Shown here piece by piece: positions 1 through 64,000 of a stretch of DNA of 64,000 nt. Made by a program: the position numbers and the translations under genes. Position 1 is the stretch's first letter, and the number at the start of each line of letters is the position of its first letter. Source of the DNA: an uncultured bacterium (lineage in GTDB: Bacteria; Bipolaricaulota; Bipolaricaulia; UBA7950; UBA9294). Location of the stretch: NCBI GenBank assembly GCA_903857865.1, contig CAIOGO010000013.1:1-64000 (forward strand). Direction: 5' to 3'. The notes beneath the pieces were generated by a model that was not told the origin of the DNA, ran no database searches, and saw only the letters and a list, made by a program, of their open reading frames with translations.

Positions 1-230
1 AGGTTGATGCCAACGTCTTTCGTCTCCACATGCCCGAGGGGGACACCCTTCCGACTGATGTTGAAGTCGGGCGCGCCGCAGGCGATGCGGCGGGGTTCGT
101 TCGTGGCGTCAATATCCTTGCCGCACCCTTCAAGAAGCGCTTCCAGAGCGGGGCGGTGGGTGTGTTCGGTGGAGTCGCCTTTGTCGAGGTTCTTGCGTAT
201 CTCTCTGATGTAGTCAGCAACGGCACTCAT
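1..230 (-). CDS. Type IIG restriction-modification enzyme, N-terminal fragment (runs off window)
   Basis: The reverse strand encodes 76 residues from an ATG at 230 to the window edge; the rest lies outside. The fragment has the N-terminal nuclease region typical of single-chain Type IIG restriction/methyltransferase enzymes: THRPALEALLE, then NEPRRIACGAPDF and GHVETKD. The PD-(D/E)xK residues would be D55 and E69-x-K71. A GGAGA Shine-Dalgarno sits just before the ATG. The family normally continues into an adenine-methyltransferase domain and a specificity domain, which cannot be checked here. A long repeated element (270-552) lies directly upstream. The family call rests on the motif pattern; function is inferred. 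Confidence 0.72.
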   Translation of the reverse strand, partial: MSAVADYIREIRKNLDKGDSTEHTHRPALEALLEGCGKDIDATNEPRRIACGAPDFNISRKGVPLGHVETKDVGIN

Positions 231-269
231 TCTCCATCTCTCCCGAGCGAACGATGGCTAGTGTGCAGG

Positions 270-552
270 TTTGCCGCGTAGCACGCCGACGTCCACCTGG
301 CCCACCATAGCTTTCCCACCTTTCTTCTCCTCTTGTTGTGGCGCTGTGCACAGAAACGCAGAACCTAGCGCGAGCCTACAGCCATGCGGGCATTCGCAGC
401 AAGCGCGTCTGTGGAAGGGAGTCTCCGGACTCAGTCCGGTGAGCCGCCCTGCAGGGCCAGAGGACTCAGCACAGATGCACCGCCTCAAGACTAGCCCTGC
501 CGCCCGCAGCAGGCCTTTGCCTGCAACGCGAACGGGATGCGTCATTGCTGGA
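270..552 (-). repeat. Copy A of ~280-bp direct repeat with conserved hairpins
   Basis: This segment is homologous, at roughly 80 percent by eye, to 2244-2531. It fills the gap upstream of the restriction gene and ends on the stop codon of the next gene. Both copies keep three small palindromes. One is GCAGGC/GCCTGC (509-524) around a CTTT loop. One is a GAGTC/GACTC stem. One is GCCCT/AGGGC (446-457), which in the other copy reads GCCCC/GGGGC, a compensatory change. It lies 40 bp before a minus-strand start codon, as copy B lies 36 bp before another. It may be a structured 5' leader, a small RNA or a recombination site. Confidence 0.7.
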
Positions 553-1624
553 CCCCACTGGACAACGACAACGACCGGTCAAGCTTGCCATAGGCCTTGA
601 GTAACCTGAGCGAGTCGCGGCCATCGATCAGGCAGTAGCGGCGTGGGCGCGAAGGTTGAACTGCGAAGGCTCGAAGGGTTGCGCGAACTGGTGGCGCAAT
701 GTCATGACAATGCTGCACGAAGAGGACGTCAGCGGGCTCCTGAGCTAGGCGAAAGATCTGATCGTTGTTCTTGCCAAGGTGATTGAGGCCCATTGGGCCA
801 AACTTTGCCGGACCCTTCAGGAGAAACGCTGCTGACACGCGCCTACCTTGAAGGTGCAGGTGGGCCGTGTAGAGATCTGACATCTCGCCGCCCCAATCCA
901 CGGCCGCGGTGCCACCAAGGATCTCAGCAAGGCAGGCTTTGAATGCCTTCTCAGAGACATTGTGGAGCACGTCGGCCTCCTGCTGAGAGGGGAGCGGAAT
1001 CTTGGTGACTTCCGCGAACTCATCGAAGTCCTCGAGGAACTGCTCGTAGAACTCCATCCCGAACCAGACCACCCGATTCGACCACGCCACGTCGTCGCTC
1101 TCAAGCCAAGGGAGCCCCATGATGAGTGGCCGAAAGGTCAGAATCGAGCTGCGAGCCTGGTGCAACACGGCGATGATCGAAACGTGGGTGCCCTGATGAA
1201 GGTAAGACCGGAACGTGTCTGAACTGATGTGATCCGTTCCGAACTCGAGGACTGCTTGCGCGCCGTCGAAACCTGCGACTGGAATAGGGACAGTTGCCCT
1301 GGGCGTTTCGTAGAGGTTCGTGATCGGGTTCAGGTACTCCGTCGAACAGAACAGCCGCCCTCTTCCCTGGCCCAACAGTTCGCGCAGGCTCGGGGCGGGC
1401 AGGGCCTCACATAGGTCCAGGGCCGTTCTCGCATAGACGTGGCTGATCTGGGTAGTGCGTAGCCAGTCTGGCGCAGACGGCAAGAGTGCGATTCGGCGGT
1501 TGATCTCGGCCGCGCCGGCCTCGCCAAGCACAGTCTCGACCAGGCGATGGTTGACGAAACCCGGGTCGATGTAGTGCCTTGTGGGCCGAGCCCGTTCCTC
1601 GGGAGAGAGCTGCTCGCGTATCAT
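542..1624 (-). CDS. Unknown protein with possible nuclease-like C-terminal motif
   Basis: A 360-residue protein if started at the ATG at 1624, which has GGAGGT just upstream; a TTG at 1675 would add 17 residues without a good ribosome site. I do not recognise a named family. The C-terminal half has a conserved-looking block: DWGGEMSDLYTAHLHLQGR, then SAAFLLKG, then a NNDQIFRLAQEPADVLFVQH stretch. An acidic residue followed by a hydrophobic strand ending in K is the layout of PD-(D/E)xK folds, but this is inference. It follows a DUF6650-like gene by 77 bp on the same strand, between the two long repeats and beside a restriction enzyme. The neighbourhood suggests a defence or stress role; no function is shown. 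Confidence 0.6.
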   Translation of the reverse strand: MIREQLSPEERARPTRHYIDPGFVNHRLVETVLGEAGAAEINRRIALLPSAPDWLRTTQISHVYARTALDLCEALPAPSLRELLGQGRGRLFCSTEYLNPITNLYETPRATVPIPVAGFDGAQAVLEFGTDHISSDTFRSYLHQGTHVSIIAVLHQARSSILTFRPLIMGLPWLESDDVAWSNRVVWFGMEFYEQFLEDFDEFAEVTKIPLPSQQEADVLHNVSEKAFKACLAEILGGTAAVDWGGEMSDLYTAHLHLQGRRVSAAFLLKGPAKFGPMGLNHLGKNNDQIFRLAQEPADVLFVQHCHDIAPPVRATLRAFAVQPSRPRRYCLIDGRDSLRLLKAYGKLDRSLSLSSGVQQ

Positions 1625-1701
1625 CGACCTCCGTGGACGCGACCTGACGCCTGGTTGCAGCGCCTGCCGCTGCAATCAGTTGCTCTGGGCGTCACTCTGT
1701 G

Positions 1702-2208
1702 TTACGGCTCACCCGCCTCTGGGTCATCCTGATCGACAATATCTGGGAGGATGGTCGCGAGATCTCCATCAACGTTGAGCCCATACGCCGCGGCTAGCCG
1801 AGCGACGTGGATGCCAAAGACTCCCCGCAGTTCGCCCAGTGCTCCGTTGAACTCCCAGCTTGCCCAGTGACCTCGATGCGCGCCGAACACGATGATCTCC
1901 GGCCGAGCGCCAACGGTATTCATGAACTTGCGGCAGGCCGCGCGGAGCGCGCGGAGGGAATCAGCGAGTTCAGTACTACCGCCTAGCGACTGGAGTTCCG
2001 TGGTGAGGAGCCGCCGAATCTCAAGGACCGATTGAACGCAGTGATCCGGCACTTCCATTTCGGAGGGGACGAAGAGAACGCGTCGGTCCTCGAGGAAGGC
2101 GACCACTCGCTGAGCGACCTGGACATGCGATTCCGGAGGGTTCCATGACACCCCGAATACCGGTGAACTCAGCCCAGTGAGGCGTGCTAGGACTTCCTTG
2201 AACCGCAT
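1702..2208 (-). CDS. DUF6650-like small protein
   Basis: A 168-residue protein with ATG at 2208 and a strong GGGAGG ribosome site 7-8 nt upstream. The N-terminus (FKEVLARLTGLSSPVFGVSWNPPES) and the following VVAFLEDRRVLFVPSEMEVPDHC recall, from memory, bacterial proteins filed under DUF6650; I cannot run a search. No signal peptide or membrane segment is visible. It is the first gene of a two-gene unit with the 360-residue protein downstream, and a copy of the long repeat lies 36 bp upstream. Families like this are scattered in accessory islands. Its biochemical role is unknown to me. Confidence 0.6.
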   Translation of the reverse strand: MRFKEVLARLTGLSSPVFGVSWNPPESHVQVAQRVVAFLEDRRVLFVPSEMEVPDHCVQSVLEIRRLLTTELQSLGGSTELADSLRALRAACRKFMNTVGARPEIIVFGAHRGHWASWEFNGALGELRGVFGIHVARLAAAYGLNVDGDLATILPDIVDQDDPEAGEP

Positions 2209-2243
2209 CGGCTCAACCTCCCGTCCACATAACGCTGATCAAG

Positions 2244-2531
2244 TTCGGTACGCAGCACACCGACCCCCGCGTACCTGATTCCCTACTTCCTGTCTCCCCA
2301 CTCCTGTTGTTGTGGCGCTGCGCACTGAAACGCAGAACCTAGAGCGAGCCTACAGCCATGCGGGCACTTGCAACAAGCAGGCGCGTCTGTGGAAGGGGAG
2401 TCTCCAGACTCAGTCCGGTGAACCGCCCCGTGGGGCCAAAGGGCTCAGCACAGATGCATCGCCTCAAGACTCGCCCCGCCGCCCGCAGCAGGCCTTTGCC
2501 TGCAACGTCAACGGGATGCGTCGTTGCAGGA
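2244..2531 (-). repeat. Copy B of ~280-bp direct repeat with conserved hairpins
   Basis: Second copy of the element at 270-552, placed upstream of the DUF6650-like gene. It fills most of the gap between that gene and the divergent Xre regulator. The hairpin GCAGGC/GCCTGC is at 2488-2503 and the GCCCC/GGGGC stem at 2425-2436. An extra GCAACG/CGTTGC pair near its right end is not preserved in copy A. No open frame is shared by both copies, so a noncoding role is more likely than a broken gene. Confidence 0.7.
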
Positions 2532-2572
2532 TTTGCTCCCGCCGCTCAGCGCCGCTGCCCGGCGAGCTACGG

Positions 2573-2629
2573 TGTAAAGAATCCTTGACACTCGTGCGGA
2601 GGCGCGTACACTGTAAAGAATCCTTTACA
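2573..2629 (+). promoter_or_regulatory. Promoter with two overlapping palindromic operators for the Xre gene
   Basis: Two copies of an 18-bp near-palindrome, TGTAAAGAATCCTTGACA (2573-2590) and TGTAAAGAATCCTTTACA (2612-2629), stand 39 bp apart. The first ends in the -35 box TTGACA (2585-2590). A 16-bp spacer leads to TACACT (2607-2612), whose last T opens the second copy. A regulator bound to both would cover the whole promoter, so autorepression by the downstream HTH protein is likely. Confidence 0.8.
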
Positions 2630-2642
2630 TTCGGAGAAGCCG

Positions 2643-2858
2643 ATGCGACTCGAGAATCGCGTGCGAGAAGTGCGCAATGGGCGAGACCTGACACAGGAAG
2701 AACTGGCGCGGTTGGTGGGAGTCACACGGCAGACGATCATCGCGGTCGAGAAGGGTGGCTACGAGCCCTCGGTTCGGCTCGCGCTGGTCCTCGCTTCGTC
2801 ATTGGCGGTGTCCGTGGACGAGCTTTTCTGGTTGGGAGAAGAGAGGGAGGACAGCTGA
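2643..2858 (+). CDS. Xre-family HTH transcriptional regulator
   Basis: A 71-residue DNA-binding protein consisting almost entirely of one Cro/C1-type helix-turn-helix. The motif spans about residues 16-45 (LTQEELARLVGVTRQTIIAVEKG), followed by YEPSVRLALVLASSLAVSVDELFW, the usual helix 4-5 region of small stand-alone Xre proteins. GGAGAA precedes the ATG. It is preceded by twin palindromes over its own promoter and is translationally coupled to a membrane protein starting one base after its stop. Small Xre genes paired with multi-spanning membrane proteins are common in bacteria and archaea; the signal sensed is unknown. Confidence 0.9.
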   Translation: MRLENRVREVRNGRDLTQEELARLVGVTRQTIIAVEKGGYEPSVRLALVLASSLAVSVDELFWLGEEREDS

Positions 2859-2859
2859 T

Positions 2860-3246
2860 GTGAGAATACCCTACGTTGTTTCGAGAGCCGTCGTCGCCGC
2901 GGTCTTGGCTGTCGCGCTGTACTTCGGCGGGCTGCCTTGGTGGAGTGCCGTCCTCGCGGGAGGACTTGCCCTCGCGTACTTCCTCTGGGCGCCCGGATCG
3001 GGGTGGTACGTCGTTCGAGAGAAGGGTGGAGCGACGCCGCTCCGTCGAGACGAACGGTCGCAGACAGTCACCGACAAGTCAGCTCGGAATGCTTTCGTCG
3101 TCACAGTCCTTGCCGTCGCCGCTCTCACCATGGTCTACGGACGAGTTCTCGAGGATTCGGTTCCCGTCTCGGCGCTCGTAGGCGTCCTCGGGCTTGCCGC
3201 CCTTACCTACGCGCTCTCGGATCTGTTCCTACGGCGCACGGCCTAG
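2860..3246 (+). CDS. Small four-helix membrane protein (DUF2178-like)
   Basis: The frame opens with a GTG one base after the Xre stop codon, giving 128 residues and tight translational coupling. Four hydrophobic segments are visible: about residues 5-20, 23-40, 72-92 and 98-120. They are separated by a charged loop rich in R, E and D (VREKGGATPLRRDERSQTV). The size, the paired hairpin layout and the Xre partner resemble the DUF2178 membrane proteins; this is a resemblance, not a proven match. It may act as the membrane sensor or target of the regulator. Confidence 0.75.
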   Translation: MRIPYVVSRAVVAAVLAVALYFGGLPWWSAVLAGGLALAYFLWAPGSGWYVVREKGGATPLRRDERSQTVTDKSARNAFVVTVLAVAALTMVYGRVLEDSVPVSALVGVLGLAALTYALSDLFLRRTA

Positions 3247-3290
3247 CGGGCTCGGGAGCGCTTTCCTCGAAGCGTTGGGGCACGAAGAGG

Positions 3291-4655
3291 CTATCCCGTT
3301 GGGTCGAAGTTCTCCTGCCACTCGATCTGGCCGTCGATGACGGTCGTCAAGACGTGGATTTCGGACAGCCCCGAGGTCGGTGTCGTCAGAGGGTCGCCGG
3401 AGAGCACGACGAGGTCGGCCAGCTTCCCCGGTTCGAGCGTGCCGAGATTGGCCTCGAGGTGCAGGGCGCGCGCGGCCTCGATGGTCATTGCACGGAGGGC
3501 GTCCCAGGCCGAGAGAATCTGCCCTGCGGCCAGAGGTGCACACGGTTCCCACGAAGCGTAGGCGGGGCTTGCGTTCGTCGGCGAAATCAGGTTTGCGAGG
3601 CGAAACATCGGGTTGAGGCCGCCCGTATCGCACCACGGCCAGTCGCTGCCCGCAGCGACGCGTGCGCCGGACGCGACGAGGTCGCCCCAGCGACGGACGA
3701 TGCCTGCGTACGATGCCGGGAGCATGTCGTTGTAGGTGTCGACGAAGCAGGCGTTGATTGGCTCCACGACGGCCGTCGCTCCTAGGGAAGCGTAGAGCGG
3801 GAGGAGGTTGTCGCGCACGAACAGGTCATGGAGGATGAGCGGGCGCAGGGTCCTTGCCGCTTCGCCAGCCTGTTCGAGCGCGCGCAACGCGGCCTCCACG
3901 CCGGCATCCCCGATTGCGTGCATGGCGACCGGGAAGCCGGCGGCTGCCGCTTCGCGAATGACCGCAGCAAGCGCGTCCACCGAGAAGAGGGGCCAATCGT
4001 CTCCATACCAAAACGCGCCGGCCGGCGAAAGGAGCGGACGCAGCTCGTCGCCGAACGAAATGGCCGCCCTCTCACTGCCGCACGACGAGCGTTCGACGAA
4101 CACCTTGATTCCGGCGATGGAGAGTCTTGGCGCGATCTCGGCGAACGGCGTCATGCCAAGGTACCACGGACCGAGTGCACTGCCGCAGAGGTTGTTGTAG
4201 GCAAGGAAGAGACGCGCCCGCACACGGACCTCGCCTCGCTCGGCCATGCCCTTGTACCGTTCCAGGTCCCCCGGCTCGACGACCATCTCCGCCGCGGCCG
4301 TGACTCCGTAGGACAAGGCCAACGTCTGCGCTTCGGTCGGGGACAGACTCTCCCTCCCGCAGTCGCGCAGGAGATGAGCGTGCGCGTCGATGAAGCCGGG
4401 GAGCACTGTCCGACCAGCGAGGTCGACGATCGTCGTGTTAGATCCCGCGAGCAAGAGGATCTCCTCGTCGGTGCCGACAGCGAGGATGCGGTCTTCGGCG
4501 ATGGCGACTGCTTCATAGACCGCGCCCGGGTCTGTCATCGGGAGGACCGTTCCGCCGTGGAGGATGAAAGTGGCCGAGTCGGACGCGTGGGCTGCGACGG
4601 CCGTCACCGCGGCCAGACAGATGACTGCTACGATCGGGCGTGTGCGCTCCGCCAT
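3291..4655 (-). CDS. Secreted amidohydrolase (YtcJ-like metal-dependent hydrolase)
   Basis: A 454-residue protein with an N-terminal hydrophobic signal (residues about 8-23) ending near AHA. It is an amidohydrolase-superfamily protein: the first metal motif is DAHAH (LPGFIDAHAHLL), MHAIGDAG and LHD supply later histidines, and GSDWP supplies the catalytic aspartate. The C-terminal LGTLEPGKLADLVVLSGDP is the standard closing block of the family. The order matches the YtcJ-like branch, which acts on amides or esters of unknown identity. It is transcribed away from the Xre pair and towards its 3' side. The substrate cannot be read from sequence; export suggests a periplasmic or outer substrate. 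Confidence 0.88.
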   Translation of the reverse strand: MAERTRPIVAVICLAAVTAVAAHASDSATFILHGGTVLPMTDPGAVYEAVAIAEDRILAVGTDEEILLLAGSNTTIVDLAGRTVLPGFIDAHAHLLRDCGRESLSPTEAQTLALSYGVTAAAEMVVEPGDLERYKGMAERGEVRVRARLFLAYNNLCGSALGPWYLGMTPFAEIAPRLSIAGIKVFVERSSCGSERAAISFGDELRPLLSPAGAFWYGDDWPLFSVDALAAVIREAAAAGFPVAMHAIGDAGVEAALRALEQAGEAARTLRPLILHDLFVRDNLLPLYASLGATAVVEPINACFVDTYNDMLPASYAGIVRRWGDLVASGARVAAGSDWPWCDTGGLNPMFRLANLISPTNASPAYASWEPCAPLAAGQILSAWDALRAMTIEAARALHLEANLGTLEPGKLADLVVLSGDPLTTPTSGLSEIHVLTTVIDGQIEWQENFDPTG

Positions 4656-4764
4656 AGCGCGGATCGTAGTCCAGCAAGTGTGCCGGACACAACGCGATCG
4701 GCCGCCCCGGCGGAGATGGGCGGCGGGTCAGAACCGTAGCTCCGCGCAGGTCTTTGTGTTGGGC

Positions 4765-4815
4765 TTCACGAGCCTCTCCGCCTCCCTTATGATCTCCTCC
4801 AAGGAGGGCTGGCGG
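4765..4815 (+). promoter_or_regulatory. Fixed-geometry promoter of the secreted array (copy 1)
   Basis: TTCACG (4765-4770), a 17-bp spacer and TATGAT (4788-4793), then CTCCTCCAAGGAGG and the ATG at 4816. The -35 box begins exactly 51 bp before the start codon, as in four other genes of the array. Transcription would begin about 15 nt before the ATG, almost at the Shine-Dalgarno. The CCTCC/GGAGG palindrome straddles the expected start point. Confidence 0.75.
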
Positions 4816-7761
4816 ATGAAGAGAGTCGTGGCGTTCACTCTGCTTGTCGTCCTGGCCGTTGGCTTGCTCTGCCTCGGAGCATCTGAGACGCTGACCAATC
4901 GCACCGGTAAGACCGCCTCCGGCGTTGTCATCACTTTCTCTGAGTCCGTTCGCATCTCAAGCTACAACGAGTCCATATTCCCCAATCAGAGCCCCTCTGG
5001 GCGTGCTGACCAGTTCACCTTCAGTGGAGGGACGCTGGCCAACGGAAGTCGCTTCAAGGTGACGTGGTCGCCGAACAGCGCTGAGATCGTGAGCGAACAC
5101 TGGGTCACAACGGTCGGCGGTTCCGTCGAAGCGCCGATAGCGGGCCCCTGCTCGCTGTGTGATGATTTCGGGGGAACCCAGCTCGACACATGCAAGTGGG
5201 CAGACACGAGTGGGATGTGGCGAGGAGCACGCGTATCCCAAGACGGCGCGCTCATTCTCTCCACTAGTGGCGACTACGACTACTCCGATCCGCAAGTGAC
5301 CGGGCAGTACCAACTCCTTGGGGATTTCTCAATCGAAGTCTCGTGGCGAATCACAGCCGGTTGGCAGGCCGCGATCAGGCCAGCAGGAGCCGGTGTGCAC
5401 TCCGACGGTGCAGCTGTTTGCCTGTACGTGAACCAAGCTACGTGGGTCCAGATCAGCCGCACCAGGCATCCGGACCGCGAGACAGTTGAGGCCTACGCGT
5501 CCACAGGAGGCCTACTGGGAAGCGTTCCTTGCAGCGCCACAACGGGCGCTTTTCGCGTAGTGAGAGAGACAGGCCGAGTCAGCTTCTACTACAACGTCGG
5601 TCAAGGCTGGCAATACCTGTGCTCCGCATCCTCCTTCCCTGCGGCTGCCTACCCTCGTCTCTCCGCCGTCAGCGCACAGTCTCATCATGCATTCGTGACG
5701 GAATTCGACGACTTCAGGCTCGTTGAAGGCGCCACCTCCTATGTGGCTCTTGACTGGGTCGATAGCTTCGTGCCCAGCGCTGACTTCATGGTTGGAGCAG
5801 CCATCGAGACACTCCTCGGGAAGCGTGTGTGGGATCAGTTCTGGAGAGACCTCGATCCGCTGCAGGTGATGAAGGACAACGGCCTGACCTGGATACGGAC
5901 ACCTGTACAGATGAGAAGCTCCGAGTACCTTCGAAATACGCCATACTCGCAATGGCCGAGCCTGCCATGGCGCTCTGAATACTGGTGCTCTCTGGAATGG
6001 GCCGAGCGGATCTTACGTGAGGGCGCTGACCATGGACTCAGGTTGAACCTTCAGCTAGTCCTGAGCGATCAGACAGCCCACAGGCGAATCCAAGAAGCCC
6101 CGGCGGAATGGAAGGGGCTCAGTCTCGAGAGGACCGCCGACCTACTAGAGCAGTACGGCTACGACACGGCGCGCTACTTCAAGGAGAGGGGGATCCCGAT
6201 TGAGATCTATGATGTCGGGAACGAGATCGAACTCGGCATTCTCAACTTCCGACCCGGCGAACGCATCAGCGTGCCTGCTGGCGTCGACCCTAACCAAGAC
6301 GATTCCTGGATGAGGGAGAACGTGTGGAAGCCCGAGGCCTTCCTGCTGAAGCACGCCATTGCGGGGATCAAGCGTGCGAACCCGAGCGTCAAGATCACCC
6401 TGCACATTGCCGCTTGTTTCGACCTCTATCCCAACCAGGCCTACCCGTTCTTCAAGGCCATGACGGACTTCGGTGTAGAGTTCGACTATGCAGGCCTCTC
6501 GCTGACGTATCCCACCATCGACAGCGATTGGCCAGCGAACCGGTACTCCTCCAAGTGCTGGTGGCGACACATCCTAGCGACCGTCGATGCCGTCACCTCG
6601 CTCGGCAAGAGGGTGATGATCTCGGAAGGGAGCTACCCGAATGACCCGACCGGCGTTCAGCAATCCCCAATGCCCGACTACCCTTACACTCCGAAAGGCC
6701 AGGCGGCTTGGGTTCACGACGTACTCCGCTTCGCGCGGAATGCCTCGAACGTGCTGGGCTTCTTCTACTGGGACGTCGACCTCTTCCCAGGCATCTTCCA
6801 TGAGACGACAGTGACCCCGGAAGAGCACTACGGGCTCTTCGGAAGTGACTCGCAGATCTTCCCAGCCATGCGAGAGTTCAACGCGAACCTCAGCAGCGCT
6901 TCCCCGACAGACCACCGCAATGCGATCCCTGGCCAGGAGGGGGAACTTGCCGGAAACGACTTCCCTCTACCCGTTCTAGAGACAGTTCCTGCCGCTTTCG
7001 TGAGTTCCACGGCGTCATTACCCGAAGCGACGGAGCTGCAGCAGTCAGTCCAGACCGCACAGGTGACGTCCAACGCAGTGCGAGTCACCCTAGGGCAGGG
7101 CTTGCATGGCGCAGAAGACTGGAACGGCAAGGTCCTCGTAAGCGACTGGTGGACGAATCTGCTCTACGCTGTGGATCTCACAACTAGGTCGGCCCAGATG
7201 ATCCGGGTGCTTTCGTATCACATCCGCGATATCGCGGTCGATGGGGATGTTCTGTACACGTCGTTGACGCTCGATCGAACCGGAGTGGTACGCTACGGTC
7301 TCGCCTCCGGCGGAGCGGACGCTGTCCGCTTCGGGACAGCTTTGGGTTTCACTGACCCCGAACTGCGCGGCATCGAGGTGGATGGGGATACGCTCTACCT
7401 CCTCGGCATAGGGGGCAGCGGACAGCAGCTCGTCGTCTGCAATCTTGCGAACGGCACCCTGGAGTCTACGTTCGTCATACCCCCCGAGTACCAGAGGAGC
7501 AACCTCTCCGGGCTTGAGGCTTACGACGGCCACCTCTACACCCTGGACTGTGGCGGCGGGGTGATCTTCTCACTCGATCTGACGTCAGAGGGCCTGCGCA
7601 TGCGCCCGTTCCTCGATCTCGGATCTTGCGTTCCACCGAGAGAAAGGGGAAGCGGCGGGTTCTGCGGTTTTGATTTCGGCGCAACTCAGATCTATGTGAC
7701 GTCGATGGACAGGGATGGGACTGCATCGTATCTCCATGTCTTGGGTTACCCTGCGCCATAG
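4816..7761 (+). CDS. Secreted GH53-like glycoside hydrolase with LamG-like and beta-propeller modules
   Basis: A 981-residue exported protein. I start it at the ATG at 4816, where the ribosome site and the MKR signal peptide (1-25) match its paralogs, not at an upstream in-frame ATG. Modules in order: a ~75-residue N-terminal module (SETLTNRTGKTASG) shared with two paralogs; a jelly-roll/LamG-like region (about 115-295); a TIM barrel (about 308-690); and a C-terminal beta-propeller-like repeat region (about 755-981). The barrel fits GH53-type galactanases: acid/base E470 in DVGNEIELGI, nucleophile E604 in MISEGSYP, and a GQAAWVHDVL helix. Both catalytic residues are present. Galactan is the family substrate, not demonstrated here. 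Confidence 0.8.
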   Translation: MKRVVAFTLLVVLAVGLLCLGASETLTNRTGKTASGVVITFSESVRISSYNESIFPNQSPSGRADQFTFSGGTLANGSRFKVTWSPNSAEIVSEHWVTTVGGSVEAPIAGPCSLCDDFGGTQLDTCKWADTSGMWRGARVSQDGALILSTSGDYDYSDPQVTGQYQLLGDFSIEVSWRITAGWQAAIRPAGAGVHSDGAAVCLYVNQATWVQISRTRHPDRETVEAYASTGGLLGSVPCSATTGAFRVVRETGRVSFYYNVGQGWQYLCSASSFPAAAYPRLSAVSAQSHHAFVTEFDDFRLVEGATSYVALDWVDSFVPSADFMVGAAIETLLGKRVWDQFWRDLDPLQVMKDNGLTWIRTPVQMRSSEYLRNTPYSQWPSLPWRSEYWCSLEWAERILREGADHGLRLNLQLVLSDQTAHRRIQEAPAEWKGLSLERTADLLEQYGYDTARYFKERGIPIEIYDVGNEIELGILNFRPGERISVPAGVDPNQDDSWMRENVWKPEAFLLKHAIAGIKRANPSVKITLHIAACFDLYPNQAYPFFKAMTDFGVEFDYAGLSLTYPTIDSDWPANRYSSKCWWRHILATVDAVTSLGKRVMISEGSYPNDPTGVQQSPMPDYPYTPKGQAAWVHDVLRFARNASNVLGFFYWDVDLFPGIFHETTVTPEEHYGLFGSDSQIFPAMREFNANLSSASPTDHRNAIPGQEGELAGNDFPLPVLETVPAAFVSSTASLPEATELQQSVQTAQVTSNAVRVTLGQGLHGAEDWNGKVLVSDWWTNLLYAVDLTTRSAQMIRVLSYHIRDIAVDGDVLYTSLTLDRTGVVRYGLASGGADAVRFGTALGFTDPELRGIEVDGDTLYLLGIGGSGQQLVVCNLANGTLESTFVIPPEYQRSNLSGLEAYDGHLYTLDCGGGVIFSLDLTSEGLRMRPFLDLGSCVPPRERGSGGFCGFDFGATQIYVTSMDRDGTASYLHVLGYPAP

Positions 7762-8118
7762 CTACTTGGCCACTGCCACGACCGAGATCGGCTGCGGTGC
7801 CAGGATGGTCGAGTGCGGTACTCCCGGGTGTGATATCGCCGCACTGAAGAGACGCTGGCGAGACCGCGAGCCAATCCAGGCCAGCTTTCGCGACACCGAC
7901 TACCACTCTGCCACGGTCACGCGCGTTCTGCGTTCAGTCCCTCAGGCTCCAAAGCGACCGGCTGTCTCTTCCTATCTGGACGGCCGCGTTCCGGGATCGG
8001 TTACTCAGGCTCTCCAGATCCACTCACAAGAGCCTCTTCGCCCGGGCAGCGCACGATCGCTGGACGCTTCACGCGCCTCTCTGCGTCCCCTATGATCTCC
8101 TCCAAGGAGGGCTAGCAG
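7762..8118 (+). promoter_or_regulatory. Intergenic region: paired degenerate motif and array promoter (copy 2)
   Basis: No gene is visible. The core promoter is TTCACG (8068-8073), a 17-bp spacer and TATGAT (8091-8096), then CTCCTCCAAGGAGG and the ATG 51 bp after the -35 start. Two degenerate copies of a GTTC...CAG...CTC motif begin at 7925 and 7988, 63 bp apart. The same pair, 64 bp apart, occurs before the gene at 19055 at nearly the same distance from the -35 box (143 and 145 bp). It is either a conserved control site or a remnant of a duplicated intergenic segment. Confidence 0.6.
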
Positions 8119-10707
8119 ATGAAGAGGCTTGTCGCGATCTGGCTGGCGGGGCTACTGGTGTGTGCCTTGTGCTTCCTCGGCGGGACAGGGGCAGGTAGCG
8201 CTACGGGAGCCCCACCTGCGAGCGATATCCCTGTAGTCACAGGTGATCTCCTCAACCCGCTCTACTTTGCCCACGGGGCGTACGTAATGCAGGGTGTGTC
8301 GGATCACGAGAAGGCCTTCGCGCTCCCGCTAGGAGGCATCCCTGAACTGGCCTTCCTGCCAACCGTCACCGGCATCGATCCGGCGAGCGTGACCTGGAGC
8401 CTCCAGATCAGCCATCCGGAAGGTATCGGCGCTGAGATCGCCGATGGCACCCTCTACATCTGGGGCGACAGCACGTCGTGGGCGGGCTACGGCGCAGTGA
8501 CGCTGGCCGCAACTGAAGGCGGCACAACGGCTTCAGTCACGATCCCCGTGACCGTCTTCCGTGCTGACAAGACCCTTGTCAATTCCGAAGGCAACAAGGA
8601 CTACTTCGTCCCCTGGTCGCCGCAGCTCGACATCAACCGGGTGCTCTCCGTCGAAGAGCACATGCGCGTGTACAACAAGGACGAAGGCGCACTGGATCGA
8701 ACAATCCGTTGGTCGACGTGGAGGAAGATGGAGTATATGCGCGGAGCTGTCCTCTTCGGCCCGTGGAACTGGCAGACAATGCCGAGCTGGACCCCCGCCG
8801 CATGGCGGCTCTCCATGGACAACACGCTGCTCGAGCTGAAGGCTCTTGGCTGTGACGCCGCGAGCATTTGGCAGAACTACGTCATGGAAACGCAGGACGC
8901 AGCCGTGCCCTCCGCGCTCTATGACCGTTGCGATCCAGGTGGCGTCACACTTACCGCGGAGGAGTTGGGCTACATCGTTGACGAGGCCCATAGACTCGGG
9001 TTCACTGTTCTGATTGCGCCAACCGTTCACGAGCAACCTGGACAAGATCGGTGCGACTTCCATCCCCCGTCTCTCGACGTCTGGTTTCAGGCACTTTCAG
9101 ACATCGGACGCTGGAACGCCACTGTCGCGTTTCAGACAGGGGCAGATGTCTTTGTCGCGTTTCACAACATGGGCCTTGCGACCTCCATCCGCAAGGGGAG
9201 GCTCACATGGGAGCGCTGGAACAAGGGGATGATTGATGTAGTCGCTTCTGCACGTGACTGCTACCCGGGGCCGGTGGCGCACTTGCCCGGCAGCCTGCAG
9301 GTGGCCGAGTACTACAACTACCGAGACATGGCGCCACTGTTCGAGGCCGTCGATATCATAGGAGGTAACAGCAATTTCGCTTTCCTCCCGGTTGACTCTA
9401 GCCCTACGGTTGAGGAGCTGAAGGCTCTGATTTCCGAGCGCATACGTACTCTAATCGAGCCAGGGAGTCGCATGTTCTCCAAGCCGATGCTCATGAACGA
9501 GGGCTTCATGGGGAGTTTCGATGGTGCCGTTCGCGATTTCGACTTCACGGGCACCTTGGGGGCGGTCTACGACGGTGAAGAGCAGGCCACGTGGTATGAG
9601 GCGTACTTCCAGAGCGTGAAGAGCTTCCCATTCATCTATGGCTTTGGCTGGGCACCTTGGGATCTGTCTCCTGGGCGTGGCGGGGTTGGTGACGTCAACG
9701 CCACGCCGAGGCTGAAGCCCGCTGAGCGCATCATCGAAGCAGCGTACCGTGTGCAGGTTGTCGCCCGCCCGGTGATGCTGGATGGCGACATGTCAGAGTG
9801 GCAGGCCGTCGCTCCTGTCTTCCAGGGGCAAACGCCAGCAACACAAGTGGCGCTGTCGAGTGTGAGGACTGTGACGGATGACCTCTATCAGTACATCCAG
9901 GTCGAGGTCAATGCCCCCATCACGCCCCCACTTCAGGTCAACATCCTCATCGATCAGAACCGCGACGGAGTCGCTGAGTTCCCACTTGCCGTTTCATCAG
10001 GAGAAGGGAAGTCGTGGGCTACCCTCTTCGCCGACATGACTTGGAGCAGCATACGCGGGCTGTGCGATGTCATGCCGTCACCTAGTGGCAGCACCTTCGA
10101 ATTGAGGATCCCGCGCATCTTCATCGGCGAGAGAGCAGCGCCGGCCATGCGCGTCGAGCTCGTCGATCTGAGTACTCACCGTACGCTCTCCGCAACGAAC
10201 TGGCTTGCCGAGGGCCTGGCCAGCGAACAGGCGACGATTCCGACACCCATGGCCAACTCGGTGTGGCTTGTATTGACTCAGTTCGGCGGGCACACAACTG
10301 CGCCCGTGGAGGTGATCTCCGGTAATCGATCCATCTGTGGGCGCTACGCGGGCGATGGGAGCTATACCGCATACCTTCGCACAGACCCGTCTCTGCTCCG
10401 GCTGGTAGGGGGGCACTCATATCGGGTCTCATTTGACTACCGAGTCCTCATTTCGAACGCGAAAGGCTTCGAGACCCTCTTCTACTCGCCACAGGGAAGC
10501 AACGAGGGCAAATGGCTAGCGTCCAAGACCGTCTACGGCCCTGACGGTAGCTCAGGTACCGCAACACTCACTGCAACGCTTCTCAACTACCCTGACTACG
10601 AGGTCCGTTGGAACATCGTTGCCACCGGGGCAATCGTCATAGACAACATCGTGCTTACGGATGTCGCAATGGGCGCAACGGTGGCGACCGAGGACGCTGA
10701 GAAGTGA
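8119..10707 (+). CDS. Secreted GH113-like protein with Ig-like N-module and two C-terminal sugar-binding-like modules
   Basis: An 862-residue exported protein. After the signal peptide (1-27) come: an Ig-like module (about 35-147, containing ISHPEGIGAEIADGTLYIWG); a linker shared almost word for word with two paralogs (KDYFVPWSPQLDIN); a TIM barrel (about 186-545); a CBM9/DOMON-like module starting DGDMSEWQ at 553; and a C-terminal jelly-roll-like module (about 714-845). The nucleophile-type Glu is present (E461, LMNEGFM). The position where GH113 enzymes carry the acid/base Glu reads FHNMG (N350/M351), so hydrolysis is doubtful. Its 3' end is joined to the next gene across 23 bp. Confidence 0.78.
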   Translation: MKRLVAIWLAGLLVCALCFLGGTGAGSATGAPPASDIPVVTGDLLNPLYFAHGAYVMQGVSDHEKAFALPLGGIPELAFLPTVTGIDPASVTWSLQISHPEGIGAEIADGTLYIWGDSTSWAGYGAVTLAATEGGTTASVTIPVTVFRADKTLVNSEGNKDYFVPWSPQLDINRVLSVEEHMRVYNKDEGALDRTIRWSTWRKMEYMRGAVLFGPWNWQTMPSWTPAAWRLSMDNTLLELKALGCDAASIWQNYVMETQDAAVPSALYDRCDPGGVTLTAEELGYIVDEAHRLGFTVLIAPTVHEQPGQDRCDFHPPSLDVWFQALSDIGRWNATVAFQTGADVFVAFHNMGLATSIRKGRLTWERWNKGMIDVVASARDCYPGPVAHLPGSLQVAEYYNYRDMAPLFEAVDIIGGNSNFAFLPVDSSPTVEELKALISERIRTLIEPGSRMFSKPMLMNEGFMGSFDGAVRDFDFTGTLGAVYDGEEQATWYEAYFQSVKSFPFIYGFGWAPWDLSPGRGGVGDVNATPRLKPAERIIEAAYRVQVVARPVMLDGDMSEWQAVAPVFQGQTPATQVALSSVRTVTDDLYQYIQVEVNAPITPPLQVNILIDQNRDGVAEFPLAVSSGEGKSWATLFADMTWSSIRGLCDVMPSPSGSTFELRIPRIFIGERAAPAMRVELVDLSTHRTLSATNWLAEGLASEQATIPTPMANSVWLVLTQFGGHTTAPVEVISGNRSICGRYAGDGSYTAYLRTDPSLLRLVGGHSYRVSFDYRVLISNAKGFETLFYSPQGSNEGKWLASKTVYGPDGSSGTATLTATLLNYPDYEVRWNIVATGAIVIDNIVLTDVAMGATVATEDAEK

Positions 10708-10730
10708 CGTACCGATGGAAGAAGTCACGG

Positions 10731-12899
10731 ATGAACGCACGTAGCGTCCGTCTCGCGCTGGAACTGCTCTTGGCCGCTTTGCTTTGCCTCGGCGCTACCC
10801 CAACCACGAGCAAGTCGATGGGGTTCGCGACGACCACTGACACTCCGACCGTCACCGGCGACATTCTCAACCCGGCGTACTTCGCTCACGCGGCGTACGT
10901 CACGCAGGGCGTGAGCGATCGCGCCAAGGTCTTCTCCCTGCCGCTAAGAGGCGTCCCTGAACTGGACTTCCTCCCAACGGCCTCTGGCATCGAACCGGCG
11001 AGCGTGATATGGAGTGTCGAGATCAGCCATCCGGAAGGCATCGGCGCCGAGATCGCCGGTGGTACCCTCTTCATCTGGGGCAACAACGCGGCGTGGGCGG
11101 GATACGGCGCCGTCACCCTAACTGCGGCCTCGGGCAATGCGTCGGGCTCCGTCACCATCCCCGCGACTGTATTCCGCTCTGACAAGACTCTGGTCAATTC
11201 CGAAGGCAAGAAGGACTACTTCGTCCCCTGGTCGCCGCAGCTCGACATCAACCGGATCCTCTCCGTTGAAGAGCACATGAGGAAGTACAACAAGGATCAG
11301 GGGAACCTCGATCGAAGTGCCCAGTGGTCGCGCTGGAAGCGGATGGCGCCGTTGCGAGACGTCGAGATCATCAAGTGGGCCAACGCCGAGGCAACCGCGG
11401 GTCGGTGGACTCGGCTAAGCCAGTTTGCTCTCGTCGACGTTCTCCTGGGAGAGCTCCAGCGGCTGGGAGTGCAGACCATCCGAGTACCAGACGCGCTCTA
11501 CCTTCCAACAGTCTCGGGCAGCGAGATTCGCCCAGTCTATGACCATTGGAACTCCGGGCCATCAAGAACCGCCGAAGAGACGACCTATGTGGTAGACGAG
11601 GCGCACCGACTGGGGATGGCGGTCATGCTAAGCAATTGGATTGGTGTCGATGCGGGTGCTACTGGAGTCGCAATGGAGAGCTGGCAGGCAAGTCCGACTG
11701 ACCCGAACGCGTTCTGGGACAACTACGAGCGAGTTACGCTCGCAGCGATCAAGCAGTGGACGAGCCTTGGAGCAGACATCGTAAGCATCGGGAATGCGGT
11801 CGAGTACATAGGCCCCAACACCGCCTCAAGTAGGAGCCTCACGAACGACAGACTGATGGAACTGGCGGCTGCTTCCAGGGCACTCTATCCGGGGCCACTA
11901 GGCTACATCGGAGGAGGTCCCTGGCCCGGCAACTTTCCTCCCTGGAGCAGCCTTCTGGGGGCTCCCTTTTGGGCCTCTGTGGACATTGTTAGTGTTGGTA
12001 TCTCACTTAACCAACTCGATCCGCTTTCCCCCTCTTTGGCCACGGACGCTCGCATTCTCACGCGATGGCACGACTGGATCGATGAGTACTTCGGACCGTT
12101 CCAGCAGAGGTTGAACAAGCCCTTCGTCGCAAACGAGAATGGATGCGGACCCGTTGAGGGGGCCCTCGTGTGGGGCGCCTACTACAGGATCCCGGAGAAC
12201 CCGGTGATCGATCTATCACAGATGGCTCGCTACTACATCCTGCAGAATGAGGCGTTCCGCGACATGAATGGCTACTACGGCCCCGGCTGGTTCGCCTTCG
12301 CCTTCGACCCAGGCCTTCCAGGAGGCGTGCGAGACCCTGATTGGAACGCCAGGCTGAAGGTGGAGGATGTGATTCGCGAGGTGTTCGACGGCCCCCCAGA
12401 TACAGAGACGATCCACATCGACGGGAGTGTCGACGACTGGCCCGCGGCCGCACTCTTGGCGCGCGACCCGCGAGGCGACGTCGGCGGCAGCGGCAGAGAC
12501 GATCTGCTCGCGCTCCACGGCGCGGAGAGCGACTTCTATTACTACATTCGCCTCGACTACGCTCAGCCCCCAACTGGGTATCTGGCCATTGGGCTCGACA
12601 CAGATGCCGACGGATCACCAGAAGTGGCCATCGTGTGCAACAATCGCTGGACGCCAAACCACCGCTGGACGGCCTCGTTGGAGACGCCGGCCTACAACCC
12701 CAGCGACTGGATTGGGGTGGGAGACATTGTCGATGCCGGTCCCAGTCTGGAGATGCGCATAGCCAAGAGGTATCTCCCGTCTGTTCGCGGACGCATCGCG
12801 ATCTGCAGCGTGCAGGACTACGACGAGGCGAATGGGAACGTGTGGGCAATCGTCTCCGATGAGATGCACGGCGTGTTTGAAATCCCACGACTGCCATAG
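10731..12899 (+). CDS. Secreted GH113-like protein, acid/base residue replaced
   Basis: A 722-residue protein from the ATG at 10731. A GTG at 10704 overlapping the previous stop is also in frame but would put nine polar residues before the signal peptide. Layout: signal peptide (1-25), shared Ig-like module (about 30-145), shared linker KDYFVPWSPQLDIN, TIM barrel (about 185-550) and a C-terminal CBM9-like module starting near DGSVDDWPAAA. It lacks the second C-terminal module of its neighbours. The nucleophile-type Glu is E469 (VANENGCG). The acid/base site reads SIGNAVE with Ala356 where GH113 has Glu. No promoter precedes it, so it is cotranscribed with the gene before it. Confidence 0.77.
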   Translation: MNARSVRLALELLLAALLCLGATPTTSKSMGFATTTDTPTVTGDILNPAYFAHAAYVTQGVSDRAKVFSLPLRGVPELDFLPTASGIEPASVIWSVEISHPEGIGAEIAGGTLFIWGNNAAWAGYGAVTLTAASGNASGSVTIPATVFRSDKTLVNSEGKKDYFVPWSPQLDINRILSVEEHMRKYNKDQGNLDRSAQWSRWKRMAPLRDVEIIKWANAEATAGRWTRLSQFALVDVLLGELQRLGVQTIRVPDALYLPTVSGSEIRPVYDHWNSGPSRTAEETTYVVDEAHRLGMAVMLSNWIGVDAGATGVAMESWQASPTDPNAFWDNYERVTLAAIKQWTSLGADIVSIGNAVEYIGPNTASSRSLTNDRLMELAAASRALYPGPLGYIGGGPWPGNFPPWSSLLGAPFWASVDIVSVGISLNQLDPLSPSLATDARILTRWHDWIDEYFGPFQQRLNKPFVANENGCGPVEGALVWGAYYRIPENPVIDLSQMARYYILQNEAFRDMNGYYGPGWFAFAFDPGLPGGVRDPDWNARLKVEDVIREVFDGPPDTETIHIDGSVDDWPAAALLARDPRGDVGGSGRDDLLALHGAESDFYYYIRLDYAQPPTGYLAIGLDTDADGSPEVAIVCNNRWTPNHRWTASLETPAYNPSDWIGVGDIVDAGPSLEMRIAKRYLPSVRGRIAICSVQDYDEANGNVWAIVSDEMHGVFEIPRLP

Positions 12900-12915
12900 G
12901 GGGCTACCTCGACAC

Positions 12916-12966
12916 TTCACGAGCCTCCCTGCCTCCCCTATGATCTCGTCCAGGGAGGCCTGGGAT
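12916..12966 (+). promoter_or_regulatory. Fixed-geometry promoter of the secreted array (copy 3)
   Basis: TTCACG (12916-12921), 17-bp spacer, TATGAT (12939-12944), GGGAGG, then the ATG 51 bp after the -35 start. The palindrome between -10 and start codon is weaker here (CTCGTCCAGGGAGG). The promoter lies only 16 bp beyond the stop codon of the previous gene, so two transcription units abut. Confidence 0.75.
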
Positions 12967-15555
12967 ATGAAGAGGCTCGCTGTTGTGTCGTTGTCGGGAC
13001 TGCTGCTCGTCGCTTTGTCTTTGCTCGGCGCACCCGAGACGGCCGCGACCAAGCCGGTGGGATTCGCAACGACCACTGCCACTCCTACGGTGACGGGAGA
13101 GTTGCTCAATCCGGCGTACTTCGCTCACGCGGCGTACGTGATGCAGGGCGTGAGCGATCCTGCCAAGGTCTTTGCGCTGCCGCTGCTCGGAGTCCCCGGA
13201 CTCAGCTTCTCACCCACCGCTTCCCGTATCGATCCGGCAAGCGTGACCTGGAGCCTCCAGATTAGCCACCCGGAAGGCATCGGCGCTGAGATCGCCGATG
13301 ACACCCTCTACATCTGGGGCAACAACACCGCGTGGGCGGGATACGGCGCCGTGACGCTGACAGCCACCACTGGCGGAGGGACGGGTTCCGTTACGATCCC
13401 CGTGACCGTCTTCCGTGCTGACAAGACCCTTGTCAATTCCGAAGGCAACAAGGACTACTTCGTCCCCTGGTCGCCGCAGCTCGACATCAACCGGATCCTC
13501 TCCGTTGAAGAGCACATGAGGAAGTACAACAAGGACGAGGGCTCGCTCGATCGCACGATTCATTGGTCTCAGTACCGGCCGCTGACATTCATGAAGTCAG
13601 TGAACGCGGGGTGTCGATGGCTGAATGACCACTCGCTGCAGGGCTGGAACGCTGCGCTGCAGTATCGGATGGTCGACCTTGCCTTTAGCGAACTGCAGAG
13701 GCTGCATGTCGACTGGATCAAAATCGACCCACCCTTCTATATGTGGACGCTGGACAGCACGGATGTGGTCCGAGTCTATGACAGCCCCTTGCTCGGTCCG
13801 AGCTGGACGAATGCCGACATCCGATACGCGATCGACGAGGCACACCGCCGCGGGATTCAGGTGATGGGCTCCCTCCAGCTCTGGCCGCTGCGCGACGGTG
13901 CCTTCTACGGCCCTGGCCGGGGGGAGATGCGCCCGTCATCGTGGGACGATTGGGTTGGGAGCTACTCGGGAGTCGTACAGGAACTGGCGACGATCTGGCA
14001 GGCAGCGGGGGCGGATGCCGCGTGCCCTGGGGTCGAGCTCTTCAACCTCAGCAAGGAGCTGACGGGCATTCGCTACATCTCCGACGCGGAGTGGAATGCC
14101 TCGATGGTTCGTGTTGTTGGAGAGGCCCGAACCGTGTACGACGGGCCGGTGACGTGGGCCCCGTCGGCGCTTCCCATGATTCTTCACGATGACGCAGCCT
14201 ATGAGCGGGAGTTGACGCTCTTCCGCGAGCTGGACATTCTTGGTTTCAATGCCTATTACTGCCCACTTGCCACCGGGTCGAACCCGTGCCTCAACGACGT
14301 CACTCAGGGATGGCTGGGCTGGGAAGCCCGAGTCATACGCCCGATTGTGGACCGTCTCCAGAAGCCCTACGTGTTCACTGAGATCGGAGGCGAAAGCAAG
14401 GACGGGCTGATCCAGAATGGACCAATGCAGGCGAGTACGAAGCCGCTGGACCTGCAGGAGCAGGTGATGCTCTACGAGTCGGTTGTCGCTGCCTTCTTCT
14501 CCAAGCCGGGCTTCTTCGGTGCCTTCTGGTGGGAGTACTCTCTGAACTCGGCTGCGCCGACAGACTCGATCGGCGGGTACGACGACGGCGAGTGCACCTT
14601 CAGGCTGAAGCCGGCCGAGCAAGTCGTGGAACTGGCCTATGCCGGGCACCGTACGGAACCTGCAGCTAGCCTTGATGGCAGCCCAGATGACTGGACCGCG
14701 GATCGTCGTCTTGCTCAGGATCCCTCCGGAGACAGCCTGGAGTCTGGCGTCGACTTGATTGCACTCTACGCGGCGCACGATGACTGGTACCAGTACATAG
14801 CTGTCCAATTGCATGGCGGACTGGGCGACAACACGTACCTACACCTGTATCTCGACGTCAACGACGACGGATCACCGGAGACGCCGGTGTCAATCGACAA
14901 GCGAGGCTCGTTTGGTGCCCTGCGGAGCAGTACCTCGTGGGCAGATCTCGCTGGCTTCGTCGATGTAGCGGCAAGTCCGGATCGATCCTGGTTCGAGGTC
15001 CGGATCCCGTGGACCCTCGTGCCCCAGGACATTTCCCGGAACCTGCGGGCCGAGATTTGGAGCGCAAGATTGAACGCGATCGCGGATGTCATCACTTCCG
15101 CGCATACCTCCGCCGTCGTGTTCACTGAGAACGGCCAGTACACGAGCGCTCCGGACGAGGTGATCACCGGACAGCGTTCGATCTCAGGGAGCTACTCGGA
15201 CGGCGGAGGCTATATGGCCTACCTCCGCACGGACCCATCCGTCCTCCGGCTCGTCGGGGGGCACACATACCAGATCTCGTTCGATTACCGCATTCTTGTG
15301 CCGAATGCGAAGGGATTCGAGACCCTCTTCTATTCGCCGAAGGGAGGCAGCGAGGGCAAGTGGCTGGCGTCGAAAACCGTCTACGGTCCTATCGGTAGCT
15401 CAGGTACCGCCACCCTCACGGCGACGCTTCTCGACTACTCAGACTATGAAGTCCGGTGGAACATCGTCGCCACCGGGGCCATTGTCATTGACAACATCGT
15501 GATCACAGACCTCACAACGGGAGCAGCAGTTGCGGCAGAGGACGCCGAGGAATGA
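12967..15555 (+). CDS. Secreted GH113-like glycoside hydrolase with complete catalytic pair
   Basis: 862 residues, exactly the length of the paralog at 8119-10707 and with the same module order: signal peptide (1-25), Ig-like module, shared linker, TIM barrel, CBM9-like module (DGSPDDWTADRRL) and C-terminal jelly-roll-like module ending in EDAEE. Here both catalytic positions are kept: E357 in PGVELFN as acid/base and E472 in YVFTEIGGES as nucleophile. The last motif is close to the FTEIGY signature of GH113 beta-mannanases. The end modules are nearly identical to those at 8119-10707 while the barrel is strongly divergent. The next gene starts 23 bp after its stop. Confidence 0.82.
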   Translation: MKRLAVVSLSGLLLVALSLLGAPETAATKPVGFATTTATPTVTGELLNPAYFAHAAYVMQGVSDPAKVFALPLLGVPGLSFSPTASRIDPASVTWSLQISHPEGIGAEIADDTLYIWGNNTAWAGYGAVTLTATTGGGTGSVTIPVTVFRADKTLVNSEGNKDYFVPWSPQLDINRILSVEEHMRKYNKDEGSLDRTIHWSQYRPLTFMKSVNAGCRWLNDHSLQGWNAALQYRMVDLAFSELQRLHVDWIKIDPPFYMWTLDSTDVVRVYDSPLLGPSWTNADIRYAIDEAHRRGIQVMGSLQLWPLRDGAFYGPGRGEMRPSSWDDWVGSYSGVVQELATIWQAAGADAACPGVELFNLSKELTGIRYISDAEWNASMVRVVGEARTVYDGPVTWAPSALPMILHDDAAYERELTLFRELDILGFNAYYCPLATGSNPCLNDVTQGWLGWEARVIRPIVDRLQKPYVFTEIGGESKDGLIQNGPMQASTKPLDLQEQVMLYESVVAAFFSKPGFFGAFWWEYSLNSAAPTDSIGGYDDGECTFRLKPAEQVVELAYAGHRTEPAASLDGSPDDWTADRRLAQDPSGDSLESGVDLIALYAAHDDWYQYIAVQLHGGLGDNTYLHLYLDVNDDGSPETPVSIDKRGSFGALRSSTSWADLAGFVDVAASPDRSWFEVRIPWTLVPQDISRNLRAEIWSARLNAIADVITSAHTSAVVFTENGQYTSAPDEVITGQRSISGSYSDGGGYMAYLRTDPSVLRLVGGHTYQISFDYRILVPNAKGFETLFYSPKGGSEGKWLASKTVYGPIGSSGTATLTATLLDYSDYEVRWNIVATGAIVIDNIVITDLTTGAAVAAEDAEE

Positions 15556-15578
15556 GATACGGAGGGGAGGACTCGCGG

Positions 15579-17084
15579 ATGAAGAGGCTGGTTGTGGTCG
15601 TTCTGGTGGTGGGCCTGGCTGCGGCCGTTCTGTGTCTCGGTAGCACTGAGTCACTGACCAATCACAGCGGGAAGACAGCGTCGGGCGTGGTGCTGACCTT
15701 TTCCGAGTCGGTGCGCATCACGAGCTACGATCAGACCGTCTTCCCGAAACAGGATCCTGCCGGCCGCGCCGAGACGTTCAGCTTTAGCGGCGGAGAACTC
15801 GCCAACGGCGGGCGCTTCAAGGTGACGTGGACGCCGAACAGCGAGGAGATCGTGGACACGGAGTGGATTGCAGCACGAGGAGAGACACCGACGAAGGAGA
15901 CTCTCGCCGGGCCGGACGAACCCTATGTACATGATCCGAGCTTCTACGTGGGAGCTCGTTTGAGTGGACGACATCTTACGACACGCATCTGGGACCCCGA
16001 ATGGGAGTGGGACAACCCTCTTCCTGTTCTACGGCAGCATGGCTTCGAGTGGGCGATCGTCTCCATGAGAACCACTTCCTCGGCGGCACTTCGCAGCACC
16101 TCCGTGAACCAGTGGAACACATTGCCTTGGCAGAGCGAGTACTGGTGCTCAGTGGAGATGGCTGAGGAGATGCTGCGAGAGGCAGCAGATGCTGGTTTCC
16201 ACCTTTGTCTCTATCTGAACCTCAGCGACACCGAGACGAATGGCGGGCAACAGCATGCGCCCGCAGCCTGGGTAGGGCTCAGCGTTGAGGAGACGGCAGC
16301 GCGGGTCGAGGAGTACACGTACACAACAGCCCGCCATCTGGCGGAGCTAGGGCTAAAGATAGAGCTGTACAGCATGAGCGGCGAGATCGAATGGGGGATC
16401 CTCGACTTCCGTCCTGCCTGGTCGGCGACTGACGGACGAATCCGGCTTCCGAGTACGAACCCTGACATCACGACGAACATGGCATACATGCGAAAGGAGG
16501 TCTGGCCGATCGAGGCGCAGCTCCTCCGCGCTGGGATTGCCGGCATAAGACGAGCTGACCCGAGTGCACAGATCCTCCTGTACGTCGGGTGCTTGAGTCT
16601 TCTCCCGAACGATCTACCGACTGTCTCCTTCTTCGAGGCCATGGTCGCCGAGGGAGTCGACTTCGACTTCGCCGGCTTCTCGTGGGTCTATCCATACGCT
16701 GCGGGGTTGTGGCCCTTCGCCAAGATGGCCGTCAGCGACTTCCTCGATTCTGTGGATTCTATCTGCGAGCGCATTGCTGTCCTAGGGAAGCCGATCATCA
16801 TTGCGGAGTGCGGCTATCCAAGCAGTGCGAGCGGCGTCCCTGAGGCGCCAATGCCTAGGTATCCCTTCACGCCTGCCGGACAGGCGCAATGGGTGCACGA
16901 CCGTCTCCGGTATGCGCGCAATGACCCCCGGATTCGCGGCCTCTTCTACTTCGCGCCTGATTGGCCCGAGAGGCCGTATGACGGAGCAGACTTGGCTCAC
17001 ATGTCGAGCAACTCCTTGTTCTTCGCCGACGGAACCGAGAAGCCCGCTCTTGACGAGTTCCTTGTGAACCTCCCACAAGACTGA
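15579..17084 (+). CDS. Secreted GH53-like glycoside hydrolase, short form
   Basis: A 501-residue protein from the ATG at 15579, preceded by GGAGGGGAGG; an ATG overlapping the previous stop (15552) is less likely. It has a signal peptide (1-24), the SESLTNHSGKTASG N-terminal module (about 24-100) and a GH53-like barrel (about 115-495), with no LamG-like or propeller module. The acid/base Glu is E269 (SMSGEIEWGI; the usual Asn before it is Gly) and the nucleophile is E410 (IIIAECGYP). Its first 117 bases are identical to those of the gene at 19055, a sign of recent recombination. It is second in a unit with the GH113-like gene upstream. Confidence 0.78.
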   Translation: MKRLVVVVLVVGLAAAVLCLGSTESLTNHSGKTASGVVLTFSESVRITSYDQTVFPKQDPAGRAETFSFSGGELANGGRFKVTWTPNSEEIVDTEWIAARGETPTKETLAGPDEPYVHDPSFYVGARLSGRHLTTRIWDPEWEWDNPLPVLRQHGFEWAIVSMRTTSSAALRSTSVNQWNTLPWQSEYWCSVEMAEEMLREAADAGFHLCLYLNLSDTETNGGQQHAPAAWVGLSVEETAARVEEYTYTTARHLAELGLKIELYSMSGEIEWGILDFRPAWSATDGRIRLPSTNPDITTNMAYMRKEVWPIEAQLLRAGIAGIRRADPSAQILLYVGCLSLLPNDLPTVSFFEAMVAEGVDFDFAGFSWVYPYAAGLWPFAKMAVSDFLDSVDSICERIAVLGKPIIIAECGYPSSASGVPEAPMPRYPFTPAGQAQWVHDRLRYARNDPRIRGLFYFAPDWPERPYDGADLAHMSSNSLFFADGTEKPALDEFLVNLPQD

Positions 17085-17121
17085 ACCCCGACTCTGACCG
17101 TGCACCGCTTTCACTTGCCCC

Positions 17122-17172
17122 TTCTTCCGACCCCGCTTGCCTCGTATCATCTTCTCCTAGGGAGGCTGGTGG
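17122..17172 (+). promoter_or_regulatory. Fixed-geometry promoter of the secreted array (copy 4)
   Basis: TTCTTC (17122-17127), 17-bp spacer and TATCAT (17145-17150), then CTCCTAGGGAG and the ATG 51 bp after the -35 start. The boxes differ from the other copies, but spacing is preserved. The palindrome between -10 and start is kept in altered form (CTCC TAG GGAG). Confidence 0.6.
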
Positions 17173-18771
17173 ATGAAGCGACTTGCTCTGGTCCTTGTGT
17201 CAGCCTCGTTGCTCGGCGCGGTGTGCTTCTTGGCAGGAGCAGCTGTGGCCACGGACAAGGGGGTGCTCTCTGCGACGACTGCCTCGAGCGGCAGCGCTTC
17301 GCTGACCTACGACCAGATCATGACTTGGGTCGCCCACTACCCCGGCCCCGATGAGCCGCAGTACGTCCCCGCGGACGGAGAGCAGATCTGGCTGACCGAT
17401 CTCGAAGGCCATGCCAGTATCTACGACAACGATTCGATCAGCATCAACTACGCTCCCGGCTACAACCGGGGACAGATCACGGGGATTGAGGTCTATCGGA
17501 ACGACGTCAAGATGCGCTTCTTGCCAGCGTTGTTTGACGTGCTCACGAACGAGCAGATGAGGACGTTCGACGGGAACCCCGATGAGAAGACACCCGCGAG
17601 TCGGCATGTGGACCACGCGATCTGGGGCTACACGTACAGGTTTGTGATCGTTGTCTCAGAGGAGAACGTCACGCTCAGCACTCGCGTGAGGAGCCCAGTT
17701 GCCGCTATCGAACCAGCCTACGCGAACATCGGATCCCAATGGGCCGTGCTCTTGATGTCGAATGAAGCCATCCTGCGCGGCCTCAAAGCGATCAAGAGCA
17801 TGGGGTTTGAGGGAGTTCAGTTCACCAACTCGTTCTACATGGCGTCGGATAGGACGAACGACATCTTCGCCCAGTACACCTACGATACGACGATACTCCC
17901 CTCCTGGTCGCGCACCATGACGGACAAGGAGGTCCTCTGGCTTCTGGCGCTCATCCGTCAGGCCGGTTTGAAGGCGGAACTACGTGTGGAACTCTGGATC
18001 ACGGAAGCGTACACGCGCACTCATCCCCAGGCTGCTCGGTGCTGCATCACTCCTCCGAGTTGGGACGCCTGGTTCGCTAACTACACGGCGCTCTGCGTTC
18101 ACATGGCGCAGCTTGCCGAGCAGGGGGAGTGCGCCATCTTCACACCGCTCGTGGAGTTGGGTGAGGCCGAGCGTCGCACGGACCGGGTGCTCCGCCTGCT
18201 CGATGCAGTAGCTGCAGTCTTCTCAGGTGAGATCTGCGTTTCGCAATGCACGGTCGCCGCTCTGCGAGATGTGTCCCTCGAACTCCCGAAGGCAGAGCTC
18301 TGGCGTCAGTTCGACGCCCGCCTTGGCTCGTTCTGGACGTGGTCCCGAAACGGGAGAAACCTCACGATCGGCATGGAGTGGTGGCCCGGCTTCGTCGATC
18401 TGGGAACCAGCGCAGACCAGCGCTTCTCTCTCATGCTCGAGCAGTTCGTGCGCTTCTTCGGGACCGTCGTCGAGTACTTCAAAACGCGGTACCCCGGCCA
18501 TGCGGTTCGCTTCAGCGAGCTCGGCAGCTTCGACTACGACGGCGCGACGGTGGCGGCTCGTCACCCTTCGACGGTGCGGTCCTGCGATCACCAGGAATTC
18601 GCCGATGCCTATGCGGCACTGCTCGCTGGCACCGCAGCGCTTGGCATCAGCGCGAACGTGTGGAGCCTCTGGCTCGAGTCTGGGCCGGATTGGCATTCGA
18701 CTAGCCACCAGTATCTCGACTGGACCCCCGCGCTTGCGGTGGTGGAATCGATTGTCGGCCAAGCACCCTGA
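17173..18771 (+). CDS. Secreted GH113-like glycoside hydrolase without the shared Ig-like module
   Basis: A 532-residue exported protein with signal peptide (1-27). Its N-terminal ~150 residues (from SLTYDQIMTWVAHYP) are unlike those of the neighbours, and it has no C-terminal carbohydrate-binding module. The barrel (about 190-520) keeps a full catalytic pair: E328 in FTPLVELGEAE and E449 in VRFSELGSFDYDG, the latter matching the GH113 nucleophile block. It stands alone between two promoters. It could be the plain catalytic member of the array. Substrate unknown; mannan would be the family expectation. Confidence 0.72.
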   Translation: MKRLALVLVSASLLGAVCFLAGAAVATDKGVLSATTASSGSASLTYDQIMTWVAHYPGPDEPQYVPADGEQIWLTDLEGHASIYDNDSISINYAPGYNRGQITGIEVYRNDVKMRFLPALFDVLTNEQMRTFDGNPDEKTPASRHVDHAIWGYTYRFVIVVSEENVTLSTRVRSPVAAIEPAYANIGSQWAVLLMSNEAILRGLKAIKSMGFEGVQFTNSFYMASDRTNDIFAQYTYDTTILPSWSRTMTDKEVLWLLALIRQAGLKAELRVELWITEAYTRTHPQAARCCITPPSWDAWFANYTALCVHMAQLAEQGECAIFTPLVELGEAERRTDRVLRLLDAVAAVFSGEICVSQCTVAALRDVSLELPKAELWRQFDARLGSFWTWSRNGRNLTIGMEWWPGFVDLGTSADQRFSLMLEQFVRFFGTVVEYFKTRYPGHAVRFSELGSFDYDGATVAARHPSTVRSCDHQEFADAYAALLAGTAALGISANVWSLWLESGPDWHSTSHQYLDWTPALAVVESIVGQAP

Positions 18772-19054
18772 CTGAACGCAAGGCCGAACCGGCGCCGCCG
18801 CTTCTCCTGCCGGGGAGGACACCGCGATAGCTGTCACCAATCCGCTACAGTCACGCGCGTTCCACGATCAGTCCCCCAGACTCCACAGCACACGATAATC
18901 GCGTAGGCATGATCACTCCGCAGTTTCCAGATCGGTCCCCTAGGCTCTGACGACATATACCCAATGGCCCATTCCGCTTGGAGGAAACGCTCCTGGACCC
19001 CACTTCACGAGCCTCTCCGCCTACCCTATGATCTCCTCCAAGGAGGGGTGGTGG
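18772..19054 (+). promoter_or_regulatory. Intergenic region with paired degenerate motif and array promoter (copy 5)
   Basis: The core promoter is TTCACG (19004-19009), 17-bp spacer, TATGAT (19027-19032), CTCCTCCAAGGAGG and the ATG at 19055, again 51 bp from the -35 start. Two degenerate motif copies start near 18859 and 18923, 64 bp apart, matching the pair upstream of the gene at 8119. No coding sequence is visible in this stretch. Confidence 0.6.
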
Positions 19055-21469
19055 ATGAAGAGGCTGGTTGTGGTCGTTCTGGTGGTGGGCCTGGCTGCGG
19101 CCGTTCTGTGTCTCGGTAGCACTGAGTCACTGACCAATCACAGCGGGAAGACAGCGTCGGGCGTGGTGCTGGCCTTCTCCGAGTCGGTGCGCATCACGAG
19201 CTACGATCAGGCCGTCTTCCCAAACCAGGAGCCGACCGGCCGCGCCGAGAGGTTCACGTTCAGCGGCGGAGAACTGCCGAACGGCGGGCGCTTCAGGGTG
19301 ACGTGGACGCCGAGCAGCGCCGAGATCACGAGCAGCGAATGGATTGCGACGACGACAGCAGCAGCGGCAGGACCAATGGGGTTCCCGACAACCACTGCCA
19401 CTCCCGTCGTCGCCGGCAGCATCCTCAATCCCGCGTACTTCGCTCACGCGGCGTACGTCATGCAGGGCGTCAGCGACCGTGACAAGGCCTTCGCGCTCCC
19501 GCTAAGAGGCGTCGCCGAACTGGCCTTCCTGCCGACCGTCACCGGCATCGACCCAGCGAGCGTGACTTGGAGCTTTCAGATCAGCCATCCCGAAGGCATC
19601 GGCGCCGAGATCGCCGACGACACGCTCTACATCTGGGGCAACAACGCCGCGTGGGCGGGATACGGCGCGGTCACTCTGACTGCGACTGCAGGAGATGTCT
19701 CAGGCTCCGTCACCATTCCCGTGACGGCCTTTCGCGCAGACAGAACACTCGTGAGTCCTACCGGCATCACGGAGTATTTCGTGCCATGGGATCCCCAGCT
19801 CGACGTCAATCGGATCGGGTCTGTTCGCGAGCATGCCGCCAAGTACGGGAAGTCCGATGTTGGGCTTCTAGACGCTGCCGTCAACTTCTCGAGCTGGGTA
19901 CGTGCTACAAGAGAGAACGACGTGCACTTCTCGTTCTACTGGTCGAACGCGATGTCTACCGATGGGTGGTGGAGCCAACGGAACCAGCTCGCGCTCGTCG
20001 ATGTCTTTCTCGAAGAGGCACGGGCTACGGGGATCACCCGCATATTCTTCGAGAATCCGTTCTATGTCGATGGTTTCGGGGGCTCATCCCTGTACAGGGT
20101 GTACGATCACTTTGCTCCCGGAGTGAGCAAGACGCCGGATGAGGAAGCCTACCTGATCAACGAAGCGCATCGACTCGGAATCAAAGCTGTCCCGATCGTC
20201 TTTGTGACGATTGAGTTGGGCACGACGGGAGACAGCACATGGCACGAGCTGCATGAGCTCCAGCCGGTGGACCCGTCAGGCCTTTGGCGGTCTCTGAGCG
20301 CGGTTGTTGGTGACGAGGCGCGCCTCTGGCGCGACGCCGGGGCTGATGCGGCGGGTTTGATGAATCTGCACCTGATCCTTCCCAGCACAGCCACAAACGC
20401 ACGAGCCATCGACGGCCAGCTCACCGATCTTCTAGCTGCGCTCGGCGCAGCCTACGGAGGACCGACTGTGTATCTCGGCGGGTTCCCAGGGCAGGTCTGG
20501 GGAGGAGTACCCATAGCGGATCGGCAGTTCTGGCCCGCTGCAGACTACATCTCGCTAAGCACATCGAGCCCTACGGAACCTCTGACGCGGTACGACCATC
20601 CAAGCATTGGCCAGCTGGTGTCAGGATGGGACGAGTGGATCCAGCGATACCTCGACCCGTTCGTGGCTCGCTACCGCAGGCCGTTCATCCCGCACGAGAA
20701 CGGATGCTTCAGCCTGCGGGGGGCTGAGAATTGGCGAGGGTACTTCTACCAGCGCGCGGAAGCTGTGACAACTCCAATCGACCTCAACGCGCAAGCGAAC
20801 CTCTACAGTGCCTTCCTCCAGGCCTTTGCCGATGTGGACAGCTACATGGGACCTTCATTCTTCTGGTACCACTTTCTTGACCTCCCCGTGAACGGTGGCC
20901 GAAATGACCGCGACATGTCGCCTCGCCTGAAGCCCGCCGAGCAAGTGATGCGTACGTGGTGGCTCGGCGATGTACCTCGGCCCATCGTTGATGTCTCAGA
21001 CGGTGTCTCAGACGAGTGGCCCGGCACAGCACTCACGGCTCGCGACCCGATGGCGGACCAGACTGGAACCGGGGATGATCTTCTATCACTTCGAGCTCTT
21101 GAGGATGATTCCTACATCTACCTCGCTCTCGAGTACGCCAAGTCCCCAGCAGGTGGACTGGCAATCTGGGTGGACACGACGGGTGACCGCGTTCCGGAGT
21201 ACCACATCGGGATCGACGATTCCGGTGTGTGGGACGGGGTGAGGCGCTGGGTAGGCTATGTCCGACGGTCTGCGAACTGGCAATTCCAGGAGTGCATCGG
21301 AGTCCTGGATGTCGCCGTGACAGGGACACTCATCGAAGCACGGCTGCACAAGCGCTTCCTCGATGGCGACGAACGCCGCAAGTCCATCTACGTTGCTGAC
21401 CACAACGCAGACTGGTCGGGGCTCGACGACGAGATCCCAGGCTGGTTTGCCGTGCCGCTTGCGAACTAG
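19055..21469 (+). CDS. Secreted mosaic GH113-like protein carrying both shared N-terminal modules
   Basis: An 804-residue protein that joins the two N-terminal types of the array. Residues 1-100 are the SESLTNHSGKTASG module of the GH53-like genes. Residues about 110-225 are the Ig-like module of the GH113-like genes (FPTTTATPVVAGSILNP onward). A GH113-like barrel (about 260-620) and a CBM9-like module (from about 640, DGVSDEWPGTAL) follow. The nucleophile-type Glu is E548 (IPHENGCF). The acid/base position is L438 in LMNLHL, so the enzyme is probably inactive or noncanonical. The first 117 bases match the gene at 15579 exactly. It closes the array. Confidence 0.78.
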   Translation: MKRLVVVVLVVGLAAAVLCLGSTESLTNHSGKTASGVVLAFSESVRITSYDQAVFPNQEPTGRAERFTFSGGELPNGGRFRVTWTPSSAEITSSEWIATTTAAAAGPMGFPTTTATPVVAGSILNPAYFAHAAYVMQGVSDRDKAFALPLRGVAELAFLPTVTGIDPASVTWSFQISHPEGIGAEIADDTLYIWGNNAAWAGYGAVTLTATAGDVSGSVTIPVTAFRADRTLVSPTGITEYFVPWDPQLDVNRIGSVREHAAKYGKSDVGLLDAAVNFSSWVRATRENDVHFSFYWSNAMSTDGWWSQRNQLALVDVFLEEARATGITRIFFENPFYVDGFGGSSLYRVYDHFAPGVSKTPDEEAYLINEAHRLGIKAVPIVFVTIELGTTGDSTWHELHELQPVDPSGLWRSLSAVVGDEARLWRDAGADAAGLMNLHLILPSTATNARAIDGQLTDLLAALGAAYGGPTVYLGGFPGQVWGGVPIADRQFWPAADYISLSTSSPTEPLTRYDHPSIGQLVSGWDEWIQRYLDPFVARYRRPFIPHENGCFSLRGAENWRGYFYQRAEAVTTPIDLNAQANLYSAFLQAFADVDSYMGPSFFWYHFLDLPVNGGRNDRDMSPRLKPAEQVMRTWWLGDVPRPIVDVSDGVSDEWPGTALTARDPMADQTGTGDDLLSLRALEDDSYIYLALEYAKSPAGGLAIWVDTTGDRVPEYHIGIDDSGVWDGVRRWVGYVRRSANWQFQECIGVLDVAVTGTLIEARLHKRFLDGDERRKSIYVADHNADWSGLDDEIPGWFAVPLAN

Positions 21470-21755
21470 AAGCTGGCTCGTCCGAGGCTCCCCATAGGGC
21501 GAGCTTCTTCGTCACAATTCGATCCAGAACAGGGCCTGACGCATCGGGTTCCCCGCATGTGGGCGTCAGGGGCCGGTTCTGGACGTGTTTCACCGCCGCT
21601 AGCCGATTCACGACGCCGAGAGCGTCGCGATCTCTTCCAGCAAGCGGTGCGGTAGAGTCCCAAGATCGGCCTCCACTCCCGGAGTGGTCGGCGGAGAGCA
21701 CGGCGCCCATCGATCCGCCTTTGATGGACGTCGCAGCGGATTCCGAGTGAGGCCT

Positions 21756-23546
21756 TCACGGCGTGCGCAGCCGTGCAGCGATGAACTCGTCGACAAGCTC
21801 CTCGAGGATGGGGAGAGGGACGGAACCGTAGGCGAGCACGGCCGCGTGGAATTGGGCGAGATCGAAGGCGGGGCCGAGCGCCCGGCGCGCTCGGTCGCGC
21901 AGTTCGAGGATCTTGACGAGGCCCACCGTGTACGCCACGGCCTGACCTGGCGTGACGATGTACCGCTCCACCTCGTCGCGCACGGTGTCCTCCGCCAGTC
22001 CCGTCGTCTCCATCATGTAGTTCACCGCCTGCTCGAAGGTCCATCGCCTCGCGTGGATTCCCGTGTCGACGACGAGACGTGCCGCGCGGAAGAGCTCCTC
22101 CTGGAGGCGGCCGAGATTCCCGTAGGGGTCATTTCTGTACGCGCCCAGTTCCCAGGCAAGCCGCTCCGCGTACAGCGCCCAGCCTTCGGAGAAGGCCGAG
22201 GACGCGACGCCGCCAAGGAACTCAGGCAGGTCGGCCTCCTGTGCCGTGGCGGCCTGTAGGAAGTGGCCGGGGATCGTCTCGTGGTACACGAGCGAGCGAA
22301 GCGAGTAGGCGGGACGCACTTGGTCGACGGGTGCGTAGAACACGGCGGGTCGGGAGCCATCCTCCGGACCCTCAAGGAAGTAGGCAATGCTGTTGCCGGC
22401 CTCGACGACGAGGCTCTGGCTCGGCCACTGCGCGAAGTCCGGGCGGGCCATCGTCGTTGCGTTCTCGATCAAACCGCGGCACGCTGCCAGCAGTTCGCGG
22501 CCCGACACTTCGCCCGACGCCGCGCGAAGCTGCGCAAAGAGATTAGCAAGCGACAACGTGGGGTCGAAGCCGACGCTTGCGGCCGCAGCGCGGATCTCCG
22601 CCTGAATGCGTTCGACCTCCCTACGCCCCATGTCGTAGATCTCGTCCGCGGTCAGGTCAGTCGTCGTGTAGGTCTTGAGCAAGTACGCGTAGTAGGCCTC
22701 GCCGTTTGACTGCTTCCAGGCGCCGGCATCGTCGGTCGCGCGTGCCGCCATGGCGCGCACGGACGACGCCAGCTCAACGAAGGCAGGTTGCACAACCTCG
22801 ACGAGGAGGCGCCGCGCCTCGACGAGCAGTGTCTCCCGCGCGCCCGGCTCGACGTCGGACATCGCGCGGACGGCGTCGGCGAAGGTCATGTACAGCGTTG
22901 CTTCTTGGGCCGGTGCTCCTCCGATAGCCTCGATCTCGTCGGCCGCCCTCTCGAGCAGGAAGCGCGGCGGGAGTGCGTCGATCGACTCGCTGTCGAGGAG
23001 CCGGGCGAGGAGTTCGTCGAAGCGTGCGGGGATCTGCGACAGGCGGGCGAGGTAGTCCTCGGCATCCGCCCGTGTCTTGAGCGGGTGGATTGACGTCATG
23101 AACCAGACGAGATGCTGCGGGGTGCTCGTCATGTAGGTGCTCACGAGGTACGCGTTGCGCTGGAACGGGCGGGCGGCGACGGCGTCGCGAAGCCACCACG
23201 CGAAGATCTCGATCGCCCGCCGGTCGCGCTCGCTCTCCTGCGCCGGGTTGGAGTTCTCGATCCGCTCGAGGGCGCGCTCGATCGGAATATAGGATTTGCC
23301 CGTCGCGTCGAGGACGAGCGAATCGAGCGCGTCGTTGCGGACCCCAAGCTTCTGGGACAGGCCGCGAGTCGTGATCGTCTCGGGCGACTGGCGGACGAGG
23401 TCGGCGGCGACTCCGTTCAGGTACTCGACGAGCGACGGATTGGCGGCACCGGCGGGGTAGCGATTCGCCATCCGGGGGCCGGAGGCGACGACGCCCGCGA
23501 CAATAATGAGTGCCCATGCGCACAGGGCGACGATGCGGCGCGCCAC
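21756..23546 (-). CDS. DUF885-family metallopeptidase-like protein, exported
   Basis: A 596-residue protein with an N-terminal hydrophobic segment (about 5-22) that would export or anchor it. It matches the DUF885 family: the zinc-site-like VYHETIPGHFLQ (an HExxxGH variant), a downstream SEGWALYAERLAWELG glutamate block, then a basic ARRWTFEQAVNYMMETT region. These are the conserved landmarks of that family, thought to be metal-dependent peptidases or carboxypeptidases. It is separated from the secreted array by a 286-bp gap containing only short palindromes. Substrate not inferable. Confidence 0.86.
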   Translation of the reverse strand: MARRIVALCAWALIIVAGVVASGPRMANRYPAGAANPSLVEYLNGVAADLVRQSPETITTRGLSQKLGVRNDALDSLVLDATGKSYIPIERALERIENSNPAQESERDRRAIEIFAWWLRDAVAARPFQRNAYLVSTYMTSTPQHLVWFMTSIHPLKTRADAEDYLARLSQIPARFDELLARLLDSESIDALPPRFLLERAADEIEAIGGAPAQEATLYMTFADAVRAMSDVEPGARETLLVEARRLLVEVVQPAFVELASSVRAMAARATDDAGAWKQSNGEAYYAYLLKTYTTTDLTADEIYDMGRREVERIQAEIRAAAASVGFDPTLSLANLFAQLRAASGEVSGRELLAACRGLIENATTMARPDFAQWPSQSLVVEAGNSIAYFLEGPEDGSRPAVFYAPVDQVRPAYSLRSLVYHETIPGHFLQAATAQEADLPEFLGGVASSAFSEGWALYAERLAWELGAYRNDPYGNLGRLQEELFRAARLVVDTGIHARRWTFEQAVNYMMETTGLAEDTVRDEVERYIVTPGQAVAYTVGLVKILELRDRARRALGPAFDLAQFHAAVLAYGSVPLPILEELVDEFIAARLRTP

Positions 23547-23693
23547 GCCGTCTCCTTTCCTTCCGCGGGTTGCCCACGATTCTTCTCGTGTGACGCGGCG
23601 AACCGCGAAGGCCTGTCAGTATGCCTCAGAGGGAGGAACTCGACACGACTCGGGGCGCCGTGCCTCCAGAGGATTGCGCACGATCCACGGCGG

Positions 23694-24623
23694 CTAGTGG
23701 CCGACGGTCACAGCGGTGCACCAGTCGGCGTGGCGCGGGCGTCGTCCGTGGACGGCATCGTCGAACTCCTTCGCGAGGCGGCGCGTGAGCGCTCCCGGGA
23801 CGCCGTCCCCGATAGGGCGGTGATCCACCTCAATCACCGGGGCGAGCTCCATCGCGGTGCCGCAGAGGACGACCTCGTCGGCCACATAGAGCTCGGAGCG
23901 CTCGACCGTTCGCTCGAGGACGTCGAGGCCGATGTCCCGCGCCAGCGTCAAGACAGTTCGTCGCGTGATCCCTTCGAGGATCCCGGCCGTCACGGGCGGC
24001 GTGACGAGTTGCCCGTCGCGCACGAGGAAGAGGTTCGACACCGTGCCCTCGGAGACGGCGCCGTCCTGAGTCAAGAGGATCGCCTCGTCGGCTCCGCCGA
24101 GAACCGCCTCGGACTTGGCGAGTGCAGCGTTGACGTAGCTTCCCGCGATCTTGCCACGGGGCGGGATCGCGTTGTCGCTCGTCCGCCGCCAGGACGAGAC
24201 GATCGCCCGGATGCCGTCCGCCGTGTTCGCGTAGCGCGAGAGAGGCGTGGCGAACATCGACAGCTCGCACGGACTGTCGTGAACGTGCGGGCCGAGCTCG
24301 GGCGCCGCTTTGTAGAGGAGAGGGCGGATGTACGCGTCGCCGCGGATTCCCTCCTTGGTCAGGAGTTCGATCGCGCGCGCAGCGACCTCCTCGGGCGGTA
24401 TCGGCAGATCCATGAACAGGATGCGTCCGTTGCGCCGGAGGCGGTCGACGTGGTCGAAGAGTCGGAAGACAAGCAGTTCCTCTCGCTCGGGAACCCAGTA
24501 GGCGCGAATCCCCTCGAACACGGCGAGGCCGTAGTTGACGACGGCGGCCAGGATGCTGACCTTCGCTTCCTCGATCGGTCCGATCTTCCCGCGGAACAGC
24601 GCGTAGCGGCTCTCGATGAGCAT
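23694..24623 (-). CDS. ilvE: Branched-chain amino acid aminotransferase
   Basis: A 309-residue fold-type IV PLP enzyme converting branched-chain 2-oxo acids to Leu, Ile or Val with glutamate. Landmarks: NYGLAVFEGIRAYW near the N-terminus, the PLP lysine in GKIAGSYVNAALAKSEA, then GAVSEGTVSNLFLV and TAGILEGITRRTVL. Length is typical. It lies 18 bp downstream of a MocR-type regulator on the same strand and probably shares its transcript. That is unusual for ilvE and suggests regulation by PLP or amino-acid status. D-amino-acid transaminase and aminodeoxychorismate lyase are related, but the EGIRAY and EGTVSNLF blocks favour IlvE. Confidence 0.92.
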   Translation of the reverse strand: MLIESRYALFRGKIGPIEEAKVSILAAVVNYGLAVFEGIRAYWVPEREELLVFRLFDHVDRLRRNGRILFMDLPIPPEEVAARAIELLTKEGIRGDAYIRPLLYKAAPELGPHVHDSPCELSMFATPLSRYANTADGIRAIVSSWRRTSDNAIPPRGKIAGSYVNAALAKSEAVLGGADEAILLTQDGAVSEGTVSNLFLVRDGQLVTPPVTAGILEGITRRTVLTLARDIGLDVLERTVERSELYVADEVVLCGTAMELAPVIEVDHRPIGDGVPGALTRRLAKEFDDAVHGRRPRHADWCTAVTVGH

Positions 24624-24641
24624 GAGTCCTCCTCGGCTCTT

Positions 24642-26126
24642 CTAGACGACGAAACCCTCTGCGCGTACTTCTCGCCAGTCGCCGGAGTCCGGCTGGACTT
24701 GCTTCAGCGCGACGCCAAGTTTTCGAATGCCCGCGGCGATGGCGTCCGGAGGGTGGCAGGCGAAACAGAGACGAATGCGATCGTCGCCGCCGCCCTCGGC
24801 GTAGAACAGAGGGCCGACCATGAATCCAAGTCCGAGGTTGATCGACTCCTCGAGCAGGTGGCGGCTGTCAATGCCGCGGGGCAAGCGAGCCCAGATGAAG
24901 AGTCCCCCGTGAGGAACGTCGAACGAGATCCCCGGGCAGTACCGGCGCAGTGCGGCGGCCATGGCGTCACGACGCTCCTCGTAGATCGGACGGACGTGCT
25001 GGAGGTGCGCCTCCAGCAGCCCACGCTTGCAGAACTCGTACAGGGTGGCTTGAGTCAGGCTGTTGGTGAACAGGTCGATGAGGTTCCGCAGACCGCTCAG
25101 CCGGCGCACGAGATCGGCGGGAGCCACCAGCCAGCCGACGCGCAGTCCGGGGAAGACGGCCTTGGAGAAGGTGGACACGTAGATGACGAGTCCGTTCTCG
25201 TCGAGGGATCGCAACGATGGATAGTGCGGGCCGTCGTAACGCAGCGAGGAGTACGCGTCGTCTTCGACGATCGGCAGGCCGTGACGCGCGACCAGAGCGA
25301 GGAGACGGCGGCGCTTCTCGACCGTGAGGCTGCTTCCCGTCGGGTTGTGGTACGTGGGAATCACGTAGAGGAACTTGGGGCGCACGCGCTGGAGCGTGGT
25401 CTCCAACTCTTCGAGGTCGATCCCGTCCGGGCCGCTTGGCACCGAGACGATGCGGGCTCCCGCGGCACGGAAGGATCGAAGGGCTCCCGCGTACGTGGGC
25501 GACTCCACGAGCACGGCGTCCCCGGGGTCGATGAACGCCTGCGCGATGAGGTGCAGGCCCTGGGTCGAGCCGGACAGGACGAGGACGTTCTCCGGCGTAC
25601 TCTCGATGCGTTCGGCGATCCAGCTCCGCAGGGGCGGGTATCCGTCCACGGGGCACCACTGGAGAAGCCTCGGGCCCTGCTGTCGCAGAACTTCCCCGGC
25701 GATCTGCTGCAAAGGCTCGCCCGGGTAGAACTCCGGGGAGGGGAGCCCGCCGGCGAACGACAGGAGATCGGTCCGAGACAACATGCGCAGGACGTCGGCG
25801 TACTCGAGGTTCTGATCGCGCACCCGATCGGTGAGGAGGAGGTCCCAATTGGGAGTCGCCCGCGCTTCGGTCGACGACTTGGCGCGGACGAGAGTCCCCA
25901 TTCCGACGCGGCCCTCGATCCATCCCTCTCGCGTGAGTTGCTCGTAGGCGCGGACCACCGTGCTGCGACTGACTCCGAGGTCGCGGGCGAGATCCCGCGT
26001 GGTGGGCAAGTGGTCTGCGGGGTGGAAGTCGCCGCGCTCAAATCGACCTCGAAGGGAATCCGCGATTTGGACGTGGAGAGGCCTCTCGTTGTTGGTGACC
26101 CATTCGACGGCGATCGTCATGTTCAT
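24642..26126 (-). CDS. MocR/PdxR-type GntR regulator with aminotransferase domain
   Basis: A 494-residue protein with a GntR winged helix-turn-helix (about residues 14-85: LPTTRDLARDLGVSRSTVVRAYEQLTREGW). It is linked to a fold-type I aminotransferase domain (about 120-475). The PLP lysine lies in STFSKAVFPGLRVGW, and NPTGSSLTVEKRRRLL and VEDDAYSSLRYDG are the usual cofactor-contact blocks. MocR proteins use PLP or an amino acid as effector; known targets include vitamin B6 and GABA genes. Some such proteins are instead plain aminotransferases with a DNA-binding head. The start is preceded by a perfect 12-bp inverted repeat. Confidence 0.88.
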   Translation of the reverse strand: MNMTIAVEWVTNNERPLHVQIADSLRGRFERGDFHPADHLPTTRDLARDLGVSRSTVVRAYEQLTREGWIEGRVGMGTLVRAKSSTEARATPNWDLLLTDRVRDQNLEYADVLRMLSRTDLLSFAGGLPSPEFYPGEPLQQIAGEVLRQQGPRLLQWCPVDGYPPLRSWIAERIESTPENVLVLSGSTQGLHLIAQAFIDPGDAVLVESPTYAGALRSFRAAGARIVSVPSGPDGIDLEELETTLQRVRPKFLYVIPTYHNPTGSSLTVEKRRRLLALVARHGLPIVEDDAYSSLRYDGPHYPSLRSLDENGLVIYVSTFSKAVFPGLRVGWLVAPADLVRRLSGLRNLIDLFTNSLTQATLYEFCKRGLLEAHLQHVRPIYEERRDAMAAALRRYCPGISFDVPHGGLFIWARLPRGIDSRHLLEESINLGLGFMVGPLFYAEGGGDDRIRLCFACHPPDAIAAGIRKLGVALKQVQPDSGDWREVRAEGFVV

Positions 26127-26127
26127 C

Positions 26128-26182
26128 GCCTCCCATTGGTTCGTGCCAATGGGAGGCTAGATGGTCCGCTCCGGCTTGTCAA
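26128..26182 (-). promoter_or_regulatory. Promoter with perfect 12-bp inverted-repeat operator before the MocR-type gene
   Basis: GCCTCCCATTGG (26128-26139) and CCAATGGGAGGC (26146-26157) form a perfect palindrome with a 6-nt centre, ending 1 bp before the start codon. On the reverse strand a TTGACA -35 box (26182-26177) is followed by a 17-bp spacer and TAGCCT (26159-26154), so the palindrome covers -10 and transcription start. A further CATTGG half-site lies at 26186-26191. Autorepression is likely. The right position for sequestering the GGGAGG ribosome site in an RNA hairpin exists only if transcription starts further upstream. Confidence 0.75.
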
Positions 26183-26437
26183 GCTCATTGGATGAGACCA
26201 GACGAACCGGACACAGTTGCTGAGTCTCTCTACGGGACGTTGCGAGCGCTCGATGGGCGTCCTCGGGACCAGTGCGCGGCGGGGCCGCGCTGCCGCTCCG
26301 TTCGCCCATTGCGACGACGGCGGCGAACGCGAGATGCGAGCCTGCGTCGGTCCCTGTCGAGCCCCCGACCGCTGACCTGGTCGTGGACTCGCGCGCTACG
26401 TTCGGTCGGACTCGGGTGCCCGCGGAGCTCGGTCCAG

Positions 26438-26466
26438 TTGACCGCGAGAGGGCTGCGGAGTAGTCT
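26438..26466 (+). promoter_or_regulatory. Probable promoter of the histidine kinase operon
   Basis: TTGACC (26438-26443), a 17-bp spacer and TAGTCT (26461-26466) lie 55 bp before the kinase start codon. The rest of the 395-bp gap between the MocR-type gene and the kinase (26127-26521) holds the MocR-type promoter and otherwise shows nothing I can assign. Confidence 0.5.
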
Positions 26467-26521
26467 GGATCGCCGCTTGCGGCGAACGTCGCCCGCGGCC
26501 GCTGGGAAGGGGACGGATCAC

Positions 26522-29500
26522 ATGCACCGGAGGGCGGCGCTCGAACGGCGACACACTCTCATCTTGATCGCGGTTCTCGCGGCCCTCACGTTGGGTGTGA
26601 CCTACGCGACCATCGAGCGTCTCTACATCGTGGCGATGGTCGAAGAGAGGAGCCGGCTGACCGAGACGGCGCAGAGCCAAGCTCGGCTCATCGAGGCCTT
26701 GGCTCGCTCGAACCTGGAATTGAACGTAGACCCTGCGGTGGCGGTGGCGGTGGCCGCGACGCTGGACGTCGTCCGCGCGGCGCAGGCGGAGTACGCGGGG
26801 CTCGGGCGGACGGGTGAGTTCACCCTGGCGCGCCGCGACGGCGACTCGATCGTCTTCCTCCTCATTCAACGGCACAGCGAGCTGGCGGGACACGCCCCGA
26901 TTCCCTTCCAGTCGGACCTCGCCGAACCCATGCACCGTGCGCTGAGTGGGGAGTCGGGAACCATGATCGGCCGCGACTACCGCGGCGTCACGGTGTTGGC
27001 GGCGTTCGAGCCGGTGGCCGTCCTCGATCTCGGCATCGTCGCTAAGATCGACCTCGCCGAGATTCAGGGGGAGTACCGAGACGCCGCGCTCCTCACGCTG
27101 GGTCCCGCCCTCGCAGCCATCGTCCTCGGCGCCTTTCTCTTCACCCGCGTCACGCGCCCGATCGTCCAACGGATTGGGGAGACCGAGCGGCGGTACCGAG
27201 ACGTCGTCGAACTGATGACGGACGGGCTCGTGCTGCAGGACGCGAGCGGGGCGATCGTCTACGCGAACGATCGCCTGTGCGAGATGACCGGGCGCGCGAG
27301 AGAGGACCTGGTCGACCGTCCGCTGATCGAGCTCTTCGCGGCCGACAGCCGGGAAGAGGTCTCCCGCAACGTCGAGTGCGGTCGCACTGGCGTCTCGGAG
27401 AGTCACGAGGCCGCCGTGCTGCGGGAGGACGGCGCTCCAATTCCCGTGCTGGTCGCGCCGCGGCCGATCTTCGACCGGCGGGGCGCCTACGAGGGCAGCT
27501 TTGCCGTCCTCTCGGAGATCACGGCGCTCATCGACGTGCAGAACGCGTTTCGGAGCGAGAAGGAGCGTGCCCAGCAGTACCTCGACATTGTCGGCGTCAT
27601 GGTCGTCGCCCTCGACGCCCAAGGGCGGATCGAGCTCATCAACCGGCGAGGGCTGGAGATCCTCGGGTACGAGGCGGCGAGCGATCTCGTGGGCCGCGAG
27701 TGGTTCACGGCATGCGTTCCCGAGGCGGTTCGAGACGAGGTGCGGCGAGTGTTCACCCAGATCATCGCGGGCGATCAGCGTCCGGTGGGACGGTATGAGA
27801 ACGCGGTCGTCGCGCGAAACGGGAGCGAGCGCCTCATCCTCTGGCACAACGCTCTCCTGCGCGACCCGGAGGGTCGGATCCTCGGCACGTTGAGCTCCGG
27901 CGAGGACGTGACGGAGCGTCGCCGGGACGAGGAGGCTCTGTCGCGACGAGCGATGCAGTTGCAGATTGTCAATGACGTTAGCCAGCGGCTGTCTTCGATT
28001 CTGAACCTGGACGAGCTGCTCGCCCACGTCGTGCGCGCGGTGCAGGAGGGTTTCGGCTTCTATCACGCGGACATCTTCCTGATCGATGAGAGGCGCGAGC
28101 ACGCAGTGTTTCGGGTCGGTAGCGATCCAGCGGGAACCGCTGCCTCGCGCGAGCTCGGACTCCGCTGCCGGGTCGGCGTGGACGGGATGGTCGGCTGGGT
28201 CGCGGCGACGGGCGAGCCACTCCTCGCCGGCGATGTGTCGAAGGAGCCGCGCTTCCTCCTCGACAAGCTCGTTCCCGACACCCGGTCCGAGCTCGTCCTT
28301 CCCATCAGCCACGAGGGACGCGTGCTCGGCGTGCTCGATCTTCAGAGTGAGGAACTGAATGCCTTCGCTCCCGATGACCTGTCGGTGATGACCACCTTGT
28401 GCGGACAACTCGGAGTCGCAATTGCGAATGCCCGCCTCTACGAGGCGCTCAAGACGAGCGAGAAGAGGTACCGCCTTCTCCTTCAGAATGCGAACGACGC
28501 CGTCTACGTTCACACCGTCACGCCGGACGGGCTGGGACGGTTCCTCGACGTGAACGACAAGGCATGCGAGATGCTCGGGTACACGCGGGAGGAATTCCTG
28601 ACCATGGACCTTGCCCGAATTGACGTGCCCGAACAGGCGGAGCGGATCCCGGCCATTCTCAAGAAGCTGTTCGCCGAGGGTCGCGCCGTGTTCGAGACCG
28701 AGGATGTGGCGAAGGATGGGCGCCGCATCCCTGTCGAGGTGAGCGCGCGGTTGTTCGACCTACAAGGCGTGCCGACGGTTCTCTCGGTCACGCGCGATAT
28801 GACGGAGCGGCGGCGCGCCGAGACGGCCCTGCGAGAAAGCGAAGCGAAGTACAGGTCGCTGTTCGAGAATGCGGTCTTGGGCGTCTACCTGACGTCGCCG
28901 GACGGCAAGATCCTCGCCGCGAACCCGGCCCTCGCTTCGATGTTGGGATATGAAACGTTCGAGGAGCTGGCCGCGAGAGACCTCGAAGCGGAGGGCGACC
29001 ACCCCGAGTACCCGCGTTCGACCTTCAAGGAGCGACTGGAAAAGGAAGGTTGCATCGCCGGCCTCGAGTCCACGTGGACCCGCAAGGATGGTTCCACGGT
29101 CTACGTCCGGGAGAACGCGGCAGCGATTCGCGACGCCGAAGGACGAATCCTCTTCTACGAGGGGACGGTGGAGAACATCACGCGGCGCCGTGAGATGGAG
29201 GAAGAGGGACTCGAGCTTGAGGCTCGGCTCCGCCAAGCCCAAAGGCTTGAGTCGATCGGCACGCTGGCGAGTGGCGTCGCGCACGAGATCAACAACCCCT
29301 TGACGGGGATCATCAACTACGCGCAGCTGATCGTCGATCGCACGGACAACGACTCGTTGCGCGAGTTCGCGCGCGGCATCGTCGATGAAGGGGATCGCGT
29401 CGCAGCGATCGTCAAGAACCTTCTCTCGTTCTCGCGTCAAGTCAAGGAGACCCACAGCCCGGCGCGCGTCGCCGACATCGTGACGGCGTCCCTGTCGCTC

Positions 29501-29986
29501 GTTGGAGCCGCACTGCGCAAGGATGGGATCCAGATCGATGTCGAGGTCCCGGACGACCTGCCCTCCGTCAAGTGTCGCAGCCAGCAGATCCAACAGGTCC
29601 TCCTCAACCTTCTGGTGAACGCGCGTGACGGACTCAACGCCCGATATCCAGGGCACGACGAGGACAAGATCATCCGGGTGTCGGCGCAGAAGGTTGAGCA
29701 TGACGGCCGCGCGTGCATCCGGGTCGCTGTCGAGGACCACGGGGCGGGCATTCCAGGGTCTGTCCTCAATCGCGTGTTCGATCCTTTCTTCACGACGAAG
29801 CCGCGCGACCAGGGCACCGGGCTTGGACTGTCCATCAGCTATGGGATCGTGCGCGACCACCACGGGACGTTGACCGTGGAGAGCGAGCCGAACGTGAGGA
29901 CGTGCTTCGTCGTCGAGCTGCCGGTGGACAACGGCTGGGACCTCTCGGCTCCGGCCGTGGGCACGGACCCCGCGCGGGGAGGGTGA
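26522..29986 (+). CDS. Membrane sensor histidine kinase with four PAS domains and a GAF domain
   Basis: 1154 residues from the ATG at 26522; the open frame extends further upstream but with no hydrophobic or ribosome-site logic. Order: TM1 (about 12-30), external sensor region (30-188), TM2 (about 190-210), PAS1 (224-330), PAS2 (350-475), GAF (477-650), PAS3 (650-770), PAS4 (777-895), HisKA with phospho-accepting H921 in GVAHEINNP, and HATPase_c with DHGAGIP and GTGLGLSISYG. It autophosphorylates and should phosphorylate the response regulator that starts 2 bp after its stop. The many cytosolic sensor domains point to integrating several internal cues. The signals are unknown. Confidence 0.9.
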   Translation: MHRRAALERRHTLILIAVLAALTLGVTYATIERLYIVAMVEERSRLTETAQSQARLIEALARSNLELNVDPAVAVAVAATLDVVRAAQAEYAGLGRTGEFTLARRDGDSIVFLLIQRHSELAGHAPIPFQSDLAEPMHRALSGESGTMIGRDYRGVTVLAAFEPVAVLDLGIVAKIDLAEIQGEYRDAALLTLGPALAAIVLGAFLFTRVTRPIVQRIGETERRYRDVVELMTDGLVLQDASGAIVYANDRLCEMTGRAREDLVDRPLIELFAADSREEVSRNVECGRTGVSESHEAAVLREDGAPIPVLVAPRPIFDRRGAYEGSFAVLSEITALIDVQNAFRSEKERAQQYLDIVGVMVVALDAQGRIELINRRGLEILGYEAASDLVGREWFTACVPEAVRDEVRRVFTQIIAGDQRPVGRYENAVVARNGSERLILWHNALLRDPEGRILGTLSSGEDVTERRRDEEALSRRAMQLQIVNDVSQRLSSILNLDELLAHVVRAVQEGFGFYHADIFLIDERREHAVFRVGSDPAGTAASRELGLRCRVGVDGMVGWVAATGEPLLAGDVSKEPRFLLDKLVPDTRSELVLPISHEGRVLGVLDLQSEELNAFAPDDLSVMTTLCGQLGVAIANARLYEALKTSEKRYRLLLQNANDAVYVHTVTPDGLGRFLDVNDKACEMLGYTREEFLTMDLARIDVPEQAERIPAILKKLFAEGRAVFETEDVAKDGRRIPVEVSARLFDLQGVPTVLSVTRDMTERRRAETALRESEAKYRSLFENAVLGVYLTSPDGKILAANPALASMLGYETFEELAARDLEAEGDHPEYPRSTFKERLEKEGCIAGLESTWTRKDGSTVYVRENAAAIRDAEGRILFYEGTVENITRRREMEEEGLELEARLRQAQRLESIGTLASGVAHEINNPLTGIINYAQLIVDRTDNDSLREFARGIVDEGDRVAAIVKNLLSFSRQVKETHSPARVADIVTASLSLVGAALRKDGIQIDVEVPDDLPSVKCRSQQIQQVLLNLLVNARDGLNARYPGHDEDKIIRVSAQKVEHDGRACIRVAVEDHGAGIPGSVLNRVFDPFFTTKPRDQGTGLGLSISYGIVRDHHGTLTVESEPNVRTCFVVELPVDNGWDLSAPAVGTDPARGG

Positions 29987-29988
29987 GC

Positions 29989-32412
29989 ATGGCGAAGGTC
30001 CTCATCGTCGACGATGAGAAGAGCATTCGGGCGACGTTGGCCGAGTTCGTGCGCGAGGACGGGCACGAGGTCCGCACGGCGGAGAGCGCCGCCGAGGCCT
30101 TGCAGCTCGTGGAGGCTGATCCGCCCGACGTCGTGGTCACCGACATCATTCTCCCGCGCATGAGCGGGGTCGAGCTTCTCGGCCGGATTCACGAGCGACT
30201 CCCTGACGTCCAAGTCATCATGATCACGGGCGAGCCCACAGTCGAGACGGCCGCGGAAGCCGTGCGTCGAGGCGCCTTCGATTACCTGGCAAAGCCGATT
30301 TCGAGCAGCGCGGTCCGTTCGGCCGTCGCGCGCTCGGCGCGCGTGAAACAACTGACCGACGACCGCCGGCGGCTCGAGATTGAGAACCTGCGCTACCGCG
30401 AGCACCTGGAGGAAGAGGTCGAGCGCCGCGGACACGCCCTCCGCGAGAGCGAGGAGCGCCACCGTGCGGTCGTCGAGAACGCCGTCGAAGGCATCGCTGT
30501 CATCCAGGACGGAGTGATTTGCCTCGCCAACCCGAGCGTGGCCGCGTTGTGCGGGTACCCGCGTGACGTTCTGGTTGGGTCTCGAGCCCTCGAGGTCGTT
30601 CACCCCGACGACCGCGAGGCCCTCCAGGCGCGCAGCATGGCCCAGCTTGCTGGAGAGGCTGCGCCCGACGTGTCCACACTCCGGTTCGTGACAAAGGATG
30701 CGCAAGTTCGTTGGGTTGAGCTGCGCCCCGTGCGCCTCGAGTGGGGAGGCCGGCCGGCGACGCTCAACTTCGTGCGGGACGTGACAGAAGAGAGGGCGGC
30801 GAGAGCGCGCGAAGAGGAACGCCAGCGCTGCATCCGGAAGTACAGCGAGGCTCTTGTCGGGCTCGCCATGCAGCCCGCCTTGTACTCGGGCGATCTCGAC
30901 GGGGCTCTGCGCACGATCGCGGAGGTGGTGGCCGACAGGCTCGATGTGGAACGCGTCGAGGTGTGGCTTGCCGAGGGGGAACAGGGAGCCACGATGTGCG
31001 CCGAGCTCTTCCAACGCACCCCCCGGGAGCACTCGCGCGGCATGAAACCCTCTCTGACAGTGCATCCGCGGTACTCCGCCGCCCTGCGCTCTGAGCGTTC
31101 GATCATCGCTTCCGACGCGCGTCGTGACCCACGCACTTCTGAGTTCTCCGACGCCCATTTCATTCCGCTCGGCGTCGGCGCGATCATTGACGTGGCCGTG
31201 CGCCTGGAAGGACGCGTGGTCGGCATCTTCTCGGTCGAGCATGTCGGCCCGCCGCGCGCGTGGGGCGACGAAGACGCCGATTTCGTGAGCTCGGTTGCCG
31301 GTTTGGTGCCGATCGCGATCGAGTCCGCCAAGAGGCGGCGGACGGAACTCGCTCTCGAACAGAGCGAGATGGAATACCGCGCGTTGTTCGAGGAATCCCC
31401 GGCTTCAGTGTTCGTTGAGGACTTCTCGGCGGTGAAATGCGCGTTCGACGAGCTGCGCGCGTGCGGCGTCGTCGATCTCGGCGCGCACCTCGAGGCGCAC
31501 CCCGAGATGGTCGAGGCGTGCTACCGGTCGGTTCGCGTCATCGACGTCAACGAGGCGGCCCTCCGGCTGTCTGGGGCGACGACGAAGGACGATTTGCTGC
31601 TCGCGCAGCCGCCTCCTCGGCCGGAGCTGGGGCCGTTCCGCGAGCGGCTGCTCGCCATCTGGCGCGGCGAGCGAGTTTTCGAGACAACAGCCAAGGATTG
31701 GACGCTCGACGGCCGTACGATTCACACTGCCCTTCGGTGGAGCGTTCCTCCGGGTCAGGAGAAGACGCTGAAACGGGTTCTCTTGTCCAAGACGGACATC
31801 ACCGGACTCGTGGAGGGCGAGAACCGGCTGCGTCGCGCTCTCGACGGCACCATCGAAGCGATCGGCCGCGTGACCGAGGCGCGCGATCCGTACACCGCCG
31901 GTCACCAGCGCCGCGTGACGGAGTTGTCGGTGGCGGTCGCGCGGAAGCTGGGTCTCGATGAGAGAACCATTGAGGCGACGCGCGCCGCCGGACTCCTCCA
32001 CGACATCGGGAAGCTGTCGATTCCGGCCGAGATCCTCTCCAAGCCAAGCGTGTTGTCGCCCCTCGAGATGTCGCTCATGAAGGCCCATCCCCAGTCTGCG
32101 TACGAGGTTCTGAGGACCATCGACTTCCCTTGGCCGGTGGCGGGCATCGTCTTGCAGCATCACGAGCGAATGGACGGCTCCGGGTATCCGGAGGGATTGA
32201 GCGGGGACGCTATTCTGGTGGAGGCACGGGTTCTCGCCGTGGCGGACGTCGTGGAGGCCATGTCGTCGCATCGACCCTACCGCGCCGCGTTGGGAATCGA
32301 GGCCGCTTTGGCGGAAGTCGAGCGGGGCCGAGGCGCGCAATACGATGCGCTCGTGGTGGACGCCTGCCTCGATCTCTTCCGAGTCGAGGGGTTCCGCTTC
32401 TCGAACGTGTAG
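29989..32412 (+). CDS. Response regulator with REC, PAS, GAF and HD-GYP output
   Basis: 807 residues, starting 2 bp after the kinase stop. The REC domain (1-118) has VDDE, phospho-acceptor D52 in VVVTDIILP and the AKPI lysine. A PAS domain (about 155-265), a GAF domain (about 275-450) and a second PAS-like region (about 460-600) follow. The HD-GYP domain (about 619-800) has H671-D672 in LLHDIGKLSIP and HHERMDGSGYPEGL, all residues expected for cyclic-di-GMP hydrolysis. It therefore probably lowers c-di-GMP under control of the kinase upstream, which would affect motility or attachment. HD-GYP proteins can also act on cGAMP; that cannot be ruled out. Confidence 0.92.
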   Translation: MAKVLIVDDEKSIRATLAEFVREDGHEVRTAESAAEALQLVEADPPDVVVTDIILPRMSGVELLGRIHERLPDVQVIMITGEPTVETAAEAVRRGAFDYLAKPISSSAVRSAVARSARVKQLTDDRRRLEIENLRYREHLEEEVERRGHALRESEERHRAVVENAVEGIAVIQDGVICLANPSVAALCGYPRDVLVGSRALEVVHPDDREALQARSMAQLAGEAAPDVSTLRFVTKDAQVRWVELRPVRLEWGGRPATLNFVRDVTEERAARAREEERQRCIRKYSEALVGLAMQPALYSGDLDGALRTIAEVVADRLDVERVEVWLAEGEQGATMCAELFQRTPREHSRGMKPSLTVHPRYSAALRSERSIIASDARRDPRTSEFSDAHFIPLGVGAIIDVAVRLEGRVVGIFSVEHVGPPRAWGDEDADFVSSVAGLVPIAIESAKRRRTELALEQSEMEYRALFEESPASVFVEDFSAVKCAFDELRACGVVDLGAHLEAHPEMVEACYRSVRVIDVNEAALRLSGATTKDDLLLAQPPPRPELGPFRERLLAIWRGERVFETTAKDWTLDGRTIHTALRWSVPPGQEKTLKRVLLSKTDITGLVEGENRLRRALDGTIEAIGRVTEARDPYTAGHQRRVTELSVAVARKLGLDERTIEATRAAGLLHDIGKLSIPAEILSKPSVLSPLEMSLMKAHPQSAYEVLRTIDFPWPVAGIVLQHHERMDGSGYPEGLSGDAILVEARVLAVADVVEAMSSHRPYRAALGIEAALAEVERGRGAQYDALVVDACLDLFRVEGFRFSNV

Positions 32413-32436
32413 ACAGCGGCCCCGCAGCCGGCAAGC

Positions 32437-32913
32437 TCACGGCGAAGAGCGCACGGTGGCCTGCGCCACCGTCTCGTTGTCGTCGGCGAAGGCGAACTCT
32501 GCTTCGATGGAACGGCCCGCAAGGACGAGGGGCAGCCACTGTGCGTCGTCTTGCCACATCCGGTGAAGCGGCAGGTCGTCCACCGGGAACCACACCGGGC
32601 GCATTTCTTCCGACTCGCGCGGCTCGCCGCGCCACGCGGTCGCAACGAACAGGGTGACGTCGTGATCGAAGCTCGGGTTGGCCGGGAAGAAGAACGTGAC
32701 TCGGCCCGCGGGCAACAGGTCCTCGGTACGCACCGTGAGCCCTGCCTCTTCGGCGATCTCGCGGGCGACGGCCTGTCGCGCGTCCTCGCCGGGTTCGATC
32801 TTTCCCCCGAAGCCGTTGTACTTGTCGCGTCCGAAGCCGCGCTTCTTGAGGCCGAGGAGGACGGTGTCCGACGCGCCCCGCCGAATGAGGAAGCACAATG
32901 TGGCCTGTTTCAT
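32437..32913 (-). CDS. Nudix hydrolase (MutT/8-oxo-dGTPase type)
   Basis: A 158-residue protein started at the ATG at 32913, where GGAGG lies 9 nt upstream; an upstream in-frame start would add 18 residues without a clear site. The Nudix box is complete: GGKIEPGEDARQAVAREIAEEAGL (G-x5-E-x7-REUxEExGU). FGRDKYNGFGGK ahead of it resembles MTH1-like 8-oxo-purine triphosphatases. It would sanitise oxidised nucleotides in the cytosol. It is transcribed convergently to the response regulator and divergently from the hydantoinase-like gene. Confidence 0.85.
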   Translation of the reverse strand: MKQATLCFLIRRGASDTVLLGLKKRGFGRDKYNGFGGKIEPGEDARQAVAREIAEEAGLTVRTEDLLPAGRVTFFFPANPSFDHDVTLFVATAWRGEPRESEEMRPVWFPVDDLPLHRMWQDDAQWLPLVLAGRSIEAEFAFADDNETVAQATVRSSP

Positions 32914-33032
32914 CGCCCCGACCTCCGTGGAGAGCGTACCGAACGCGTGGAGAGTCCGCACCCGCATGGGCTCAGTGCGCCGACCGGCCCGCGGGAGTAG
33001 AATGCGCGCCTCAACTCGTGAAGGGAGTGCGT

Positions 33033-34382
33033 TTGCAGACGACGCTCATTCGAGGCGGCACCGTCGTCGACGCGGGACGGCGCGAGAAGGCCGACGTGCT
33101 CGTTCGCGGCGAGACCGTGGATCGCGTCGCCGCGGACCTCGCGGCCGCTGATCGAGTGATCGACGCGACCGGCTGCTACGTCTTGCCCGGCGTGATCGAC
33201 GTTCACACCCACCCCGTCTACGTCGACGACCTCGAGAGTCTTCCTGTGACCGCCGCCCACGGCGGCGTCACGACGGTCATTCACTACGCCTACGCGAAGC
33301 CGGGCACGGGTCTCGTGGAGGCGATCCGCCGCTTCCGCGAGGAGGCCGAAAGGGTCTCGATTCTCGACTTTGCGCTGCACGGCGGCCTGTTCGATCCGAA
33401 GCGCCAGTCGGGCGAGATCCCGGCGGCCATGGCCGCGGGCGTCACGTCGTTCAAGATGTTCATGACCTACGCCAAGCTTGGCTGGATGACCGACGACTAC
33501 CAGCTCATGCGTACCTTCGACCTCCTCGGCCGCGCCGGCGGGATGGGCATGGTCCACGCGGAGAACGGCTTGGCCACCGACTACCTCGAGGACTCGTGCA
33601 ACGAGGCGGGCGTCGATCCTGTCGAGGCCTTCGTCCGGACGCGCCCCGCCGCCCTCGAGGCCGCAGCCGTCGGCCGGGCGATCGCCATGGCCGAAGTGGC
33701 GGGTTGCCCACTGTACATTCCCCACGTGAGCGCGCGTCGCGCGCTTGACGTGATCGCCTCGGCGCGACGAGCCGGACGGCGCGTGTATGCCGAGACGTGC
33801 CCGCAGTACTTGACGCTCACCAACCAGGATCTGCTCGAGAAGAAGGCGCTGCTCAAGATTGGGCCCCCGTTGCGCGAGGACACGGACCGCGACGCCTTGT
33901 GGCGCGGTCTGTTGGATGGTGTCTTGGATACGGTGGCCAGCGATCATGTGGCGAGAGACAAGCGAGTCGACGACGAGTTCTTCGCCGCGCCCTTCGGCTC
34001 GCCGCAAGTCGAAACGATGCTCCAGCTCGTCCACGACGGGGTTGCGCGCGGACGGCTCACGCTCGAGCGCCTCGTGCGCGTCCTCTGCGAGAACCCGGCG
34101 AGGATCTTCGGCCTGTACCCGAAGAAGGGGACGTTGCGGCCGGGGAGCGATGCGGATCTTGTGATTTTCGATCCTTCGGCGAAGGCGTACGTCGAGCACC
34201 GCACGCAGCACTCGCGCGCGCCGTACACCGCGTACGAAGGACGCAGTGTAGTGGGAACCCCCGTGTTGACGATGCAGCGAGGCGAGGTCCTGGTCGCGCG
34301 AGGAGAGTGCCTCGCGTCCGCCGGCCAGGCGCGGTTCCTCGCGACGGCGGCCGGACGAGCGGATCTGCGGGACCTCGCGTAG
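33033..34382 (+). CDS. Dihydropyrimidinase/hydantoinase-family cyclic amidohydrolase
   Basis: 449 residues if started at the TTG at 33033, which has GAAGGGAG upstream; an in-frame GTG at 33018 is the alternative. Family landmarks: IRGGTVVDAG start, PGVIDVHTHP metal motif, the carboxylated lysine in TSFKMFMTY, HAENG, IPHVSARRA and SDHVARDK. These fit the dihydropyrimidinase, hydantoinase and allantoinase branch better than dihydroorotase, which usually has HVHLREPG. It sits 37 bp upstream of pyrB, so it may serve as a dihydroorotase substitute or belong to pyrimidine ring turnover. The exact substrate is unresolved. Confidence 0.82.
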   Translation: MQTTLIRGGTVVDAGRREKADVLVRGETVDRVAADLAAADRVIDATGCYVLPGVIDVHTHPVYVDDLESLPVTAAHGGVTTVIHYAYAKPGTGLVEAIRRFREEAERVSILDFALHGGLFDPKRQSGEIPAAMAAGVTSFKMFMTYAKLGWMTDDYQLMRTFDLLGRAGGMGMVHAENGLATDYLEDSCNEAGVDPVEAFVRTRPAALEAAAVGRAIAMAEVAGCPLYIPHVSARRALDVIASARRAGRRVYAETCPQYLTLTNQDLLEKKALLKIGPPLREDTDRDALWRGLLDGVLDTVASDHVARDKRVDDEFFAAPFGSPQVETMLQLVHDGVARGRLTLERLVRVLCENPARIFGLYPKKGTLRPGSDADLVIFDPSAKAYVEHRTQHSRAPYTAYEGRSVVGTPVLTMQRGEVLVARGECLASAGQARFLATAAGRADLRDLA

Positions 34383-34419
34383 CTTTCCGACAGGGCGGAC
34401 AAGAAGGGAGAACGGACAC

Positions 34420-35343
34420 ATGACCAAGCTATCGAAGAAGGACGTGCTGCGCGCCGATCAGTTCACGCCGGGCGACATCCATCTCATCCTGGAGCGTGCG
34501 GCGACCTACGAGGCCGCTCTGGCGGTGGGCAAGGAACTCGACGAGTTGCGGGGGAAGGTCCTGGCGACGCTCTTCTTCGAACCGAGCACGCGGACGCGCC
34601 TCTCGTTCGAGGCGGCGATGCTGCGTCTCGGGGGCTGCGTGCTGTCGGTGTCGGAAGCGAAGAGCACATCGGCGTCGAAAGGCGAGTCGCTCCACGACAC
34701 GATCAAGACGGTCGAAGGCTACGCCGATGCCATCGTGCTTCGCCACCCCGAAGTCGGGGCCGCCGAGGTGGCCGCCCGAGCGACGGCGAAGCCGGTGTTG
34801 AACGCGGGGGATGGCGCGGGCGAGCACCCGACGCAGTCGCTCCTCGACCTCTACACGATCCGCAAGGAGCAAGGGTGTGTCGACGGCCTGACGATCTCGC
34901 TCGTCGGCGATCTCAAACATGGTCGCACCGTGCACTCCCTGGCCACCCTTCTCTCGCAATACCCCGTGTCCTTCTTGTTCGTCTCGCCCCCTGCCCTGCG
35001 CATGCCGCGCGAGGTCGTCGAGCGTGCGCAAGCGAAGGGGATCTCAGTCCGCGAGACCGACGACCTCGGCCTAGCTCTCGTCCAGAGCGACGTCGTCTAC
35101 ATGACGCGCATCCAGCGCGAGCGCTTCGCCGATCCGGTGGAGTATGACCGGCTCAAGGACGCCTACGTCCTGACCCGCGCCACCCTGGGGAAAGCGAAGC
35201 CTTCCATCACGGTGATGCACCCGCTGCCGCGCGTGAACGAGATCTCGACCGACGTCGACGACCTCCCCGGCGCCGCCTATTTCCGCCAGTCGGCGAATGG
35301 CGTGCCGGTTCGGATGGCGCTCCTCGCGCTTCTGCTCGACTAG
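34420..35343 (+). CDS. pyrB: Aspartate carbamoyltransferase catalytic chain
   Basis: A 307-residue enzyme joining carbamoyl phosphate and aspartate in pyrimidine synthesis. The carbamoyl-phosphate site FEPSTRTRLSFE, the SKGESLHDT loop, GEHPTQSLLDLYTI, VGDLKHGRTVHS and HPLPRVNEI are all present; those blocks separate it from ornithine carbamoyltransferase. Length is normal. A GGGAGAAC ribosome site precedes the ATG. No pyrI regulatory gene follows. Its stop codon overlaps head-on with that of the convergent Clp gene (CTAG at 35340-35343), leaving no room for a terminator between them. Confidence 0.94.
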   Translation: MTKLSKKDVLRADQFTPGDIHLILERAATYEAALAVGKELDELRGKVLATLFFEPSTRTRLSFEAAMLRLGGCVLSVSEAKSTSASKGESLHDTIKTVEGYADAIVLRHPEVGAAEVAARATAKPVLNAGDGAGEHPTQSLLDLYTIRKEQGCVDGLTISLVGDLKHGRTVHSLATLLSQYPVSFLFVSPPALRMPREVVERAQAKGISVRETDDLGLALVQSDVVYMTRIQRERFADPVEYDRLKDAYVLTRATLGKAKPSITVMHPLPRVNEISTDVDDLPGAAYFRQSANGVPVRMALLALLLD

Positions 35344-37574
35344 ACGGACGCCGGCCGCTTCTGGACGCGGAGGACGAGGGCGTCGGAAATGGCCGCAGCG
35401 TCGACGACGATCGACGAACCCGGCTCGACCTCGCCGGCCACGATCTTGCTCGCGAGCGGGTTCTCCACCAAGCGCTTGAGCGCACGGGCCAGCGGGCGGG
35501 CGCCGTAGTGCGGATCGAATCCCTCCTTGGTCAGGATCCGTTTCGCCTCCGCCGTCACGGTGATGCGGACGTCCTGCTCGGCCAGGCGCTTGTTCAGGTC
35601 GGCGACCTTGAGGTCGAGGATCTTTTCGATCGCCTCGGGGGAGAGCGGGTGGAAGATGATCGTCTCGTCGATGCGGTTGAGAAACTCCGGGCGGAACGTG
35701 CGCTTGAGCTGGGCCTCGATCTCTTGGCGAATCTGCGACTCGCTCGCCTCGGTCTGGAAGAACTCGCTTCCGACGTTCGAGGTCATGATCAGGATCGTGT
35801 GGCGGAAGTCGACCGTGCGGCCGTGACCATCGGTGAGTCGCCCCTCGTCGAGCAGTTGCAGCAGGATGTTCATCACCTGCGGGTGCGCCTTCTCGAGTTC
35901 GTCGAACAGGATGACCTGGTACGGGCGGCGGCGAACGGCCTCGGTGAGTTGGCCGCCCTCTTCGTAGCCGATGTAGCCGGGGGGAGACCCAATGAGGCGC
36001 GCCACGGCGTGCTGCTCCATGTACTCCGACATGTCGATGCGGAGCAGCGCTTGGTCGCTGCCGAACAGGAACGCGGCCAGCGCCTTGGCGAGCTCCGTCT
36101 TCCCAACACCCGTCGGGCCGAGGAAGAGGAAGGTTCCAATCGGCTTGCGCGGATCGGACAGCCCGGCGCGCGAGTGCCGGACGGCCTGCGCGACGGCGCG
36201 CACGCCTTCCTCCTGATCGACGAGGCGCGCGTGGAGCGCATCCTCCATGGACCCGAGGCGCGACCGTTCCTCCTCAAGCATGCGCTCGGCCGGGATGCCC
36301 GTCCACTGGGACACGAGGGAGGCGATGTCGCTCTCGTTCACCGTGTCGCCCGTGCGATTCACGCGCAGCCGGCTGGCGGCTTCGTCGACAAGGTCGATCG
36401 CCTTGTCTGGCAGGAAGCGGTCGGCGATGTAGCGCTCCGACAGCGTGGCCGCGGCGCGCAGGGCTGCGTCCGTGATCGAGACCTGGTGGTGTTTCTCGAG
36501 CGTCTCGCGCAACCCTTGCAGGATCTGGATCGTCTCGTCGAGGGTCGGCTCGGGGATGAAGACCTTCTGGAAGCGGCGTTCGAATGCGGAATCCTTCTCA
36601 ATGTGCTCGCGGTACTCGTCGAGCGTCGTGGCGCCGATGAGCTGGAATCGGCCTCGCGACAACGGCTCCTTGAGCATGTTCGACGCGTCGATGGCGCCCT
36701 CCGCCGCACCGGCGCCGACGAGCGTGTGCAGCTCGTCGACGAACAAGATGGTCGCGCCGGAATGAGCCTCGATCTCGCGGATGACGGCCTTGAGGCGATC
36801 CTCGAACTCGCCGCGGAACTTGGATCCGGCGACCATGGCGGCAATGTCGAGCGAGACGATCTCCTTGTTCTTGAGTGTGTCGGGAACCTCGCCGGACGCC
36901 ATGCGTTGCGCCAGTCCCTCGACGACGGCCGTCTTCCCCACGCCGGGTTCCCCGATGAGGACGGGGTTGTTCTTGCGCCGGCGGGACAGGATCTGCTCCA
37001 TGCGCAGGATCTCCTCGTCGCGACCGATAACCGGGTCAAGCTCTCCCCGCTTCGCCATCTCCGTCAGATTCGTCGAGTACTTCTTCAGAATCTGGTAGCG
37101 TTCCTCGGACGCCGGATCGGTCACCCGTTGCTCGCCGCGGACCTCGCGCAGGGACGTGTAGATCGCTTCGGGCGTGATCTGGTGGCGCCCCAAGACGCGG
37201 CGCAGTTGGGGATCCGTCGTGCGGCTGATGGCCAGCAAGAGGTGGTCGGTCCCGATGAACTCGTCGTGGAGTCGGTCGGCCTCCATCTGCGCGTCGCTGA
37301 CCACGGCGTCAAGGCGCGGCGTGATGTAGACCTGTCCGCCGATCGAGCCGGCGATCGACGGCTTGGACTTCAACAACACGTCGAGGTCCTTGGCAAGGAC
37401 GTCGAGCTTGACGCCCATCGCCTGCAGGATTTCCCGCCCTACGCCTTCAAGACCCACGAGGACGAAGGCGATGTGCTCCACGTCCAGCTGGTTGTGCTTG
37501 TACCTCGTCAGAAGACCCTGCGCTTCCCGGAACAGCTCTTGCGCTCCTTCGGTCATCTTGTCGAATCGGATCAT
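35340..37574 (-). CDS. Hsp100/Clp ATPase without M-domain or ClpP-docking loop
   Basis: 744 residues from the ATG at 37574, placed by GAGGTGAG; an in-frame GTG nine bases upstream lacks a site. It has a Clp N-domain (about 1-145), AAA1 with GEPGVGKT and ILFVDELHT, and AAA2 with GPTGVGKT and [11 protein letters not shown]. The end of AAA1 ([11 protein letters not shown]) runs almost directly into [16 protein letters not shown], so the coiled-coil M-domain of ClpB is absent, and the protein is ~110 residues shorter than ClpB. The segment after TSNVGSEFF, where ClpA and ClpC carry an IGL/VGF tripeptide for ClpP, has no such motif. It is neither a standard ClpB nor an obvious ClpP partner. A CIRCE-like operator precedes it. 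Confidence 0.88.
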
Positions 37575-37589
37575 CGCTCTCACCTCGCG

Positions 37590-37648
37590 TTAGCAGTTAC
37601 GCCATACGACTGCTAACAGAGTGTAGACAGTGCCCCCTTCGAAGTCAA
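37590..37648 (-). promoter_or_regulatory. Heat-shock promoter with CIRCE-like operator
   Basis: TTAGCAGTT (37590-37598), nine bases, then GACTGCTAA (37608-37616). This 9-N9-9 layout equals the HrcA-binding CIRCE element (TTAGCACTC-N9-GAGTGCTAA) with matched changes in both arms. On the reverse strand TTGACT (37648-37643), a 17-bp spacer and TACACT (37625-37620) form a near-consensus sigma-70 promoter directly upstream. Repression of the Clp gene by HrcA under normal growth is the likely reading. Confidence 0.85.
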
Positions 37649-37665
37649 GCGTCGGGAAGAAGCGA

Positions 37666-38448
37666 CTATTGCAGGGCTTTCAGGACCATGTTCACGGCGG
37701 CGTAGAGGAGAATGAGGCCGAAGAGTTGGCGCAGGCGGCGGCGCGAGATCCGCTCGCCAAGAAACGGGCCGAATTGCGCGCCGATCACGGTTCCGACAAG
37801 GAGAGGAATCGCCAACTCGACGCGGAGATGGCCCTGCTGATAGTGCGTCCACGCGGCGAACGCCGATGAGGGCACCATGACGAACAGGCTCGTGGCGATG
37901 GCCGGGACGATGTCGAGCCCGAGGAAGAGGGCGAGGGACGGCACCATGATCGTCCCGCTGCCGATGCCGAGGAGGCCCGAGCCGAGGCCGGCGGCGAGGC
38001 CGATGGCGGCCCCGATCACGTAGAGCCGAGCGCCCGTCGTGGGGCCGCGATGGGTTCGCCCGATCTCGCTCGTCGTCTTGCCGCGCAGCATCATCACGAT
38101 CGGATAGAGCAGAAGGGCGGCGAAGCCGATGGCCAGCCACCGCGAGTCGATGACCGACGTGAGCCGTGCTCCGGCCCAGGCGCCAAGGAGGCTCGTGGGC
38201 ATCAGGGCGATGCCGGTCCGCACGTCGATCGCGCGCCGACGTGCGTAGGCGATTGAGGCGGACAGACTGGTGAACGTGATCGCGGCGAGGCTCGTGCCGG
38301 CCGCCTCCTGGACCCTTGCGACGAGCCCCGACAGGGTCAAGAGCGGGACGATGAAGATGCCGCCGCCGACGCCGAGCAGGCTCGACAAGGTGCCGATGGC
38401 GAGCCCGGCGACGCCGAGCAAGAGGGAGATCTCGAGATCGAACGCCAT
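37666..38448 (-). CDS. TauE/SafE (TSUP) family membrane transporter
   Basis: 260 residues from the ATG at 38448; a second ATG at 38487 is possible, neither having a good ribosome site. A TATAGT box just upstream of 38448 would give a nearly leaderless message. About eight hydrophobic helices are visible, with the family signature GTLSSLLGVGGGIFIVPLL near the start and its repeat in the second half, AAGLGSGLLGIGSGTIMVPSL. TSUP proteins export or import sulfite, sulfonates or organosulfur anions; the substrate here is open. It lies downstream of nothing on its strand and next to the Clp promoter. Confidence 0.87.
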   Translation of the reverse strand: MAFDLEISLLLGVAGLAIGTLSSLLGVGGGIFIVPLLTLSGLVARVQEAAGTSLAAITFTSLSASIAYARRRAIDVRTGIALMPTSLLGAWAGARLTSVIDSRWLAIGFAALLLYPIVMMLRGKTTSEIGRTHRGPTTGARLYVIGAAIGLAAGLGSGLLGIGSGTIMVPSLALFLGLDIVPAIATSLFVMVPSSAFAAWTHYQQGHLRVELAIPLLVGTVIGAQFGPFLGERISRRRLRQLFGLILLYAAVNMVLKALQ

Positions 38449-38561
38449 ACTGGCGATCACTATACGCGAAGAGGACCGTGCGCTCATTCGGTGCGGCTGG
38501 ACGGTCGGGCGTGTCCCGGCTAGAGTCGTGGATCAGATCTGGAGTGAAAGGATGCCCTGCG

Positions 38562-39170
38562 ATGCCCATCCCGACTCGAGAAGACGCGCTCGCCCTTCTT
38601 TGCGAGTGGAACGCGAACGAGAGCTTAATCAAGCACGCGCTCGCCGTGGAGGCGACGATGAGGTTCTTCGCGCGCAAGCGCGGCGAGGATCCGGACAAGT
38701 GGGGCGCCATCGGCCTCGTCCACGACCTCGACTACGAGCGCTTCCCCGAGCAACACCCGCACGAATCCGCGCGCATCCTGAGGGAGCTTGGGTGGCCGGA
38801 GGAGTACGTGCATGCGGTCTTGTCTCACGCCTGGGGCATCGTGAGCGACGTCGAGCCGACTCACCCGATGGAGAAGGTGCTCTACGCCATCGACGAACTC
38901 TGCGGCCTCGTTACGGCGGCGGTCCTCGTCCGCCCCTCGCGGAGCTTGGCGGACCTGTCCGTGTCGTCGTTGCGTAAGAAGTGGAAGGACAAGGGGTTCG
39001 CGGCGGGGGCGAACCGGGTTGTCATCGCGCGGGGAGCGGAGATGCTCGGGGTGAGTCTCGATGACCTGATGGCGGACGTGATCGCGGGGATGTCGGAAGC
39101 GGCTTCCGCTCTTGGCTTGGATGGAGCTGGGCGTGTGCAGGGAGGCGAACGTGGTGGATCGGACGGTTGA
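38562..39170 (+). CDS. HD-domain phosphohydrolase-like protein
   Basis: 202 residues from the ATG at 38562. The HD motif is in GAIGLVHDLDYERFPEQHPHES, with an upstream histidine in SLIKHALAVE and a later SHAWG; this fits small HD hydrolases. A YAIDELCGLVTAAVLVRPSRSL stretch, also conserved in this group, follows. No other domain is attached. The 3' end overlaps the start of the peptidase gene by 20 bp, so the two are cotranscribed. The substrate of this subgroup is not known to me. Confidence 0.82.
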   Translation: MPIPTREDALALLCEWNANESLIKHALAVEATMRFFARKRGEDPDKWGAIGLVHDLDYERFPEQHPHESARILRELGWPEEYVHAVLSHAWGIVSDVEPTHPMEKVLYAIDELCGLVTAAVLVRPSRSLADLSVSSLRKKWKDKGFAAGANRVVIARGAEMLGVSLDDLMADVIAGMSEAASALGLDGAGRVQGGERGGSDG

Positions 39171-40956
39171 CGTGGGGCGGTGGAGCCTGGACGACCTGAT
39201 TCCGGCGAGGTCGGGGCCGGCCATGGAGGGGGTGCTGGCGCAGCTTGACGACGCCGTACGCTCTCTGGAAGCGTGGCGTGGCCGGCTGGACGCGTCGATG
39301 TCCGCCGCAACGTTCGGCTCACTCGTTCGCAACATGGAGCAGGCGGCGTACGTCGCGTCGGTGCTGCGCGGCTACTCCACACTCTGGTTCTCTGAGCAGA
39401 CGGGCGACCCCGACGCGCTCTCGTTCCAGCAGCGTATTGACTCGCAGCTCGCCGAGGCGCAGAACCGCACGCTGTTTGTCGAACACTGGTGGAAATCCCT
39501 GGACGAAGGGAGTGCCCAACGGCTACTCACAGCGGCCGGCGACGTCGCCTACTACTTGGAGACGCTGCGCCGCTTCGCGCCGTACACCCTGGCCGAGCCC
39601 GTGGAGCAGGCGATCAACCTCAAGGATGTGAACGGGATTCGTGGCATCGGCACGATCTACGACATGATCGCGAACGCCCTCACGTTCGAGATTACGATCG
39701 ACGGCGAGACGAAGAAGCTCACACGCACCGAACTCATGATCTACGCCCGCGACTCCGATCCGGCGAAGCGTGCGGCCGCCTACGAGGCGATGCTCCGCGA
39801 GTTCGGCGCTCACAAGGACGTGCTGGCGCAGTTGTACAAGTACACGGCCGGAGACTGGCATCAGGAGAACGTCGCTCTACGAGGGATGTCGTCGCCGATT
39901 GCCGTGCGGAACCTACAGAACGACGTTCCGGATGACGTCATCGAGACGCTGCTCGAGGTGTGCCGCGAGAACGCGCCGGTGTACCAGAGGTTCTTCCGTC
40001 TCAAGGCGGGGTGGATGGGGATGGATCGCCTGCGGCGCTGCGACATCTATGCGCCTCTACAGCCGGTGGTTCGGACGTACACCTACGACGAGGCCGTTCG
40101 CCTCGTGCGCCAGTGCTTTGACGGCTTCGCGCCGCGCCTTGCCGGACTCTCCGACCGCGTCTTTGCCACCGGGCACGTCGACTCGCAGCCGCGACCGGGC
40201 AAGGACACGGGAGCGTTCTGCTACGGCGTCGTGCCGGACAAGACCCCGTGGGTTCTCGTAAACTTCAACGGCCGCGCGGAGAACGTCGGCACGCTGGCCC
40301 ACGAACTGGGCCACGCGGTCCACGCCCTCCTCGCCTCCGACCACTCGGTGTTCACGTCCCACTCCTCTCTGCCGCTGGCCGAGACAGCGTCGAACTTCGC
40401 GCAGATGCTCCTCCTGCACGTGCTGCTCGACTCCGATCGCGACCCCGCATTTCGTCGCTACCTCCTCGCGAAGTACGTCGACGAGAGCTATGGGTCCATC
40501 CTGCGGCAGGCGTTCTTCGTCTTGTTCGAGCGCGAGGCGCACCGGAGGATCCACGAGGACTCCGCGACGGCCGACGACCTGGCCGCTCGGTACCTCGATA
40601 CCTTGCGCGAGCAGTTCGGAACGAGCGTCGACGTGCCGGACGAGTTCCGCTGGGAGTGGATCTCGATCCCTCACATCTATCAAACGCCCTTCTACTGCTA
40701 TGCGTACACGTTCGGGCATCTCCTCGTTCTCGCTCTCTACCAGCAGTACCAGCGGGAAGGGGAGGCGTTCGTGCCACGCTACGTGCGTCTGCTCGCGCGT
40801 GGCGGGTCGATGCCACCGCTCGCCATCCTCGAGGAAGCGGGGTTTGACGTGCGGACGAAGGCCTTTTGGCAGGGCGGGTTCGACGTGATCGCCGGGATGA
40901 TTGACGAGCTCGAGACGTTGAGCGGAGCGAGCCCGAAAGGGAAGCGCCGGCCCTAA
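39151..40956 (+). CDS. pepF: Oligoendopeptidase F (M3 peptidase)
   Basis: 601 residues, started at the GTG at 39151 because GGGAGG lies five bases before it; upstream TTG and ATG codons lack one. It is a cytosolic zinc oligopeptidase: the active site is HELGH in GTLAHELGHAVHALL, with the third ligand Glu in SLPLAETASNFAQMLL. Late tyrosines and histidine in the IPHIYQTPFYCYAYTFGHLL block match the M3 substrate-binding region. It cleaves short peptides. No signal peptide is present. It follows the HD gene with overlapping frames. Confidence 0.92.
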   Translation: MVDRTVDVGRWSLDDLIPARSGPAMEGVLAQLDDAVRSLEAWRGRLDASMSAATFGSLVRNMEQAAYVASVLRGYSTLWFSEQTGDPDALSFQQRIDSQLAEAQNRTLFVEHWWKSLDEGSAQRLLTAAGDVAYYLETLRRFAPYTLAEPVEQAINLKDVNGIRGIGTIYDMIANALTFEITIDGETKKLTRTELMIYARDSDPAKRAAAYEAMLREFGAHKDVLAQLYKYTAGDWHQENVALRGMSSPIAVRNLQNDVPDDVIETLLEVCRENAPVYQRFFRLKAGWMGMDRLRRCDIYAPLQPVVRTYTYDEAVRLVRQCFDGFAPRLAGLSDRVFATGHVDSQPRPGKDTGAFCYGVVPDKTPWVLVNFNGRAENVGTLAHELGHAVHALLASDHSVFTSHSSLPLAETASNFAQMLLLHVLLDSDRDPAFRRYLLAKYVDESYGSILRQAFFVLFEREAHRRIHEDSATADDLAARYLDTLREQFGTSVDVPDEFRWEWISIPHIYQTPFYCYAYTFGHLLVLALYQQYQREGEAFVPRYVRLLARGGSMPPLAILEEAGFDVRTKAFWQGGFDVIAGMIDELETLSGASPKGKRRP

Positions 40957-41130
40957 TCGACGCGACATAGGCCTCTCGCGGCGATAGTTAATCGACGCGA
41001 ACGACGCGCCGCGCGGCTAGTCAGTCGACGCGGATGTCGGCGATCGTGGTGCCCGGTGGACGATCGCTTTCGATGCGGATGTCGGCGATCGCCCTATCGT
41101 GGCGATCGCTTTCGATGCGAATGTCGGCGA
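40955..41130. repeat. Tandem repeats at the 3' end of ybaK
   Basis: The motif GATGTCGGCGATCG...GATCGCTTTC recurs about every 45-48 bp across the last codons of ybaK. A shorter relative, AATCGACGCG or AGTCGACGCG, appears three times near 40955, 40991 and 41024. Copies inside the gene are in frame and encode the ADIRIESDR tail. Confidence 0.65.
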
Positions 41131-41572
41131 CCTTAGCGCCTGTCGCGGCGATGAGATCGGACGTCGCGAGGCGAACGAGAGTGCCGCGCGCGCCGGCGTT
41201 GATCACGAGGGATGGGCGGCTCGCCGCCGTCGCGTCGAGGATCACTTGGAGGGCCTGTCGGGAGCCGAACGGGCTGATTCCGCCGGTCTGATATCCGGTG
41301 ACGCGTTCGGCGTCGTGCGGCGCGGCAGGTTCGATGTGCTTGTGGCCCGTGACTCGTCCGAGCTTGCGCACGCTGACGTTCCCATCCCCTGCAATGAACG
41401 CGAACAGGAAGGATCCATCGTCGGCGCGGAAGACGAGGCTCTTCAGGACTTCGGCGTGCAACAACCCGAGCGCGTCGGCGGCCAGCCTCGCCCCCTTGCG
41501 GTCGAAGCGGTACGTGAGGACCTCGTGCGCGATTCCCTTCTCTCGCAGGACCTGAATGCCTCGCGTGGCCAT
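41021..41572 (-). CDS. ybaK: Cys-tRNA(Pro)/Cys-tRNA deacylase YbaK with repeat tail
   Basis: 183 residues with the YbaK/EbsC editing domain. Landmarks: LHAEVLKSLVFRADDG with the catalytic lysine, AGDGNVSVRKLGRVTGHKHIEPA, GYQTGGISPFG and VINAGARG. It hydrolyses mischarged Cys-tRNA(Pro). The domain ends near residue 150. The rest is a repeated tail, VADIRIESDR then IADIRIESDR then IADIRVD, encoded by imperfect ~48-bp tandem DNA repeats whose relatives continue beyond the stop (40955-41030). The tail is not a normal part of the family. It is probably in one unit with the GGT gene upstream, whose stop codon touches its ribosome site. Confidence 0.88.
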   Translation of the reverse strand: MATRGIQVLREKGIAHEVLTYRFDRKGARLAADALGLLHAEVLKSLVFRADDGSFLFAFIAGDGNVSVRKLGRVTGHKHIEPAAPHDAERVTGYQTGGISPFGSRQALQVILDATAASRPSLVINAGARGTLVRLATSDLIAATGAKVADIRIESDRHDRAIADIRIESDRPPGTTIADIRVD

Positions 41573-41581
41573 CGCTTCTCC

Positions 41582-43204
41582 CTACGTGCCGAGCGCAAGC
41601 CCGTCCTTGCGCGGCTCCGAGCCCCCGAGGAGGACGCCGCGGTCGCGATCGATCCAGACTCCCTGGTAACCGCCGTAGCCTCCGGTGGTGATCTCGACGC
41701 GGTGTCCCCTTCGTCGCAGGCCGGCGGCCGCTTCGTCGGGGAATTCGGGCTCGAGGTGCACGATGCCGCCGTCGCGCATGACATCGCCCGTCGGCGTCGA
41801 GGAGCCGTCGTGCCGGAATCGCGGTGCCTCGCCCGCCCGTTGCGGGTCGCTTCCGTGGACCAGGAGGTTGAGCAGGACCTGGACCTGGCCCTGCGGCTGC
41901 ATGTCGCCGCCCATGACGCCGAAGGAGAACACAGGCCGGCCTCGCTCGGTGACCATCGCCGGGATGATCGTGTGGAATGGCCGCTTGCCGGGTGCCAGGG
42001 CGTTCGGGTGCCGCGGGTCGAGGGCGAAGAGCGCGCCGCGATTCTGCATCGCGAACCCGAGGCCGGGCGGCGTGATCCCGGAGCCGAACCCGTGATAGAT
42101 GCTCTGGATCAGCGAGACGGCGTTCCGGTCCTCGTCGACAGCCGTAAGGTAGACCGTGTCAGAGCTTCCGGGAAGTGAGCCATCCTCCGCGAGAGAGACG
42201 GCCGCACGATCCGCGTCGATTCGCGCTGCCTGAGACTCCCCGTGTCCGGGTGCCAGGAGGCGTTCGATGGGCGTTCTCGAGAATTCGGGATCGGCGTAGA
42301 GGCGCGCTCGATTCTCGTACGCGAGCTTCTTGGCCTCGACGAGGATGTGCAGGTAGGCGGCTGGATCGTCATGCAACGCCTCGAGATCGAACCGCGAAAG
42401 GATGTTGAGCATCTCGAGCACGACGACGCCTTGTGTGTTTGGCGGAAGCTCCCACACGTCGACGCCGCGGAACGAAAGCGCGATGGGCTCGACCCAGGTC
42501 GATGTGTGAGAGGCTAGGTCGTCGCGCGACAAGGGCGAACCGAGATTCCGGGCGCACGCGGCCACGTTCGCTCCCACGTCGCCGCGATAGAACGCATCGG
42601 CGCCGTCGCGGGCGAGGGCGGAGAGCACGTCGGCGAGGTCGGCGTTGCGGAAGGTCTCCCCAACCCGAGGAGCACGGTCGCCCACGAGGAACGTCTCCGC
42701 GGAGCCCGCGTCCTTCGCGAGAAGATCCGTGTCCTCGGCCCACGCCCGAGCAATCACGGGGGTGACTCGGAAACCGTCGCGGGCGGCCTCGATCGTCGGC
42801 TGGAAAAGCTCGCGCCACGGCAGACGCCCGAAGCGCTCGTGCAGCGTCGCCCAGCCGTCGACGCACCCAGGCACAGTCCACGTCAGGGGACCGCGGGTCG
42901 GGACGCGGTCGAGGCCTCGCTCTCTGAAGAGATCGAGTGTCATGCCCTTCGGTGCGCGGCCGCTCCCGTTCAACCCGGCAAGTTGCCCCTCCGCCGCGGA
43001 CCCCACCAGGGCAAACATGTCGCCGCCGAGACCGCAGCTCATCGGCTCGACGAGCCCGAGTGCGATGTTCGCGGCAAGCGCCGCGTCAATCGCGTTGCCG
43101 CCCGCGCGGAGAACCTCCACGCCGATCGCGGCCGCCAGCGGCTGGCTCGTCGCTACCATCCCGTCCGTCGCCACGGCGACGGGGCGCTCCCTCTTCCCGT
43201 CCAT
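41582..43204 (-). CDS. ggt: Gamma-glutamyltransferase, cytosolic type
   Basis: 540 residues from the ATG at 43204 (GAGGGGG upstream); a TTG at 43222 is less likely. It is an N-terminal-nucleophile hydrolase of the GGT family: GGNAIDAALAANIALGLVEPMSCGLGGD near the start and NGSGRAPKG after it. The autoprocessing threonine is in SSDTVYLTAVD, followed by NRGALFALDPRHPNAL and MVTERGRPVFSFGVMGGDMQPQG. GGTs cleave or transfer gamma-glutamyl groups of glutathione and relatives; this branch, lacking a signal peptide, may act on other amides (acylase-like). Expected maturation into two subunits at the threonine is family knowledge. Confidence 0.9.
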   Translation of the reverse strand: MDGKRERPVAVATDGMVATSQPLAAAIGVEVLRAGGNAIDAALAANIALGLVEPMSCGLGGDMFALVGSAAEGQLAGLNGSGRAPKGMTLDLFRERGLDRVPTRGPLTWTVPGCVDGWATLHERFGRLPWRELFQPTIEAARDGFRVTPVIARAWAEDTDLLAKDAGSAETFLVGDRAPRVGETFRNADLADVLSALARDGADAFYRGDVGANVAACARNLGSPLSRDDLASHTSTWVEPIALSFRGVDVWELPPNTQGVVVLEMLNILSRFDLEALHDDPAAYLHILVEAKKLAYENRARLYADPEFSRTPIERLLAPGHGESQAARIDADRAAVSLAEDGSLPGSSDTVYLTAVDEDRNAVSLIQSIYHGFGSGITPPGLGFAMQNRGALFALDPRHPNALAPGKRPFHTIIPAMVTERGRPVFSFGVMGGDMQPQGQVQVLLNLLVHGSDPQRAGEAPRFRHDGSSTPTGDVMRDGGIVHLEPEFPDEAAAGLRRRGHRVEITTGGYGGYQGVWIDRDRGVLLGGSEPRKDGLALGT

Positions 43205-43322
43205 ACTGGGCCCCCTCGGCAAGCATAGAGGACTCGGGGTCCAGCGACCAGGTTCGGTTCGGAGCGCCCGCTACATCACGGCACCAGGAGAGGCCGTATA
43301 ATCAGAGTCATCGGGAGGTGGC

Positions 43323-44627
43323 ATGGACAGCGAGAGGATCGTGCTGCGAGAGCTCTTGTCGCAGGATCCGGCGGACATCGCGGAGGTCCTCGGCGAGCTG
43401 TCCGATGAACAGGCGGCGGAACTCCTTCACCGGCTGTACCTCGGCGGCGCGGCGGCGAAGACGCTTGCGGAGATGGATCCGGAGGAGTCGGCCGAGTTGA
43501 TGCAGAAACTCGATCGGCAGATGGCAAGCACGATCCTCGCCCGCATGGACCCGGACGACGCGGTGGACCTTCTCGAGGAGCTCCCCGTCGACGTCCGGAA
43601 GGAGCTCCTCTCACGACTGAGTCGGCACGACGCGAAGCTCCTCACCGACCTTCTCGCCTTCCCCGCGGACACCGCCGGTGGGCTCATGACTCCGGAGGTA
43701 GTCGCTCTCTCTCTCTCCATGACGGCGCAAGATGCGATCGACGTCCTGCGACAGCGCCAGGAGAAGGCGGGCACCGTCTACTACGCATACGCCGTCGACA
43801 ATGCGAATCACCTTCAGGGCGTGCTTTCCCTGCGCGACATCGCGCTGGCTCGGCCCGATCGGAGCCTCGGCGAGCTTGTGATCCGCGACGCGGTCGCGGT
43901 TCGCGTTGACCAGGATGTCGAGGACGTGGCTAAGCTGTTCGATAAGTACGACTTCTTCGCCCTCCCCGTCGTCGACGCCGAGGACCGCCTGCTTGGCGTG
44001 ATCACGGTCGACGACGTCATTGACGTGATCCGCGAGGAGGCGACGGAGGACATCTATCGCCTGGCCAGCGTCCCGAGCGCGGAGGGTGTGGACACGAGTT
44101 GGTGGGACTCCTTGCGCCTCCGGCTGCCTTGGCTATACGGCAAGCTCGTGGCCGGACTCCTCGCCGCGCTCGTCGTCGGCATCTTCGAGCAGACGATCGT
44201 CAAGGTCGCCGCGCTCGCCGTCGTCATGGGCGTCATTGTTGGACAAGGCGGGGCGTCGGGGATGCAGACGGCGACGATCATCACCCGCGGCATGGCCCTT
44301 GGAGAGATCGACCGCGCGCGCGGCTGGCGCTTGCTTGGCAAGGAGGTGCTCCTGGGTCTTGTCAACGGCCTTCTCCTTGGAGGCACGGTCGGCCTGATCA
44401 TGTACGCCTGGAAGGGCGAGGCGCTTCTCGGGGTGGCGGTCAGCATCGCCATGCTTCTCAACGTCGTCGTTGCCGGGATGATCGGCGTGCTGATTCCCCT
44501 CCTCCTCCGAGCGATTGGGAGGGACCCCGCCGCGGCGTCCAGCCTCGTTTTGACAGCGATCACCGACGTCCTCGGGTTTGCCCTCCTCTTCGTCCTCGCG
44601 GGGCTTCTCCTTCCGGCCCTTCGATGA
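43323..44627 (+). CDS. mgtE: MgtE-type magnesium transporter
   Basis: 434 residues: helical N-domain (about 1-120, with repeated EEL/DPDDA motifs), two CBS domains (about 125-250) and five membrane helices (about 265-434). The pore-lining region with the MGVIVGQGGASGMQTATIITRG block is diagnostic. The cytosolic domains sense Mg2+ and gate the channel. GGGAGGT precedes the ATG and a TATAAT box lies at 43297-43302, leaving a leader too short for an Mg2+ riboswitch. Its stop overlaps the start of the next membrane protein (ATGA). Confidence 0.94.
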   Translation: MDSERIVLRELLSQDPADIAEVLGELSDEQAAELLHRLYLGGAAAKTLAEMDPEESAELMQKLDRQMASTILARMDPDDAVDLLEELPVDVRKELLSRLSRHDAKLLTDLLAFPADTAGGLMTPEVVALSLSMTAQDAIDVLRQRQEKAGTVYYAYAVDNANHLQGVLSLRDIALARPDRSLGELVIRDAVAVRVDQDVEDVAKLFDKYDFFALPVVDAEDRLLGVITVDDVIDVIREEATEDIYRLASVPSAEGVDTSWWDSLRLRLPWLYGKLVAGLLAALVVGIFEQTIVKVAALAVVMGVIVGQGGASGMQTATIITRGMALGEIDRARGWRLLGKEVLLGLVNGLLLGGTVGLIMYAWKGEALLGVAVSIAMLLNVVVAGMIGVLIPLLLRAIGRDPAAASSLVLTAITDVLGFALLFVLAGLLLPALR

Positions 44628-45145
44628 CGCCGCCCTTGGCGCTCTGGGCGTTGCCGTTCGTCCTCGTCCTCCTCGGGGTGGCCCTCTTCTTCGGGCACTT
44701 CTCCTTGCCGGTGGCTCTCTTCGCCGCGGCGGCGACGATGTGCGCCATCGTCTACATCACGCTTGGCGATCGCGTGCGGCGGGGCGGCGGCCGTCCGAAG
44801 GCCAATCTTCTTGCTCTCCTTCCCGGGCACCTGCTCCTCCTCTTCGGCCTTGGGACGCTGCCGCGACCGGACCTTCTCGGGCTCGCCTGGGGCAGCCTGC
44901 CGCTCGGATCGCTTGTCTACGATTGGCTGAGCGCGCGCCAGCCCTTCCCGTGGCGGAGATCGATCTTGACGGGGCTGTACGCTATAATCTGGCTTGTCGT
45001 GTTCTTCCTTCTGGAACGACTTGTTGCGGAGCGGAAGGGGCTTTCGGGACACGCAGAAATCGTGGCGGCGGTCGCGTTTGGCGCGATCGGGATTGTGTTC
45101 GTTGTGACGGGAATTGTCCGCCACCGACGCGCCGTCAAGGAGTGA
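44624..45145 (+). CDS. Membrane protein of unknown function coupled to mgtE
   Basis: 173 residues beginning in an ATGA overlap with the mgtE stop. Five or six hydrophobic segments are visible: about 5-22, 25-43, 62-80, 85-100, 115-135 and 148-168. They are separated by short basic loops. I see no conserved family signature. Translational coupling to mgtE on one side and only 4 bp to yajC on the other place it in a common transcript. A role in Mg2+ transport or membrane protein insertion would be guesswork. Confidence 0.65.
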   Translation: MTPPLALWALPFVLVLLGVALFFGHFSLPVALFAAAATMCAIVYITLGDRVRRGGGRPKANLLALLPGHLLLLFGLGTLPRPDLLGLAWGSLPLGSLVYDWLSARQPFPWRRSILTGLYAIIWLVVFFLLERLVAERKGLSGHAEIVAAVAFGAIGIVFVVTGIVRHRRAVKE

Positions 45146-45149
45146 TCTT

Positions 45150-45512
45150 ATGGGTCGTGCAATCGTGATCTGCGGTCTGGCGATACTGTTCCTCGGGACC
45201 GTTGCGCTGGCGCAAGCGACGACGGGAGGGACTACCGCGTCGACGGGCCTCGACCAGTACCTGCCCCTCATCATCCTGCTTGTCGCGTTTGGCTTGATCT
45301 TCTACTTCATGCTGATCCGGCCGCAGCGCAAGCGACAGCAGGAAATGACCAGCTTGCTCGCAGGCCTCAAGCGTGGCGACAAAGTGATGACCGCCGGAGG
45401 GATCATCGGCGAGATCGACTCAATCGGAGACACGTCGCTCGTCATCGCCCTGGAAGAGGGAGCCAAGATGCGCGTGGCCAAGATGAGCATCGTGCGCAAA
45501 ATGGACAAGTAG
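45150..45512 (+). CDS. yajC: Preprotein translocase subunit YajC
   Basis: 120 residues from the ATG at 45150 with AAGGAG upstream. A cleavable-looking first hydrophobic stretch (about 5-22) is followed by the true YajC transmembrane helix (about 37-55, LPLIILLVAFGLIFYFMLIRPQRKR) and the standard cytosolic domain with LKRGDKVMTAGGIIGEID. YajC binds SecD/SecF and the Sec channel. secD follows 13 bp later. Confidence 0.93.
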   Translation: MGRAIVICGLAILFLGTVALAQATTGGTTASTGLDQYLPLIILLVAFGLIFYFMLIRPQRKRQQEMTSLLAGLKRGDKVMTAGGIIGEIDSIGDTSLVIALEEGAKMRVAKMSIVRKMDK

Positions 45513-45525
45513 CGAGGGAGACCCT

Positions 45526-46905
45526 ATGGCACAGCACAGCATGACGCGAGCCGACTGGCTGCGGCTAGGCTCCATGCTTGTCATCGTCATCGCGGGCATC
45601 GTGCTCATCACCGTTCCTTTCCGGCCCGTGAAGGACATCGTCAAGCTTGGGCTCGACCTCCAGGGCGGCGTTCGGCTCGTCCTCGAAGGAGAGGGCGTGG
45701 CGGCGATGGCGGCGGATGCGCAGACCGAGACGATCAGCCGCATGATCGAGATCTTGAACAACCGTGTTGACCAGTACGGGTTGGCGAATGCCGAGATCCG
45801 ACGCTATGGCCCCGACCGCATTCTCGTCAACATCCCCGGCGCCACCGATCCGGAAGAGGCGCGACGCCTCATCGGCCAGACGGCGGTGCTGGAGTTCCGC
45901 CGCGTCATCGAGGTCGGAGTCTCGCCGACCGACGACATCTCCCCGTCCTCCAGCAGTCAGGAGCTTCTGTACAACAAGGAAGGCGTTCCGATCGTCGTGG
46001 ATCGCGAAGTCCTTCTGACGGGGGCGGCGTTGTCGAACGCGACGGTTCGGACGTCGTCGGATGTTCGCGAGGTCGGCAAGCTCCAGGTTGGCTTGACGTT
46101 CAGTCAGGAGGGCGCCGAGCAATTCGCCAGCGTTGTGCGTGAGTTGGGCACGGGCCAGATGCTGGCCATCGTGCTCGACGATGTGGTGCAGAGCTCTCCC
46201 GTGTTGCAGGATAGCATCGTGGCCGCAGCGCGTGAGGGTTGGCGTAGTCTGCAGAACTCGACCACGATCTCCGGCGGCAACATGGGGGCGAACGAGGCGA
46301 AGCGGCTGGCGGCGGTACTCCGCGCCGGTGCCCTGCCCGTATCCGTGCGAATCGCCGAGGAAACGAGCATCGGTCCCTCGCTCGGAAGCGACTCCATCCG
46401 CCGCGGCATGATGTCCATGGCGATCGGATTCGCCCTCATCCTGGTCTACATGTTCGTCCTGTATCGCAGGTTCGGGGCGGTGGCGAACATCGCCCTGATC
46501 ATCAACATGCTGTTCATCATCAGCGGCCTGATCGCCTTCGGCGCCGTGCTGACGATGGCGGGCATTGCGGGAATCGTCCTGACGATCGGTATGACCGTGG
46601 ACTCGAACATCATCATCTTCGAGCGCATCAAGGAAGAACGGAGGGTGGGCAAGTCGCCGCTGGCCGCGGTCCGCGCCGGCTACGAACGGTCGTTGGCCGT
46701 GATCACCGACACGAACGTGACCACCCTCGTGACGGCGGGGATTCTTCTCCTTGTCGGATCGGGTCCCTTCCGCGGATTCGCGATCACGCTGGCGCTCGGC
46801 ATCGTCGGCACGGTGTACTGCGCGCTTGTCGCCAGTCGGTTCCTTCTCGAGCGTGGGGGCTTCTGGCGCTTCATCCCCGTGCGGCTGCCGGAGGGGACGA
46901 AGTAA
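45526..46905 (+). CDS. secD: Protein translocase subunit SecD
   Basis: 459 residues. A first transmembrane helix (about 15-35), a large periplasmic domain starting GLDLQGGVRLVLE and containing NRVDQYGLANAEIRRYGPDRILVNIPG, and a C-terminal five-helix RND-type block with MAIGFALILVYMFVLYRRFGAVAN, ITIGMTVDSNIIIFERIKEE-like and FALGIVGT-like segments. It uses the proton motive force to complete export. The usual partner secF is not downstream: the next gene is on the other strand and overlaps the last 35 bp of secD. Confidence 0.94.
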   Translation: MAQHSMTRADWLRLGSMLVIVIAGIVLITVPFRPVKDIVKLGLDLQGGVRLVLEGEGVAAMAADAQTETISRMIEILNNRVDQYGLANAEIRRYGPDRILVNIPGATDPEEARRLIGQTAVLEFRRVIEVGVSPTDDISPSSSSQELLYNKEGVPIVVDREVLLTGAALSNATVRTSSDVREVGKLQVGLTFSQEGAEQFASVVRELGTGQMLAIVLDDVVQSSPVLQDSIVAAAREGWRSLQNSTTISGGNMGANEAKRLAAVLRAGALPVSVRIAEETSIGPSLGSDSIRRGMMSMAIGFALILVYMFVLYRRFGAVANIALIINMLFIISGLIAFGAVLTMAGIAGIVLTIGMTVDSNIIIFERIKEERRVGKSPLAAVRAGYERSLAVITDTNVTTLVTAGILLLVGSGPFRGFAITLALGIVGTVYCALVASRFLLERGGFWRFIPVRLPEGTK

Positions 46906-47830
46906 CCGCAAGCACCAACTCCAGGAGCGCGTCGAACGCTGCTCGACCGCCGCTCTTGACCTCGGTGTCCAATCGAACGCCAAGGTCGAGGGCGGCGACT
47001 GCTTCTTCGAGCCGGAAGCGCTTCGCCTGCGCGAGGAGACGGCGCAGGAGCCAGTCGGGAAGCGACACAAGGCCTACCATCTCCGCTTGCGGCACTCGCC
47101 GATCGAGCAGGACTCGCAACATGGCCAGACGAGCGAGGTGGCGCACCGCGCCTCCGAGAATCCTGCCCGCGTCGTCGCGCAGGTCGTCGAGCGCTCGCAG
47201 GGAGGCGCGAAGGTCGCGCTCGCCGAGACGGTCGAAGAACGGGTAGACCGTGGGCTCGGAGCCGGGAAAGACAAGCGACGCGATCGTCGTGGGGCCGATC
47301 TCGGCGGTCCCAGCGAACGCGCGCAGCTTGCGCCCCTCCGACGCGATCGCCAGAAGATCCCCGCCCGTACGCGCCACGAGGTCCTCGACAGCGGCCGCCG
47401 ACGGCCGCAGGCCGTACTCCCCGAGCACGCCCCGCGCCGTCTGGGTCACGGAGCGCGCTGGCGGAGCCGGGAGTACGACCACGGCGTCTCGCGCCGCGCA
47501 TGCCTTCACGAGCGGGTGGGACGACTTCACATCCGGTGACGCGACGAAGCTGAGGAACGTCGATGTCGGCAAGCCCTTCGCTGCGAGCTCGGCCCACAGC
47601 TTCGGTTTGCGCGCCTTCTCAACGCTTCGGACGACGAAATGGCGGCCGAGAGCGAAGAGAGGCGTCGACTGGAGCTCCATGTCGAACGCGGCGGCGTCGA
47701 CCTCGTCGGCGAAGCGCGCTTGGCGCTCGATCGCCGGATCGGCGGCGCGGAGCGCTTGGTCTCGCTCCGCGAGCGCACGCTCGCAGCGATACGGATCCCC
47801 CATGAGAAGAACGACCGGAACGGCGTCCAT
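46871..47830 (-). CDS. holA: DNA polymerase III delta subunit
   Basis: 319 residues from the ATG at 47830; the frame is open further upstream but without a ribosome site. The layout is that of HolA: a P-loop-like start ([17 protein letters not shown]), an [19 protein letters not shown] block, [17 protein letters not shown], and a C-terminal helical collar with [22 protein letters not shown]. HolA opens the sliding clamp within the clamp loader. The sequence is a diverged family and the match is by pattern. Its 3' end overlaps secD tail to tail. Confidence 0.82.
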
Positions 47831-47958
47831 GGCTCCATGGTAGTTGTCGGGCCGACGCGCGGCAACGGCTTGGGGCGCCGTCAGTCCGTCCGCCCGAGGC
47901 GCGCCCACGTGGGGACAGGCTCTCGACAGGGAGCTCTCTTTCGGATACACCTCACGCC

Positions 47959-48399
47959 ATGCACGAGGTGACGATCCACACGGACGGAGCGTGCAGCGGC
48001 AACCCCGGGCCCGGCGGATGGGGTGCCGTCCTCGCTTCCGGCACGTTGCGCAAGGAGATCTCGGGCGGCGAGGCGTCGACGACGAACAACCGTATGGAGC
48101 TCGTCGCCGCCATCCAGGCGCTCGCAGCGCTTCGCGAGGTGGCGGAGGTGGACCTCTACACCGACTCCGTGTACCTACGCTCCGGGATCACGGAGTGGAT
48201 CGTTGCGTGGAAGGCGAACGGCTGGCGGCGGCGAAGCGGCAAGCGCTGGCTGCCGGTCAAGAACGAGGACTTGTGGCGCAAACTCGACGGGCTCACGGCG
48301 CGACACCGCGTTCGGTTCCACTGGACCGAGGGGCACGCCGGGAATCCGGACAACGAACGCGCCGACGCCCTCGCGCGGGCAGCGATTCCACGGCCTTAG
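47959..48399 (+). CDS. rnhA: Ribonuclease HI
   Basis: 146 residues. The enzyme removes RNA from RNA-DNA hybrids. Catalytic carboxylates are visible in order: [16 protein letters not shown] (D9), [13 protein letters not shown] (E47), [15 protein letters not shown] (D69) and the final [12 protein letters not shown] (D131). The basic handle [19 protein letters not shown] is present, so it is the full E. coli-like type. Length is typical. It is divergent from holA. Confidence 0.95.
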
Positions 48400-48412
48400 G
48401 TTGGCGTGACGA

Positions 48413-48805
48413 CTAGAAGCAGCCGAGCTGACAGTCGCAGATCCGCACGTCGAGCGTCTCCGCGATGGACCCGAGGAGCAGCCGCGGCAGCCCACGTTCA
48501 TCGGCCAACAGCCACGCGGCGGCGCAGGTGAGCCGTCCGTCTGTGCACGCTTGGCGCAGATCGCGCTCCAGTTCGGTCGGTATGGCCTTCAGGCCGCGGG
48601 TCAAGCGCTTCTCTCCGAACGCGTCGTAGCCGAACAGCCCGAGCTGGCAGTGCGTGATCCGAATCCCCATGGCATCCGCGCTTTCGCCGACCGCTTGAGG
48701 TAACACAGCGCACGATTCGGCGAGCCGGTGTGCGAGCGCGCACGGAAGATCGCCGTTCGCCGCGGACTCCCGCAGCCGATCGCGCAGCGCGTTCATGTTG
48801 CTCAC
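48413..48805 (-). CDS. Small protein with duplicated Cys-containing motif, coupled to MscS gene
   Basis: 130 residues started at a GTG (48805) that overlaps the stop of the channel gene (GTGA), with GAGG seven bases upstream; an ATG at 48796 is also possible. It contains two copies of a ~45-residue unit: LPCALAHRLAES...GIRITHCQLGLFG and LTCAAAWLLADE...VRICDCQLGCF. Each has a Cys in the first helix and CQLG at the end, suggesting a metal or redox role. No membrane segment. I know of similar CQLG-ending small proteins without assigned function. The overlap with a mechanosensitive channel suggests shared expression. Confidence 0.65.
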   Translation of the reverse strand: MSNMNALRDRLRESAANGDLPCALAHRLAESCAVLPQAVGESADAMGIRITHCQLGLFGYDAFGEKRLTRGLKAIPTELERDLRQACTDGRLTCAAAWLLADERGLPRLLLGSIAETLDVRICDCQLGCF

Positions 48806-49884
48806 GGCGTTGCCTCGCGCTTGCCCGCACGGGTGGATTCGTCGTTTACGAACAGCGTTCGCGTTGGGTAAGCCAGCCGGATGCCGCGCGCCTCGAAGGC
48901 GCGGAGAATGCTGAGGTTGACCGCTTGCTGCGCGTCCATGTACGGGACGTAGTCGCCGGAGAGGACGAAGTACACGACTTCGAACGCCAGGATCGAGTCG
49001 GCGAACGACTTGAGGTGGCACCGGTCGAAGCGCACACCGGGGACTTTCTCAATCTCTGTCTTCACCAGGGCCGGGATTTCGGCCAACCGCTCGGTCGGCG
49101 TGTCGCAAGCGAGGCCGAAGGTGAATGCGACCCGGCGCTCGGTCATGCGCATGTAGTTGCGCAGGCGACTGTCGAGCAGGTCGCCGTTCGCGAAGATGAG
49201 TTGCTCGCCCGACAGACTGCGGACGCGCGTCGTTTTCAACCCCACGCGCTCGACGGTTCCAGAGAGGTCGCCGACCGCGATGAAGTCGCCGATCATGAAG
49301 GGCTTATCCACGATGATCGACAGCGACGCGAAGAGATCCTTGAGGATGCTTTGCACGCCGAGGGCGACGGCAATTCCAGTGATCCCGAGTCCGGCGATCA
49401 GCGTGGTGATGTTGACGCCCATGTTGTCGAGCGCCAAGAGCAGCACGACGGCCCACAAGAGCACCTTGGCCAGGAAGCCGAGCGCCGCAAGCGACGTGGC
49501 CGTCGCCGCGTCTTCGCCGAGCCGGCGGCGCACGGTACGCGTCAGCCAGAACGTGACGAGGCCGTTGCCCCAGTAGCCGGCCTGGGCGAGAAGCGCGATC
49601 ACGAAGCCGACGTGCAGAACCTGCGTCGCGGCTTCGGGCAGCGTCAGGAGACGCGACCCCGCGTAGGCGGAAATGACGAAGACAAACAGGAATCGCGTCT
49701 TGTGCAGGAGTTCGACGAGGAGATCGTCGAGCTGGCCCTCGGTGCGTTCGGCGATCTTGCGGAGGTGGCGAATCGCGACGCGGGTGAAGATCTGAAGAGC
49801 CAGCCAAGCGAAGAGAATGACGCCTGCGGCGGCGAACCATCGCCAGACGGGGTTCGCGTAGAACGTCGTTTGTAGGAAGTGCAC
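48802..49884 (-). CDS. MscS-family small-conductance mechanosensitive channel
   Basis: 360 residues from a GTG at 49884 with AAGGAGG upstream. Helices at about 14-32, 58-78, 88-110 and 125-165 are followed by the pore-like VLLLALDNMGVNITTLIAGLGITGIAVALGVQSILKDLFASLSI helix. Then comes the MscS beta-domain (DFIAVGDLSGTVERVGLKTTRVRSLSGEQLIFANGDLL). It relieves turgor on osmotic downshock. Length and topology are those of medium-size MscS relatives. The stop overlaps the start of the Cys-motif protein. Confidence 0.93.
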   Translation of the reverse strand: MHFLQTTFYANPVWRWFAAAGVILFAWLALQIFTRVAIRHLRKIAERTEGQLDDLLVELLHKTRFLFVFVISAYAGSRLLTLPEAATQVLHVGFVIALLAQAGYWGNGLVTFWLTRTVRRRLGEDAATATSLAALGFLAKVLLWAVVLLLALDNMGVNITTLIAGLGITGIAVALGVQSILKDLFASLSIIVDKPFMIGDFIAVGDLSGTVERVGLKTTRVRSLSGEQLIFANGDLLDSRLRNYMRMTERRVAFTFGLACDTPTERLAEIPALVKTEIEKVPGVRFDRCHLKSFADSILAFEVVYFVLSGDYVPYMDAQQAVNLSILRAFEARGIRLAYPTRTLFVNDESTRAGKREATP

Positions 49885-50123
49885 CAGGCCTCCTTTCTCC
49901 CACCCATCCGTCGGGTGACCGGGGGGGAGCGTACTCTGCCCGGGTTCCCCGGATCAACCCTAGTGAAGAGGCGTCCCTACCGCTTCGGATCACGCGTCCG
50001 CCCGAACGGGGTATTGCGTCGGGTCCGGAATGCGCCCGTCGCCCCCGCGCTAGGTGACTCGTGTCTCCGCTGGGGATGTTGGAAGGGGGCGAGGGGTGTG
50101 CAGTCCGAGACTACGATCGAGTC

Positions 50124-51338
50124 ATGAACAAGGTTGGCGTCATCGTCCGCGCGAGTGCGCTGCATGACAAGGATCAGGTGCGCGCGCTCCGAGATCGATT
50201 GCTCGGCGAGTTGCGGGCGGCGAGCGGGCTTGCGATCGAAGAGGCGAGCCAACCCTCCTCGGACCACCTCACGGCGATTCTCGTCCTCACGGGCGGCGTC
50301 GAGCGCGAGGTGCTGAAGATCGTGGCACAGCTCCCGTCTCCGACGCTGCTCATCGCTCACCCCGGCCACAACTCGCTGCCGGCGTCTCTCGAGGTCCTGG
50401 CTCGCATTCGGCAGGACGGCGGCGAGGGCAGGATTCTCTACGGTTCGCCCGAGGCGATCGCTGAGGGGTTGAAGCAGGAACTCTCGCTTGCCAACGCCTG
50501 GAACACGTTCCGCTTCAGTCGAATCGGTGTCATCGGCGAACCCTCCGACTGGCTTGTGGCGAGCGACGTCGACCGCGCGTTCCTCAAGGGCCGGCTGTCG
50601 ATTGAACTGGTTCATGTGGCGATGGACGACCTACTCGCGCGAGTCGAGAAGGCGTCAGCTCCACGCAAGGACGTTACGGCTTTTGTGAAGGGCGCCAAGG
50701 CCATCGCCGAGGCCAGCGGAGACGACGTGCGCGGTGCCGTGCAAGTCTACTACGGGTTGCGTAGCCTCGTCGACGAGCATCGCTTGTCGGCATGCACGGT
50801 GCGCTGCTTCGACCTGGTGAAGAGGCTCAAGAACACCGGCTGCTACGCATTGTCGCGGCTGAACGACGAGGGGGTTCCGGCGGGCTGCGAGGGCGATCTG
50901 CAGTCGCTGTTCTCGCTGTACCTTGCCCATCTCCTTTCGGGGCAGACCGCGTTCATGGGCAACATCGCCGATGTCGATCCTCCCGGCCGCTCGATCGGAA
51001 TCGCGCATTGCATGTGCCCCCTATCGATGGCACCGAGCTACACCGTACGAAGCCACTTCGAGTCGGGGCTCGGTGTCGGGATTGCAGGGACGATGCCTCA
51101 AGGGGCATGCACTATCCTCCGCCTCGGCGGGGAGCGTCTCGATGACCTGTTCATCCGCGAGGGGATCATCGTCGAGACGACGGTCCGCGAGGACCTGTGC
51201 CGCACGCAGGTTCGAGTCCAAGTCGAGGACCCGGTCGACGACCTCCTCACCGCGCCGCTCGGGAATCATCACATCCTCGTTGCCGGACACCATCGCGAGA
51301 CGATCGAGCGCTTCTACGCTAGGTACCTGGCGTCGTAG
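50124..51338 (+). CDS. L-fucose/L-arabinose isomerase C-terminal-like protein
   Basis: 404 residues from the ATG at 50124. The overall pattern fits the fucose-isomerase-like superfamily: an N-terminal Rossmann-like half (to about 185), then a C-terminal half with YYGLRSLVDEHRLSACTVRCFDL, NDEGVPAGCEGDLQSLFSLYLA (metal-site Glu and Asp), SIGIAHCMCPLSM and PLGNHHILVAGHH. True isomerases are longer (about 500-590) and the substrate of this short branch is not established. It precedes the isoprenoid operon by a 201-bp gap rich in palindromes. No link between them is evident. Confidence 0.72.
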   Translation: MNKVGVIVRASALHDKDQVRALRDRLLGELRAASGLAIEEASQPSSDHLTAILVLTGGVEREVLKIVAQLPSPTLLIAHPGHNSLPASLEVLARIRQDGGEGRILYGSPEAIAEGLKQELSLANAWNTFRFSRIGVIGEPSDWLVASDVDRAFLKGRLSIELVHVAMDDLLARVEKASAPRKDVTAFVKGAKAIAEASGDDVRGAVQVYYGLRSLVDEHRLSACTVRCFDLVKRLKNTGCYALSRLNDEGVPAGCEGDLQSLFSLYLAHLLSGQTAFMGNIADVDPPGRSIGIAHCMCPLSMAPSYTVRSHFESGLGVGIAGTMPQGACTILRLGGERLDDLFIREGIIVETTVREDLCRTQVRVQVEDPVDDLLTAPLGNHHILVAGHHRETIERFYARYLAS

Positions 51339-51401
51339 ACGGCGACGGGGCCAGATACCCCGCTACCTTGGCCACGTAGACACGCCAAGCAGCCGGTGCT
51401 A

Positions 51402-51435
51402 GCTACCTGGCTAGCCGCCGCCGGAGCCAGGTAGC
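51402..51435. repeat. Perfect 11-bp inverted repeat in the gap before DUF3467 gene
   Basis: GCTACCTGGCT (51402-51412) and AGCCAGGTAGC (51425-51435) flank 12 bases. A related imperfect pair, GGTACCTGGC and GCCAGATACC, overlaps the end of the preceding gene (about 51321-51360). No T-run follows on either strand, so a plain intrinsic terminator is not supported. Confidence 0.6.
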
Positions 51436-51539
51436 CAGCGACGTAGGCAACGCTGCTACTCTCGCAACGTAGTCCGTGTGCGTCTTGTTCCGCTCGGACG
51501 GAGCCGCTACCATCCCGCTGGCGTGGAGGTGAGCGTCCC

Positions 51540-51818
51540 ATGGCGGAACGCAAGATGCAGATCACGGCGGACAACGAGACGCGGCGAGGGCACTATTCGA
51601 ATCTCGCGCTCATCTCGCACAGAAAAGAGGAATTCGTGCTCGACTTCCTCTTCCTCGACCCTCAGGCGCAGGCTCCCCAAGAAGGGCAAGCGATGCTGGC
51701 GTCGCGCGTCGTCCTCAACCCCGGGCACATGAAGCGGCTGTACCATGCGATCGGCGAGAACATCCAACGCTACGAGAAGAACTTCGGGACGATCGTCCTT
51801 CCCGCCAACCTGACGTAG
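51540..51818 (+). CDS. DUF3467 family protein
   Basis: 92 residues, ATG preceded by GGAGGTGAG. It shows the DUF3467 pattern: YSNLALISHRKEEFVLDFLFL near the start, then ASRVVLNPGHMKRLYHAIGENIQRYEKNFG. These small proteins are widespread in bacteria and are thought to bind partner proteins or chaperones, function unknown. It is the likely first gene of the isoprenoid operon, 42 bp before the polyprenyl synthase. Confidence 0.9.
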   Translation: MAERKMQITADNETRRGHYSNLALISHRKEEFVLDFLFLDPQAQAPQEGQAMLASRVVLNPGHMKRLYHAIGENIQRYEKNFGTIVLPANLT

Positions 51819-51860
51819 GGCGGCCGCCATGAACGGCGCGACACCGGCCCGAGGCTCACG

Positions 51861-52844
51861 GTGACGAGGCTCCTTGAGGAGAACCGCGTTCGGTTGCTCG
51901 ACGGCCTGCGCGATGCGCTCGCCGGCTCGTCGTCTCTATCGCGCATCGTGAGGCAGCACGTAGGAATTGAGGATGCAGCGGGCGGAGCCGTGGACGGCGC
52001 CGGCAAACTTCTGCGCCCGAGCCTTGTCCTGTTCGTGGCCGAGGAGCTTGGGGCGCGGCTCGACGAGGCTCTCCCGGCCGCGGTGGCGCTCGAACTCGTC
52101 CACAACTTCTCGCTCGTCCACGACGACATCCAGGACCGGGACCGAACTCGACGCGGTCGCCCCACCGTTTGGGTCACCCATGGCGAGGCGATGGCGATCA
52201 ACGCCGGCGACCTGCTCTACGCAATCGCCTTCCGCGAGATCGCGCGGTGTGGGAGCGCCGCAGTCGCCTGCTTGGCCGAGGCGACGATCGACATGGTCGA
52301 GGGGCAATCGCTCGATCTGTCCTTCGAGCGGCGCTTCGTGACGATCGACGAGTACACGGCGATGATCGATCGCAAGACGGGTGCGCTCTTGCGCTGCGCG
52401 TTCGAGCTTGGCGCGATCGTCGCCGGCGCGGACGACAGCGCTCGCCGGGCGCTCCGTGACCTGGCGATGGCCCTGGGGCGGGCATTCCAGATTCAGGACG
52501 ACGTCCTAGGAATCTGGGGCGACGGGGATGTGGTGGGGAAGCCTCAGGGGTCGGATGTTCGACGCCGCAAGAAGTCGTTCCCCGTTGCGTCGGCGTTCGC
52601 CCTGGCCGGTCCCGCAGACCGGTGCCGGCTGGAGGAGATCTACTCGGCAGAGCCTGTGGCCGAGACCGACGTGACATGGGTGATCCTCCTCATGGAGCGA
52701 CTGGGCGTTCCCGCGGCGGCGGCGGGCACTGTGCGAGAAACCTTAGCTCAGGCGGCCGGATACCTCGGGCGGATCCAGCTCTCGGCGACCGGGCGCGGCG
52801 ACATGGATGCGCTGATCGACTACCTGGCAGGGAGGACGAAGTGA
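51861..52844 (+). CDS. Polyprenyl (farnesyl/geranylgeranyl) diphosphate synthase
   Basis: 327 residues from a GTG at 51861. It is a trans-isoprenyl diphosphate synthase: first aspartate-rich motif HDDIQDRDRTRRGRPTVW, second motif FQIQDDVLGIWGD (here DDxxG), and GKLLRP near the N-terminus for the allylic diphosphate. It adds isopentenyl diphosphate to make C15-C20 or longer chains. Product length cannot be read with certainty. The stop overlaps the start of hpnH (GTGA), so the products are made together. Confidence 0.9.
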   Translation: MTRLLEENRVRLLDGLRDALAGSSSLSRIVRQHVGIEDAAGGAVDGAGKLLRPSLVLFVAEELGARLDEALPAAVALELVHNFSLVHDDIQDRDRTRRGRPTVWVTHGEAMAINAGDLLYAIAFREIARCGSAAVACLAEATIDMVEGQSLDLSFERRFVTIDEYTAMIDRKTGALLRCAFELGAIVAGADDSARRALRDLAMALGRAFQIQDDVLGIWGDGDVVGKPQGSDVRRRKKSFPVASAFALAGPADRCRLEEIYSAEPVAETDVTWVILLMERLGVPAAAAGTVRETLAQAAGYLGRIQLSATGRGDMDALIDYLAGRTK

Positions 52845-53845
52845 GTCGACCGTTTGCACTCGACCTCGCGATGGCTCGGCACATCGCGGGGAACAAGCTC
52901 CGACGACAGAAGCGGTTTCCGTTCGTCACGATGCTCGAGCCGCTTGAGGTCTGCAACCTGGCCTGTGCCGGGTGCGGCCGCGTGCGCGAGTACCGCGACG
53001 TCATCGACCGCCGACTTTCCGTCGACGAGTGCCTCGCGGCGGTGCAAGCGTCGGGGGCGCCGATCGTGTCCGTCTCCGGCGGAGAGCCGCTGCTCCACGC
53101 GGAGATCGGCAACATCGTGAGGGCGCTGCGCGACGACGGCCGGTTCCTCTACCTCTGCACGAACGGCCTTCTGCTCGAGGAGAAGCTCGATCTCTTTTCC
53201 CCGTCGCGCCAACTCTGCTTCGTCGTTCACCTCGACGGCACCGAGGCAACCCACGACCACGTGACCGAGCGGCCGGGCACCTACCGCGCGGCAGTCGCGG
53301 GGATTCGGGAGGCCTTACGGCGCGGGCATCGCGTCTGCACGAACACGACCCTCTTCCACGGCTCGGACGCCGTCGACCTGCACGCGCTGTTTGGGACGCT
53401 TCAGGATCTCGGCGTGGAGGGACTGATGGTGTCGCCCGGCTTCGCGTACGGAGACGTGGCGAATCGCGACCTCTTCCTTGAACGCGCCGAGTCGATCGAC
53501 GTCTTCCGCCGCGTCCTCGACCCGATGAAGGGCTTCCCGTTCTACAACAACCCGTTCTATCTTGATTACCTGCGCGGCGATCGCGACTACCCGTGTGCCG
53601 CTTGGACCACGGTCACGTACACGGTGCTCGGTTGGCGGCTGCCGTGCTACGCGATCGCGGACCGGCACGTCGCCTCGGTCGAGGAGCTATTCGCCGACGA
53701 GGTTTGGTCGACGTACGGACCGGGGGCCGACGCGCGGTGCGGGAACTGCATGATGCACTCCTCGTTCGAGGGCGCGAGCATTCTCGATGCCTTGCGGAAG
53801 CCGGCGGCCCTCCTGCGCGTTGCGCGAGGAGTGTGGGGACGGTGA
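52841..53845 (+). CDS. hpnH: HpnH-type radical SAM adenosylhopene synthase
   Basis: 334 residues beginning in a GTGA overlap. The radical SAM cluster is C38-x3-C42-x2-C45 (EVCNLACAGCGR), followed by VSGGEPLLH and LCTNGLLL. The C-terminal SPASM-like DUF3463 region holds CAAWTTVTYTVLGWRLPCY and ARCGNCMMHSSFE. HpnH attaches a 5'-deoxyadenosyl group to diploptene in bacteriohopanepolyol synthesis. Directly followed by an HpnG-like phosphorylase, the enzyme of the next step, which supports the assignment. Confidence 0.9.
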   Translation: MSRPFALDLAMARHIAGNKLRRQKRFPFVTMLEPLEVCNLACAGCGRVREYRDVIDRRLSVDECLAAVQASGAPIVSVSGGEPLLHAEIGNIVRALRDDGRFLYLCTNGLLLEEKLDLFSPSRQLCFVVHLDGTEATHDHVTERPGTYRAAVAGIREALRRGHRVCTNTTLFHGSDAVDLHALFGTLQDLGVEGLMVSPGFAYGDVANRDLFLERAESIDVFRRVLDPMKGFPFYNNPFYLDYLRGDRDYPCAAWTTVTYTVLGWRLPCYAIADRHVASVEELFADEVWSTYGPGADARCGNCMMHSSFEGASILDALRKPAALLRVARGVWGR

Positions 53846-54471
53846 TCGTCGTGGCGGCCTGCTTCCGGCACGAGACGAAATGGATCGCCCGGCGAACGGG
53901 GACGCAAATCGTGCGCACGGGCATGGGAACTCGCGCGGCCGCGGACCTCGATCGACTCGCTTTGGATCCCGCGTCGATCTCGCTCCTTCTCTCGACCGGG
54001 TTCTGCGGAGGCCTCAACGCAAAGCTTCGAGCCGGCGACCTCGTGGTCGGGGAGCGGATCCACCATCACGGGACAACGATCGCCGTCGATCAGGACCTTG
54101 CTGCCCGCGCGGTCGGCGCGCTTCACGACGAGGGCCTCGCTCCGCGTGCCGGGGCGGTCGAGTGTTCGGACGACGTGGCGGACGGCGCCGCCAAGCGCGC
54201 GCTCGCGGCGGGCGGTGCGTTGTCGGTGGATCTTGAGAGTGGACCCCTGGCGGCGTGGGCGTCGGCGCACGGCGTGCCGTTCCTGAGTTGCCGTGTGGTC
54301 CTCGACAGCCTGTCCGAGGCGATGCCGTTCACGAGCGGGGCACCGCTCTGGATTTCGGTCCTCCGTCACCCGCGCGCGGCCGTCAAAACGGCACGGGCGG
54401 CGAGCGTGGCCGGTCGACGGCTTGGCGCTGCGGTGACGTGCCTGATCGACGCGCTGGAGGCAGAACGATGA
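53842..54471 (+). CDS. hpnG: HpnG-like nucleoside phosphorylase (adenosylhopane phosphorylase)
   Basis: 209 residues from a GTG overlapping the hpnH stop. It is a small nucleoside-phosphorylase fold protein: VAACFRHETKWI start, TGMGTRAAAD, LLLSTGFCGGLNAKLRAGDLVVGE in the nucleoside-binding core, and SVDLESGPLAAWASAHGVPFLSCRVVLDS with the ribose-contact Glu. HpnG removes adenine from adenosylhopane to leave ribosylhopane. The identification leans on position after hpnH; by sequence alone it could be another MTA/SAH-type nucleosidase. The stop overlaps ispG (ATGA). Confidence 0.8.
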   Translation: MIVVAACFRHETKWIARRTGTQIVRTGMGTRAAADLDRLALDPASISLLLSTGFCGGLNAKLRAGDLVVGERIHHHGTTIAVDQDLAARAVGALHDEGLAPRAGAVECSDDVADGAAKRALAAGGALSVDLESGPLAAWASAHGVPFLSCRVVLDSLSEAMPFTSGAPLWISVLRHPRAAVKTARAASVAGRRLGAAVTCLIDALEAER

Positions 54472-55529
54472 CGCGTCGGGTGAACGTAGGCGGCGTGCCG
54501 ATCGGCGGTGGCGCCCCGATCTCTGTTCAGTCGATGACGACCACGCAGACGTCGGACATCGCTGCGACGGTCGCTCAAGTCGCGCGGCTCGAGGCCGCGG
54601 GATGCGAGATCGTGCGCGTCGCGGTGCCCGACATGGCGGCGGCCGAGGCCCTGCCGGCGATCCGAAAGGCGATCTCGATCCCGCTCGTCGCCGACATTCA
54701 CTTCGACTACCGGCTGGCGCTTGCCGCGATTCGCGCTGGGGTGGACAAGCTGCGGCTCAACCCGGGCAACATCACGGACCCTGCTTGCATCGCCGAGGTC
54801 GCGGAGGCCGCGGCCTCCGCGGGGATCGCCATCCGCGTCGGCGCCAACTCCGGATCGCTCGCCCCGCTCTACCTCGACGCGCACGGGCGAGCTTCCGTCG
54901 CGGGGATGGTCGAGAGTGCGCTCCACGAGATCCGCATCCTCGAGCGCCAGGGCTTCGAGGCGATCGTCGTCTCGCTCAAGGCGACGGACGTGCGGATGAC
55001 GATTGACGCGTACCGCGCCATCGCGCGCGAGGTCGATTATCCCCTCCACGTCGGCATTACCGAAGCCGGAACGGTCTGGGAGGGAGCGATTCGTTCGGCC
55101 GTCGGGCTCGGCGTCCTCTTCGCGGAGGGGTTGGGCGACACGGTGCGCGTCTCGCTCGCGGGGGATCCGGTCGAGGAAGTCCGTGCGGCGTACGAGATCC
55201 TGCGGTCGCTCGGCCTGCGGTCACGCGGCTTGGACCTCCATGTCTGCCCGACCTGCGGGCGCACGGGCATCGACCTCGCGTCGATCGCCGGCGAGGTGCG
55301 GACGGCGCTCGCCGACGTCGCGGAGCCGATCAAGCTGGCACTCATGGGCTGCGTCGTGAACGGGCTCGGCGAGGTCCGCGACGCCGACGTCGGCCTCGTC
55401 GGGAGCAAGGGGCAGGGATCGATCTACGTGGCCGGCGAGGTGGTCGCCGCGGCGGTGCCGGAAGTGGAACTTGCAGCTGAGATCGTGCGCGTTGTGCGGG
55501 GGACGATCGCGGAGAGGAAGCATGCGTAG
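54468..55529 (+). CDS. ispG: 4-hydroxy-3-methylbut-2-en-1-yl diphosphate synthase
   Basis: 353 residues. It converts MEcPP to HMBPP, the penultimate step of the MEP pathway, using a 4Fe-4S cluster. The cluster ligands are C260 and C263 (HVCPTCGRTGID), C295 (LMGCVVNGLGE) and the unusual Glu ligand E302. The TIM-barrel part has VQSMTTTQTSD, ADIHFDYRLA, LRLNPGN and RVGANSGSL. Length matches the single-barrel bacterial form. It begins in an ATGA overlap with hpnG. Confidence 0.96.
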   Translation: MTRRVNVGGVPIGGGAPISVQSMTTTQTSDIAATVAQVARLEAAGCEIVRVAVPDMAAAEALPAIRKAISIPLVADIHFDYRLALAAIRAGVDKLRLNPGNITDPACIAEVAEAAASAGIAIRVGANSGSLAPLYLDAHGRASVAGMVESALHEIRILERQGFEAIVVSLKATDVRMTIDAYRAIAREVDYPLHVGITEAGTVWEGAIRSAVGLGVLFAEGLGDTVRVSLAGDPVEEVRAAYEILRSLGLRSRGLDLHVCPTCGRTGIDLASIAGEVRTALADVAEPIKLALMGCVVNGLGEVRDADVGLVGSKGQGSIYVAGEVVAAAVPEVELAAEIVRVVRGTIAERKHA

Positions 55530-55556
55530 CGCGCCGCGCAGTGTGCAGGAGTTGGC

Positions 55557-56432
55557 GTGAGCGAGGTCGTGAAGGCCGAGGTGCTCGGGTTCTGTGGCGG
55601 CGTCCGTCGCGCTGTTCGCCTCATTGAGACCGAGCTTGAAGAGCGCGGCCCGCTCTTCACCCTCGGTGCGATCGTCCACAACTCGCACGTCGTCGACGCC
55701 CTGGCGTGCAAGGGTGCGCGGGTCGTGGAGTCCCTTGAGGAGGTCCCCGTCGGCGGCACTGTGGCCATTACGGCGCACGGGGCGGGAGAGGGCGTTGTGG
55801 CGGAGATCGAGCGCCGCGGCTTGCACTTGGTTGACACGACGTGCCCGATCGTGCGGCGCGCTCAAGAGACGGCGGCGCGGCTCGCCGAAGAAGGGTTTGG
55901 CGTCGTCCTCTACGGCGAAGCGACCCATCCCGAGGTGCGCGGGATTCTGTCGTGGACGCGCGGCCGCGGGATCGCCACGCAGTCTCCGGAGACCGATGTG
56001 CCGCCGGGGCCGCGGGGCGTGGCCATCATCTCGCAGACGACGAAGAGTCCCGAGATGTTCGCGCAGTTCGCCCAAGCGCTTGCGCGCCGTCTCGCGGGGC
56101 GCGTGCCCGAGATCCGGGTTGTGGACACGACGTGTCCCGAGACCGGCCGCCGCTACCAGGCCGCGGAGGAGCTGGCGAAGAGCGTCGACGCCCTCTTCGT
56201 CGTCGGCAGCCGCGGATCGGCGAACACGCGGAAGTTGGCTGAGACCTGTCGCGCTACGGGGGTACGTACGCACTCGATCGAATCGGCCGACGAGATCGAG
56301 GATTCCTGGTTCGGTGAAGAGGAGCGATTGGGCGTCACGGCGGGAGCCTCTACGCCCGACGATGTGATCGAAGCCGTTGTCCGGCGTCTCGAGGGTGGCA
56401 AGTCGACGGACGTGCCGAGGGGATCAACGTGA
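55557..56432 (+). CDS. ispH: 4-hydroxy-3-methylbut-2-enyl diphosphate reductase
   Basis: 291 residues from a GTG. It reduces HMBPP to IPP and DMAPP, the last MEP step. The three cluster cysteines are C13 (GFCGGVRRA), C96 (VDTTCPIVR) and C193 (VDTTCPETGRR); the substrate-binding blocks AIVHNSHVV, ITAHGAG and the SQTTKS threonines are present. It lies 27 bp after ispG and its stop overlaps a small frame (GTGA). Confidence 0.95.
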   Translation: MSEVVKAEVLGFCGGVRRAVRLIETELEERGPLFTLGAIVHNSHVVDALACKGARVVESLEEVPVGGTVAITAHGAGEGVVAEIERRGLHLVDTTCPIVRRAQETAARLAEEGFGVVLYGEATHPEVRGILSWTRGRGIATQSPETDVPPGPRGVAIISQTTKSPEMFAQFAQALARRLAGRVPEIRVVDTTCPETGRRYQAAEELAKSVDALFVVGSRGSANTRKLAETCRATGVRTHSIESADEIEDSWFGEEERLGVTAGASTPDDVIEAVVRRLEGGKSTDVPRGST

Positions 56433-56668
56433 AGAGGGAAGGATCGATGCGAACGACGACCGAGGAGAGAGCGGCGATGCGCCTCCACCGGGCGGCGCTG
56501 AAGCGCGGCGCGCGGCGCGCGCCCTGCCGCGGCCCGATGCCTCACCCTCTGCGCATCGGCCTCCTCGCCAGCATCGAGCCGGCGAACTGCGATGACTTCT
56601 CTTGCTGCGCCTCGCTCCCGGCGCGGGAGGAGTACTGGCTCTCTGTCTCGGCAGCGTGGAGGTTCTGA
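56429..56668 (+). CDS. Possible small protein between ispH and hpnE
   Basis: A 79-residue frame that starts in a GTGA overlap with ispH and whose TGA shares a base with the hpnE ATG (TGATG). That double coupling is the main argument that it is translated. The product is Arg-rich in its first half and has four Cys (one near residue 33, three in NCDDFSCCAS). I recognise no family. It could equally be untranslated spacer sequence open by chance in a high-GC genome. Confidence 0.35.
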   Translation: MKREGSMRTTTEERAAMRLHRAALKRGARRAPCRGPMPHPLRIGLLASIEPANCDDFSCCASLPAREEYWLSVSAAWRF

Positions 56669-58014
56669 TGGCGCGCATCGTGGTCGTCGGAGGAGGCTTT
56701 GCGGGAATGGCCGCCGCCTGCCGCCTCTCCGGCGACGGGCACTCGGTGACGTTGCTCGAGGCCAGTCTGCGCCTCGGCGGACGTGCGGCGTCGTTCGAGC
56801 GTCGTGGCGACACGCTCGACTACGGCCAACACATCCTCTTGCGCGCCTGCGGCGCGGCTCAAGGCTTCCTCGAACGCATCGGCGCATCGGATGCCGTCTC
56901 GTTTCAGGACTCGCTCGCGATCCCGCTCCTCTTCGACGGGGAACGGACCGTCCTGCGGTCGTGGCCGCTTCCCGGCATCGCGCACCTCCTGCCCGCACTG
57001 CTTGGGTACCGGCCGCTGAGCGGGCGCGAGCGTTTCGCTGCTGCGCGTGCAGGGTTCACCCTGTGGGCCATGCGCTCTTCGCGGGAGGAAAGCTTTGCAG
57101 ACTGGCTCAGGCGCCATCGGCAGACCGCGAGGATCATCCGCCGATTCTGGGATCCCATCGTCGTCGCGACCCTGAACGCTCCCTCCTTTGCGGTGTCGTT
57201 CCGTGCTGCCCGCTGTGTCTTCCACGAGGCGTTCTTCGTTCCGCACGGCGCCGACATGGGACTGTTCACCGTCCCGCTCGGTGACGTGTTCCAGGCCGCA
57301 AGGCGCTATCTCGAAGCCCGCGACGGCACGGTCGAGGTCAACGCGCGCGTCGAGGAGATCCTCGCGAGCGACGGACGCGCGCGCGGCGTCCGACTGGCGA
57401 ACGGGCGCGAGATCGCGGCCGATGCGATCGTTGCCGCTGTCCCGCCCGATGCCCTCGCAGAGCTGGCTTCGGGCGTTCCGGAGCTAGCGCGCACGGTGGG
57501 TGACGCCCACCGCCTCGAATGGGCGCCGATTGTCAACGTCCACCTCACGTTCGATCGCCGCGTCCTGGGCGACGCCTTCGCCATCGGCATCGACTCACCT
57601 GTCCAGGCAATCTTCGACCGAGCTGATGCGTCGAGCCTGGCCGTGGGATCGGCCAAGGGCCAGACGCTGGTCCTGTCACAGAGCACCGCGGCCGAGTGGA
57701 TCGACCAAGCTGACGAAGAGATCGTAGGTAGGCTCTCGGGCGCGTTGCGCGATCTCCTGCCTGCAGTGCGCGACGCGAAGCTCGTGGACTCGCTTGTCAT
57801 CCGCCATCGGAAGGCGACGTTCGTCCCGGCACCGGGATCCGAAGTGCTGCGACCGAAATCCCGCACACCGATCGGCGGCCTCTACCTTGCCGGCGACTGG
57901 ACCGCGACCTCATGGCCGTCGACGATCGAAAGCGCCGTCCGGTCAGGCATCTATGCCGCCGCCGCAGTCGAGGTCGATGCCGAGAAGGGCGCTGACGAAG
58001 CTTCCGGCAGATGA
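56668..58014 (+). CDS. hpnE: HpnE-type squalene-associated FAD-dependent oxidoreductase
   Basis: 448 residues. The N-terminal FAD-binding motif IVVVGGGFAGMAAACRLSGDG, then LLEASLRLGGRAASFE and YGQHILLRACGAA, mark a phytoene-desaturase-like flavoprotein; the closing GGLYLAGDWTATSWPSTIESAVRSG is typical of HpnE. HpnE reduces hydroxysqualene to squalene after HpnC and HpnD have acted. Neither HpnC, HpnD nor a squalene-hopene cyclase is encoded in the window. Carotenoid desaturases are related, but the neighbours favour HpnE. Confidence 0.87.
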   Translation: MARIVVVGGGFAGMAAACRLSGDGHSVTLLEASLRLGGRAASFERRGDTLDYGQHILLRACGAAQGFLERIGASDAVSFQDSLAIPLLFDGERTVLRSWPLPGIAHLLPALLGYRPLSGRERFAAARAGFTLWAMRSSREESFADWLRRHRQTARIIRRFWDPIVVATLNAPSFAVSFRAARCVFHEAFFVPHGADMGLFTVPLGDVFQAARRYLEARDGTVEVNARVEEILASDGRARGVRLANGREIAADAIVAAVPPDALAELASGVPELARTVGDAHRLEWAPIVNVHLTFDRRVLGDAFAIGIDSPVQAIFDRADASSLAVGSAKGQTLVLSQSTAAEWIDQADEEIVGRLSGALRDLLPAVRDAKLVDSLVIRHRKATFVPAPGSEVLRPKSRTPIGGLYLAGDWTATSWPSTIESAVRSGIYAAAAVEVDAEKGADEASGR

Positions 58015-58018
58015 CCTG

Positions 58019-58387
58019 CTAGGGCACTGGCAGAACCACGATGACGCGCTTCGTGGATGCCAGGAACTCGAATTCACCCATGTCCATGTCGATGATGTAG
58101 AGGAACACCTCATACGTCCCTGGCGCAGTGAACGTGTGGAACGCACTGCGGCCACTCGCTTCCGCCCCGTCACCGAATTCCCATCTGTAGTCATATGCAC
58201 CGGCTCGCTCCGGCGGAACGAACGTGCAGGACGCGTCGAACGCAGCGGTGAGCGGTGCGTAGCCGATTGTCGGCTCTACCTCAATGCATGCGATGATCGG
58301 GCGAGCGGGCTCCAGGCACCCCGCGACGGCCAGCAGCATCGCCGCGAGAAGCGACAATAGGAGCGCGACTCTCGTCGTCTTAGTCAT
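58019..58387 (-). CDS. Small PKD-domain lipoprotein
   Basis: 122 residues. A signal peptide with lipobox LAVAGC (Cys at 24) predicts a lipid-anchored surface or periplasmic protein. The remainder is one PKD-like domain: PLTAAFDASCT, YDYRWEFGDGAEASGRSAFHTFTAPGTYEV, then a closing strand. Such domains mediate protein or carbohydrate contacts. It is convergent with hpnE, with only 4 bp between stops. Confidence 0.88.
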   Translation of the reverse strand: MTKTTRVALLLSLLAAMLLAVAGCLEPARPIIACIEVEPTIGYAPLTAAFDASCTFVPPERAGAYDYRWEFGDGAEASGRSAFHTFTAPGTYEVFLYIIDMDMGEFEFLASTKRVIVVLPVP

Positions 58388-58474
58388 GTCTCGTCATCCT
58401 CCCTACGTGCTCACCCTAGATGCGCAAGGACAAGATAGGAGGACAGAGTGTCGAGGTCAAGTCCGCCGTCGTCC

Positions 58475-58538
58475 CACTTTGTGAGACACAAGGCCTATGG
58501 CCTTCGCACTTTGCGAGACGACCGCGCTGCGCTATACT
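58475..58538 (+). promoter_or_regulatory. Aconitase promoter with direct-repeat operator candidates
   Basis: TTGCGA (58511-58516), 16-bp spacer and TATACT (58533-58538). A 13-bp motif, CACTTTGYGAGAC, occurs at 58475-58487 and 58507-58519, 32 bp apart (about three helical turns), the second overlapping the -35 box. A perfect palindrome AAGGCC-TAT-GGCCTT (58490-58504) lies between them. Regulation of aconitase by a metabolic regulator is plausible. Confidence 0.6.
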
Positions 58539-58563
58539 ACCGGCCACAAAAGAGGTGGTGCAC

Positions 58564-60453
58564 GTGCCGCAAACCATGACCGAGAAGATCCTTGCGCAAC
58601 ACCTGCGCGAGGGGAAGCTAGAGCGCGGAACCGAGATCGGCATCCGCATGGATCATTGCCTGACGCAAGACTCGACCGGGACGATGGCGTGGCTCGAGTT
58701 CGAAGCGCTCGGGATCGACAAGGTCCGCGCGGAGCTCGCGGTGTCGTATTCCGACCACACCTCGCTCGGGTTCAAGGGCGAGTCGACCGACGATCACATT
58801 TTCCTCCAGACCATCGCGTCGCATTACGGCGCCAAGTTCTCGAAGAACGGCAACGGCGTGTGCCATCAGATCCACTACGAGCGCTTCGGCGTGCCTGGCA
58901 AGACGCTCATCGGCTCGGACTCGCACACCCCGACGGCCGGCGGGCTCGGCATGCTCGGCATCGGCGCCGGCGGCATGGACGTTGCCGTGTGCATGGGCGG
59001 CGGCCCGTTCTACCTCACCGTGCCGAAGATGCTGAAGATCGTCCTCACCGGGAAGCTGTCGCCCAACGTCGGGGCGAAGGACGTCGCGCTCGAGGTCCTA
59101 CGGCGGATCACGGTCAAGGGCGGCGTCGGCTACTTCCTCGAGTTCGTCGGGCCGGGCCTGAAGACCTTGTCGGTGCCCGAGCGCGCGACGATCACCAACA
59201 TGGGCGCCGAGTCCGGCGCGACGTCATCCATCTTTCCATCCGACGACGTGACGAAGGCGTTCCTCAAGATGCAGGGGCGCGAGAAGGACTGGCGCGAGCT
59301 TTCGCCCGACCAGGGCGCCGTCTACGACAAGGAGATCACGATCGACCTCGCGACCGTGAAGCCGCTCGTCGCGATGCCCGGCATGCCCGACAACGTGTTT
59401 GACATCGACCAGGTCGCGGGCACGAAGATCGACCAGGTCTTCATCGGCTCGTGCACGAACGGGTCCTACCAGGATCTCAAGATCGTCGCCGAGATGCTGA
59501 AGGGCAAGAAGGTGTCGACCGACATCGACGTCATTGTGTCGCCCGGATCGCGGCAGGCGTGGGAAATGTTGATGGAAGATGGCAGCTTCCTCGAGCTCAC
59601 CAAGGCCGGCGTGCGGATGATCGAGCCCGGATGCAACGCCTGCATCGGCATCGGCTTTGTGCCCGGCACGAACCACCTCTCGCTGCGCACCGTGAACCGC
59701 AACTGGAAGGGCCGTGGCGGGAACGAGGATGGCAAGCTCGCCTTGTGCGGACCGCAAGTCGCTGCAGCCTCGGCGCTCAAGGGGGTCATCGCCGATCCGC
59801 GCGAGCTGCCGGCCCCTAAGGTCAAGGTCGACCACCTCACCGTCGACGACTACCTCATCCTCGAGCCGCAGGGCCCGAAGGTGGAGATTCGCCGGGCGCC
59901 GAACATCGTGCCGCTCGGGAACCAGCGGCCGCTGCCGCCCGTGCTCAAGGGCGAGGCGCTGCTCAAGGTCGGCGACGGGATCTCGACCGACGCGATCCTG
60001 CCCGCCGGTCCGCTCACGCAGCACCTGCGCTCGAACCTCCCGGAGACGTCGAAGTTCACGTTCCACTACGATGACAAGACCTTCGCCGCGCGTGCCGCGG
60101 AGAAGGGCGGCGGGTTCATCGTCGGTGGCGACAACTACGGCCAAGGCTCGTCGCGCGAGCACGCGGCGCTGGCGCCGTGGAAGCTCGGGATCACGGCCGT
60201 GCTGGCGAAGAGCTTCGCCCGCATCCACCGCGCGAACCTCGTGAACATGGGCATCCTGCCGATGACGTGCAACACCGACCTCATCGATCAGGGCGACCAA
60301 CTCGAGATCGACGTCTCCAAGCTCACGCCCGACCTTGTCGTGAAGAACCTCACCAAGGGCACGACCGTCCCGGCGAAGCAGGATCTGTCCGAGCGCGAGA
60401 AGGCGATGCTCAGGGCTGGAGGTCTGCTGGCGTATACCGCTCAGGGCCATTAG
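58564..60453 (+). CDS. acn: Aconitate hydratase, Aquifex-type
   Basis: 629 residues, started at the GTG at 58564 because AGAGG lies eight bases before it; an ATG four codons later has poorer spacing. It interconverts citrate and isocitrate in the TCA cycle. Cluster cysteines are C297 (GSCTNG), C357 and C360 (PGCNACIG). Substrate blocks include HQIHYERFGVPGKTLIGSDSHTPTAGGLGMLGIGAGG and the swivel-domain GGDNYGQGSSREHAALAP. The length of ~630-660 and the order match the small bacterial type first described in Aquifex rather than AcnA or AcnB (~890). Confidence 0.93.
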   Translation: MPQTMTEKILAQHLREGKLERGTEIGIRMDHCLTQDSTGTMAWLEFEALGIDKVRAELAVSYSDHTSLGFKGESTDDHIFLQTIASHYGAKFSKNGNGVCHQIHYERFGVPGKTLIGSDSHTPTAGGLGMLGIGAGGMDVAVCMGGGPFYLTVPKMLKIVLTGKLSPNVGAKDVALEVLRRITVKGGVGYFLEFVGPGLKTLSVPERATITNMGAESGATSSIFPSDDVTKAFLKMQGREKDWRELSPDQGAVYDKEITIDLATVKPLVAMPGMPDNVFDIDQVAGTKIDQVFIGSCTNGSYQDLKIVAEMLKGKKVSTDIDVIVSPGSRQAWEMLMEDGSFLELTKAGVRMIEPGCNACIGIGFVPGTNHLSLRTVNRNWKGRGGNEDGKLALCGPQVAAASALKGVIADPRELPAPKVKVDHLTVDDYLILEPQGPKVEIRRAPNIVPLGNQRPLPPVLKGEALLKVGDGISTDAILPAGPLTQHLRSNLPETSKFTFHYDDKTFAARAAEKGGGFIVGGDNYGQGSSREHAALAPWKLGITAVLAKSFARIHRANLVNMGILPMTCNTDLIDQGDQLEIDVSKLTPDLVVKNLTKGTTVPAKQDLSEREKAMLRAGGLLAYTAQGH

Positions 60454-60670
60454 GAGATAGCCCTGAGCGGAGAGAACGGAGCGGCATCATCGCTCCGTTC
60501 TCATAACGTACTCGGTGCAACATCAGATCGGCACCGAGTACGCCACGGCAACAGGGCCACTAGGAGATAGCCCTGAGTGGAGAGAACGGAGCGACATCAT
60601 CGCTCCGTTCTCATAACGGACTCGGCGCAACCTCAGATCGGCACCGAGTACGTCACGGCAACAAGGACAC
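60440..60670 (+). repeat. Two tandem 110-bp units, each with two or three hairpins
   Basis: The sequence from about 60451 repeats at 60561 with exact 110-bp period, followed by a short third start (CACTAGG near 60668). Each unit has a CTCAGGGC/GCCCTGAG-like pair, a perfect 12-bp stem GAGAACGGAGCG/CGCTCCGTTCTC (unit 1: 60472-60502) and an 11-bp stem GTACTCGGTGC/GCACCGAGTAC (unit 1: 60508-60541). The 12-bp stem is unchanged in unit 2; the third stem is partly broken there. It may protect the aconitase mRNA 3' end, or be a REP-like element or a noncoding RNA. Confidence 0.8.
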
Positions 60671-60701
60671 TAGGTAGTAGCTTGCACTCGGAATCGAAGA
60701 C

Positions 60702-60734
60702 GCCGCGGGCGAAAGTTCGCGGCACTCTTCTTCT
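60702..60734 (+). terminator. Probable terminator downstream of aconitase
   Basis: GCCGCGGGC (60702-60710), a GAAA tetraloop, then GTTCGCGGC (60715-60723), pairing over nine bases with two G-U pairs, followed by ACTCTTCTTCT. The tail is pyrimidine-rich but not a pure T-run, so strength is uncertain. Confidence 0.55.
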
Positions 60735-60786
60735 GCCGCCGCGCGTCAATGCGTGTAGATGAGCGGAGTATGGCTCGTCCGAGCTC

Positions 60787-60815
60787 TTGATCTGTCCGCC
60801 GGCGCCCGCTATGCT
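60787..60815 (+). promoter_or_regulatory. Promoter of candidate small RNA
   Basis: TTGATC (60787-60792), a 17-bp spacer and TATGCT (60810-60815). Transcription would start near 60822, with no coding frame before the terminator at 60859-60890. Confidence 0.5.
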
Positions 60816-60821
60816 CGCTCT

Positions 60822-60890
60822 ATCCTTCAACGCCAGGGAGCCTACGGGCAAGCTGGTCGCCTCCGGGTTGCGACCCGGAGGCTTCTTCTT
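60822..60890 (+). ncRNA. Candidate ~69-nt small RNA ending in an intrinsic terminator
   Basis: Between a plausible promoter and a strong terminator lies a short segment with its own hairpin: CCAG, GGA, GCC, a TACG tetraloop, GGC, AAG, CTGG. The cUACGg loop belongs to the extra-stable UNCG class. No start codon with a ribosome site is present. It does not match an RNA family I can name. The 557-bp gap 60454-61010 otherwise holds the tandem units and the first terminator. Confidence 0.45.
60859..60890 (+). terminator. Strong intrinsic terminator
   Basis: GCCTCCGGGT (60859-60868), loop TGCG, ACCCGGAGGC (60873-60882): ten perfect GC-rich pairs, then TTCTTCTT. It is oriented on the plus strand and ends the candidate small RNA. 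Confidence 0.75.
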
Positions 60891-61010
60891 GGACACTCCG
60901 CCGATGCCCGGCTGGTTTGCTGCGCCTGACAGAGAACCAGTATTCCTTGTACCGCGTGCAGCAAAACAAACCCAAGGGCGCCCGCGGTTCGCTTCTCCCA
61001 CAGGAGGAGC

Positions 61011-61238
61011 TCACTTCTCCAGTCGAAGTAGTTCCTCAATCGTCAGGCCGACGTCCCGGGCGATTCTGTGAAGTAGACTCGGCGCGACATCGCGCGAGCC
61101 ATGGAATGGAATTGTCGTCCCCCGACCGTCCGGATGGCGGTACTGCCTGTGTGATCCTCGCTGCCGGACAAGAACGAAGCCTCGTCTCTCAAGGAGCCTC
61201 GCGACTTCGTGAGGTTTGAGGATCGGGGACTCGGGCAC
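61011..61238 (-). CDS. hicA: HicA-type mRNA interferase toxin
   Basis: 75 residues from a GTG one base after the hicB stop. It matches the HicA double-stranded-RNA-binding-like fold: LKPHEVARLLERRGFVLVRQRGSHRQYRHPDG, with the catalytic His at H30 (GSH), then TTIPFHGSRDVAPSLLHRIARDVGLTIEELLRL. HicA cleaves mRNA when not held by HicB. It lies downstream of hicB, the less common order for this family. Confidence 0.93.
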   Translation of the reverse strand: MPESPILKPHEVARLLERRGFVLVRQRGSHRQYRHPDGRGTTIPFHGSRDVAPSLLHRIARDVGLTIEELLRLEK

Positions 61239-61239
61239 G

Positions 61240-61449
61240 TCAGCCGACCTGCACGGTCTGAGTACCGACGTACTCGGACTCGAGGGCGGGCTCGCCGTCT
61301 TCGAGGAGCATGGAGATGACCTCGGCGAGGTTCCCTTTCAGCTCGTCAATCGTCTCTCCCTGGGAGTGCGCGCCCGGCCAGCCGGGCACATAGCCCACGA
61401 ACAACCCAGTCTGGGCATCTCGTTCAATGACGATGTTCCAGGAACGCAT
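61240..61449 (-). CDS. hicB: HicB-type antitoxin
   Basis: 69 residues from the ATG at 61449, which has GGAGGTG six bases upstream; an in-frame start 24 bases earlier lacks one. It is a partial RNase-H-fold HicB: WNIVIERDAQTGLFVGYVPGWPGAHSQGETIDELKGNLAEVISMLLEDGEP. It is of the short type without a C-terminal DNA-binding domain, so self-regulation would need another protein. Its stop is followed by the hicA start. The 340-bp gap upstream (61450-61789) shows only a CTCGGCAC/GTGCCGAG palindrome near 61574-61602. Confidence 0.9.
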   Translation of the reverse strand: MRSWNIVIERDAQTGLFVGYVPGWPGAHSQGETIDELKGNLAEVISMLLEDGEPALESEYVGTQTVQVG

Positions 61450-61789
61450 TTCGGCACCTCCGAAGGGCATCATAGCATCATGCGTGCCTGCCTGTCACTC
61501 AGGTCACGAAGAGTGGTTGGCCGCGGCGAACGTCAAGAGGCAAGACGCGACCCCTCCGCCCCTCTTCTGACGGACTCGGCACGCGTTCGGACCAGTGCCG
61601 AGCACGCGGACGCTACGGAAGAACACGGGCCTCTGCCATTCGGCGGTGCGAGACACACAGCGGACCAGAGGATGCCGCGAGCATATGCCGGCGGGGTCCT
61701 CATCACGCGCTCGGGTCGACGACTCACCGGCGCTGAGGGCGCAGGCTGAGGCGCCTGCTCTTTCATTCGTGCCGGACATGGGGTGCGTT

Positions 61790-63445
61790 TCAGAACCCAA
61801 GTGCTTCGTGTTCAGTGTCAGTAGTCCAGTAGGCGTAACGTTCTGACAGCAGGCGTTCCACGGCCAGCAGATCGACGTGCTGCCAGTTCAGCACCAGACC
61901 CCAGCCCTTAAGGGTCGCCATCATGCTGATTGACAGACAGCGACGAAGGTTCTCTTCGCAGAGAACGTCGTGGGGAATCGCGGTGGTGCAGTGCAAAACT
62001 GGCAGTCTGGCCTTGCTTCTCAGCCGCTCCTCGTGCGTCACTCCTTGCCTGCCACCAGGCTTGACGCCGGGCACTCCCGACGAGTAGTTGAGGATTGCGT
62101 TGTACACGGCCAGCAGTATGTGCCAGTCCTTCCAGCCAGATTCTCTCAGCATAGCAGCGGCGGCTCTGAGTGTCGGGTTGGTCGACAGGTAGGGCATCGC
62201 CTCGCTTAGCCGCTTCGTCAGCTCCTCGTATCGTCTATGGACTCCGGCCTCATGCTTGACGCTGCTGTAGTTGGGCCCCGGCCCAGCCGCACCTCGGAGC
62301 TGTCGGTGCTCTGCGTACGGCTCCCAGTTGTCTGGAATCTCAGGCCTCGTCTTGCGGGCAAGACCGGCGAAGTCGGCATCCGTGACAAGCTGCCGCTCCA
62401 GGGAAGCCAGCGGCTGCCCGCATCGCAGCTTTCCCACCAGGTCACTGGCGATTCTCTCCTTCACCAGCTTCTCGACTTTCTTCATCGGCAACGCAGACGC
62501 ACGCACCAAAAGACCGGTAGTTGCGACGAATACGCTCAGGTCGAAATCGGCATTCGTGCGGGGATCCGGAAGCGTGACGGTGGAGGACCCGGTATCCCCC
62601 TCCTCCTCGAGAGCGCCCGTTGGAGGTGCATCACCTACTTGCACGGCGACGTTGACAGTTGTGGGCAGGAAGCACACATCCAGCTCGCCCACGTCTGCTA
62701 GGAGGATCTGCAGGGCGGCCGTGAAATGCTCCCCGACGCCGCTAGCCAGGGGCGTGTTCTCCCACTTGAGGATCCACAGGACGCCCAGGGCGCGGAACTT
62801 GACGCAACGCTCCTCCCCTGCATCAGTGAATGGCAACTCGATGCGCTCATTCCGCAGCCTCTCGAGTTGATCCTTGACCGATTCGTCGTCACCGCGAGGC
62901 TCGAATACTCCTAGCACTTCATCCAGATCTTCCGCTACGTTCCACCCTTCGATCGACTGTCTGATAGCCGTCCGCAGATCGGGGGCGAAGGAACGTGCAT
63001 ACGAGTAGGCAACGCCAGCGTGATAGAGGGTTCTGTTGATTGCGCTATCCACAGACGTGGGATCTACCTCGGTTTCGTATTCCAGGGATGCGGCAAGCCC
63101 AACGCGGGACAACAAGATGTAGCTGCACCATGCGCCGAGAATGTAGTCGCAGTCAGCAGCCATGAAGATCCCCGGAGGTACGTAGCGCCGCAAAGAGAGA
63201 TCAGAACTAGTTCCGGCCAGGAACGCTCCAGCCAGCGCATAGTACTTCCCGGCCAATGCGAACCCTAGCTCTGTGTACCACTTCGAGAGCAGCAGAATGG
63301 CCAGAACTGATCCCCGAAGAGTCTCCTCGGCAAACCACTTCGACTTCGCTACGTGAAGCTGCTGCAGTGCACCAAGGAGCGCGCCCTTTGCGTGCAGCGC
63401 CATTGCCCGGTCTACTGCATGCTGCTGCTGCAGCAAACGCCCCAT
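61790..63445 (-). CDS. Unrecognised protein, C-terminal part of a frameshifted gene
   Basis: 551 residues from an ATG at 63445, but the first residues (MGRLLQQQHAVDRAMALHAKGALLGALQQLH) read as the continuation of the frame upstream after one base is removed from a G run, so the ATG is probably not the true start. The first ~150 residues are helical and Ala/Leu-rich (KSKWFAEETLRGSVLAILLLSKWYTELGFALAGKYYALAGAF), then PPGIFMAADCDYILGAW. The middle has beta-rich segments and the end is Trp-containing. I know no family name. It sits beside hicBA in an accessory-looking end of the window. Confidence 0.6.
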   Translation of the reverse strand: MGRLLQQQHAVDRAMALHAKGALLGALQQLHVAKSKWFAEETLRGSVLAILLLSKWYTELGFALAGKYYALAGAFLAGTSSDLSLRRYVPPGIFMAADCDYILGAWCSYILLSRVGLAASLEYETEVDPTSVDSAINRTLYHAGVAYSYARSFAPDLRTAIRQSIEGWNVAEDLDEVLGVFEPRGDDESVKDQLERLRNERIELPFTDAGEERCVKFRALGVLWILKWENTPLASGVGEHFTAALQILLADVGELDVCFLPTTVNVAVQVGDAPPTGALEEEGDTGSSTVTLPDPRTNADFDLSVFVATTGLLVRASALPMKKVEKLVKERIASDLVGKLRCGQPLASLERQLVTDADFAGLARKTRPEIPDNWEPYAEHRQLRGAAGPGPNYSSVKHEAGVHRRYEELTKRLSEAMPYLSTNPTLRAAAAMLRESGWKDWHILLAVYNAILNYSSGVPGVKPGGRQGVTHEERLRSKARLPVLHCTTAIPHDVLCEENLRRCLSISMMATLKGWGLVLNWQHVDLLAVERLLSERYAYWTTDTEHEALGF

Positions 63446-64000
63446 AGCGGTCCTCTAGCAGCGCATCAACTCTCTTGGTTAGTGCTAGGAGTCTCGGCAT
63501 GTAAGTGGGCAACGCGTCAGCTGGCAGAAGCTCGATGAACTGGTTGATCATCCTACCGAGGTCGGTGATGGGAAGCAGCGGAGCGGCCTTGGCGAGGTCG
63601 AGCGCCTCTTCCCAGTTATCGAGGCAACTCTTGAGGCCATCCAGCGGCGGGGTCGAACTGGAGACCAGAAGGCCGCGTGTGAACAAGAGCTGCGCCCGGT
63701 GCCCAGGTGACCCCACCTCATGGAGCAGCCTGTCAATGCGCTCAAGGGCAGCCCGGCCGTAGGCGCGGAGCTCTTCGAGCGGGATTCCAAGGCCTCCGAG
63801 AGCAACCGCGCCGGTACAGAATCCCAGCATAACTGCCGTGTCGTCAAGCTCAGACGGACGTTCCAGCTGTGGTACCTTGGCGAAGTACTCCCTGATCAGG
63901 GGCTCAAGGCCCTCCATTGTGTTCTTGCCCCTCAGCGAAGCCAGCGTGGACTCGTAGATTGCGTGCCTTCGGAAGCGCGCAGGAACCGCCACCGGGTCGA
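63207..64000 (-). pseudogene. N-terminal part of the frameshifted gene (continues beyond window)
   Basis: The frame is open to the window edge and meaningful down to the G run at 63440-63443. It reads FRRHAIYESTLASLRGKN, then helical repeats such as ELRAYGRAALERIDRLLHEVG and LTKRVDALLEDRYG. Beyond the G run it changes to an Ala/Arg-rich sequence and stops at 63207. Dropping one G fuses it to the downstream frame as DRYGRLLQQQ. This is either a sequencing or assembly error, a real inactivating mutation, or a frameshift used in expression. The true N-terminus lies outside; a GTG at 63992 is the first in-window candidate. Confidence 0.65.

Follow-up and report, generated by a model that had tools for sequence, protein, structure and literature searches.

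Duplicated elements in a Bipolaricaulota genome as probable decayed integron platforms in front of unrelated genes

Results

The window considered here is a stretch of 64,000 nt from an uncultured bacterium of the Bipolaricaulota (positions 1 to 64,000 of contig CAIOGO010000013.1, assembly GCA_903857865.1, here genome G000). Close to its beginning lie two copies of an element, copy 1 at 270-552 and copy 2 at 2244-2531, which appear as direct repeats of 136, 78 and 22 nt with 90-95% identity and align at 88.7% identity over 231 bp (E 5e-81); the duplication reported in the initial annotation is real and far above chance. The accompanying statement that each copy sits just 5' of a different gene on the same strand also holds. 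The gene behind copy 1 (3..230, minus strand), truncated by the contig start, encodes the N-terminal 76 aa of a type IIG restriction enzyme-methyltransferase (PADLOC PDLC03610, E 2.9e-16), and the one behind copy 2 (1702..2208, minus strand) encodes a DUF6650 protein of 168 aa (Pfam PF20355, E 1.3e-22). A second gene behind copy 2 (542..1675, minus strand), of up to 377 aa, with an uncertain start codon and no family found, has its stop codon within the outer edge of copy 1. A 27-bp sequence that includes a near-palindrome, TGTAAAGAATCCTTTACA, occurs twice in direct orientation at 2568-2633 of the window, over a TTGACA-N16-TACACT promoter and 5' of an HTH gene (2643-2858); the two probably form an autoregulatory operator.

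A third full-length copy is present in the same genome (contig C20, positions 101662-101954; 75% identity, E 5e-50) and a partial one in another genus (genome G015, contig C71; 77% over 97 bp), the latter being the single true match in a pattern scan of 84,980 genomes, where the other 41 matches were low-scoring or unscored. G027 has one more, weak relative (27 bits), in front of a GNAT gene. Two candidates were rejected as copies, G015:C91 because it resembles repeated coding sequence and G002:C144 because it sits inside a gene, and the plasmid and viral collections searched for the element gave no match or chance pattern hits. All four copies lie just upstream, on the same strand, of the start of an unrelated gene, encoding the type IIG restriction enzyme, the DUF6650 protein, a PDZ protein and an unknown protein of 240 aa.

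Of particular help in placing the element was an 18-bp box motif at the inner edge of the copies, TGCACAMTARYCATYGTT, which has 31 hits in related genomes and 0 in the control. In related genera this box closes modules of 60 to >200 bp that, at the sites examined, mostly lie 9-50 nt before the ATG of mostly unrelated genes (TIR-domain, HNH, GNAT and many unknown), usually with TTGACA-N17-TACTAT, a strong promoter, some 10 nt ahead of the box. Several modules stand in same-strand tandem, 1.0-1.4 kb apart, and several module types have only their 3' 60 bp in common. When the modules are aligned, conservation ends at CATTG^, and of the 28 sites at which TT comes next, 10 agree with TTRRRY (P 4e-6), a value to be read in the knowledge that the sites were found by a pattern ending in GTT, so that only RRRY is independent, and that related sites are not fully independent of one another. 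On the opposite strand of several modules the start of an integron integrase is found at a constant position (for example MKLFEQVHLACRAKHYSPRT, MKLLDQV). In the element and in such intI-attI regions, the conserved box TGCACACTARYCATCG ends at a G^TT crossover 133-136 nt from the divergent start codon. Near modules of G031, G020 and G016 there are attC sites, with R''/R' box pairs of 124-127 nt; in 0.39 Mb the attC pattern was matched 11 times, against an expectation of about 1.2 from shuffled sequence, the matches being counted strand-wise, with each true site counting on both strands, and one attC directly follows the gene behind a module (locus L250, 10899-11022). By these sequence features the modules are integron platforms.

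The window's own genome also retains a broken integron integrase on contig C16 (TIGR02249, 84 bits, E 1.2e-23, vs. 21 bits for XerC), interrupted by one stop and one frameshift; its start lies 134 nt from a matching attI box, after which an HNH-type gene follows. In a different family, a DUF6650 homologue belongs to a gene cluster behind such a module (E 4.5e-13) in genome G097, with a spacing of 136 nt. The cluster behind the platform at L288 (G097:C136, 3382-6432) comprises a 261-aa protein, DUF6650, a 200-aa protein, a TIR-like protein and a small membrane-like protein, and from reading of the sequences it has the appearance of a defence cluster.

The gene-proximal half of the window copies is homologous to these platforms. 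With copies 1 and 3 withheld, a profile of intI-attI regions matched copy 3 at E 6.8e-15 and copy 1 over 248..409 on the minus strand (nhmmer, 32.5 bits, E 9.8e-9), and copy 3 was still matched (E 4.6e-10) by an earlier profile from which the G097 and L162 sites had been left out. The corresponding segment of copy 2 (2239..2386, minus strand) reached 26.2 bits and E 1.1e-6 with a profile that includes copies 1 and 3.

In copy 1 an attI-like terminal box, TGCACACTAGCCATCG, occupies 252..267 on the minus strand; it is a dispersed motif, and in the aligned modules conservation stops at its G. The putative G^TT crossover falls between 252 and 251, and the captured part would start with TTCGCT at 251. 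The end of copy 2 (...GATCAGCGTTATG; 2228..2243, minus strand) is a degenerate attI-like sequence, placed by its alignment position, with its probable crossover near 2228/2227. By alignment to the modules that carry TTGACA-N17-TACTAT 10 nt before the box, a Pc-like region lies at 268..306 of copy 1 (minus strand), with TGCTAC at the -10 position (278-283), a 17-nt spacer and a degenerate GGTGGG at the -35 position (301-306); the third copy reads TTGTAG-N17-CGCTAT there. An ATG in the context CCTACAGCCATG occupies the position of the divergent intI start in all three: on the plus strand at 384..386 in copy 1, 135 nt from the crossover, at 2358..2360 in copy 2, at 133 nt, and in the third copy at 134 nt, the distance in bona fide or remnant intI loci being 134-136 nt. 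Copies 1 and 3 thus have an attI end at the fixed distance from a divergent intI start that marks a fossil platform, and in copy 2 this end is degenerate. A conserved mid-element TTGYYG-N17/18-TAGGCT was considered as a promoter; it coincides in part with the intI start region and can be dispensed with, so it is kept as a possibility only.

The outer half of the element is another matter. In copy 1 it spans 387..552 (minus strand), is conserved among copies 1-3 and has no detectable similarity to intI coding sequence; as a decayed intI it was tried and gave no signal. It is unaccounted for by the platform model, save that it lies where the lost intI would be. Its outer edge in copy 1 is a degenerate REP-like motif, GGTCCAGCAATGACGCATCC (535..554, minus strand), which overlaps the end of the upstream gene; the outer half of copy 2 (2361..2535, minus strand) has a more degenerate version of this edge at 2516-2535, with four mismatches to the motif by direct reading. 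The motif itself, GGTCYTGCRATCACGCATYC, is dispersed (26 hits vs. 1 in the control, in 10 of 33 related genomes), and genes for RAYT-type transposases in the family carry related motifs, several of them inverted at both ends; RAYT genes with such flanking motifs have already been described (PMC2817692).

Several further observations concern these sequences. An isolated fragment of the outer half, 79% identical over 43 bp and without a platform, lies at C18:94947-94989 of G000, downstream of a transporter gene in opposite orientation. Four RAYT-type genes of G000 (C22:100011, C22:9022, C10:123031 and C13:73671; L222-L225) are accompanied by REP-like motifs of the form GGGGTCAGATCTTCACT or GGGGTCAGGTCTTG, which in three of these genes are inverted at both ends, and have a -10-like hexamer (TAGACT, TAGGCT or TACACT) shortly 5' of the ATG, for which the motif provides the -35. 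Another dispersed intergenic sequence, about 100 bp long and unrelated to the element, has the same REP-like motif at its start (L168, C14:161148, and L191, C20:116511). L167 and L182 (G002) are alike over the 40 bp that lead up to the motif and part company immediately beyond it, which makes the REP-like motif a recurrent junction. At L160 (G027:C4) a transposase-like gene (IS110-like by reading) is apparently cut at the motif, about 0.5 kb from a RAYT gene.

Discussion

We take the gene-proximal half of each copy to be a decayed integron platform, consisting of the intI start region, Pc and attI, with a probability of about 0.8. The initial annotation had offered three options for the element, and of these it is the cassette boundary that finds support, through the homology of this half to the intI-attI platforms of integrons. 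As an integron platform the element is a variant, fossil and present in several copies, and it is neither a working integron nor an RNA element: the intact integrase that a functional integron needs is absent, the window keeping the intI start position only, and neither the window nor the surroundings of the third copy contain attC sites of the kind that make up a cassette array. Several points weigh against the platform reading. The window copies have no intI coding similarity beyond the start position (z below 1.6); canonical attC boxes were sought in the copies with negative result; the divergence of copy 2 and of the G015 copy is such that models made without the window copies do not match them in their own right; copy 1 has a Pc that fits the promoter consensus poorly, and no promoter on its strand passes a simple sigma-70 scan; and the outer half recurs at C18 as a fragment on its own.

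Mobile promoters are homologous promoters found before non-homologous genes. The copies could be such promoter regions, recombined in front of unrelated genes and owing nothing to an integron. Homologous promoter-bearing modules before mostly unrelated genes, several types of which have only the last 60 bp in common, speak for that explanation, and the same upstream region before unrelated genes is seen in both cases. We nevertheless regard it as improbable, for it accounts neither for the IntI N-termini on the divergent strand and their fixed spacing of 133-136 nt, nor for the sharp G^TT end with TTRRRY starts and the attC sites; the promoter of the present modules belongs to a platform derived from an integron, whose recombination end is defined.

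The box might also be the operator of a repressor that governs a regulon of accessory genes, as it contains ACAAT-AATC-ATTGT, an inverted repeat, and is found immediately downstream of the predicted transcription start. This seems very improbable, as the homology continues for 100-200 bp upstream beyond the box, taking in intI remnants, as a repressor site would not account for the end of conservation at G^TT, and as no regulator was identified.

The initial annotation had proposed, among its options, a conserved, structured RNA, either a leader or a small RNA, common to the two gene units, on the strength of three hairpins present in both window copies and of a T-A pair in one that is replaced by C-G in the other. 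The inverted repeats are indeed there, and perfect in copies 1 and 2. The exchange (GCCCTGCAGGGC / GCCCCGTGGGGC), taken as the mark of selection on base pairing, involves a pair that would close a loop of 2 nt, which is impossible for an RNA hairpin; hairpins 1 and 3 have broken or weakened arms in the third copy and in G015. Folding energies of the single copies are at the level of shuffled sequences (z 0.31, -0.72, -0.16 and -0.26 for the four copies), and covariation in the three hairpins does not rise above shuffles. RNAalifold applied to the four copies found 11 double-changed pairs where identically refolded, column-shuffled alignments had 10.0 +/- 2.9 (P 0.41), with a consensus energy no better than this null (P 0.66), and covariation on the opposite strand of the alignment was likewise negative. 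Naive shuffles had made the RNAalifold structure seem covarying, that structure having come from the same data. The further copies thus show no compensatory changes, the outcome that had been named in advance as refuting the RNA proposal. Rfam yielded no family for the element at gathering or relaxed thresholds, and the two window copies are about 90% alike in their outer and middle parts and 40-60% near the genes, the opposite of what a conserved leader beside a start codon would lead one to expect. With folding and covariation at the null, a shared leader RNA and a small RNA common to both systems are both unsupported, the structured-RNA reading is largely refuted, and we give it hardly any credence.

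Equally remote are a decayed coding sequence, which the initial annotation had allowed for, and a non-autonomous insertion element of the MITE or REPIN type: copies 1 and 3 do have an open frame of 95-120 aa, and the REP-like outer edge is related to the inverted motifs that flank RAYT transposase genes, but the three codon positions carry substitutions in equal measure (22/19/18) and the reading frame is shifted by indels, so that coding constraint is absent, there are no terminal inverted repeats (terminal complementarity is at chance), and the gene side lacks an inverted REP motif.

Returning to the decayed platform, the history that we envisage is as follows. An integrase would once have inserted cassettes at attI, by which each gene came to lie behind Pc, so that the gene behind each copy would be a former first cassette captured through IntI-mediated insertion. 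The integrase genes would then have decayed while the platform and its first gene stayed as stable expression units, in which Pc may still drive the downstream genes. Multiplication of the platforms could have come about by recombination-driven duplication or by movement as attI-ended cassettes. The 2.0 kb at 252-2227 of the window, with the DUF6650 gene, the second gene and copy 1, is arranged as attI - gene(s) - attI, and this order, found also in the tandem pairs of G031, G020 and G012, is that of the delta-attI-type or attI-gene-attI cassettes of mobile integrons (PMC12901181). Such cassettes are described as rare in class 1 integrons, have been shown to be functional with IntI1, and in its presence undergo excision at up to 100% (PMC12901181). 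The match suggests one route of spread, though simple recombination between platforms would also suffice. Unlike the cassettes of that study, several tandem pairs persist here, possibly because the sole integrase remnant seen in G000 is broken.

With the intI - Pc - attI platforms of class 1 and chromosomal integrons, the modules have in common the divergent integrase start, the promoter, which is clear in the relatives and weak in copy 1, an attI whose conservation ends at G^TTRRRY and the accessory genes behind it, and the same genome also holds the broken integron integrase. They differ in that the intI coding sequence of the window copies is unrecognisable, in that some relatives have many platform-like modules per genome rather than one, and in that mostly single genes lie behind each module and attC sites are rare. 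Incomplete integrons are well known as CALIN, clusters of attC without intI, and as In0, intI without attC (PMC9668308); what remains here is Pc-attI, mostly with neither intI nor attC. In the literature searched, the coverage of which was incomplete, we came across no account of dispersed Pc-attI platforms with neither. Detection tools based on intI or attC would probably miss them, and the integron history of little-studied phyla may therefore be underestimated.

The box offers a simple handle for listing captured genes, here those for restriction, TIR, HNH and DUF6650 proteins, and genes listed in this way may point to uncharacterised accessory or defence functions. The persisting tandem attI-gene-attI units provide a test of what stabilises captured genes after the integrase is lost. 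More tentatively, and with a good deal of doubt, dispersed promoter-carrying attI units may have evolved from an integron in this Bipolaricaulota family, the genes spreading as attI-gene-attI cassettes, each with its own Pc; expression would then be independent of distance from one platform, unlike that in classical arrays. The platforms may still express the accessory genes that they would once have captured.
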